This document shows, piece after piece, positions 1 to 28,757 of a DNA stretch of 28,757 nt (position 1 is its first letter; the number at the start of each line of letters is the position of its first letter). This stretch comes from a virus. The translations under genes were made by a program, and so were the position numbers. The DNA lies in IMG/VR virus record IMGVR_UViG_3300043449_001293, positions 1 to 28,757 of that record. The stretch is one strand, 5' to 3'. Under the pieces are notes generated by a model. The model did not search any database and was not told the DNA's origin. It worked only from the letters and a program-made list of their open reading frames with translations.

Positions 1-268
1 AACTGCCAGGGGTTGCCGAAAGAACCCTGGCCTGTGCCAAAGTGACAGTGCTGCCGGTTACCGCATAGTTGCTTGCCGTGGTAGACAATACCAGCGATTG
101 CACAAGTGCGACGCTGGAGCCGGTCAGTGCATAACTAGCTGGCGTAATACTCAGCACCAGATCACGCTTGAGCGTGACGCTGGAGCCGGTCAGCGCATAA
201 CTGCCCGGTGTTACATCAAGCGGGTACTGGCCCGCAGCGCCTTGACCAAGGAGCAGGGGCAGCAACAT
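1..268 (-). CDS. Repeat-containing phage structural protein, 3' end cut by window
   Basis: The start codon lies 4 nt after the stop of the gene at 272-508, and the frame stays open to the window edge, so only the first 89 residues are seen. The protein opens with a short hydrophobic run (MLLPLLLGQGAAG) and then shows three tandem units of exactly 22 residues, each with a core like SYALTGSSVTL followed by LVLS. The DNA carries matching 66-bp repeats. Glycine-, serine- and threonine-rich repeats next to head genes suggest a virion surface or fibre-like protein, but no specific family is recognised. The ribosome site is weak. The gene is real by position and repeat regularity; its function is inferred from context only. 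Confidence 0.6.
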   Translation of the reverse strand, partial: MLLPLLLGQGAAGQYPLDVTPGSYALTGSSVTLKRDLVLSITPASYALTGSSVALVQSLVLSTTASNYAVTGSTVTLAQARVLSATPGS

Positions 269-271
269 GGT

Positions 272-508
272 TTATTCGACCGTCAAAGTGTCAACCAGCA
301 GTGCTGCGGAAAAGTCAGACAGAAACGTCGCTGGCACTTCAGTTGCCCAGACTTTAAAAACGCGCGATGAGTCAACGCTGAACGCGGCCCACACGTTGAA
401 GTCTGAGCGGCCAGAAACCGGTTCTGTATAAAAAACATTATCGAGCGCAATGCGTCCTGCGGCCTTGTGCGCCAATAGTTCTTCGTATGAAACTGGTATC
501 GTGATCAT
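272..508 (-). CDS. Small phage protein in the structural operon, function unknown
   Basis: A 78-residue protein beginning MITIPVSYEELL. The ATG at 508 was chosen over an upstream in-frame start because it follows the stop of the preceding gene (511-513) and has GGAG about 6 nt upstream. The sequence is mixed alpha/beta without membrane segments or cysteines. It sits between two structural-type genes in a tightly packed leftward series, so a minor virion or assembly role is possible. No family is recognised. Confidence 0.6.
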   Translation of the reverse strand: MITIPVSYEELLAHKAAGRIALDNVFYTEPVSGRSDFNVWAAFSVDSSRVFKVWATEVPATFLSDFSAALLVDTLTVE

Positions 509-510
509 GC

Positions 511-1164
511 TTACTCCACGGTGAATGTGATTTCCCATGCGGTGTTACCCGCTGCGGAGTTGGTGACCTGTACGCACTTGATGCCTTGGTTCTGGCGCAG
601 CAAGATGCCGTGCTGGATGCCACCCGTAAGTGAGCCTTGGATCGACTGAGGCACAAGCTCCAGACCACCCATAGACGCCACAATGATCGAGCCGGTGTTG
701 GTTTCCTCACCAGACAGCGCGTAGTTCTTGATCGAGCTTCCGCTGGTGGTCGCTCCGCCTGTCGGTTTGCTGCGACAGGTGATGTCGGCATCGAGCGCTG
801 TCTGCGAGGTGTCCGGCAGCCATGCGGTTTGCGCTGTGCCGCCAGTGCCAACGGCTGATGTGCGGAATAACTGCCAGTCGAACACGACACCGGTCACCGC
901 CGTGGTGATGTTCGGTATCTGTTTGATTGATACGACGCGCACCAGCAATGCCGCATCAGCGTTAAAAATATCCCAGTGGATCGTGTTAGCAGCGGCCACA
1001 TGCACTTGCGACGGGATGGCGTAAATGTATGTGTCTTTTGAGCCAATGATGTGACCAGACTCGCCAGCCATGCACACCACTTGATGCTCTTTAGCATTGA
1101 TCAAATGAGTGGCGACCGTTGCCCCACTGCCTGGTGTAACGAGGATGCTATCGTTTGCTTGCAT
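511..1164 (-). CDS. Hypothetical phage structural protein (217 aa)
   Basis: A soluble 217-residue protein rich in Ala, Gly, Thr, Ser and Val with alternating hydrophobic residues, as in beta-rich virion proteins. It starts MQANDSILVTPGSG and ends WEITFTVE. There is no signal peptide, membrane segment or enzyme motif. It lies seven genes downstream of the portal in the same operon, 7 nt after the preceding stop. A decoration, head-fibre or capsid-associated role is likely from composition and position, but no named family can be assigned. Confidence 0.65.
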   Translation of the reverse strand: MQANDSILVTPGSGATVATHLINAKEHQVVCMAGESGHIIGSKDTYIYAIPSQVHVAAANTIHWDIFNADAALLVRVVSIKQIPNITTAVTGVVFDWQLFRTSAVGTGGTAQTAWLPDTSQTALDADITCRSKPTGGATTSGSSIKNYALSGEETNTGSIIVASMGGLELVPQSIQGSLTGGIQHGILLRQNQGIKCVQVTNSAAGNTAWEITFTVE

Positions 1165-1171
1165 GGTTCAC

Positions 1172-1804
1172 CTATGCGTAGAAATTCGGCGAGCGGTTGA
1201 TCGTTGCCGCGCGGTCGATCTGATGATGCAGGTCGTGCGTCATCGCCCAGATGCTGCCGGGGAACGTATCATTGACATGTGACCCGCGCCGAAACGTCTC
1301 CATCAAAATCATCACGTCGGGCTCTATGTGAGTTGACGGAATGCCCTGTCCATCGGGAACTTCGGCGACAAAATGCGTGTTTGCACTGTTAGCCGGTATC
1401 GTAAAATCCAGTGAAATCTCCGCCGGTGTCGTGAATGTAATTTGCCCGGTACTGTCGTGACGTCGCGCCAGTGAGTAACGAAACCCCAGTCGCACCACGC
1501 CACTACTGTTATCCGTGCAGACAAAATGTAGATGCGGCAGCATTTCAGTGCCTAGCTTGTAATTATGGTTCACATGAAACTTGCCGAGCACTGCCAGATC
1601 ATTAGTGTGGCTCAGCTCTGGCAGATAATAGCCATTCGCCCACTCGGTCAACGTTGGTGCGTCAGGCGCGCCCGCCTGAATATCCATCGGTGCCACCAGG
1701 TCTGCCCAGCCGTCCTGAGTTTTCAGGTCGAAGTGATCGATGTTGGCGTCGCCCTCTGCATTGGTCAGGCGACTACCTTTGACGAGGCGACGGGTTAAGG
1801 TCAT
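1172..1804 (-). CDS. Hypothetical phage structural protein (210 aa)
   Basis: Begins MTLTRRLVKGSRLTNAEGDA and overlaps the preceding gene by an ATGA, indicating translational coupling. The 210-residue soluble protein is beta-rich in appearance with many His and Asp residues; the C-terminus reads HDLHHQIDRAATINRSPNFY. No catalytic signature is seen. Proteins of this general look occur among minor head or head-fibre proteins of short-tailed phages, but this is position-based inference. Confidence 0.65.
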   Translation of the reverse strand: MTLTRRLVKGSRLTNAEGDANIDHFDLKTQDGWADLVAPMDIQAGAPDAPTLTEWANGYYLPELSHTNDLAVLGKFHVNHNYKLGTEMLPHLHFVCTDNSSGVVRLGFRYSLARRHDSTGQITFTTPAEISLDFTIPANSANTHFVAEVPDGQGIPSTHIEPDVMILMETFRRGSHVNDTFPGSIWAMTHDLHHQIDRAATINRSPNFYA

Positions 1805-2241
1805 GCCAGCGTGAACATCGTGCCTGGCGAGGCGTTGTTGAACTTGACCGTCAGCGTCTCGGTGTCGCCCAGCGTAATGCTGGAGCCGTAGTCAAACCAA
1901 GCGATGGCAGCGTCAGCGGGGCTGGTGGCCGTGTCGTTGTAGAGCACGGCGTAGCGGAAGGGCCCGATGCCACCAGCGGTTGCTGTGAATACCACCTGTG
2001 TGCCTTGCACCGTCGTTGTACCGGTGGTCTCTGATAGTGAGATAGTCGTTGCCGTTCCGCCTGCTGTGTAGCCGTTCGCTGCTGTCGGTGCGGGGTGATC
2101 GGTCGTGTTCCAGGTCGTTTGCGTGGCAACGGGCGCGGTGTTGGTTAAAGCAATCTTAAATGTGTGAGCGTCGAAGTCGTGAACGCCGCGCACAAACTGC
2201 TCGCTAAAATCCTGAAACTTGTTCCAGCTTGATGTTGCCAT
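1801..2241 (-). CDS. Hypothetical phage virion-associated protein (146 aa)
   Basis: Starts MATSSWNKFQDFSEQFVRGV. After a short helical N-terminus the rest is Thr-, Ala- and Gly-rich with beta-strand periodicity (FTATAGGIGPFRYAVLYND). This looks like a small virion-surface or head-decoration protein. It starts 3 nt after the stop of the coiled-coil gene and overlaps the next gene by 4 nt, so it belongs to the structural operon. No enzyme motif or named domain is recognised. Confidence 0.65.
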   Translation of the reverse strand: MATSSWNKFQDFSEQFVRGVHDFDAHTFKIALTNTAPVATQTTWNTTDHPAPTAANGYTAGGTATTISLSETTGTTTVQGTQVVFTATAGGIGPFRYAVLYNDTATSPADAAIAWFDYGSSITLGDTETLTVKFNNASPGTMFTLA

Positions 2242-2244
2242 GGC

Positions 2245-2721
2245 TTACACCTCCAACAACTTGGCAGCTTGTGCCCTGGCTTTTTCGACGCGCGATTCGA
2301 TGTCTTTGGCTTCTGACAACAGTGCATCGCGCTTTTCTTGTGCGATCACCGCTTGACTCTCTGCCTCAGCCAGATGCGCCTTGGCATTGGCAACCTGCAA
2401 ATCAACATCGGACATAATCGACGCCACCCGTTGATTGGTCGATTCAATCAGTGTGTCGGCTTTGGTTTTGGCTTCTGCGGTCAATGTGTCAGCAACAGTT
2501 TTTGCATCTTTCTTGATGCGTGCTGATTCTGCTGTGGCATCGGCCAGTTCTTTCTTGGCCTGATCAATATCAGCACGCAATTGCAGCAATGTTTTGTCAG
2601 CTTCCGCCTGGGCCTGTTCCAGTCTGCCGGCTTTCTCTAGAGCATCGGCAACGGTCTGTAATCCAGCAAAGCCCGCCAGTAATCGCCGTGCGTCGTCTGC
2701 CGCTTTTAATAACTCGCTCAT
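2245..2721 (-). CDS. Coiled-coil phage protein, possible scaffold or assembly factor
   Basis: A 158-residue, almost wholly helical protein. From about residue 28 to the end it is dense in Ala, Glu, Lys, Asp and Gln with heptad-like spacing (for example AQAEADKTLLQLRADIDQAK), predicting a long coiled coil. It has no membrane segment and no Cys. Its place shortly after the portal is where podoviruses often carry scaffold or head-assembly proteins, so that role is plausible, but sequence alone supports only 'coiled coil'. It begins 2 nt after the preceding stop. Confidence 0.65.
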   Translation of the reverse strand: MSELLKAADDARRLLAGFAGLQTVADALEKAGRLEQAQAEADKTLLQLRADIDQAKKELADATAESARIKKDAKTVADTLTAEAKTKADTLIESTNQRVASIMSDVDLQVANAKAHLAEAESQAVIAQEKRDALLSEAKDIESRVEKARAQAAKLLEV

Positions 2722-2723
2722 GA

Positions 2724-3065
2724 TTATTCCTTGATAAATAAATGGACGCTGATAGCTGCGCCGGTGGTGCCGGTGACGCGCGGTCTGATGTAACAGGTCG
2801 CTTCGGTGACTTGCTCGATCTTTGCGCTGCTGATGTTTAGATCATTGCCCTGCGGATCGGTCAGCACGAACCAATTGTTACCGTCGTTGCTGCCCTCGAT
2901 GATCAGCACGCCGTCGCCAAAATTGCCGGTCACCTGTGCTGATTTGTCGGTGTATTGAGACAGCGCCAGCGCATCGCCCGCATCGCCATTGGCCAGATTG
3001 GCCCACTGCACGACGACGGATTTAGTGTTGCCCGTCGCAATGCGGGTGTGATTTATAGTTGCCAT
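2724..3065 (-). CDS. Small phage structural-operon protein (113 aa)
   Basis: Starts MATINHTRIATGNTKSVVVQ and has beta-rich composition with the segment GSNDGNNWFVLTDPQGNDL, reminiscent of the jelly-roll or Ig-like small proteins found beside phage head genes. There are no membrane segments or catalytic motifs. It lies directly after the portal gene (3-nt gap), so a head-associated role is likely; the exact function is unknown. Confidence 0.65.
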   Translation of the reverse strand: MATINHTRIATGNTKSVVVQWANLANGDAGDALALSQYTDKSAQVTGNFGDGVLIIEGSNDGNNWFVLTDPQGNDLNISSAKIEQVTEATCYIRPRVTGTTGAAISVHLFIKE

Positions 3066-3068
3066 TAG

Positions 3069-4724
3069 TTACCTCTTGAATGAATTGATGACCTTGCTGA
3101 CCGGATTGTTGGCATCCAGGTCTACCGACGACAGGTCTTTTGCCATGCTGCCCATTTGCTGCATCGCCTCTTGCTGCTGTTGTGCCTGCATTGCCTGTGC
3201 GCGTTGCTGCCGGATCATAGCGACCTCTTTGCCGCCAATGATCAGCTGCGGATCGATGCCGAGTTTGTCGGAATACATATCTGCCCAGTGGTCAGCGTCG
3301 AATTTGTCCAGCACGTCGGGTTTGATGGTTGCCAGCTGACCGAGATTCATCACAAACCGGTCGACACCATTGACCGCAATCGCTTTTTGCGCCTGTGCTA
3401 GCATCGACACATACTCGACATTGAGATCGGCACCCGCCAATTCTTGTGGTGGTGGTGGAAGCATGTTTGCGCCCAGCAACCGCTCGAAGATGGTTTCCAC
3501 CAGTGGATCAAGCAATTCGTTATTCAGCCGCTCGACCACCGGGCCCAGCATCAACATCTTTTCCTCATGCCGCTCGGCCACTTCGGTGGCGGTCATGCGA
3601 GTGTCCTGCTGGGTGATCATCATGAACACGTCAGCAAAGAACGTGGAATTGATCCGCTGCCTGACATCCTGGATGTCCATCAGCAGATTACGCAGATCGA
3701 GATTGACCTCGAACGCGGTTTTGATGCCCTGGGTTCCGGTGGTAGCGTCGTAGTAATTGACGCCGCCAGGAAATATCTCAATCTCCCGATGCTTCATGCT
3801 CGACGGCACTTGCAACGGTGGATTAGCTTGATAGTCGATCGCTTGCGATTTGCGGAATTGCTGCTGCTGCAACTGCTTGACATCGCCCAGCGCTTCCATG
3901 CCAGGTGAATAGCCATAAACATCGCCACTGGACACCGCCCAACGTGGCGCGACACAGGGGAACGACTGAAATCCAGACTCGCGCAGCGGCTTGTCGTCTT
4001 TACAACTGGTCTCGAAATACACTGATCGCCACGGCATGTTTTTGCCGTCTTTGCGGGTCATATCGCGCAGCTTGCGTGGCTCGATCACATGCACGCACTC
4101 AATCCAGTGATCCAGCGTGCCTTTGTCGTAGAGATTGCGCACTGTCTGCGAGCATTGGTTATAGCCAAACTCGCGCACCAGCTCGTCAACGGTCTTTTTA
4201 AACTCGCGATACAACGTGGTGACATCGCCCTTGAAATCGGTAGCGATGCAGTACTCGCCGACGGTCATCGGGTGTAGATGGATCACATTGTCGTAATCCA
4301 TGCCGATAAACGCGGTTGCTGTGCCGAATGCGCCAAGCTCGTCATACATGCCATGCAAAACACGGTATGCGTTTGAGCGTGCCAGCACATCGGTGATCAT
4401 GTCGGTGACAGACTGCAACCACTGTTTGACCGCGTGATTTTTTAGCAAATCCTGATCAGTCAGCGACAGTCTGAACCATGGTCTGGATGGCGATGTCATG
4501 CCCGACATCATGCCCGCCGACAGCGTGCGCAGTGCGCGAGTGCCAGTCGAGTCATAGATGCGATTCATGCGCTTGTTGCCGCGCACGCTCTGATCGTCAC
4601 CGGCCAGATAACGCCCGTTATACGGCAGCAGGTGCTCTGATATATCCTGCCAATGGTCGAGCCAGGACGAGCGCTCTTGTTTCAGCGCGCTCCATCGCTT
4701 GCGAATTTGCTCTAACTCTCTCAC
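3069..4724 (-). CDS. Portal (head-to-tail connecting) protein
   Basis: This 551-residue protein matches the podovirus head-to-tail connector family. The N-terminus has the pattern LEQIRKRWSALKQERSSWLD followed by HLLPYNGRYL, RIYDSTGTRALRTLSAGMMSG and MTSPSRPWFRLS, all typical of that family. The middle carries QQQFRKSQAIDY and the DIQDVRQRINSTFFADVFMM helix, and the C-terminus is Gln-rich. Length is normal for the family. Twelve copies would form the vertex channel through which terminase packages DNA. The start overlaps the preceding small gene by ATGA. The identity implies a short-tailed virion. Confidence 0.92.
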   Translation of the reverse strand: MRELEQIRKRWSALKQERSSWLDHWQDISEHLLPYNGRYLAGDDQSVRGNKRMNRIYDSTGTRALRTLSAGMMSGMTSPSRPWFRLSLTDQDLLKNHAVKQWLQSVTDMITDVLARSNAYRVLHGMYDELGAFGTATAFIGMDYDNVIHLHPMTVGEYCIATDFKGDVTTLYREFKKTVDELVREFGYNQCSQTVRNLYDKGTLDHWIECVHVIEPRKLRDMTRKDGKNMPWRSVYFETSCKDDKPLRESGFQSFPCVAPRWAVSSGDVYGYSPGMEALGDVKQLQQQQFRKSQAIDYQANPPLQVPSSMKHREIEIFPGGVNYYDATTGTQGIKTAFEVNLDLRNLLMDIQDVRQRINSTFFADVFMMITQQDTRMTATEVAERHEEKMLMLGPVVERLNNELLDPLVETIFERLLGANMLPPPPQELAGADLNVEYVSMLAQAQKAIAVNGVDRFVMNLGQLATIKPDVLDKFDADHWADMYSDKLGIDPQLIIGGKEVAMIRQQRAQAMQAQQQQEAMQQMGSMAKDLSSVDLDANNPVSKVINSFKR

Positions 4725-4981
4725 TGGCCGAGCAGGGTTTTTTTGCTGAGATTGGGCGCTGTGGTATCACCAGCACCGCCAGACAACAGACTAGTCGATG
4801 GCGTCACCCCGCCCTGAGCGGTGTTGATGTCGCCGGTCTGTTTGCGCACAGCCGCAGCGTCAGGCACTTTTGCCAGTTGTGGAGGTGGTGGTGGAGGCGG
4901 AGGTGGCGGAGGTGATCCGCCGCCACAGAAAAACTGGATGGGCTCTAGGCCGAATCGGTAGGTTTTGATCATCGACTGCAT
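4721..4981 (-). CDS. Small phage protein with polyproline stretch
   Basis: An 86-residue protein with a run of eleven prolines at about residues 24-34, after an FFCGGGS segment, then a polar Ala/Thr/Ser tail. It overlaps the portal start by ATGA, so it is translated with it. An in-frame ATG at 4972 (MIKTYRFG) is an equally possible start. Such proline-rich small proteins occur just upstream of podovirus portal genes; the role is unknown. Long polyproline implies EF-P-dependent translation, which could tune the coupled portal gene (inference). Confidence 0.6.
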   Translation of the reverse strand: MQSMIKTYRFGLEPIQFFCGGGSPPPPPPPPPPPQLAKVPDAAAVRKQTGDINTAQGGVTPSTSLLSGGAGDTTAPNLSKKTLLGQ

Positions 4982-5023
4982 CTCATTAAATGGATGCGGC
5001 GATGGTATGTCACAGCCTGATAA

Positions 5024-5380
5024 TCATCCGCACTTGAAGCGGGTGCGGCATTTGACGATGTCGCGAATCGTTGATTTGCTGCAGCCAAATTTCTCGGCGG
5101 CTTGCAGATATGTCATGCGCTGCGGATTGTCAAAATCACACAGCTCGCGCACCAGGTCGACATCGGTATCAGACAACCGCGCCTTGGGATGATCCTCGCC
5201 GCTGATTTTTCCCTGGCCTCTTACTCGATGCAGCCAGTCAGGCCGATTGATCACTGACCAAGCAACAATCACCAGGTCAGCCGATTGCCTGCCGATGGTG
5301 ACGCTACCGTCTGACAGCAGCAACAAACAGTCATAGCGATCAGGTGGAGGGTTTGTGCGTGCGCGTAACCAATCGATCAA
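5024..5380 (-). CDS. Helix-turn-helix phage protein between terminase and portal genes
   Basis: A 118-residue protein coupled to terL by an ATGA overlap. The C-terminal half (from about residue 66) reads ARLSDTDVDLVRELCDFD, then YLQAAEKFGCSKSTIRDIVK, a homeodomain/resolvase-like helix-turn-helix of the 'starts with H-P-x-A-K-L' type common in phages. The N-terminal half has no recognised domain. It may bind DNA as a regulator or in packaging; its position next to terminase is the only functional hint. Confidence 0.65.
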   Translation of the reverse strand: MIDWLRARTNPPPDRYDCLLLLSDGSVTIGRQSADLVIVAWSVINRPDWLHRVRGQGKISGEDHPKARLSDTDVDLVRELCDFDNPQRMTYLQAAEKFGCSKSTIRDIVKCRTRFKCG

Positions 5381-6711
5381 TTCAGCCTCGCAAACGGGTC
5401 GTGTCCGCGTTGTTGGTGGGTTTTGTTGCGTTGCAGCCCTAACCGCTCGACATCGGATCTGGGCGCAACCGGGAATGCAAATGTCAGCGCCAATGCGTCG
5501 GCCATATCGGGCGACGGAAGACCACGCTTTTTGATCTCCTCTTTGCTCTCAATCTGAATTTTGCCTGCCGTGTTGTAGAAATAGGTCGGTGCAGCCAGGT
5601 CTTGTTTGAGCCCGGTGTCATTCGGTATCGCACCGCCAGCGGTCAGCCAGTCACGAATCGCCCACCACATCTCAGCCCGTTTGTTGAGATAGCGCTCGTC
5701 AATCGGTTTTCCAGCAAACGCGATCTCGACCACGTCATGACCTAGCTGCCTGAGTCTATCGATCACACCAGAACCCGCCCCCGCATCGATAAACACCGCA
5801 TCGGGCTTTTTGTCATCGATCACAGCAGCTACACGTGCCGCCAATGCCATGTTATCGATACCGCGCAGCACAATCGGCTCGTACATTTTCAGCCCTTGAC
5901 GGATGACAATCACACTGCGGTCATCGCCAAACCGTGCTGGATCGACGCCCACAATCACAGGTGCGTAATACAAATCTTGGTTGCTGATCTCGATCCTCGA
6001 TGCCTGCTCAACGTCAGTCAACGAAATCAACTGATCGTCGCCCGCCGCCGAGAAATCGCATAAATACTCGCGCTGGAACGATGTCTCGGCCATGTCTCTA
6101 CGCAGGCGCTCGACCTCGTCGGCATCGATCGATTGCGTGTCGTTGATCGTATAGCGCGCAGAATGCCAATCCGGCAGCGCAGCAGACCGGAAAAACAATT
6201 CAGAAAATAGATTGATGCCGGATGGCGTGCCGATAAACAGCGCCCAGCCTTTTCGATCAGACAGTGCCGGTTGAATAATGTCTTGCCAGACTTCTGGTTT
6301 TATTTGCGCCACCTCGTCAACTACCACACCATCAAGACGCACACCACGCATCGCATCTGGGTTGTCGCCGCCGAAAATGCGGATCAGCGCCCCGTTTGAT
6401 TTGATCTTGATTGATAACTCGGACTCATTAACATCAACCGCGCCAACCGCCACCAACGGTGCCAGCTTTTGCTTGAGGCGTGCCCAGGCGATGGCCTTGG
6501 CCTGTTTTAGATAGGGCGCAACGTAAAAAAACAAACCCAGATCGAGCTTGAACTGTAGCGCCTTGTCGATCAGCTCCATAATCGCCAGCTCGGTTTTGCC
6601 CGCCCGTCGATGAAGCGCCAGCACAGTAAACCGCAGCCGATCACGATGACATTGTTTCTGCCAATCGCGCGGCTCATAATCAAGTCTAATGTTCAATGCC
6701 GGTTGTGACAT
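5377..6711 (-). CDS. terL: Terminase large subunit (ATPase and nuclease)
   Basis: This 444-residue protein has the two-domain layout of phage packaging motors. The ATPase domain shows the Walker A-like HRRAGKT at residues 34-40 and Walker B VVVDE ending at D132-E133, then the coupling segment FIGTPSG (159-165). The RNase H-like nuclease domain starts at VIVGVDPARFGDD with D257, and a second acidic residue is D309 (VFIDAGAGSG). It cuts concatemers and pumps DNA through the portal. The start overlaps the small-terminase-like gene by 26 nt. Length and motifs are normal, so it should be active. Confidence 0.95.
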   Translation of the reverse strand: MSQPALNIRLDYEPRDWQKQCHRDRLRFTVLALHRRAGKTELAIMELIDKALQFKLDLGLFFYVAPYLKQAKAIAWARLKQKLAPLVAVGAVDVNESELSIKIKSNGALIRIFGGDNPDAMRGVRLDGVVVDEVAQIKPEVWQDIIQPALSDRKGWALFIGTPSGINLFSELFFRSAALPDWHSARYTINDTQSIDADEVERLRRDMAETSFQREYLCDFSAAGDDQLISLTDVEQASRIEISNQDLYYAPVIVGVDPARFGDDRSVIVIRQGLKMYEPIVLRGIDNMALAARVAAVIDDKKPDAVFIDAGAGSGVIDRLRQLGHDVVEIAFAGKPIDERYLNKRAEMWWAIRDWLTAGGAIPNDTGLKQDLAAPTYFYNTAGKIQIESKEEIKKRGLPSPDMADALALTFAFPVAPRSDVERLGLQRNKTHQQRGHDPFARLN

Positions 6712-6943
6712 TGATCACCATTTGGCCTTCGACTTTTGCGTTGATGTCCTTGGGCAGTATCTTTCCTACCAGGCCCATAAACGCGACCGGGTTTTCAATC
6801 GCCTGCTGCTCAAGATACTTCTGACCGCCGACCGCCGACAACGCGCCCTCGATCATGTCTTTGATCGCCTTGGTTGCTTTGTTGGGCACACCTTTTCGGT
6901 TTCCGCCGCCGGTCTTCGGCAGCCCTTTTGGTCTACCAGCCAT
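6686..6943 (-). CDS. Small terminase-like DNA-binding protein
   Basis: An 85-residue protein starting MAGRPKGLPKTGGGNRKGVP, the basic glycine-rich N-terminus typical of the short proteins that precede terL in many podo- and siphoviruses and that serve as, or replace, the small terminase subunit. The remainder (AIKDMIEGALSAVGGQKYLE, then PVAFMGLVGKILPKD) is helical. It overlaps terL. DNA recognition for packaging is the expected role. It is shorter than classic TerS proteins, so the assignment is by position and N-terminal pattern. Confidence 0.65.
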   Translation of the reverse strand: MAGRPKGLPKTGGGNRKGVPNKATKAIKDMIEGALSAVGGQKYLEQQAIENPVAFMGLVGKILPKDINAKVEGQMVINVTTGIEH

Positions 6944-6966
6944 ATCTCACCAAATCCCAGTTTTAG

Positions 6967-7012
6967 AAATTAAACACAGTTTAATTTTAACCCAAACATA
7001 ATCAAATGCTAA
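6967..7012 (-). promoter_or_regulatory. Candidate promoter with overlapping 21-bp palindrome upstream of terminase genes
   Basis: On the minus strand, TTAGCA (7012-7007) and TAAAAT (6989-6984) are separated by 17 nt, a plausible sigma-70 pair that would start RNA near 6977, about 33 nt before the ATG at 6943. A perfect palindrome, AAATTAAAC-aca-GTTTAATTT, occupies 6967-6987 and covers the -10 and start site, as an operator would. The region is the most AT-rich in this part of the window. The promoter is predicted from sequence only. Confidence 0.45.
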
Positions 7013-7021
7013 TGTAAATGT

Positions 7022-7168
7022 TTATTGTTGCTTTACTTTGCTTTTCAACCGTTGCACCTCGCGCAAACGAGCATACGCACTCACCGGACTAGACTTGCTC
7101 CAGCCCTTCACGCCTTTGTGCTCGGCAACCCACCAGCCTTCCTGTCTTTTAATGTGCGGCTTCTTCAT
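7022..7168 (-). CDS. 48-residue basic phage protein
   Basis: Begins MKKPHIKRQEGWWVAEHKGV and ends with a Lys-rich tail. The start overlaps the stop of the preceding gene by ATGA, strong support for translation despite the size. The pattern of a short basic protein with WW and a GWSKSSPVSAYARLRE segment is common among small phage proteins of unknown function. It has no Cys and no membrane segment. It may bind nucleic acid, given its positive charge (inference). Confidence 0.65.
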   Translation of the reverse strand: MKKPHIKRQEGWWVAEHKGVKGWSKSSPVSAYARLREVQRLKSKVKQQ

Positions 7169-7476
7169 TCGCCAAACCACAACAGAAACATCAAGCAGCA
7201 AATCGCATGTGCCGCATGTGGCAAGCCGCTGTCTTCATCCAACCACTGACCATCGTGCATCGCCGACAAATGCCGCATTGCCGCATTGCGATAGCGTCGT
7301 CGTGGCTCTGATACATGCTGCCAGTTGTCTCTGCTGTAAAGCCTCGCCCCGAACTCCAGCACCCTGATTACCGGGTACAGCGTTTTTTCGATGCTGGGTA
7401 GCAACGACCAGTCGGGTTTCTCTCCGTCAAACTTGCGCCCCAAGATGCTCTTCAATGTCTCCATGCGCTCAGTCAT
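7165..7476 (-). CDS. dATP/dGTP diphosphohydrolase-like protein (MazZ-type N-terminal family)
   Basis: The protein contains KFDGEKPDWSLLP, then VLEFGARLYSRDNW, YRNAAMRHLSAMHDG and DEDSGLPHAAHAICCLMFLL. This is the signature of the phage family named after the dATP/dGTP pyrophosphohydrolase that supports 2-aminoadenine (Z) genomes. Members have an all-alpha MazG-like fold with acidic metal ligands (here the DEDSGLPH region). The ATG at 7476 (MTERMETLK, 103 aa) was chosen because it overlaps the upstream stop by 8 nt; in-frame starts exist up to 7533. No PurZ is visible in the window, so the role may be general dNTP pool control. Confidence 0.7.
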   Translation of the reverse strand: MTERMETLKSILGRKFDGEKPDWSLLPSIEKTLYPVIRVLEFGARLYSRDNWQHVSEPRRRYRNAAMRHLSAMHDGQWLDEDSGLPHAAHAICCLMFLLWFGE

Positions 7477-7624
7477 CTGATAGTCCATCAGTTGTTTCGG
7501 TAGATTCCACAGATTTATCGGCCCAAATTTCACCCAGACCTCGCGCGACGATCATGACAAATGCAACCGGCATAGCCAGCATATAGACCAAAATGACAAC
7601 CAATTTCAGCAACAGGCTAATCAT
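7469..7624 (-). CDS. Small membrane protein (51 aa)
   Basis: MISLLLKLVVILVYMLAMPV is the first part of a hydrophobic segment of about 28 residues (a single membrane helix or tight hairpin), followed by a polar acidic tail (VESTETTDGLSDD). The ATG at 7624 overlaps the stop of the preceding 32-codon gene by 8 nt, so the two are probably coupled. Its role is unknown; small inner-membrane proteins in this position may relate to superinfection exclusion or lysis timing, but nothing in the sequence decides. Confidence 0.55.
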   Translation of the reverse strand: MISLLLKLVVILVYMLAMPVAFVMIVARGLGEIWADKSVESTETTDGLSDD

Positions 7625-7715
7625 CGTCGTCAAACCACATTTGTAACAAATCAAAAAACGCCAGCGCACCGACACACGACGCAATGAATGCCACATCAAA
7701 TACCAACTCGCTCAT
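7617..7715 (-). CDS. Micro-protein with membrane-like segment (32 aa)
   Basis: MSELVFDVAFIASCVGALAF begins a 32-residue protein ending in DDDD. The start overlaps the preceding stop by ATGA and is preceded by GAGGTG about 6 nt upstream, so translation is well supported. The hydrophobic middle (about residues 8-25) could form a membrane helix with an acidic cytoplasmic end. The next gene overlaps its stop by 8 nt. Function unknown. Confidence 0.55.
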   Translation of the reverse strand: MSELVFDVAFIASCVGALAFFDLLQMWFDDDD

Positions 7716-7900
7716 CGCATCACCTCGGCAAACACCCGACGACGCGCCTGGTTTATCTCAACACCACCATCGATCAGCATAATCGCCACACGTTCGCCGA
7801 ATGCCTCCTGCTGTGCCTCTGTTGGCCTTTTGCCGACGCGGGCGCATTGCTCGAATAGCCAGTCTATGTCTTCATCGTAATGCTCTTGTGAGTTGCTCAT
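7712..7900 (-). CDS. Small acidic phage protein (62 aa)
   Basis: Starts MSNSQEHYDEDIDWLFEQCA at an ATGA overlap with the dCTP deaminase stop, with AGGGG about 7 nt upstream. An upstream in-frame start was rejected because it would lie inside dcd. The protein is helical and soluble (RPTEAQQEAFGERVAIMLID). No family is recognised. It is part of the coupled run from SSB to the terminase region. Confidence 0.6.
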   Translation of the reverse strand: MSNSQEHYDEDIDWLFEQCARVGKRPTEAQQEAFGERVAIMLIDGGVEINQARRRVFAEVMR

Positions 7901-8454
7901 TGAATGCCCCTGCTGGCCGTAGCGCCAACCTGCCCGCAATACTGCCCTTTGCCGGGTGCGTTATACATAGCGTGATCAGGCACCGGCTGATGTCGTGTCC
8001 AGAGAATCTGACCTATTTTCATGCCGGGTTTGATGCGCAACGGAAACCGGCTGACGTTGACCAGCTCCAGCGTCAGATTACCCGACCAGCCAGCATCAAT
8101 ATGCGCAGCATAAAGATGTTCCAGGCCCGATCTCGCCACCGATGATTTCAATTTAAACCCACCGGCCAAATCGTTTCGTTTAGACAGATCAAACCATTCC
8201 AGCGTCGATGCCAGCAAAAACTCACCAGGCCAAATCACATAGCCTGACCTGTCCATTTCTCGACGGATCAGCGGAATAGTTTGCTTATCCGCCAAATCGA
8301 TGGTGTTGCTGACCACATCCGACAAATCTTGAATCAACAACGTGTTGCCCAGCCTGACATCAATGCTGCTTGGATTGACGTTCTCGATGGGTGCATTCAG
8401 CACGCCAGCATTTACGATTTCTTCAACCAATTCTGTGTAGCTTAAAAGACTCAT
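7897..8454 (-). CDS. dcd: dCTP deaminase
   Basis: This 185-residue protein has the trimeric dUTPase-like beta fold signatures of dCTP deaminase: NPSSIDVRLGN near residue 27, KLKSSVARSGLEHLYAAHID with K103, S104-S105 and R108, and GNLTLELVN with the catalytic glutamate E130. The family converts dCTP to dUTP (some members also hydrolyse dUTP to dUMP), feeding thymidylate synthesis. That pairs with the ThyX encoded at 19680-20252. Length is normal. It starts 8 nt after ssb and is coupled to the next gene by ATGA. Confidence 0.88.
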   Translation of the reverse strand: MSLLSYTELVEEIVNAGVLNAPIENVNPSSIDVRLGNTLLIQDLSDVVSNTIDLADKQTIPLIRREMDRSGYVIWPGEFLLASTLEWFDLSKRNDLAGGFKLKSSVARSGLEHLYAAHIDAGWSGNLTLELVNVSRFPLRIKPGMKIGQILWTRHQPVPDHAMYNAPGKGQYCGQVGATASRGIQ

Positions 8455-8462
8455 TGCATCCT

Positions 8463-8918
8463 CTAAACCAAGTGATTGCGAATCAGGACATTGAGTGACT
8501 CAAACGGAATGTCATCGTCAAATGCCTCGCTGTAAACATCGCGCTCCTGCTGCTTTGGTTGTGCGTCCTGCCCGCCTGACTGCTGCCCACCGGATTGCTT
8601 GCCGTCCAGCATCTTCATGTCTTCGGCGATAATCACTGTGCGAAACTTCTTTTCACCGTCTTTTTCCCAAGACTCGGTTTTGATTCGGCCTTCCAGATAA
8701 ACCTTGCTGCCTTTTTTCAGGTAATCGCCGCAAATCTTCGCCAGCGCACCAAATGCGGTGATGTTGTGAAACTCGCTTTCTTCTTTGCGTTCGCCGTTCT
8801 TATCTTTCCAGCGTCGATTGGTTGCCACCGAAAAATTGGCGATGCCGTCGCCAGACGACAGATAACGCATTTCAATGTCGCGTGTAACATTTCCAATCAA
8901 CTGCACTTTATTCAGCAT
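8463..8918 (-). CDS. ssb: Single-stranded DNA-binding protein with extended C-terminus
   Basis: The N-terminal OB fold is clear: MLNKVQLIGNVTRDIEMRYL, NFSVATNRRWKDKNGE, FHNITAFGALAKICGDYLKK and SKVYLEGRIKTESW. A Gly/Gln-rich linker follows. The usual acidic tip that recruits replication partners, DDDIPF, is present but is not terminal: twelve more residues (ESLNVLIRNHLV) follow before the stop. The protein coats single-stranded DNA in replication and recombination. It lies next to RusA and overlaps that gene's end by 11 nt. The odd tail is discussed in the findings. Confidence 0.9.
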   Translation of the reverse strand: MLNKVQLIGNVTRDIEMRYLSSGDGIANFSVATNRRWKDKNGERKEESEFHNITAFGALAKICGDYLKKGSKVYLEGRIKTESWEKDGEKKFRTVIIAEDMKMLDGKQSGGQQSGGQDAQPKQQERDVYSEAFDDDIPFESLNVLIRNHLV

Positions 8919-9282
8919 GGTTTTCTCTCTCTTCGTGGTTAAAACGTGAAATTCTCACAAACACCGATCCAGGCTTTTCAACACCCATTCGTGTGATTTT
9001 TAATTCATCAATCTGGCTGTCATCTACCCAGACGCCTGCATGTGACAAGCTGTCCAAAATGGCTTTTGGCAGGTTATCTATGTCTCGTTTACGCTTGTCC
9101 GGCATGTATGCATCGATCTCGACCGACAACCGACAATTCAGCGGTATCGTTTTCGTGTGACGGGTACACTGGCAAACCGTTTGGCGGTATTCGCGCCCCG
9201 CTTTGCTGATCAATACTCGGCCTTTAACACTACGCCAGTAAGTATTGATAGTTGGCGGGTATGGCAATTCGTAAAGCCTCAC
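8908..9282 (-). CDS. rusA: RusA-type Holliday junction resolvase
   Basis: A 124-residue protein that starts MRLYELPYPPTINTYWR, the standard RusA opening. It contains KRDIDNLPKAILDSL with D67 and D69 and VDDSQI with D87/D88, corresponding to the catalytic aspartates of E. coli RusA. The family cuts four-way junctions symmetrically as homodimers, resolving recombination or branched packaging substrates. It is coupled to the YbcO-like gene by ATGA and sits in a NinB, YbcO, RusA group typical of lambdoid recombination modules. Confidence 0.92.
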   Translation of the reverse strand: MRLYELPYPPTINTYWRSVKGRVLISKAGREYRQTVCQCTRHTKTIPLNCRLSVEIDAYMPDKRKRDIDNLPKAILDSLSHAGVWVDDSQIDELKITRMGVEKPGSVFVRISRFNHEERENHAE

Positions 9283-9554
9283 AGATAACCCCTATCGCAT
9301 GCTCGGATCATCGACACTTCCCACCACTCTAAAAACTGTGCCCGCTTCTCAAACTTGTCGCCTTTGCCCTGATCGTGTTCGTGATGGCACTGGTTGCAAA
9401 GATAAGCGCCAAAAAGATCGTGCGCTTTGATGCCCTTGCCTTTTCCGTGGATCAACTGGTTGCTATGCGCCCAAACAATCGTGCCGTCGTTTATGCCGCA
9501 GTTGACGCACGATTCACCATTTGCGCTTTGAGTGAGTTTTTTGTTTCTATACAT
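9279..9554 (-). CDS. YbcO/DUF1364-like putative nuclease
   Basis: A 91-residue protein with C16/C19 (ESCVNCG) and C53/C56 (YLCNQCHHEHD), plus WAHSNQLIHGKGKGIKAHD. This zinc-binding, HNH-like arrangement matches the lambdoid YbcO/DUF1364 family of small phage nucleases. It overlaps ninB by 8 nt and rusA by 4 nt. A DNA-processing role in recombination is expected from family and context; activity is not shown. Confidence 0.75.
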   Translation of the reverse strand: MYRNKKLTQSANGESCVNCGINDGTIVWAHSNQLIHGKGKGIKAHDLFGAYLCNQCHHEHDQGKGDKFEKRAQFLEWWEVSMIRACDRGYL

Positions 9555-9987
9555 TCCAACGATCCTGCGCTGTAAACATAATCCCCAATTCTTGCGATCC
9601 CCAGGCCATGCAGCGTGTCAAATACTCAGCATAACCGCGCACCGTCAGCCGTGTCGTACTGCCGACGAGGATGCGTTCGCCGCTGGGTGACTCTGCCCAC
9701 TTTTGGTATCCATTCAACGTGATGCCTTCTTCCGGTGTCTCCGGTAAATGTTCACGCTTCAAGTAGTCGTGCCAAACATCACCGCTAAACCGCCGCCCTT
9801 CAATCCAGCCTTGGCTTACAAAGTCGGCAATCATCCCTGCCCAGGCATAGGCGTTTTGTTCGCGTGTTCGCTTTTTGGGCTTCTCACGAATCACAATCTC
9901 GACACCAAACGGCACATGTAACAACGTGGCTATCGCTTGTTGCCGTTGCGTTTCGCTTGCAACCACGATGGTTCTGGTTTCGTACAT
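9547..9987 (-). CDS. ninB: NinB recombination protein
   Basis: A 146-residue protein with KRTREQNAYAWAGMIADFV, then FSGDVWHDYLKREHLPE and SPSGERILVGSTTRLTVRGY, and a C-terminal MAWGSQELGI segment. This order is characteristic of lambda NinB (Orf), which binds single-stranded DNA and SSB and can replace RecFOR functions. The ATG at 9987 was preferred to an upstream TTG. Neighbouring YbcO-like, RusA and SSB genes fit a recombination cluster. Confidence 0.88.
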   Translation of the reverse strand: MYETRTIVVASETQRQQAIATLLHVPFGVEIVIREKPKKRTREQNAYAWAGMIADFVSQGWIEGRRFSGDVWHDYLKREHLPETPEEGITLNGYQKWAESPSGERILVGSTTRLTVRGYAEYLTRCMAWGSQELGIMFTAQDRWNV

Positions 9988-10223
9988 GGCCTTAATTTCC
10001 CATCCCAAAACGACTTTGCTTTCGGTAGCTCGCCAGATTCGACCGTGTGGCCGTCGGCAAACTCAATCCGCATGTACTGCGGCTTGCCAAATGCTCCAAG
10101 CAATTCAGCGATGTCTGGAAGCTCTGTCTGTATGCGCTGCCAGTCGCGTTGTCGCTGCTGTTTTGCATCGTCGATTCGCTTTGCGGCTTCTGCGGTTTGT
10201 CTCTCAAGAAAGTCACTCTTCAT
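9930..10223 (-). CDS. Hypothetical phage protein (97 aa)
   Basis: Starts MKSDFLERQTAEAAKRIDDA and has a helical, charged N-terminal half and a C-terminal half with YMRIEFADGHTVESGELPKA. It overlaps the dnaB stop by 11 nt and the ninB start by 58 nt; the long overlap with ninB is unusual but both frames look coding. A competing frame over the same stretch reads as low-complexity and was rejected. Function unknown; it may act with DnaB or NinB by position only. Confidence 0.6.
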   Translation of the reverse strand: MKSDFLERQTAEAAKRIDDAKQQRQRDWQRIQTELPDIAELLGAFGKPQYMRIEFADGHTVESGELPKAKSFWDGKLRPCTKPEPSWLQAKRNGNKR

Positions 10224-11484
10224 ACCCTCTCGCCATGCTTACCCAACGCATCGTGTCTTTCTCAAACAAGCACATGATTTTTGCCATCGATTCGCCATGT
10301 CTGTTCTTTTCGACAAGGATCTCAGCCGGAGCTAGTTCGTTGTCTTTGTCACGGTAAAGCATCAGAATTTGATCGGCCTCCTGCTCAATAACGCCTGAAT
10401 CCCTTAGATCAGACATCATCGGCCTGCGCTCTGCTGCTGCTCGATTGAGCTGTGCCAGCACCATCACAGGTATGTTTAGCTGACGAGCAATGTTCTTGAT
10501 CCCTGTCGCTACTTCACCTACATCGATCACCTGATTCCCGCTCGACTTTGTTGCTTTGACTCGCGTCAAGTAGTCAATAACGACGAAATCAAGGCCACCG
10601 TCGATCATCCACGCTTTGCATTGCATAGAGACATCGGCAATGGTTACGTTTGGCTTGTCGTAAATTCTCAGAGGAAGATTGGTCAGCCTGTTCACCGTAG
10701 ACGTGAGCAAACTCCAGTCTGAATCGCCAAGGCTTGCATCGCGCAGTCTGTGCCCGCTGATTCCGCTATCCATCGCAGTGAATCGCAGCATGACCTGTGA
10801 AGCCGACATCTCCGTAGAAATAAAACCGACTTTGACTCCAGACTTTGCCATGTTCATCAGAACTGTAGAGGCAAATGCTGTCTTTCCAACTCCTGGTCTT
10901 GCACCTACGACGATCATGTCTGACGGGTGCATTCCGCCTAGCATTGAATCGAGATCATACAGCCCTGTTTTTAGGCCAATGCCGCCTTTATCTCTTTCTT
11001 CAAATGTCTCTTCAAGTCGATCAAGGAATACCCCCATCGCGTCCTTCATCGAAAATTCGTGACGCTTTGTTTCGCTAGTGGACGCCTTCAGCGTGGACTG
11101 CATCAGCGTAGACACAACTTCATCAACCGAGCCTCCGCCAGCAAGACAACTCATCGAGCTTTCAAGAGCGCAACGCAAAGCATCTGCCCGCCACATATCA
11201 CGCAATCCAGCGATGTACTTCGGAAAGTTGCCGACTGCGCCGTGACTGTTTCTTACAACGTCGATCAGTTCGTTACGGATGCTCTGGCTTCGCATTTCCT
11301 CCGCGACTGAGAAGATGTCGATTTCTTCGCCACGACTGGAAAGCGTGAAAAACGCCTGAATTACCCCGCGCCATTTTGAGAACCACTCGACGTTGATGTC
11401 ATGCTTGCTGAATGAATCAGGGCTGCGTAAGACAATTGCCACAATGGCTTGCTCGTAATCTTCACGCTTGCTGATTGCACTCAT
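10213..11484 (-). CDS. dnaB: Replicative DNA helicase, DnaB family
   Basis: A 423-residue SF4 helicase. The N-terminal helical domain starts SKREDYEQAIVAIVLRSPDS. The RecA-like core has Walker A GARPGVGKT at 194-202, STEMS with the catalytic glutamate E225, Walker B DFVVIDYL with D304, then VMVLAQLNR and SDLRDSGVIEQEADQILMLY. The ATG at 11484 is set by an ATGA overlap with the initiator gene, so longer in-frame starts are unlikely. It unwinds the fork after being loaded by the adjacent O-like initiator at the origin. The family is hexameric and cytoplasmic. Confidence 0.93.
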   Translation of the reverse strand: MSAISKREDYEQAIVAIVLRSPDSFSKHDINVEWFSKWRGVIQAFFTLSSRGEEIDIFSVAEEMRSQSIRNELIDVVRNSHGAVGNFPKYIAGLRDMWRADALRCALESSMSCLAGGGSVDEVVSTLMQSTLKASTSETKRHEFSMKDAMGVFLDRLEETFEERDKGGIGLKTGLYDLDSMLGGMHPSDMIVVGARPGVGKTAFASTVLMNMAKSGVKVGFISTEMSASQVMLRFTAMDSGISGHRLRDASLGDSDWSLLTSTVNRLTNLPLRIYDKPNVTIADVSMQCKAWMIDGGLDFVVIDYLTRVKATKSSGNQVIDVGEVATGIKNIARQLNIPVMVLAQLNRAAAERRPMMSDLRDSGVIEQEADQILMLYRDKDNELAPAEILVEKNRHGESMAKIMCLFEKDTMRWVSMARGYEE

Positions 11485-12281
11485 GCCCTTCCCCCAACGA
11501 CCTTGTAGCCAGCCGTGTGATCCTTCTGCTGCATAGCGACTGGAGCCGTAATTGCATCCTTCCAGTCCCATACAGCACGGAATCCCTGCCAATTGCGCTC
11601 GATAGAAATTCTGATTGCTTCGGAAATATCTATCCCGGCCTTACCCGCCTCCCGTTGAAAGCCCTCAAGGCACGTTTGGGTAATCGGTGCTGCCTTTCCA
11701 TCCTTGCCGCAGTGCTTGCGGTGCTGGATAAAATCTTTTGCTAGTTGCCCATCGATGCCGAAGGTTGATAGTAAATTCTCGATGTCCGATTTTCTTGCAT
11801 TGCGTGTTTGCGATTTTTCGCTAATAAACACGTTAGTGTTTATATCTTTATCTTTATCTTTATCTTTATCTGTCGTGACATTTCGTGACGGTGCGTGACA
11901 TTCTTTTTCAAGAAATTCCTTTTCGCGCTCTCTTTGCGCTCTTTTCCGCTCTGATGCTGACTTTGCGCCAGTTTCTGAGCCACAATCTTCGCGTTTTGGC
12001 TGGCGTTTTTCCCATCCAGTTAAACGGAATCCATCCAGAACTCGCCCCTGCATTGCCTCAAAAACAACCGATATTTCTTCCTCTGTCACGTCTAGTTGTG
12101 ACGCAATATCTTCTAGCGTGACATCAGCGTGACCGCGCGTGACATTTCGTGACGATGCACAAAGAAGCGTGACATAAACCGAAATAACCAAAGAAATAGG
12201 TTGCTTTGATATGCGCGCAATCGTCCTCCATTTTGGATCAGTTGGCATGTCATGCCACAGTCGAAGCCATTGGTTTGACAT
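11481..12281 (-). CDS. Lambda-O-like replication initiator
   Basis: A 266-residue protein that starts SNQWLRLWHDMPTDPKWRTI, a typical N-terminal winged-helix opening of phage replication proteins; the TLEDIASQLDVTEEEISVVF segment is the recognition helix-turn-helix region. A charged linker (SERKRAQREREKE) and a DKDKDKDKD run follow, then a C-terminal helical domain (LAKDFIQHRKHCGKDGKAAP). Directly followed by dnaB, it is expected to bind iterons within its own gene and load helicase, as lambda O does. The start at 12281 is preceded by AAAGGA. The gene carries the candidate origin described separately. Confidence 0.82.
   Translation of the reverse strand: MSNQWLRLWHDMPTDPKWRTIARISKQPISLVISVYVTLLCASSRNVTRGHADVTLEDIASQLDVTEEEISVVFEAMQGRVLDGFRLTGWEKRQPKREDCGSETGAKSASERKRAQREREKEFLEKECHAPSRNVTTDKDKDKDKDINTNVFISEKSQTRNARKSDIENLLSTFGIDGQLAKDFIQHRKHCGKDGKAAPITQTCLEGFQREAGKAGIDISEAIRISIERNWQGFRAVWDWKDAITAPVAMQQKDHTAGYKVVGGRA
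11821..12173. other. Candidate replication origin inside the initiator gene
   Basis: Eight direct CGTGAC hexamers start at 11874, 11884, 11894, 12117, 12128, 12138, 12148 and 12168. Within clusters they are 10 or 11 bp apart, one helical turn; 12148 to 12168 is two turns. A TGTGAC at 12097 and an inverted copy at 12085-12090 add to the right cluster. Because 10 is not a multiple of 3, the protein sequence does not explain the spacing. Next to the left cluster lies an AT-rich stretch with more than four TTTATC hexamers (11843-11870) and a TAAACAC-gtta-GTGTTTA inverted repeat (11825-11842). Iterons plus an AT-rich tract inside an O-like gene is the layout of the lambda origin. Confidence 0.65.
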
Positions 12282-12283
12282 AA

Positions 12284-12454
12284 CTAACAAATCCTTTCTG
12301 CAAGCTCGGCTAACAGCAGATCAAGGAATTTAGATATGTCCTCATCATCGATTTGAATGATGTGCGGCTTCTGATCGAATTTGCCTTGCATGATTGTCAA
12401 AACCTTGTCTTTGTACTCAATCAACGTCTTTGGCCTTTCTTTTATTGATTGCAT
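12284..12454 (-). CDS. Small acidic phage protein (56 aa)
   Basis: Starts MQSIKERPKTLIEYKDKVLT at an ATG with GGAG 8 nt upstream; an upstream TTG was rejected. The C-terminal half is acidic and helical (IDDEDISKFLDLLLAELAE). It lies 2 nt before the initiator gene and is thus co-translated with the replication module. No family is recognised. Confidence 0.6.
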   Translation of the reverse strand: MQSIKERPKTLIEYKDKVLTIMQGKFDQKPHIIQIDDEDISKFLDLLLAELAERIC

Positions 12455-12486
12455 TGTTATCACTCCAAACAACCTCTGCTTAAAGT

Positions 12487-12538
12487 AAGTGGCAACGCGG
12501 CAGAGTAATCGCGCTTTCGGGAGCTACCCTAGCCACTT
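12487..12538. repeat. Inverted repeat AAGTGGC / GCCACTT
   Basis: Perfect 7-bp arms at 12487-12493 and 12532-12538 enclose 38 nt that contain a further GCG...CGC pairing. It overlaps the end of the winged-helix gene and lies before the next start codon. It could fold in the leftward transcript as an attenuator or RNA processing site. No U-run follows on either strand, so it is not a standard terminator. Confidence 0.35.
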
Positions 12539-12810
12539 AAATCGTTAGGCCACCAAGTTAATGATTGTCTTTTCCCAATACGGCACTCCCTAGCCTCGCC
12601 ACGCTTCACGCTGACGATCTCAGGCAATCGCCTAGCGACCATAAAGCGGTCGATGCCAGCGGCGTCTGCAAGCTCTTTGCTAGTCAATCCTGGGAAATCT
12701 GCAACAGCTTTTGAAACGATCAATCTCTGATTGCTGGCAATTCCAGTTGATTCGACGTAATCGCCAGCCATGTGCGATGTGATTGGGTCTGTGTTTCGTG
12801 CGTTGATCAT
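12529..12810 (-). CDS. Winged-helix phage regulator
   Basis: A 93-residue protein with INARNTDPITSHMAGD, a recurrent N-terminal motif in phage winged-helix proteins, then LIVSKAVADFPGLTSKELAD and AGIDRFMVARRLPEI (helix-turn-helix) and a basic RIGKRQSLTWW end. The ATG at 12810 overlaps the preceding stop as TGATG. It probably binds DNA as an early regulator of the replication operon; the target is unknown. Confidence 0.7.
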   Translation of the reverse strand: MINARNTDPITSHMAGDYVESTGIASNQRLIVSKAVADFPGLTSKELADAAGIDRFMVARRLPEIVSVKRGEARECRIGKRQSLTWWPNDLSG

Positions 12811-13022
12811 CAATCGCGCCCTGAATCATCAAATTTGCGCCCTGTCAAAGCGCCTGGATAGTGATTAACCTTTATCTGGGCCATTGCACCGTAAAGGTCA
12901 TGCAGAATCAGCCAGCGAACGTAATCTGCCTTGTTATCAAAGCCACGCGCCCGATAAGTGATAAGCATGTCCTCGTACTCCTGATCAGACAGCTTGGTTT
13001 TGGCTTCGTGGATGCGTTCCAT
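12810..13022 (-). CDS. Small phage protein (70 aa), possible ribbon-helix-helix type
   Basis: MERIHEAKTKLSDQEYEDML is followed by ARGFDNKADYVRWLILHDLY, a pattern seen in ribbon-helix-helix and MobC-like proteins, in which a short strand precedes two helices with a conserved NKADYVR-type region. It immediately follows the Cro-like gene without spacing. A DNA-binding early regulatory role is inferred. It has no Cys and no membrane segment. Confidence 0.6.
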   Translation of the reverse strand: MERIHEAKTKLSDQEYEDMLITYRARGFDNKADYVRWLILHDLYGAMAQIKVNHYPGALTGRKFDDSGRD

Positions 13023-13217
13023 TTATGCGGATTCCGGGTAGATGTCTGGGCGAAGGGTGTGTAGGTCTGCACCATGCTTTTTAAACAGCTCAACGGCTAG
13101 GCTTGGCGGTATCGGCCGCTTGCCTATTTCTATCTGGTGCAAAAACTGTGGAGATATGCCCATAGCAGAGCAAAACGCAGTCTTTGTTGGATAAAGAGAA
13201 ATGAATGTTTCGATCAT
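13023..13217 (-). CDS. cro: Cro/YdaS-like repressor
   Basis: A 64-residue protein: MIETFISLYPTKTAFCSAMG, then ISPQFLHQIEIGKRPIPPSL and a tail HGADLHTLRPDIYPE. The helix-turn-helix and the terminal LRPDI-type motif match the Cro/YdaS group of phage early regulators. The ATG at 13217 was chosen because earlier in-frame starts would run into the promoter region. It is divergent from the CI gene (13285) with 67 bp between, the standard lysis-lysogeny switch layout. It is expected to repress CI transcription and later its own. Confidence 0.8.
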   Translation of the reverse strand: MIETFISLYPTKTAFCSAMGISPQFLHQIEIGKRPIPPSLAVELFKKHGADLHTLRPDIYPESA

Positions 13218-13223
13218 GCCTAA

Positions 13224-13252
13224 ATTAAAGCACAGCTTGAGTTCTGATGCAA
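13224..13252 (-). promoter_or_regulatory. Candidate leftward early promoter for the cro operon
   Basis: On the minus strand, TTGCAT (13252-13247) and TTTAAT (13229-13224) are 17 nt apart, a good sigma-70 pair (each differs little from consensus). Transcription would begin close to 13217, the A of the cro ATG, so the message may be leaderless. The -10 lies in GTGCTTTAATT, which also occurs at the 14.1 kb promoter. Confidence 0.55.
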
Positions 13253-13273
13253 AGCAAAGGTTGCTTCTTTTGC
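13227..13273. promoter_or_regulatory. Candidate CI/Cro operator region
   Basis: Between the divergent cro and CI genes are repeated AAAGCA-type half sites: AAAGCAC-AGCTTG (13227-13239, imperfect dyad) and GCAAAGCAAAGG beside TTGCTTCTTTTGC (13249-13273, imperfect inverted repeat). They overlap the -10 and -35 of the cro promoter and precede the CI start. The same half site forms a perfect dyad at 14118-14132. Assignment is by position and repetition, not by measured binding. Confidence 0.5.
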
Positions 13274-13284
13274 CATTTATAGCA

Positions 13285-13998
13285 ATGGACAATGAAGTTA
13301 TGACTATTCAAGAACGCATCAAAGAAGCGATAGACAGCATGGGGCGAGGCGGGAAAACCAAACTTTCCAAAGAATGCGATGTCACAGCGCAAGCAATAAC
13401 TGGATGGATAAAATACGGAAGAGTCGATAAGTCCAATCTGGCTGTGCTAGCAAAATTATCTGGCTACAACTTTTTATGGCTTGCAACCGGAGAAGGCTCA
13501 AAGATCATCCATGAAACATCAGGTTCTCTCGTTGGCAGCGATGCGGTTATCAAGCCGCTCATCGACGCCGAAGAACACGGCTTCTTGCCGATTCAGCATG
13601 CCGCGCTGATCGTCAAAGCTGGGATTGATGGCTTTACCGTGGATCATATAGACGACATGAAGCCGCCTATTTTTTTTCGAGAAGATTGGTATCGAGACAA
13701 CGGCTACAAGCCAGAGCGAATGCTGGCCGTGTCGGTGTCTGGCGAGTCGATGTGGCCTAAAATGTCGCCAGGCGATGTGGTGATTATCAACACCGCGTCC
13801 ACTCAACCCAAAGACGGCAAAGTATTCGTTGTCAATTACGAGGGTGAAGTGGTTATCAAGCGACTGGCCCGCGACGCCGGGCAATGGTGGCTAGCATCTG
13901 ATAACCCCGACAAGCAGCGCTATCCAAACAAACTCTGTGCTGGTGATTACTGCCTGGTCATTGGTGAAGTGGTTTATCTGCAAACGAATTCCATCTAA
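13285..13998 (+). CDS. CI-like phage repressor with S24 (LexA-type) peptidase domain
   Basis: A 237-residue repressor. The N-terminal helix-turn-helix spans about residues 7-60 (KLSKECDVTAQAITGWIKYG). The C-terminal peptidase domain contains VSGESMWPKMSPGDVV with nucleophile S155 and VVIKRL with general base K192. An Ala-Gly pair at 112-113 could be the self-cleavage site, about 42 residues before the serine. RecA-stimulated self-cleavage would permit SOS induction. Two starts are possible (13285 or 13300); neither has a clear ribosome site, and a TTTATA at 13276 would give a leaderless or near-leaderless message. Two terminators follow. Confidence 0.88.
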   Translation: MDNEVMTIQERIKEAIDSMGRGGKTKLSKECDVTAQAITGWIKYGRVDKSNLAVLAKLSGYNFLWLATGEGSKIIHETSGSLVGSDAVIKPLIDAEEHGFLPIQHAALIVKAGIDGFTVDHIDDMKPPIFFREDWYRDNGYKPERMLAVSVSGESMWPKMSPGDVVIINTASTQPKDGKVFVVNYEGEVVIKRLARDAGQWWLASDNPDKQRYPNKLCAGDYCLVIGEVVYLQTNSI

Positions 13999-14015
13999 TA
14001 AAGCTACGCATAAAT

Positions 14016-14041
14016 AAAAGCCCCTTAACTGGGGCTTTTTT
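14016..14041 (+). terminator. Rho-independent terminator after CI
   Basis: AAAAGCCCC, loop TTAACT and GGGGCTTTTTT form a perfect GC-rich stem with a T-run, beginning 18 nt after the repressor stop. The A-run on the 5' side means it may also act on the opposite strand. Confidence 0.9.
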
Positions 14042-14050
14042 GTGCCCATC

Positions 14051-14078
14051 GATCCCGTTTCGTACGGGATTTTTTTTG
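14051..14078 (+). terminator. Second Rho-independent terminator in tandem
   Basis: ATCCCGT (14052-14058), loop TTCGT, ACGGGAT (14064-14070) and then a run of T to 14077. Together with the terminator just upstream it insulates the promoter that follows from CI transcription. Confidence 0.85.
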
Positions 14079-14105
14079 CCTGGTGAAAAAAAGTTCAATC
14101 TACAC

Positions 14106-14134
14106 TTTACTTTTTAATAAAGCAGTGCTTTAAT
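14106..14134 (+). promoter_or_regulatory. Candidate rightward early promoter with perfect operator dyad
   Basis: TTTACT (14106-14111) and TTTAAT (14129-14134) are 17 nt apart. A perfect 15-bp dyad TAAAGCA-g-TGCTTTA (14118-14132) fills the end of the spacer and overlaps the -10, where a repressor would block polymerase. GTGCTTTAATT (14125-14135) is identical to the sequence around the cro promoter -10 on the other strand. The promoter lies just after tandem terminators and would start RNA near 14141. Confidence 0.6.
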
Positions 14135-14140
14135 TATTCC

Positions 14141-14219
14141 CGAAGTCGATGCAAGGCTTCATGGTAGACCTCCTTGTTGTGAAGCTCCATGCCCCGGTGC
14201 AGTTCGCCGGGGTCTTTTT
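14141..14219 (+). ncRNA. Candidate small RNA with Shine-Dalgarno-complementary loop
   Basis: A transcript from the promoter at 14106-14134 to the terminator at 14192-14219 would be about 79 nt and holds no credible reading frame. CATGG (14160-14164) with an inner AG pairs with CT-CCATG (14185-14191), presenting ACCTCCTTGTTGTGA in the loop. ACCTCCTT is the anti-Shine-Dalgarno sequence at the 3' end of 16S rRNA, so the loop could bind AAGGAGG-type ribosome sites. The RNA is predicted from promoter, fold and terminator only; no known RNA family is recognised. Confidence 0.45.
14192..14219 (+). terminator. Rho-independent terminator of the small RNA
   Basis: CCCCGG (14192-14197), a 9-nt loop, CCGGGG (14207-14212), then TCTTTTT. 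It sits about 50 nt after the predicted start of transcription, so downstream expression needs read-through, antitermination or another promoter. Confidence 0.85.
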
Positions 14220-14560
14220 CAGGCAATCGATCAACGCATTACGGTGTTTTGATCGATTGGTTGCCGGTGTCCTCTCGCACCGCAAAAAGACGGGAGTCAG
14301 TTAATACCTTACCCACACCAAAAAGGTGGCAACCAATCATCCTTTTAACCTTCCACCGATGCGCTTTGGTGGGGCTAATAGGGATTCTAAATTGACAGCC
14401 GGGAAAGACCGGCGCACTCCATGCGGCCTTGCTTCATGGTTTTAGCTCTTTTAAACCCATTCATCAACCTACCGGACGATGCACTGGGCCTGCCTCAAGG
14501 CAAATTAAAAATGACTTTGGGCCCCGTTTCAAAGCAAATGGGCCAGCCAACTTCACTGCG
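14220..14560 (+). other. Gene-free stretch with several hairpins, possible structured RNA
   Basis: No convincing reading frame is seen; two short frames (14421-14624 and 14429-14692) have poor composition and no ribosome site. Several foldable elements are present: an 11-bp perfect inverted repeat CAATCGATCAA / TTGATCGATTG (14224-14234 and 14249-14259), CCACC / GGTGG near 14357-14376, and GCCGG / CCGGC near 14399-14413. The number of stems in 200 nt suggests a structured leader RNA. A TTGACA near 14392 lacks a matching -10. No known RNA family is recognised. Confidence 0.35.
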
Positions 14561-14610
14561 GGGCTGGGAGCGGCAAGGAATGGATACGCAAGGCAAAGCA
14601 AAGCAAGGCA
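14561..14610 (+). repeat. Pentanucleotide-periodic array upstream of the 14635 gene
   Basis: Ten 5-nt units read gggct, gggag, cggca, aggaa, tggat, acgca, aggca, aagca, aagca, aggca. The GGCA or AGGCA core repeats every 5 nt, which does not fit codon periodicity. A second array of the same kind lies after the gene, at 15261-15335. It ends about 25 nt before the start codon at 14635. Confidence 0.75.
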
Positions 14611-14634
14611 ACCACTTTTTATAGGAACACACCA

Positions 14635-15249
14635 ATGGCAAAAACAAACACCGCATCGGACACAAGGCTGGAAGTCGTCAAACGCCGCGTGAGATTGCGC
14701 GGACTGCAACCGATTATGTTCGACCGCTACGCGGGCGACAACAAAACACAACTGGCATGGCAAGACAAAATATACCTGAAACCCAATACAAACCGCTTGG
14801 TTTTGCCGACAGTAAACCTGTCGTCTTTCTTGAGCGCACACAACACCAACAGCGCCCCCAAACGACTGCGGGACAAACGCGCTTACAAGGACATTTGCAA
14901 CGCATGCCTGTCGTTTGTATCGATTGAAGCGACAGACGGCGGGCAAGACATCGCCTTTTTGCGCGACGACCAACCGATTGAAGTTGGCAGCTTTGGCGAC
15001 TCGCTGGATGCAACCAGCGGCATCTACCTGCATCGATCGGTCGCACGCTTAGAAAAAGGCATCCCAAACCCTAAAGAGCGCCCGGTGTTGCCGCTGCCGT
15101 GGGCGCTGGAGTTTGATTTAACCATTTATCCGAACAGGGAGATCAAGGAAGCCGAGATCAAAAACCTGTTTGAAGAAGGCGGCCTAGCTATCGGCCTTGG
15201 CACCTTTCGCGGCGTGTTCGGCAAGTTTGTCGTTGACGCCTGGGGATGA
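14635..15249 (+). CDS. Phage protein of unknown function flanked by pentanucleotide arrays
   Basis: A 204-residue soluble protein starting MAKTNTASDTRLEVVKRRVR, with GGA 9 nt upstream of the ATG. Notable segments are RLRGLQPIMFDRYAGD, NRLVLPTVNLSSFLSAHNTN, RDKRAYKDICNACLSF and a C-terminal glycine-rich stretch GLAIGLGTFRGVFGKFVVDA. The last loosely resembles the glycine-rich loop of RAMP-type RNA-binding proteins, but this is a weak resemblance and no family is claimed. It is the first protein gene of the rightward operon and lies exactly between two 5-nt periodic arrays, so a link to those sequences is the most interesting hypothesis. Confidence 0.8.
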   Translation: MAKTNTASDTRLEVVKRRVRLRGLQPIMFDRYAGDNKTQLAWQDKIYLKPNTNRLVLPTVNLSSFLSAHNTNSAPKRLRDKRAYKDICNACLSFVSIEATDGGQDIAFLRDDQPIEVGSFGDSLDATSGIYLHRSVARLEKGIPNPKERPVLPLPWALEFDLTIYPNREIKEAEIKNLFEEGGLAIGLGTFRGVFGKFVVDAWG

Positions 15250-15260
15250 TTTTTTGATTT

Positions 15261-15335
15261 AGCGGCTGGGCGGGGCATGGCATGGCGCGGCAAGGCTCGG
15301 CTCGGCTAGGACCGGCAAGGCAAAGCAAGGCAAGG
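15261..15335 (+). repeat. Pentanucleotide-periodic array downstream of the 14635 gene
   Basis: Fifteen consecutive 5-nt units, all but one ending in GG: agcgg, ctggg, cgggg, catgg, catgg, cgcgg, caagg, ctcgg, ctcgg, ctagg, accgg, caagg, caaag, caagg, caagg. The first three bases vary, but GG recurs every 5 nt. A T-run follows and the tRNA gene starts 12 nt later. It is G-rich on the plus strand. It is not a CRISPR array: units are too short and have no spacers. Confidence 0.8.
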
Positions 15336-15347
15336 TTTTTATATTTC

Positions 15348-15418
15348 GCGGGATTGGCTCAACGGTTGAGCACCAGCCTTCCAAGCTGGCTACAGGGGTT
15401 CGACTCCCCTATCCCGCT
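15348..15418 (+). tRNA. tRNA-Gly (anticodon TCC)
   Basis: A full cloverleaf folds: acceptor GCGGGAT / ATCCCGC, D stem GCTC / GAGC, anticodon stem CCAGC / GCTGG with loop CTTCCAA (anticodon TCC), T stem AGGGG / CCCCT with TTCGACT loop, and T as discriminator. The 3' CCA is not encoded (CAA follows). It sits between the pentanucleotide array and the next gene, so it probably matures from the rightward operon transcript. It reads GGA and GGG glycine codons. Confidence 0.95.
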
Positions 15419-15439
15419 CAAACAACAGGAGATAAAAAT

Positions 15440-15769
15440 ATGAATCTGACACTCACAGCACAAGAAAAATTATCAATCAGCATAGCCAAGGCCGACATCG
15501 AACTTCGTGAAATCGAAGCCCGCAAACGCGCATTGAAGCGTTACCGCAACGACCAGGCACGTCGTCGAGAAAACAGAATCCTGTTGCTGATCTGTTTGTC
15601 AGCAGCAATTTTCTCCACCATTCTTTTCAGCGTAATTGAATCTGCAATAGCCGAAGAAGCAGGCGCTAAACAAGGCCCGATATTAGCCAAATCTGAAATG
15701 ACAAAGGCGCAGGTTAAAGCCTTGAACGTCATTCCATCAGTTAGTGAAAAACACGGAGCAAAGAAATGA
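15440..15769 (+). CDS. Membrane-anchored coiled-coil phage protein
   Basis: A 109-residue protein. Residues 1-45 are highly charged and helical (ADIELREIEARKRALKRYRN), residues about 47-68 form one hydrophobic helix (ILLLICLSAAIFSTILFSVI), and a polar tail follows. A cytoplasmic coiled coil with the C-terminus outside is predicted by the basic residues before the helix. GGAG lies upstream of the ATG at 15440. It is coupled to the next gene by ATGA. No family is recognised. Confidence 0.65.
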   Translation: MNLTLTAQEKLSISIAKADIELREIEARKRALKRYRNDQARRRENRILLLICLSAAIFSTILFSVIESAIAEEAGAKQGPILAKSEMTKAQVKALNVIPSVSEKHGAKK

Positions 15770-16092
15770 TTATCGGTGCAGAACCAACACGCTGCCGATT
15801 CATGGAAAGCATCCGACTCGCCAAAATGCAGCTTGATAGAGCAGAGCTGCGCGAACTGGAGCGCGATATGCGCATCGAGAAACGCGCAAGCGAGTTACTT
15901 GACCGTAGCTATTCGCCACGCGACCCAATCAACATTGCTGAAGCCATGGGGGAATTCAGCTGCACTGATGAATTCACCAGGATGGTGCTTGATAAAAACG
16001 CCGCGCAACTTGGCGAAAAATTGATCGAGTTTATCAACGAATACTGGACAAAACTGGCATGGAATCGCGCAGAAACTGAGGAACTGTCATGA
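15766..16092 (+). CDS. Hypothetical phage protein (108 aa)
   Basis: A charged, helical protein (LAKMQLDRAELRELERDMRI) with the later segment FTRMVLDKNAAQLGEKLIEF. It is soluble, without Cys pairs or catalytic motifs. It overlaps both neighbours by ATGA and so is firmly within the operon. Function unknown. Confidence 0.65.
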   Translation: MIIGAEPTRCRFMESIRLAKMQLDRAELRELERDMRIEKRASELLDRSYSPRDPINIAEAMGEFSCTDEFTRMVLDKNAAQLGEKLIEFINEYWTKLAWNRAETEELS

Positions 16093-16262
16093 AAAAAGCA
16101 TTAGTTAAATCGCTTGTTAAACGCGCACAAGCTCAACGCGCACGAATTGACTACCTAACTATTGGTAGACCTCAAAGATCGTCTAAGACGTATCTTGAAG
16201 CATTTGCATACGCCTACGCACAGGGCGAGGGCCACGTCCATTACGAATGGAGTGCTTTTTAA
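16089..16262 (+). CDS. 57-residue basic phage protein
   Basis: Starts MKKALVKSLVKRAQAQRARI and ends HVHYEWSAF. The ATG overlaps the preceding stop (ATGA) and the stop overlaps the next start (TAATG), so coupling on both sides supports the gene. The N-terminal half is strongly basic, the C-terminal half aromatic and His-containing; it may bind nucleic acid near Erf (inference). No family is recognised. Confidence 0.65.
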   Translation: MKKALVKSLVKRAQAQRARIDYLTIGRPQRSSKTYLEAFAYAYAQGEGHVHYEWSAF

Positions 16263-16804
16263 TGTGCATCTACAAACAATTACAAGCGGCAAGGGTTGAT
16301 CTACTTGCCGCACCGCTAAAGAAATCGGGCAAAAACAAGTTTGCTGGCTATGAATACTTCGAACTTGAAGACTTTTTGCCAACCGTTCAAAAGATATTCG
16401 CCGCTCACAGTCTGTGTGGCGTTATGTCATTCAGCGCAGACACAGCAAAACTGGCAATACATAGTGGATCAGAATTGATCGAATTTACTGCACCGATGGC
16501 AACCGCAGAACTAAAGGGGTGCCACTCTATTCAAAACATGGGCGCGGTTATCAGCTACATGCGCAGGTATCTGTACATGCTGGCACTGGAAATATGCGAA
16601 CACGACGAGCTTGATGCAACAACGGGTAAAGATAAGCAAAAAACAGCGCCCGACAGCGATATGCAAAAGTATCACGCAATGCTTACACGCTGCGCGTCAA
16701 TCGCCGAATTACAAGCCACCTGGCAAACGATACCTAAAAATCTACACCATTCTCTTGGACACGTTAAAGACGCGATGAAAACGCAATTACAGGAGGCAGC
16801 ATGA
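16262..16804 (+). CDS. erf: Erf-family single-strand annealing protein
   Basis: A 180-residue protein whose start is set by a TAATG overlap at 16262. The order KSGKNKFAGYEYFELEDFLP, then TVQKIFAAHSLCG, and MGAVISYMRRYLYMLALEI with EHDELDA is characteristic of the ERF recombinases of P22-like phages, which anneal complementary single strands during genome circularisation and recombination. Length is at the short end of the family, with a helical C-terminal extension. The Gp157 gene follows with ATGA coupling, a common pairing in recombination modules. Confidence 0.85.
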   Translation: MCIYKQLQAARVDLLAAPLKKSGKNKFAGYEYFELEDFLPTVQKIFAAHSLCGVMSFSADTAKLAIHSGSELIEFTAPMATAELKGCHSIQNMGAVISYMRRYLYMLALEICEHDELDATTGKDKQKTAPDSDMQKYHAMLTRCASIAELQATWQTIPKNLHHSLGHVKDAMKTQLQEAA

Positions 16805-17277
16805 CGCATCTATATGACATCGCCGACAACTACAACGCTGCTTTTAATGCAATGGCTGCAATCGATGATCTGCCTGAAGATGTGATGATCGACACGCTAA
16901 ATGCAATCGAAGACGAATTTAAAAACAAAGCCATAGCGGTTGCAGGCTATTTCAAAAACATCGATGCCGACATTCAGGCAATGAAAGACGCCGAAAAAGC
17001 GATCAAACAAAGACGGCTTGCAAAAGAAAAGCACGTCGAATGGATGAAAGGTTATTTATTGCGGAACATGGAAGAAACCGGCATTACAGTCATTGAATCA
17101 CCCTATTTCAAAATCAGCATTTCCAACAATCCTGAAAGCGTAGAAGTGATTGATGAAAACCTGATACCGGCAGAATTTATAAACTGGACTTCAACAGTCA
17201 ACAAATCAGCAATCAAACAGGCAGGTGGTTGCCCTGGTGTTGAGATTGTTAGAAACAAATCGATACGAATTAAATAG
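16801..17277 (+). CDS. Gp157-like phage protein
   Basis: A 158-residue protein beginning MTHLYDIADNYNAAFNAMAA, with DTLNAIEDEFKNKAIAVAGY, a coiled-coil AIKQRRLAKEKHVEWMKGYL and the end NKSAIKQAGGCPGVEIVRNK. This order matches the siphovirus Gp157 family, first noted in phages linked to phage resistance of Streptococcus thermophilus and often adjacent to Erf or RecT. A role in recombination or DNA protection is assumed in the family but not proved. Confidence 0.85.
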   Translation: MTHLYDIADNYNAAFNAMAAIDDLPEDVMIDTLNAIEDEFKNKAIAVAGYFKNIDADIQAMKDAEKAIKQRRLAKEKHVEWMKGYLLRNMEETGITVIESPYFKISISNNPESVEVIDENLIPAEFINWTSTVNKSAIKQAGGCPGVEIVRNKSIRIK

Positions 17278-17301
17278 GCTATTCGGATTTTAGTGTGTTT
17301 T

Positions 17302-17688
17302 ATGAGTGAGAGTATTGTTCACCGTCCTGTAGCATGGGCGTTGTTTAGTAAGGAAATTATGCCATCTGGAACCGCCTACGCAGTAAGGCGGGTTGAAATT
17401 GAGCTTGCCCAAATCGAAGCCGACCTCGATATACAAGATGCCGAAATAAAACCGCTTTTTACTGATGCTTTTACATCGATAGAAAGGGAAAGATGGCAAA
17501 CGCTTGAGCGTATTTGTGCAGGTGTTACACAAGACGCAATTGACGGCGGCTGGACAGTGATTGGGATGATGAACTATGCAAAAGGTCTTGAGCGTAAAAT
17601 ACAGTCACTTGAATACCAGTTTAAACAACTATCTGCACTCCATTCTGCAACAGTAAACGCTTTAGCAGACGAGAGAAGCAAATCATGA
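17302..17688 (+). CDS. Hypothetical phage protein (128 aa)
   Basis: Starts MSESIVHRPVAWALFSKEIM; a GTG 9 nt earlier in frame is a poorer choice. The C-terminal half is a helical stretch (LERKIQSLEYQFKQLSALHS) likely to form a coiled coil. The 24-nt gap after the Gp157-like gene lacks a strong ribosome site. It is coupled to the next gene by ATGA. Function unknown. Confidence 0.6.
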   Translation: MSESIVHRPVAWALFSKEIMPSGTAYAVRRVEIELAQIEADLDIQDAEIKPLFTDAFTSIERERWQTLERICAGVTQDAIDGGWTVIGMMNYAKGLERKIQSLEYQFKQLSALHSATVNALADERSKS

Positions 17689-17888
17689 AAGACGACTCCA
17701 TCAAACCATGCCCTTTTTGTGGCAGCAAAGCCGATTACGACTTAGATAAGCAAAGCTATGGATATTTCATAGCTTGCTCAAAATGCCACTGCTCTACACC
17801 TTTAGTGTTTTCATGCGGAGAGCCGCCTGGCCCTGTCTTGTTGGGTATATGGAATCGCCGGATTGGAGCTGCTAATGCTCAATCTTGA
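17685..17888 (+). CDS. Lar-like zinc-ribbon protein
   Basis: A 67-residue protein with KPCPFCGSKA near the start, CSKCHC in the middle and WNRR near the end. The spacing CPFCG ... C-x2-C ... WNRR is that of the restriction alleviation (Lar) family and related phage zinc ribbons. Lar of Rac modulates type I restriction; many phage homologues are unproven, so anti-restriction is a family-based inference. It overlaps its neighbours by 4 and 14 nt. Confidence 0.72.
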   Translation: MKDDSIKPCPFCGSKADYDLDKQSYGYFIACSKCHCSTPLVFSCGEPPGPVLLGIWNRRIGAANAQS

Positions 17889-18261
17889 ATGGTTAAAAGA
17901 GATCGAGGTTATTAAGCACGATTTCGCTTACGAGATCATGGCTGAATCAACCAGGGACTCGTTGTTCTGCCACCACTGTTTTAAGTTCGATGTAATCGGC
18001 CACGGCATCAAAAAGCAGCTTGTGAACGACACGCCCATGCACGGTAAGAAAGTCGTTATTAGGGTGCTCAGAAAGCGATTCCGATGCAAGGACTGCGGCA
18101 AGACATTCATGGAAGAACTGCCCGATATTGACGACAAGAGGCTTGCTACAAAGCGTTTAGTGGAGTGGGTTAGCAAACGGGCCATAGACCACACTGATCA
18201 AGATGGAAGAAGATGGAGAATTTTAACCGTGCAAACACGCTATGTTCCGAAAAGCCATTAA
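17875..18261 (+). CDS. Stand-alone ISL3-transposase-like zinc finger and helix-turn-helix protein
   Basis: A 128-residue protein with FCHHCFKFDVIGHG, then KVVIRVLRKRFRCKDCGKTF. This is the N-terminal zinc finger of ISL3 transposases (C-x2-C ... C-x2-C), followed by TKRLVEWVSKRAI, the start of a helix-turn-helix. The catalytic DDE domain is absent and no transposon ends are seen, so it looks like a phage regulator derived from or related to the transposase DNA-binding part. GGAG 8 nt before the ATG at 17875 supports this start. Confidence 0.7.
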   Translation: MLNLEWLKEIEVIKHDFAYEIMAESTRDSLFCHHCFKFDVIGHGIKKQLVNDTPMHGKKVVIRVLRKRFRCKDCGKTFMEELPDIDDKRLATKRLVEWVSKRAIDHTDQDGRRWRILTVQTRYVPKSH

Positions 18262-18264
18262 ATA

Positions 18265-18438
18265 ATGGCAGGCTTAAAACTTTTTGACTTCGGCACCGAA
18301 TTAAACCGCGCCCGCGCCCACGGCAGCGGTACGGCGACGAAGATAGATTACAAATGCTCAGAATGCGGCAAGCATCGCGCATCAGGCAACCACAAACGCT
18401 GTAGCAAACAGAAACAAAAAAAAGGATTCAAACCATGA
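18265..18438 (+). CDS. 57-residue zinc-finger microprotein
   Basis: Starts MAGLKLFDFGTELNRARAHG 3 nt after the preceding stop and ends at an ATGA overlap with the next gene. A single Cys-x2-Cys ... His-x2-Cys cluster (KCSECGKHRASGNHKRC) predicts one zinc site, and the tail is very basic (KQKQKKGFKP). This suggests a nucleic-acid-binding microprotein. No named family is recognised. Confidence 0.65.
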   Translation: MAGLKLFDFGTELNRARAHGSGTATKIDYKCSECGKHRASGNHKRCSKQKQKKGFKP

Positions 18439-18707
18439 TGCCAACACCAAACAGATTCTTAGCATCACACCGTGACATCGATTTCCCGGTAATGCTGCAA
18501 CAGATACTCGATGCCGGGTATCAACAACAAGATATGTGCCGGATCATCGGCAGAGGGCAAACCAGCGTATCCAAATGGGTATCAGAAAAATCACCCACGC
18601 CAGACACGTTTGATGAATGCTGGCGACTGATCTGCCTGTGGTTTGCATCGCAATGCTTCGATCAAGACGATCTGATTTCAACACTCAACAAACTACCTCT
18701 CAAATGA
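18435..18707 (+). CDS. Helix-turn-helix phage regulator (90 aa)
   Basis: The segment MLQQILDAGYQQQDMCRIIG followed by RGQTSVSKWVSEKSPTP is a helix-turn-helix of the Cro/CII type. The C-terminal half is helical (CWRLICLWFASQCFDQDDLI). It starts at an ATGA overlap. An early transcription regulator such as a CII-like activator is possible, but no specific partner site is visible. Confidence 0.65.
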   Translation: MMPTPNRFLASHRDIDFPVMLQQILDAGYQQQDMCRIIGRGQTSVSKWVSEKSPTPDTFDECWRLICLWFASQCFDQDDLISTLNKLPLK

Positions 18708-18731
18708 TGAAGCCACACACTGGAAAAGCGT

Positions 18732-18863
18732 ATGCCGTCCTTGATTAACTGCATCGATTGCGGAAATGAAATTGTCGGCAAGCACTGGCGACGGGTTAGA
18801 TGTGCGCCTTGTCGATATAAGCGAATCGTGTTTTTAGAAAAGTTGAGACTGATGAAATTATGA
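18732..18863 (+). CDS. 43-residue zinc-ribbon microprotein
   Basis: Contains NCIDCGNEIVGKHWRRVRCA then PCRYKR: two Cys-x2-Cys knuckles separated by 13 residues, a treble-clef or ribbon-like zinc site. The stop overlaps the next start by ATGA, which supports expression. The C-terminal third is basic and hydrophobic. It is one of three adjacent or near-adjacent zinc-binding small proteins in this operon. Function unknown. Confidence 0.6.
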   Translation: MPSLINCIDCGNEIVGKHWRRVRCAPCRYKRIVFLEKLRLMKL

Positions 18864-19666
18864 GAATAACTATAGAAACAATCACGCCTGAAATTGCAGC
18901 TAACATGCTGAAAGGGGACAACAGACCGCTATCAATCAGGGTCGTTGATAAGTATGCGGTTGATATGAAAGAAGGGAAGTTTGCGACAACTCATCAAGGC
19001 ATCGCTATTGGAAAAAACGGAGATTTATTGGATGGCTTCCATAGGCTGAACGCTATTATAAAATCAGGCGTAACCTTGCAATTGCCTGTTGCATACGACG
19101 TTGATAACTCCTTATTTTCGTCAATTGACATTGGTAAGCCACGATCTCCCTATGATTGTCTAAGCATCAACGGTTTTAAAGGAGACGCCGCCAAATCAGC
19201 TGCCACTGCCGTATCGATGATAATAAATTTCAAGACAAATGGGTCTATACATAGGGCTTTACCCGTTAAATGCGGTGGATCAGCTGAATTTGTTATGAAA
19301 TTTATTAAAGAAAATCCAAAATTAAAGGATTCATTGATCTATTGTGCGACTCTCAGAAAGCATGCGTCGCTTCTACAGTTAAGCGCATTAGGATTTTTGC
19401 ACTTCTGTATACAAGAACACCACGATGATGCAGACGAATTTATTCATAAAGTAATGACTGGCGACAATGTATCAACGAAAAGCGTTATCTATGAACTTAG
19501 AGAACAGTTAATAAGATGCAAAACAAAAACAACAGTTATAAATTATGCAGCAATGATAAAGCGAGTTATCAAAGCTTATAGGATATACACAGACGGTGAC
19601 TCGCTGACGGACAACAAACAGGCGCTAAACAGGATAAGACAAGACTCGATTGTCTCTTTTTTCTAA
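18860..19666 (+). CDS. ParB/Srx-fold domain protein
   Basis: A 268-residue protein. The N-terminal 80 residues carry the pattern ITPEIAANMLKGDNRPLS, YAVDMKEGKFATTHQGIAIG and GDLLDGFHRLNAIIKSG. DGFHRL is the equivalent of the G-x-HR motif of the ParB N-terminal fold, which binds nucleotides in ParB (CTP) and sulfiredoxin (ATP). The rest is helical (ALGFLHFCIQEHHDDADEFI) with no classic ParB helix-turn-helix. Lower GC than its neighbours hints at separate acquisition. It stops 13 nt before the ThyX start used here. A nuclease, kinase-like or regulatory role cannot be chosen from sequence. Confidence 0.72.
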   Translation: MRITIETITPEIAANMLKGDNRPLSIRVVDKYAVDMKEGKFATTHQGIAIGKNGDLLDGFHRLNAIIKSGVTLQLPVAYDVDNSLFSSIDIGKPRSPYDCLSINGFKGDAAKSAATAVSMIINFKTNGSIHRALPVKCGGSAEFVMKFIKENPKLKDSLIYCATLRKHASLLQLSALGFLHFCIQEHHDDADEFIHKVMTGDNVSTKSVIYELREQLIRCKTKTTVINYAAMIKRVIKAYRIYTDGDSLTDNKQALNRIRQDSIVSFF

Positions 19667-19679
19667 GTAAATGCAAATT

Positions 19680-20252
19680 ATGAAAGTAACGCTACTAGAC
19701 CACACCGCCGACCCGGTGAATAAGATCGGTGAAATGGCATCTATCTGCTACGACAGCAACACCGACCGCACCAGCAACATCAAACGCGCGACACACTGCA
19801 AAAGCAAGGGCCACCTGATGACTATGCGCTTTGCCTATGCGACGTTCAACGTGTCAGGCATCAGCCGGGTTTGCAGTCACCAGCTTGTACGCATGGCGCA
19901 TGCAGGCATCCTGCAAGAGAGTCAGCGGTATGTCGATCAGACGGACTACACCGTCGTACATCCTCACAGTGTATTGGTAGCAGACGAAGACACGCGCAGG
20001 GCTTGGGCTGCTGCGCTTGGAGCCGCGAGCCATGCGTATCAAACCGCATTGAAAAACGGCATCAAAAAAGAAGACGCCCGTTACATCCTGCCCCAGGCAT
20101 GTACAACGCAACTCAACCTCTGCCTTAACTTCCAGGCGTGGCGCGACATGCTCAACAACCGCACCAAGCCAGCGGCACAATGGGAAGTGCGCAACGTCGC
20201 CTTGGAAATACAGCGGCAATTGCAAGAGATCGCGCCGGAGATATTCGGATGA
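19680..20252 (+). CDS. thyX: Flavin-dependent thymidylate synthase-like protein (ThyX), altered signature motif
   Basis: About 190 residues: MKVTLLDHTADP, then the core FNVSGISRVCSHQLVR and ILQESQRYVDQTDYT, and the C-terminal FQAWRDMLNNRTKPAAQWEV with RNVALEI, all in ThyX order. ThyX makes dTMP from dUMP using FAD and methylenetetrahydrofolate. The family signature RHR-x7-S reads RMA-x7-S here: the first Arg, the Ser and the following QRY are kept, but His and the second Arg are Met and Ala. An in-frame ATG at 19671 is an alternative start. With Dcd it fits dTTP supply, but the changed motif leaves activity open. Confidence 0.85.
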   Translation: MKVTLLDHTADPVNKIGEMASICYDSNTDRTSNIKRATHCKSKGHLMTMRFAYATFNVSGISRVCSHQLVRMAHAGILQESQRYVDQTDYTVVHPHSVLVADEDTRRAWAAALGAASHAYQTALKNGIKKEDARYILPQACTTQLNLCLNFQAWRDMLNNRTKPAAQWEVRNVALEIQRQLQEIAPEIFG

Positions 20253-20398
20253 ATAAAGAATTCGCACTAGATTTAATCAAACTACTTTCAGCCCTGGAAT
20301 CGTGGGGCTTTTTAGAAGGAAAGAAACTGCCCGATTATCTATTCGATCAGATCAGCGACAAGGTTTGTGAATTGAGCAAGATTGTTTTAGCGGAATAA
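20249..20398 (+). CDS. 49-residue phage protein
   Basis: MNKEFALDLIKLLSALESWG begins at an ATGA overlap with thyX, which sets the start. The protein is short, helical and soluble, ending SDKVCELSKIVLAE. Coupling to thyX suggests it is made in parallel. No family is recognised. Confidence 0.6.
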   Translation: MNKEFALDLIKLLSALESWGFLEGKKLPDYLFDQISDKVCELSKIVLAE

Positions 20399-20402
20399 CA
20401 CC

Positions 20403-20645
20403 ATGAAAACGCCAGAAGTCCTTTACCAAAAGTATGGTGACCAGCATGTTCTGCTCGAACAGATTGCTGCTGATTATTACGGTGTCAAAGACGCGGCCAC
20501 GGTAAAGCGCATGTTTGGCAAAGGCGAGTTCAACGAGATCAAGCCGTTCAAAATGCGCCAAAGCAACCAGGCTCCGGTCTTTGTTGACATCAACATCCTC
20601 GCCAACGTGCTCGATCGCAGAGCTAAAGATGGTGTTGTGGCTTAG
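20403..20645 (+). CDS. PrtN-like (pyocin activator family) protein
   Basis: An 80-residue protein with TPEVLYQKYGDQHVLLEQIA, a helix-turn-helix-like DAATVKRMFGKGEF and the ending NQAPVFVDINILANVLDRRA, in the order typical of the PrtN family. PrtN activates pyocin genes in Pseudomonas; related short proteins occur in many phages as small DNA-binding regulators. It follows the preceding gene by 4 nt. The regulated target in this phage is not evident. Confidence 0.75.
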   Translation: MKTPEVLYQKYGDQHVLLEQIAADYYGVKDAATVKRMFGKGEFNEIKPFKMRQSNQAPVFVDINILANVLDRRAKDGVVA

Positions 20646-20705
20646 ATGGCGCAACACGGATAATCAGCTAAACTTTGAACTCTAACAATAATAACGAGGT
20701 GTAAC

Positions 20706-20987
20706 ATGAAAACACTATTAACCTTTGCGCTGCTTGTTATGTCATTTCAAGCCAGTGCCGATCAATATGTAAACGGCTACACTCGCCGTGATGGTGGTTA
20801 TGTACAGCCGCATTACCGTACAGAGTCAAATTCAACGACATACGACAACTACTCAAGCCAAGGCAATGTAAACCCATACACCGGGCAGCCAGGCTACACA
20901 CCAAACGCATTCAGCCAGCCGCAGCCGCAGTACATGCCACAAGTTCAACCGTCAAATAGATTTTTCAGCAATCCGTACGACCGCTAA
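20706..20987 (+). CDS. Secreted or periplasmic small protein
   Basis: MKTLLTFALLVMSFQASADQ is a standard signal peptide with a likely cleavage after ASA. The mature 74 residues are polar and rich in Tyr, Pro, Gln, Asn and Ser (YVNGYTRRDGGYVQPHYR, GNVNPYTGQPGYTPN). GAGGTG lies 6 nt upstream of the ATG. Such YVNGYxRxDGxYVxxHxR proteins occur in proteobacteria and their prophages. Expression from a lysogen could modify the envelope (inference); function unknown. Confidence 0.7.
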   Translation: MKTLLTFALLVMSFQASADQYVNGYTRRDGGYVQPHYRTESNSTTYDNYSSQGNVNPYTGQPGYTPNAFSQPQPQYMPQVQPSNRFFSNPYDR

Positions 20988-20992
20988 GTTAT

Positions 20993-20998
20993 TTGACA
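20993..20998 (+). promoter_or_regulatory. Consensus -35 element before the C4-like RNA
   Basis: A perfect TTGACA occurs 15 nt before the outer stem of the C4-like RNA. At 17 nt spacing the -10 would be TAGTCT (21016-21021), which is weak and lies inside the stem, so the exact start of transcription is uncertain. Confidence 0.4.
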
Positions 20999-21013
20999 CA
21001 CCCCGCCCCAACT

Positions 21014-21085
21014 GCTAGTCTTTCACTCGGAGCTTCGAAACTCCATCCAAAGCGGATTCCGCGCCCGAAAGACTAGCGGTTTTTT
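21014..21085 (+). ncRNA. C4-type antisense RNA (antirepressor control)
   Basis: GCTAGTCTTTC (21014-21024) pairs with GAAAGACTAGC (21067-21077), enclosing hairpins GGAG-cttcgaaa-CTCC and GCGG-att-CCGC; GG and a T-run follow, so the outer stem ends as a terminator. The cloverleaf-like fold ahead of an antirepressor gene is that of the P1/P7 C4 RNA class. GGAGCTTCGAAA (21029-21040) is fully complementary to 21189-21200 and TCCAAAG (21046-21052) to 21179-21185, the two-part target expected of C4. In P1, C4 prevents ant expression by pairing with the leader. Confidence 0.82.
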
Positions 21086-21086
21086 T

Positions 21087-21317
21087 ATGCCTGCCATTTT
21101 TCATCATATTGCCGTCATCGGCAAAATGATCAGATTTGTGGCGGGAGTGCTAGAGAATATCCAATATCTAGCGCAGCTCTTTGGACTGTTTCGAAGCTCC
21201 TGCCACTCCCTTAACTGGGTTAATTCGAAAATCATCCAAAGGAGACAGTCAAATGACTACTCAAGCCATCGCAGTACCATTCCACAATCAATCCCTGACT
21301 GCTGCCATAATCAATGA
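21087..21317 (+). CDS. Possible leader frame of the ant operon (icd-like position)
   Basis: A 76-codon frame starts just after the C4 terminator, runs through the C4 target and overlaps the ant start by 65 nt in another frame. Its first half reads as a hydrophobic peptide (MPAIFHHIAVIGKMIRFVAG); the second half is low quality. In P1 a small frame, icd, precedes and is coupled to ant and is the step blocked by C4. The position here is equivalent, but the start codon lacks a clear ribosome site, so this is tentative. Confidence 0.35.
   Translation: MPAIFHHIAVIGKMIRFVAGVLENIQYLAQLFGLFRSSCHSLNWVNSKIIQRRQSNDYSSHRSTIPQSIPDCCHNQ
21179..21244 (+). promoter_or_regulatory. C4 target and ant ribosome-site switch
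   Basis: The target CTTTGGA-ctg-TTTCGAAGCTCC (21179-21200) is complementary to the C4 RNA. Between it and ant lies TTCGAAA-atca-TCCAAAG (21224-21241), a near copy of the C4 segment itself, whose end overlaps the ant Shine-Dalgarno AAGGAG (21239-21244). The target can therefore pair either with C4 or with the ant ribosome site. Confidence 0.6.
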
Positions 21318-22149
21318 TTTGCCGCACGTTGCATTAAAACCAATCTGTGACAACATTGGGCTGCAATGGGAAGGCCAGCTTCAAAGAATTAAGCGCCATC
21401 CAATACTTAGTGCAACCATGTGTATGACACACATAGTTGCCGAAGATGGAAAATTGCGCGAAATGGTCATGCTTCCATTAAAGCTGTTAAACGGCTGGCT
21501 CTTTGGTGTCGATACCAACCGCGTCAAAAACGGCACTCGTGAAAAGCTGATCGAGTACCAACGCGAATGCTTCGACGTGCTGGCCAATCACTTCATGCCA
21601 ACCCAATACGGCCTAAAGCAACTCCCCGAACCACCCACCTTATCCGCCCTACCCGGCAAGCTCACCTTGGAACAGCAAGACGTTATCAAAGCATTGGTCA
21701 AAGAACGCGCCGAAGCCTTGCCAAAAGAGATGCAAGCCGGGGCAACCATTCGTTGCTGGTCAGCGATCAAGAAGAAATTTGGTTGCACATATAAAGAAGT
21801 AGACTCGGCCAACTTCGTCAACATCATCAGCCTATTGTCACGCTTGCCGCTGGAAGGCGAACTCCTCAGCAAGCCAGAACCCGCCGACAACGCCATCGCC
21901 ATCAAAATGCGCGACGGCAGCATCCTAAGGCTCACCTTTGACGAACACGCTGAAGAACCGCAGCGATACTTTGTCGATGCTTTCCAGGGTAATATCTACG
22001 TCAAAGCATTGGGTCATGACAGCTTCTCGGTAAATATAGCCGACTTGCCCAAGGTGTTAAGCGAACCGGGTGTCGTTGATCTAAAGTATCTACCGCTGAT
22101 CGCCGAAGCCTGCATAAAGCGATGGAATGCGGCGAGCCTTAGAACTTAA
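21253..22149 (+). CDS. ant: Phage antirepressor (P22-type N-terminal domain)
   Basis: A 298-residue protein. The first ~115 residues (TTQAIAVPFHNQSLTAAIIN, HVALKPICDNIGLQWEGQLQ, MLPLKLLNGWLFGVD, KLIEYQRECFDVLANHF) match the phage antirepressor N-terminal domain of P22 Ant. The C-terminal part is a separate domain (AGATIRCWSAIKKKFGCTYK) of unknown type. The start has AGGAG 8 nt upstream. The family inactivates prophage repressors; here CI is the likely target. Its expression should be gated by the C4-like RNA. The stop overlaps the convergent integrase stop. Confidence 0.85.
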   Translation: MTTQAIAVPFHNQSLTAAIINDLPHVALKPICDNIGLQWEGQLQRIKRHPILSATMCMTHIVAEDGKLREMVMLPLKLLNGWLFGVDTNRVKNGTREKLIEYQRECFDVLANHFMPTQYGLKQLPEPPTLSALPGKLTLEQQDVIKALVKERAEALPKEMQAGATIRCWSAIKKKFGCTYKEVDSANFVNIISLLSRLPLEGELLSKPEPADNAIAIKMRDGSILRLTFDEHAEEPQRYFVDAFQGNIYVKALGHDSFSVNIADLPKVLSEPGVVDLKYLPLIAEACIKRWNAASLRT

Positions 22150-23150
22150 ATATCCAGATCACCCGGATCAAGGTTAGTGTAACGCTTCAAAGTTGACCAC
22201 TGCTTGTGAAGCGTTACCTGGCACACTTGCTGAATCGATAGCCCGCGCTCAAACAGACGACTGGTGGCTTCGTGGCGTAGGTCGTGAAAGTGTAGGTCTT
22301 TAATGCCAAGCAGCTTGCAAGCGTTTCCAAAATACGTCGTGACCGTTTTCGGGCTGTAATCGAATACACGCTGCCCGGTTCTGGGCTGTCTGCACAATAT
22401 CTTATACGCCGAACGCGGCAACTTGGCGCGCGCAAAAGCCCCCTTTTTTCGCGGGTCTTTCAGATCGCGGATCAGGATAGTTTTGTTATCGTGGTTCACA
22501 TCGTCCCATTCCATCCGGCAAATCTCGCTGACCCGTCGCGTGCTGTAAATCGCAAACCACATCAGGTGAAGCATTGGCTTACCTCGAAAGTGCCGCGATA
22601 ACGCCCACAGCTCGGCCTTAGTAGGCCTGCGCTCACGTTCGCCCGGTGGTGCAATCAAACCCTCTTTACGTAGCACCTCACGCGCTGAGGCAAATATCGA
22701 CATATCAACGCCCAGGTCAATCACCCCTCGCATGGTTTTGGTCACGGTAGACAGCCAAATCAAATCATTCTTTGCGGTTTGCGGTGCGCATTCGTTGTTA
22801 CGCTGGCTGATATGGTTGATCAGATCTTTAGCGGTCAGCGTGTGGATGTTAGTCTTGGCAAAGTCAGACCGTGCCAGCCGGTTGAGATCAAACAGCTTAG
22901 ACCTGCCGTCCGGTTTAAAGCGTTCGATGTATTGCTCAATCAGCGACGAGATAGGCAAATAATCCAGCCGCCTGTAAACTTCAGACTCTTGCAGTTCGAT
23001 CTCACGTCGTTTGCCCCAGTCGTCCGCCAGCTTCTTTTTATCAAACGTCTTGCTTTCACGGTGAATGACAGCGCCGTGTTTTTTGATGACAATCTGCGCC
23101 TGATACGAAACGACGCCGGTTTTTGAAATGCGTTTTTTGATGGATGCCAT
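22146..23150 (-). CDS. int: Tyrosine integrase
   Basis: A 334-residue recombinase. An N-terminal arm-binding region (SIKKRISKTGVVSYQAQIVI) and a SAM-like core-binding domain (about 67-160) precede the catalytic domain with R206 (TRRVSEI), K231, H289 and R292 (FHDLRHEATSRLF), H315 and nucleophile Y324 (WSTLKRYTNL). All catalytic residues are present. It integrates and excises the phage at attP. It is transcribed toward ant and ends in a 4-nt overlap with it. Start 23150 lies 2 nt after a 13-bp inverted repeat that may regulate it. Confidence 0.93.
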   Translation of the reverse strand: MASIKKRISKTGVVSYQAQIVIKKHGAVIHRESKTFDKKKLADDWGKRREIELQESEVYRRLDYLPISSLIEQYIERFKPDGRSKLFDLNRLARSDFAKTNIHTLTAKDLINHISQRNNECAPQTAKNDLIWLSTVTKTMRGVIDLGVDMSIFASAREVLRKEGLIAPPGERERRPTKAELWALSRHFRGKPMLHLMWFAIYSTRRVSEICRMEWDDVNHDNKTILIRDLKDPRKKGAFARAKLPRSAYKILCRQPRTGQRVFDYSPKTVTTYFGNACKLLGIKDLHFHDLRHEATSRLFERGLSIQQVCQVTLHKQWSTLKRYTNLDPGDLDI

Positions 23151-23152
23151 TT

Positions 23153-23344
23153 TCTTGGTACGACATAAAGATGAGTCGGACTATTGTCGTACCAAGATAG
23201 CAGATTAAGGACTTTTTACACAAAATGAAACAAGACGAAACCGAGATAAACCGGCATTTAACAAGCAGACGCTTTACGGTTGCCCCGATGCTCGATTGGA
23301 CTAGCTTGCTTGATTTGCGTGGGGTGTGGCGTGTTATGTCGTAC
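23153..23344. other. Probable attP / integrase-binding region with inverted repeat
   Basis: Perfect 13-bp arms TCTTGGTACGACA (23153-23165) and TGTCGTACCAAGA (23185-23197) surround 19 nt, and a third TGTCGTAC copy lies at 23337-23344. The 208-bp stretch between int and the lysozyme gene carries no convincing gene. Repeated half sites behind an integrase start are typical of attP arm or core sites or of an integrase/excisionase operator. In the int message the inverted repeat would form a hairpin ending just before the start codon. The core cannot be fixed without the host site. Confidence 0.6.
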
Positions 23345-23358
23345 TGATGACGGACTGA

Positions 23359-23832
23359 TCAAATGAATTTGACTTCAGGCGCATGGTAATACTGCCCTGA
23401 TCGAATCTGACCAGATACACGTTTGGCCCTTTCTGGTGAGTCGTGCCGCGCCCAGTCACTATCTAGCGCTTCATCGGCTGCTCTGTCCCACTCTGCGCGT
23501 ATTAAATAATGCAGGGTTTTTTTAAATTTCAGCAGGCCACTAACGCCCATTTGAAACGCCATGTTGATCAGTGCGTCTTTGATCACATCCGGCATCAGCG
23601 AAAAGCCGTGCCATTGCATCAACAGTTCACGCTCAGTGCGCATAATGTCGTCGATCAAGATTGACTCGGCCAGTAACTGATCGATTTTTTTCGGAATGTA
23701 AGTTCCCAGAAATTTAGGATTTTTATCAAGATTGTGACCGTAACCAATTGTTAAATCACCCTTGGTGCATCGATAAGCCTTTGACCGCCCGCCTTCCTCG
23801 AATTTAAGCTGTGCAATCAGCTGATCTTTCAT
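23359..23832 (-). CDS. Endolysin, GH24 lysozyme
   Basis: A 157-residue T4-type lysozyme: FEEGGRSKAYRCTKGDLTIG with YGHNLD. Catalytic E13 and T28 are in place; the position of T4 Asp20 is C22, a variation common in phage GH24 enzymes (E-x8-[D/C]-x5-T). Later segments (LINMAFQMGVSGLLKFKKTL) match the family C-terminal helical lobe. There is no signal or anchor sequence, so export depends on the holin upstream. It degrades peptidoglycan between NAM and NAG. Start is set by ATGA coupling to the preceding gene. Confidence 0.9.
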   Translation of the reverse strand: MKDQLIAQLKFEEGGRSKAYRCTKGDLTIGYGHNLDKNPKFLGTYIPKKIDQLLAESILIDDIMRTERELLMQWHGFSLMPDVIKDALINMAFQMGVSGLLKFKKTLHYLIRAEWDRAADEALDSDWARHDSPERAKRVSGQIRSGQYYHAPEVKFI

Positions 23833-24197
23833 ACATCCTCGTGCTGATCAGTTTCGCGCCGTCTTCGCGGAATCGATGTCATGTACTCCTTGCACTCATC
23901 GCGATTAACTTTGCTTTCAATCCTTACCAGGATGATGTCCAGTTTGGAACTGAATCGGTCGTTCATTGCGTCAAGCTTGCTGAATAACAAATCAGTGACC
24001 CGCGTAAACTCGTCTTTTTTGACGTAGCCATTACTCATTTCATTTTCTAACGAATGCACTTTGGTGATCAAAACCGAGTCCTCTTTTTGCAGGTCTTTCA
24101 GTGCCTCCCAAACCGCTTTCAGCACAAAGCCACCGAGACCACCGATCAAGGCAATCGAAGACGCCAGTGCGGTATTAAATAGTGTTTGCACATCCAT
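23829..24197 (-). CDS. Membrane-anchored coiled-coil lysis-cassette protein
   Basis: A 122-residue protein with an N-terminal hydrophobic helix (about residues 7-27, FNTALASSIALIGGLGGFVL) and a long helical region (KDLQKEDSVLITKVHSLENE, FSSKLDIILVRIESKV). The layout, one membrane helix then a coiled coil, is common in lysis cassettes between holin and endolysin, as for XhlA-like or i-spanin-like proteins. The C-terminus is basic-acidic (RRRRETDQHEDV) and there is no lipobox. The ATG at 24197 was preferred to an adjacent TTG. Exact role unproven. Confidence 0.7.
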   Translation of the reverse strand: MDVQTLFNTALASSIALIGGLGGFVLKAVWEALKDLQKEDSVLITKVHSLENEMSNGYVKKDEFTRVTDLLFSKLDAMNDRFSSKLDIILVRIESKVNRDECKEYMTSIPRRRRETDQHEDV

Positions 24198-24206
24198 CAA
24201 TTCTAC

Positions 24207-24365
24207 TTATCGCTTGGCGTCTGGCATGGCAAAAAATGACACAGCAATCCCGACAAGTGCCGATTGAACACTTGCGTCTAATGGCAAGCCAATTGCACCC
24301 CCCAAGGTAAAAAACCCGGCCCATGTTGTTTTTTCTGCAAGCCAATTCATAACCCATCTTTTCAT
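24207..24365 (-). CDS. Small holin-like membrane protein
   Basis: A 52-residue protein: MKRWVMNWLAEKTTWAGFFT, then LGGAIGLPLDASVQSALVGI and AVSFFAMPDAKR. Two short hydrophobic segments (about 14-27 and 33-46) with charged ends fit a class II-like holin. A strong GGAGGT lies 5 nt upstream of the ATG at 24365. It precedes the coiled-coil protein and lysozyme, as expected of a holin that lets the lysozyme reach the cell wall. Assigned by size, topology and position. Confidence 0.65.
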   Translation of the reverse strand: MKRWVMNWLAEKTTWAGFFTLGGAIGLPLDASVQSALVGIAVSFFAMPDAKR

Positions 24366-24366
24366 A

Positions 24367-24816
24367 TTACACCTCCAGATTGCGATAAACCGTTTTGCCG
24401 TTTTCATGCGTAGCCGACAGCACCTGTCCTCGTTGATGATGTTCAGTGGGCATGCCCACATGCAGCCATTGGCCGAACTCGACAATGAGCTGATCAAACT
24501 TGAAGCCGGTTTGGTGGACGATGATCTCTGCCAATAGCCTTGGACTAATGCCATCGACGACAATATCCACCGCCAAGGCCTGCATGTGTGCGCTGGTTTT
24601 GCTGCCGCCCACGGCATGATTCAATATCGGGCAGCGGTAGCAGCTCAGAACTTTGATTGGTTTTTTAATGTGGTCACGCAAAGCTTGAAGCCAGAGCGCC
24701 GACTGTTTCAGGTTGCCTTCTATTTGTGGCGAGTGCGGCGTGTTGTCGATACCCAGCCTTGCTCCTGTATAGCTGAATAGCAACTCGGAGCGTGTGAAGT
24801 TTTGAGTCAGCATCAT
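24367..24816 (-). CDS. M15-type peptidase (peptidoglycan-binding or degrading)
   Basis: A 149-residue protein that contains TQNFTRSELLFS, LSCYRCPILNHAVGGSKTSA followed by HMQALAVDIV, and FGQWLHVGM. The His and Asp of SAHMQALAVD and the His of WLHVG are the zinc ligands of the M15_3 family of D-Ala-D-Ala endopeptidase-like enzymes. It may act at entry or in lysis. It begins at an ATGATG that overlaps the tailspike stop; upstream in-frame starts lie inside the tailspike gene. No signal peptide is visible. Confidence 0.8.
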   Translation of the reverse strand: MMLTQNFTRSELLFSYTGARLGIDNTPHSPQIEGNLKQSALWLQALRDHIKKPIKVLSCYRCPILNHAVGGSKTSAHMQALAVDIVVDGISPRLLAEIIVHQTGFKFDQLIVEFGQWLHVGMPTEHHQRGQVLSATHENGKTVYRNLEV

Positions 24817-27320
24817 TGCAATAGGCTCCGTAAATACGCGCACTCTAGAGCAAGGGCTTCTTCATATCGAATGCCGTATCTATCGCCAGCTTCTGTAATT
24901 AACTCTCTTTTGCCGACAATATCTCCATCTTCATTGAAATCTAGCTGATGCTCATCTTCCCAAGAGTCATAGCAGAGAAGGCCGTAATCGAAAGCATTTA
25001 AGCCTTCATCCTCAAACGCCTCTTTAACACGCTGGGCGACTAGCCCAAAATGCCACCTTGCCCCATCCCCTTTTTTATGAACAGCGTCTTTGAACTTGAA
25101 TTGCTGGTATTTGACGCGACCCCAGGCTCGTAAAACAGCAGGGGCGATGTCTGATATAAGCTCTTTTTGTCGCTCATCTGAAGTATTGATAGTCCCTGTT
25201 CCAGCGTAAACCGTCCCCCATCGATACGATGCCGAACCAAGATTCTGCGCATTGTCAGAACCTGGTCTGACAATACTGTTCCAGGTTATCCTGAATGCCT
25301 CCGTGGGAAGATTGCCATACCCAGTTGCCTTTCTAGCATAGAAAACTATGTCGCCTGCTGTGCCAAAAGCATCATTGGCCATCCCAACAAGTCCAATGCC
25401 TGCGTAGGTCTGCGCTTGTTCAGTGAGCGAACCTAGCTCAGATGTCGCGTACCAGACAGGGCCAACATTGGTTGAAGGAAGCCCGCCCAGCAGATAATCC
25501 ACTCGCTTAAACTTCTGATCATAAAAATCAGTGATGGCTGCATACTTTATTTTTGTGCTTTCTTTGTTTCCGCCGCCAAAGATATTGTCTGTGTGATTTA
25601 TCAGCTTTACAGTGTTTGCTGACGATGAAATATCGTGAGCCGTACCATTCGTGGCGGATGTCCGGTTTGCTGTAAAGTTATCAATGACCCCGTTGGCACA
25701 TGTGCTATCAACAACAATTGCTGAAGATGCCGCGCCATAACCCCATCCATTGACCACGTTGCCGGTGCATGTAAAGTTATTAAGATTTTTCAGCCAAAAG
25801 CCATGCGAGTAGCAATCAGTGGCCGTATTGTTTCTAATCTCGATGTTGTAAATGGTAGAGGAAAATCCTAGATAATAGGCATTACCGAAACCACCAGACA
25901 CGACATTGTCAATGACCTTTATGGTGTCTGCTCCACCACCAACGCCGAAAAAGATACCTTGCGCCTGATATGTTCTTACAACATTACGAAGGATGCTTCC
26001 AACCGAAGACTCTATGCCCTGATAGCAGTCATGAACCACGTTGTCCGCAATAATCAACTCCGTGCCAGCGACTGTTGAATTGAAATTCAACGCATTGAAT
26101 TTAGTATTGTGGACGTAATTGCGCATAAACTGCACATTGCTTACCGGGTTGTAAGCATAAACAGCTTCGCCCCAAAAACCAGAAACATCTAAATCTGAGA
26201 CAATTACGTTTTTTGCACCCCAGCATGCGATGCCCTTGCAATTTACGTCCTTAGTATAAAGGCCGGTTATGTTGGGTGTTCCTGTCCAGTCGCCTTGGAC
26301 TTTTCCTTTGCCAAAAACTCTAAAGCCATCGCTTGTATGTGCGCCGCTACTACCAAATTCAATAAATCCGCGCTCCGCTTTCCCTCCAGCTAACGGCCAA
26401 CCGCTTAATTGTGGAGCATCAGACATGCCGGTTGACATCACCACACCGTCGATCTGCCAAGTCACATCATCAACAGCATAGGATGTGAATCGGCCAGAAC
26501 TTGACACAACGCACCCCGTTTCAATCCACAAATACGTTGCCCCTGGAACAGTGATGTTTCCAGTGATACTGAATGTATGTCCTGATGGAAAGACCAAAAC
26601 CTTACCGGAGCATGCTGTGATTGCTGCCTGAATCGCTGCCGTATCGTCAGCAACACCATCACCAACCGCACCGAAGTCTTTTACCGACACAACTTCTCCT
26701 AGCTTTGCATGCACCGTTCGCGCCGTTGCGCCAGTGCCGGACTGCTTGAAGCCTATTAAAGCATCTCCTTTGGAGGTGTCGCTGGTGTTTGCCAGGTCGG
26801 TTGCCAGTGCCGTTGAGTAGGTGGGGTCGGCGTTTTGCAGACCATCCGCCGTCGCATTCCAGCCGATCAGGTTATAGGCGACAGGGGCCGGAAGTTCGAC
26901 ATTAGTGCCGTCTGGCGTGGTGATGGCTGTTTTTAATCCGCGACTGATTTGTTCAGATAATTGCTGGATGTAAATTACCAAACGATCCAGTGCGCTATTG
27001 ATAACGGTTGGATAAAAACCGCCCTGATTAGTCAGGTTGACGCCTTGCAGGTAGTCCAGGCGTGTAGTGACAATCAGTGTTTCTCCGACTGCCAACGCCG
27101 TCAACAGCGTGACATTGCCGCCCGGTGTGGTGTCCTGATTGCCGTTCATCGTCGCCGTGTAGTGCGTGGTCAGCGCCAGCACGGTTTCAGCGCCTGTACT
27201 ATCGGCTTTGACGACATACAAGTCTGAGGTGGCAAATACCTTGAAGGCGTAAGGAAAGACGGTGGTTGATCCGTCGCCTGCAAAAGGCCCGGCTTTACGA
27301 TCTGTTGATGATATGGTCAT
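24813..27320 (-). CDS. Tailspike with pectate-lyase-like beta-helix and S74 auto-chaperone
   Basis: An 835-residue receptor-binding protein. Residues 1-150 resemble the phage T7 tail-fibre-like attachment region (AGPFAGDGSTTVFPYAFKVF, GGFYPTVINSALDRLVIYIQ). Residues 211-235 (VSVKDFGAVGDGVADDTAAI) open a pectate lyase-type right-handed beta-helix, with many N-V-x-x-D/N rungs to about 600. The end (NLGSASYRWGTVYAGTG, INTSDERQKEL, HFGLVAQRVKEAFE) is a peptidase S74 chaperone, normally removed by self-cleavage before the TSDER serine. It is expected to bind and cut a surface polysaccharide. It is coupled to the peptidase gene. Confidence 0.9.
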   Translation of the reverse strand: MTISSTDRKAGPFAGDGSTTVFPYAFKVFATSDLYVVKADSTGAETVLALTTHYTATMNGNQDTTPGGNVTLLTALAVGETLIVTTRLDYLQGVNLTNQGGFYPTVINSALDRLVIYIQQLSEQISRGLKTAITTPDGTNVELPAPVAYNLIGWNATADGLQNADPTYSTALATDLANTSDTSKGDALIGFKQSGTGATARTVHAKLGEVVSVKDFGAVGDGVADDTAAIQAAITACSGKVLVFPSGHTFSITGNITVPGATYLWIETGCVVSSSGRFTSYAVDDVTWQIDGVVMSTGMSDAPQLSGWPLAGGKAERGFIEFGSSGAHTSDGFRVFGKGKVQGDWTGTPNITGLYTKDVNCKGIACWGAKNVIVSDLDVSGFWGEAVYAYNPVSNVQFMRNYVHNTKFNALNFNSTVAGTELIIADNVVHDCYQGIESSVGSILRNVVRTYQAQGIFFGVGGGADTIKVIDNVVSGGFGNAYYLGFSSTIYNIEIRNNTATDCYSHGFWLKNLNNFTCTGNVVNGWGYGAASSAIVVDSTCANGVIDNFTANRTSATNGTAHDISSSANTVKLINHTDNIFGGGNKESTKIKYAAITDFYDQKFKRVDYLLGGLPSTNVGPVWYATSELGSLTEQAQTYAGIGLVGMANDAFGTAGDIVFYARKATGYGNLPTEAFRITWNSIVRPGSDNAQNLGSASYRWGTVYAGTGTINTSDERQKELISDIAPAVLRAWGRVKYQQFKFKDAVHKKGDGARWHFGLVAQRVKEAFEDEGLNAFDYGLLCYDSWEDEHQLDFNEDGDIVGKRELITEAGDRYGIRYEEALALECAYLRSLLQ

Positions 27321-27348
27321 GGCAGCAATCGGCGAATGAATTGCTGCC
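27321..27348 (-). repeat. Hairpin directly before the tailspike start codon
   Basis: On the minus strand GGCAGCAAT and ATTGCTGCC are perfect 9-bp arms with a 10-nt loop, and the ATG of the tailspike follows the second arm at once. No Shine-Dalgarno sequence is visible outside the stem. It could control translation of the tailspike; it lacks a U-run, so it is not a terminator. Confidence 0.6.
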
Positions 27349-27380
27349 AGATTACGGCACGATGGTTACATCATCCGCAC

Positions 27381-28757
27381 TTAGGGCAATGCGCGACTAA
27401 AATCAGGCGCTCGTTGTGGTGCGTCGGGTAGCGAAAGAAAATCGCGCCTGCGGTCAGGCTTCCACCAATACTGCTGACCAAACTCTTTTCTCGCTCTGTT
27501 CTCCATGCGGCGAAGATAGCCAGGGCTGGCGGACTCTTGCAGGTTTTGGAAGATCAGATGATCAAACGCGGCTTTGGTGTACCACAACGATGAGCCTGGC
27601 GTGAGCTGCTTCATCGCCTTGATAGCCTCAGCACCGGCCTTGGTATCTTCGCCCATCGCCATCTCGACCAGGTTGCCTTGCGTCAGATTGGCAATCTCTT
27701 CGGCAAAGCCTGCCGTCGGGCCTAACAATGCCGCCAGTTTGCCTTGCCCATGCTGACTGTATTGACTGCCTAGGAAGTCGCCATAAATACCCAGCGAGCC
27801 GCCTTTCAGCATCGCCTTGAATAAAAACTTGGTGTCGGTCATGTCCAGCGGATCGCGGCCATTCGCCAGTTCATTCAGCTGCACGCCTAACGCACCGGCA
27901 ATGGTCGTTCCGGCAATGATGCTGGCAACATAAGCAGCAGCAGCCGCTTTGTCGCCTCGGTTCCACATGCCCATGGTGCGGTTGCCGTGGCGCATCAACA
28001 AGGCAACCGCAAAGGTCTTGAATTGCCACAGTGATTTGCCCAGCTCGCCATCGGCCATGCCTGACATAAAGGATCGCTCACGCGCGCCCGGTTCGATAAT
28101 GCCCAGACTGCTTTCATCGAGAATAGCGCTCATCAATCGGTCGGCTGCGGTTTGCCGGTCTTTGGCGGTTAGTCCTGCCGCTTGCAGTTTGGCATCGGGG
28201 ATTGCCCGCACTTGCTGGCTGGTCAAATAATCGGTGCCTTCCAGTCGCTCAGCATCGGCCATCTTCCAGAGTGTCCAATCGGTTTCGGTGATGCCGCGCG
28301 ATAACAGCATCGGTCGGTCGCTGGTCGGTATGCTGGCGATGTCGGCATGCTTGCGCGTTAAATCCCACAGGCCGTTCATCATCACTTTGCCAAATGCCTG
28401 CTTCCTGATCTCGGTCATTGCGGGCATGAAGCTGGCACGTACCACCGCGCCGCCGACCTTACCCGACCAACCTTGCACGATTTGATCGGTGGCATAACGA
28501 TTGACGCCGCGAATCATCGCATCCAAACCCAGCCCAAGACGACGGGCCTGCTCGCGCCGTTCGCCGCTGGTTATCAGCTTGGTTTCTTCCATGAAGTAGT
28601 CAAATGTACTAACGCGATTCATGTGCAGCGTGACCGCCGCCATCGCATCGTCTGAAAAAGTCGAAAACAGCGACGAGCCCAGCTTCATCAGGTTAAGGTT
28701 GCGCGCCACTTGCAAGGTTTTTGCCAGCGTCGGATGTGCTACCGGCGGGCGGATGCC
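27381..28757 (-). CDS. Large internal virion protein, C-terminal part (5' end cut by window)
   Basis: The frame is open from the window edge through 458 codons to the stop at 27381. No true start is visible within the window. The segment is helical with RRLGLGLDAMIRGVNRYATD, SGKVGGAVVRASFMPAMTEI and AAAAAYVASIIAGTTIAGAL (a hydrophobic stretch of possible membrane-inserting type), ending ARKEFGQQYWWKPDRRR. Very long helical internal virion proteins upstream of the tail fibre gene are typical of T7-like and other podoviruses, where they form the ejection channel. The assignment is by position, composition and length; no catalytic motif is seen in this part. Confidence 0.7.
   Translation of the reverse strand, partial: GIRPPVAHPTLAKTLQVARNLNLMKLGSSLFSTFSDDAMAAVTLHMNRVSTFDYFMEETKLITSGERREQARRLGLGLDAMIRGVNRYATDQIVQGWSGKVGGAVVRASFMPAMTEIRKQAFGKVMMNGLWDLTRKHADIASIPTSDRPMLLSRGITETDWTLWKMADAERLEGTDYLTSQQVRAIPDAKLQAAGLTAKDRQTAADRLMSAILDESSLGIIEPGARERSFMSGMADGELGKSLWQFKTFAVALLMRHGNRTMGMWNRGDKAAAAAYVASIIAGTTIAGALGVQLNELANGRDPLDMTDTKFLFKAMLKGGSLGIYGDFLGSQYSQHGQGKLAALLGPTAGFAEEIANLTQGNLVEMAMGEDTKAGAEAIKAMKQLTPGSSLWYTKAAFDHLIFQNLQESASPGYLRRMENRARKEFGQQYWWKPDRRRDFLSLPDAPQRAPDFSRALP

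Follow-up and report, generated by a model that had tools for sequence, protein, structure and literature searches.

A probable phage replication origin of short, helically spaced words inside the gene for its presumed initiator

A stretch of the 28,757-nt virus record IMGVR_UViG_3300043449_001293 (the whole of which is called the window here) is, with good confidence on the basis of sequence comparison, a phage replication origin within a gene whose product would act as its initiator. Selection acts on the short words that form the array, on their helical spacing and on the tract beside them at the level of the DNA, not of the protein. Moreover, words and tract travel with the N-terminal domain of the protein where its C-terminal part and the helicase partner have been exchanged, and the words are absent from two relatives that harbour an unrelated C-terminal part (L019 and L035). 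The features are as follows.

12281-11481, minus strand: initiator gene, 266 aa (open reading frame with ATG start at 12281; PHROG matches)
12173-12168, minus strand: extra GTCACG, private to the window phage among those compared
12153-12117, minus strand: cluster A, four GTCACG at steps of 10, 10 and 11 bp (sequence; positions in relatives; third bases)
12102-12097, minus strand: GTCACA near-copy, present in only a few relatives (L012, L139, L087 and L164)
12085-12090, plus strand: inverted copy, 33 bp (three helical turns) past the last cluster-A word, conserved in relatives
11899-11874, minus strand: cluster B, three GTCACG spaced by 10 bp within a poorly conserved linker (sequence; relatives)
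11873-11838, minus strand: GATAAA tract phased at 6 nt, encoding DKDKDKD and presumed to be a DNA-unwinding element (composition, periodicity, codon choice)
11485-10213, minus strand: DnaB-type replicative helicase (PF03796, E 4.2e-72)

The stop codon of the initiator gene overlaps the ATG of the helicase gene in ATGA, as read from the sequence, and the phage also encodes an integrase. The initiator consists of an N-terminal putative DNA-binding domain (approximately residues 1-105; so designated from its conservation and the PHROG naming), a linker and a C-terminal domain. Its residues 1-149 match PHROG 3729 ('replication initiation protein', E 1.3e-57), an N-terminal profile match found in all 52 aligned members, and residues 103-242 match phrog_678 ('replication initiation O-like', E 1.9e-22). 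No Pfam domain was found in the window initiator, and no solved structure matched it credibly.

As the gene lies on the minus strand, CGTGAC reads GTCACG on the coding strand. Eight copies of CGTGAC (11874, 11884, 11894, 12117, 12128, 12138, 12148 and 12168) were reported in the initial annotation, along with one TGTGAC (12097), an inverted copy (12085-12090) and a tract of TTTATC repeats, and all of them were located at those places. The AT-rich tract does abut the cluster that had been called the left one; given the strand of the gene, this cluster (B) is the downstream one. Cluster A is positioned inside the coding part of the N-terminal putative DNA-binding domain and its words are read in three frames (SR, VT, GH and VT), as are those of cluster B (CH..SR..VT), with approximately 220 bp between the two clusters in the window.

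Chance and coding content were assessed with 20,000 synonymous-codon shuffles in which protein and codon usage were held fixed. GTCACG is found eight times in the gene (null mean 1.75; maximum 7) and pairs of words at 10 or 11 bp five times (null mean 0.13; maximum 3), and none of the 20,000 shuffles reached either number, which upholds the earlier proposal that the 10-bp period does not stem from codon repeats. Counted over the whole window on both strands, as had been suggested for a test of enrichment, CGTGAC occurs 22 times versus 14.1 expected; 13 of these copies are outside the initiator gene, which is at background (approximately 14 expected for the window), thus the excess is local to the initiator gene, and genome-wide abundance of the word was ruled out. 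No similar array was found in ten other genes of the window.

Relatives were collected by protein similarity from viral contigs, one bacterial genome and phage records, and include Aeromonas phage pAEv1818, Pseudomonas phage phi1 and Escherichia phage Evi; the protein-based scan of bacterial genome contigs yielded one Sphingobium relative. A helical-turn array was significant (p <= 0.01) in 47 of 52 genes, the window included, with word spacings peaking at 10-11, 20-21 and 30-31 bp. In the GTCAC clade, cluster-A words are at gene nt 125, 135, 145 and 156 and the inverted copy is at 189. In a six-word subgroup (125 to 177), where cluster A is longer by 21 bp, the inverted copy is shifted to 210, again 33 bp past the last word. 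The inverted copy is present in 25 of 26 diverged representatives, and L002 and L062 retain it in a different reading frame, where it encodes DCDE rather than DVTE. At conserved codons of 26 representatives (<88% identical), 97% of third bases agree inside words versus 53% elsewhere (p 5e-7). Cluster A within the conserved N-terminal domain and cluster B within the linker are both fixed across relatives, although cluster B varies from two to nine copies. The hexamers are kept in aligned relatives, and cluster-A positions and spacing are held; conservation of position in most relatives applies to seven direct copies plus the inverted copy, yet not to the TGTGAC at 12097 or the copy at 12168 (position 105 of the gene), the latter being found in no other relative compared.

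The layout was also recovered without any protein information, by searching the DNA of 2.9 million viral contigs for four GTCAC at 10, 10 and 11 bp. At least 120 contigs were found; among the matches listed, 112 contigs have the pattern inside a homologous initiator open reading frame, 187 of 195 matches fall within the initiator gene family, and eight contigs have the pattern outside the initiator gene. For example, L066 (2003-2038) and L117 (minus strand) harbour an identical four-word GTCAC array that is not within an initiator gene, and the stretches fetched from both contain no relative of the initiator gene; the array might serve as a decoy or as a second origin, or be what is left of a satellite. 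A further locus outside the initiator family, L154 6833-7093, has GTCAC five times at 10-11-bp intervals and, after these words, tandem repeats of approximately 20 bp (CATTTGACCACTCAAGTAGA). Among complete E. coli genomes, 2055 of 5426 carry the Evi-type initiator region (query L054:2998-3500), which is plasmid-borne in six places; among the matches listed, the copies are mostly annotated 'hypothetical protein' and also 'phage replisome organizer'.

In relatives the tract is always 3′ of cluster B and is rich in A+T and in purines. In 83 of 83 distinct relatives, the A+T content of the 50 nt that follow cluster B exceeds the gene average (63% versus 45%), and identity at a lag of 6 nt is 0.62 versus 0.28, with units that are mainly GATAAA, GATACA or GAGACA. 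The encoded peptide varies among relatives (DK, DT, ET or DS). Within the tract, D is encoded by GAT in 98% of cases (55% elsewhere) and T by ACA in 96% (20% elsewhere), whereas no codon bias is seen for E; this biased choice of D and T codons indicates that the tract is partly under DNA-level constraint. Just past the GATAAA tract of the window, a small inverted repeat (TAAACAC-TAAC-GTGTTTA) is located at 11828-11845.

Words other than GTCACG are also in use. Over 139 distinct genes, GTCACG is used by 91, GAACGC by 37 and GTAACGC by 7, with an AACG/CACG core in common; users of GAACGC and GTAACGC are more distant relatives that have kept the two-cluster layout. On the tree of N-terminal domains, in which many forks are weak, 10 word changes are required versus 31.9 with shuffled labels, thus the words cluster strongly by descent. 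The gene after the initiator varies, encoding DnaB, a DnaC/IstB-like loader, a lambda-P-like loader (L139) or a primase-helicase, and seven relatives have a DnaT C-terminal domain, yet the N-terminal domain, both clusters and the tract remain together across relatives. Modular logic of this sort is known for lambdoid O proteins. A natural negative control for the words is provided by L019 (2001-3089) and L035 (1998-3086), which are positioned inside the GTCAC clade and have the N-terminal domain and no words. In L019 this domain is fused to a T5orf172/MUG113 (GIY-YIG-type) domain that replaces the usual C-terminal part; L035 has no Pfam match and looks like L019 by eye. The L019 protein is probably not an initiator, and its fusion suggests a sequence-targeted nuclease or regulator.

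Other readings of the words were weighed against the origin. They might be operator sites through which the initiator or another regulator controls the replication operon, with replication starting elsewhere, which we regard as improbable. Iteron-binding initiators commonly autoregulate by repressing their own operon, hence such sites could be mainly regulatory, and in the window none lies beyond nt 410 of the gene. However, most of them lie a long way downstream from any promoter, the array disappears where the C-terminal part of the initiator was replaced, and the combination of 7-15 sites in coding sequence with a 6-nt-phased A+T-rich tract in all 83 relatives is the anatomy of an origin. 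Considerably less probable still is a partition site (centromere) like parC, with 10-11-bp direct repeats bound by ParR. The repeat period would be equal, as ParR binds 10-bp repeats (PMC5016525), the repeats of plasmid R1 are in two sets around a promoter, and a ParB-HTH protein adjoins in L014. Yet no ParM/ParR pair adjoins the array in the window, where the neighbours are the helicase and small phage genes; the usual neighbours in relatives are helicases, loaders or primases, the window phage has its integrase, and neither an A+T-rich tract nor an initiator gene has a place in a centromere.

That the words are a by-product of protein repeats or of low-complexity coding sequence is barely credible, even though SRNVT is found repeatedly and DKDKDK makes a simple linker. 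The same hexamer is found in three frames at conserved places, and the tract keeps a strongly biased codon choice while its peptide changes; a protein-repeat origin of the words was ruled out by third-base conservation, by this codon bias and by the codon shuffles.

The favoured reading, an origin within the initiator gene, had been put forward in the initial annotation as lambda-like. Strong support for an iteron origin inside the initiator gene comes from the DNA-level constraint, the conservation, the adjacent tract and the helicase gene that comes next. The lambda part holds as a working analogy only, as the window initiator is not a member of the lambda O family: Phage_rep_O (PF04492), found in lambda O, is absent from the window protein and the other 51 aligned relatives, and no similarity to lambda O was detectable in the N-terminal part (hhalign probability 0.2%). 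Window initiator and lambda O match different parts of phrog_678 (the C-terminal and the N-terminal part of the profile, respectively), so their shared name reflects domain exchange. In layout, the lambda ori in O likewise has its iterons in mid-gene, between the DNA-binding and partner-binding parts, with a similar A+T-rich purine-strand tract directly 3′ of them, on the same side as in the window, and with a loader or helicase gene next. However, lambda has four to six iterons of 18 bp at 20-24-bp steps in one cluster, whereas the window has 6-bp words at 10-11-bp steps in two clusters, one of them inside the domain-coding part and with an inverted copy at three turns; no 10-11-bp array was found in the lambda O gene. 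The lambda partner is a P-type helicase loader and that of the window a DnaB helicase, although a lambda P follows in the relative L139. Lambda-type origins of Stx phages have six iterons, and the extra ones lengthen the O protein (PMC7466680), a likeness to the extra words that lengthen the initiator here.

Replisome organizers of the TP901-1 type are of similar length and combine an N-terminal DNA-binding with a C-terminal loader-type domain, yet they carry HTH_36 and DnaB_2 domains, show no profile similarity to the window initiator and have no 10-11-bp array; homology of the N-terminus to either lambda O or TP901-1 Rep was ruled out by negative profile comparisons. Iteron plasmids (RK2 TrfA, F RepE) resemble the window in having direct repeats and a DNA-unwinding element (DUE) with short repeats of its own, while their iterons are longer, approximately 20 bp apart and outside the gene, and their Rep proteins are unrelated to the window initiator. 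Both TrfA and RepE bind to a single strand of the DUE (PMC4081077). Two sets of iterons are the hallmark of PICI origins and were described as unique to PICI (PMC6092414). PICI/SaPI origins, like the window, combine an A+T-rich region with short iterons in two sets, but their sets flank that region and are located 3′ of rep, whereas in the window both sets lie within the gene and to the same side of the region.

In the mechanism that we propose, the N-terminal domain would bind the 5-6 bp GTCAC(G) words, one for each helical turn, with monomers aligned head to tail along one face of the DNA. Cluster B, adjoining the GATAAA tract, would nucleate melting of the tract, while cluster A and the inverted copy may add molecules or let the complex fold back. 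The C-terminal domain would then deliver the helicase, which in the window phage is the DnaB that it encodes in the adjoining gene, to the melted strand. With the sites lying within the coding sequence of the domain itself, initiator and origin would be kept matched when phages recombine. The distance between clusters A and B varies between relatives, and their helical phase is not significantly conserved (over 17 distinct distances the resultant is 0.41); a looped complex joining the two clusters, as initially suggested, is therefore only a possibility.

A comparable pattern was seen in unrelated phage genes of the DUF6291 family (PF19808), in which 6-bp words at 10-bp steps are followed by an A-rich, often 6-nt-phased tract (L179, L182, L184, L186, L192, L194, L199, L224 and L254). 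These genes were picked by the pattern itself, which biases their shuffle p-values, and the comparison with Pfam covered five of the proteins. Judged from this layout, DUF6291 is probably another initiator family with the origin inside the gene; no mention of DUF6291 was found in the open-access literature searched. More tentatively, helical-turn-spaced short-word origins in initiator genes might form a broad undescribed class of phage origin that was reached independently by unrelated initiators (the PHROG 3729-type family and DUF6291), with monomers tiling one DNA face and then continuing onto the 6-nt-phased single strand of the unwinding tract.

An origin inside an initiator gene is already known in kind; the two-cluster short-word layout is, in our judgement, widespread and was not found described. 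In particular, no description of a GTCACG-type in-gene origin was found in the open-access literature searched, which misses most subscription papers. The family shows a binding site written through three reading frames of its presumed binding protein, and the natural changes of word (GTCACG, GTAACGC and GAACGC) would allow the specificity of initiators to be studied. If the origin reading is true, a simple DNA signature would be available for locating origins in phage genomes, and the initiator family would have a ready-made, testable origin across phages and prophages of many bacteria. The layout itself recurs in phages of many bacteria, among them prophages of more than one third of the complete E. 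coli genomes.

Follow-up and report, generated by a model that had tools for sequence, protein, structure and literature searches.

The stretch of viral DNA analysed here (IMG/VR record IMGVR_UViG_3300043449_001293, 28,757 nt, hereafter the window) carries a gene bounded on both sides by arrays in which GG recurs every 5 nt, raising the question of whether protein and arrays belong together and, if so, what they might do. A 2026 preprint (PMC13142463) describes, under the name VIPR, a phage-encoded RAMP protein accompanied by vrRNAs of 9–16 GGY/NN units with a conserved tail, which follows the repeat tract and is invariable and often structured. The free NN dinucleotides, which SUSP1 Vipr uses as a guide, pair with DNA with one base skipped between pairs, and the complex represses transcription, with targets found mostly in competing phages; an accessory vap gene is typical of these systems (PMC13142463). 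As judged from its sequence, the window locus is a new, divergent member of the already described VIPR systems, because a homologous protein of predicted RAMP fold and its associated, co-oriented arrays match those of the preprint (Table 1).

Table 1. Features of the window referred to in the text
Feature	Position	Strand	Description
int-alpA small RNA (RF02996)	12473-12539	-	40.7 bits (gathering score 35.8); between leftward early genes
Inverted repeat	13223-13238 and 14120-14135		AATTAAAGCACAGCTT / AAGCAGTGCTTTAATT, 94% complementary; one half close to each end of the CI-like repressor gene; candidate operators
vrRNA1 array (putative)	14562..14611	+	10 units, in vipr leader; variable dinucleotides TG GC AA AT TA AA AA AA AA AA
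vipr	14635..15249	+	204-aa protein of predicted RAMP fold, putative C-terminal G-loop GGLAIGLGTFRGVFGKF
vrRNA2 array (putative)	15264..15338	+	14 units and closing GGTTT
vrRNA2 variable dinucleotides	15264..15338	+	TG GG AT AT GC AA TC TC TA CC AA AA AA AA
3′ flank	15336..15347	+	TTTTTATATTTC, between last GG of vrRNA2 and tRNA
tRNA-Gly(TCC)	15348..15419	+	9 nt past closing GGTTT of vrRNA2

By homology and modelling, the gene encodes a Vipr protein with a predicted RAMP fold. Both the window protein (E-value 2.9e-6) and the Vipr of Escherichia phage SUSP1 (E-value 1.4e-96) belong to phrog_4652, and comparison of the window family with the SUSP1 clade using hhalign returns a probability of 99.2% (E-value 7e-20), the two clades being about 14% identical in the profile alignment. 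When PDB sequences were searched with the window family profile, the sole chain at E ≤ 1 was 36pp, 'SUSP1 Vipr protein' (E-value 2.3e-7); a match to this same entry confirmed L139:28477-29061, first inferred from locus layout, as the SUSP1 vipr gene. An AlphaFold (AF2) model of the window protein (pLDDT 90.9, pTM 0.86) was compared with the PDB using Foldseek, and all 50 matches listed are CRISPR effector entries, mostly of type III Csm, the best E-value being 1.7e-5 with a TM of about 0.5 to Csm3/Cas7-type RAMPs. The original prediction had pointed to a glycine-rich C-terminal stretch and had proposed that the structure be checked against RAMP-type RNA-binding folds: the predicted fold is indeed that of a RAMP, and the stretch contains G187, G189, R192 and G196, which are invariant in the family profile and are read here as the RAMP G-loop. 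Fold and G-loop are likewise those of the class 1 CRISPR Cas7/Csm3 backbone, from which the window differs in having a single small RAMP protein and a putative guide that is gapped rather than continuous. Class 1 CRISPR-Cas membership was rejected, with no CRISPR repeat–spacer array recovered from the window by a tandem-repeat scan (as distinct from a dedicated CRISPR finder), and neither the several cas genes of that class nor any single further one seen among the neighbours scanned with Pfam.

With regard to the arrays themselves, both lie on the same strand as vipr and are built from units of GG, followed by C or A, and two free bases. Adjacent to vipr there are 10 and 14 such period-5 units, of a consensus related to that of VIPR, and by homology the two arrays would be the guide RNAs (vrRNAs) of the Vipr protein. 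The arrays proposed in the original prediction are thus real, although its boundaries were displaced by 1–3 bases. Of the 15 consecutive pentamers of array 2, 14 possess GG, and the run score of 12.5 for this array compares with a maximum of 5.0 among 200 Markov-1 random sequences, each of window length. Array 1 has a full GG in seven of its ten units, the other three being CGC, AGC and AGC, and its score of 5 equals that of the best random run, which is borderline when taken alone; despite this, the array is convincing because of its place, strand and homologues. It may nonetheless be weak or decayed, given the three units that lack GG and the five AA units. The only tail element shared by the two window arrays is TTTTTATA, which lies 3′ of both.

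Homologues of the window protein, with 39–89% identity, were found on 16 IMG/VR contigs, and in 15 of these 16 loci period-5 GG arrays occur beside the gene, often with several per locus. The single array-less example, L016, has a vipr frame that is broken into two fragments. Across the 58 arrays of the relatives, which mostly comprise 10–19 units, entropy is 0.33–0.49 bits in the GG columns, 0.96 at the third base (C 79%, A 13%, T 7%) and 1.88–1.97 at the last two, such that GG is nearly fixed and the final pair nearly free. In the closest relative, L001, whose protein is 89% identical, the array dinucleotides differ from those of the window, and across the clade AA is the commonest pair in units near the array 3′ end. 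The association was also examined in reverse. At least 120 viral contigs match the array pattern, and a Vipr-like protein is encoded in 86 of the 120 listed for this pattern alone versus 1 of 319 background contigs, which had been fetched for guide–target patterns; the two models were built with some 21 or 22 of these 86, making the independent count roughly 65 of 99. Of the 225 arrays on the contigs listed for the array pattern, 219 share the strand of vipr. The original prediction had been staked on homologues carrying arrays, on the pentamers being related to this gene and on period and GG being kept whilst other bases vary, and the comparisons came out in its favour on each; the proposed cassette of one protein plus arrays is therefore borne out by the homologue loci and the reverse test.

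Outside of this clade, tblastn of the window protein against INPHARED phages and PLSDB plasmids gave no match at an E-value of 1e-3. One weak match, to Phenylobacterium in a scan of genome contigs, was not confirmed by the profile and was discarded; amongst 398 genomes of the phylum of that contig, nine have distant C-terminal matches only (best E-value 8.7e-10). No neighbouring gene was found to be conserved across the homologue loci, whether a vap accessory gene or any other. Two individual loci display further features. L004 harbours a second, divergent vipr-like gene (4676-5326, E-value 7e-8) near the arrays of the same contig, and L013 (2762-2936) has a 35-unit array with the recurring unit block TG GC GG GA AT CC TG, suggesting array growth by internal duplication.

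Could the arrays be something other than guides? That they are decayed simple-sequence repeats, or an artefact of base composition beside an unrelated phage gene, might be argued from array 1, whose score on its own does not exceed the random maximum; however, array 2 scores far above chance (12.5 versus 5.0), arrays recur in 15 of 16 homologues, and both the reverse test (86/120 versus 1/319 contigs) and the co-orientation (219/225), among the matches listed, speak for a link with the gene, so that the probability of this explanation is close to nil. A second candidate is suggested by TRAP, the trp RNA-binding attenuation protein, which binds (G/U)AG triplets spaced by 2–3 nt and whose RNA, in common with the window arrays, presents a triplet about every 5 nt. 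The arrays would then be multivalent sites for autoregulation of vipr mRNA, with free bases that carry no information, and the period of 5 with its fixed triplet and two free bases, the placement of array 1 in the leader of vipr itself and the generic look of its 3′-terminal run of five AA units would all agree with this. TRAP, however, has another fold, and its sites are fixed and regulatory rather than programmable. The predicted Vipr fold is RAMP/Cas7, the arrays differ in number and length between loci, with many located downstream of the gene or present several times per locus, and in SUSP1 Vipr the free bases serve as the guide (PMC13142463); autoregulation of this kind is accordingly regarded as improbable.

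The locus is, with high confidence, a divergent VIPR system, in which Vipr-coated array RNA would pair with DNA by the skip rule and repress at the target site. It shares with SUSP1 VIPR (PMC13142463; KT454805.2) a phage-borne setting, a RAMP-fold Vipr of ~200 aa with a C-terminal G-loop, GG arrays of period 5 on both sides of the gene, phrog_4652 membership and homology to the 36pp sequence. The window departs from SUSP1 in its GGC/GGA rather than GGY units, its AA-rich 3′ units, the apparent absence of vap1, and in having no visible structured tail but a tRNA directly after vrRNA2. Mechanistically, Vipr would coat the array RNA, probably with one subunit for each GG(C/A)NN unit of 5 nt. The GG-containing part would be gripped by the G-loop and thumb of the protein, and the two free bases left exposed. 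The exposed dinucleotides would jointly pair with a DNA target in the pattern NNxNNxNN..., where the complex would repress transcription; this target would most likely belong to a competing phage, a prophage or a satellite. What was computed in this analysis is that the arrays are present, that they accompany vipr and share its orientation, that the protein has a predicted RAMP fold and that it is homologous to SUSP1 Vipr. That the RNA is expressed and bound, that pairing skips single bases and that repression follows is taken from the preprint on SUSP1 and P. fulva (PMC13142463) and extended to the window locus by analogy. Where the original prediction had the protein or its RNA act on the arrays, the RNA–protein complex would, by analogy, act on the DNA of other phages instead.

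The variable bases of the arrays are most likely the message, i.e. the guide sequence, a role that the original prediction had not anticipated. Under the one-base-skip rule, vrRNA2 decodes to TGxGGxATxATxGCxAAxTCxTCxTAxCC, its last four AA units probably being part of a generic 3′ end, as AA is so common at this position across the clade. A skip-rule scan of IMG/VR with 14- and 16-base exact cores of vrRNA2 gave chance-level matches only among those listed; the best, in L161, agrees at 19/20 bases, where by our own estimate (from a mean of ~12 per 16-base core) ~3 such matches are expected by chance. A target search with one L001 vrRNA produced nothing convincing, and vrRNA1, the guide part of which is short and AA-rich, was compared with the collected loci only. 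In an all-against-all guide search among these loci no skip length stands out, and free-dinucleotide composition, a weak test, does not favour codon positions 1–2 (bootstrap 0.65 versus positions 2–3).

The tRNA-Gly was confirmed as real, but its proposed place in the cassette was not upheld: in the 16 homologue loci, the 200 nt that follow each array are free of tRNA genes, and the close array–tRNA arrangement is particular to the window among the loci examined. Apart from this tRNA, no hairpin follows either window array, the short flank behind vrRNA2 included. In the relatives, tails recur within several loci and form strong hairpins in some (L003, with z of -5.7 to -7.8, L007 and L011); the folding z lies below -2 in 13 of 57 tails, most being without a strong signal. 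The L004 tails after 2478, 4650 and 6006 have a common outer stem in which bases seem changed on both sides (TTATTCTG/CAGAGTAA, TTATTCCA/TGGAGTAA and TTATTTCA/TGGAATAA, paired by eye), and these changes look like covariation. It is conceivable, if rather doubtful, that the tRNA-Gly replaces the structured vrRNA tail, with an RNase P cut at 15347/15348 setting the 3′ end of the vrRNA2 guide; if true, this would be a tRNA-processed counterpart of ribozyme-spaced VIPR arrays.

Among the classes of RNA-guided DNA recognition VIPR is very recent, and it is a proposed ancestor of CRISPR RAMPs. A clade far from SUSP1 that displays the same array logic, and an array–gene link discernible from sequence alone, helps to show the breadth of this class, and provides new material for testing, in the form of small proteins of about 204 aa and a guide scaffold of the GGC/GGA kind.
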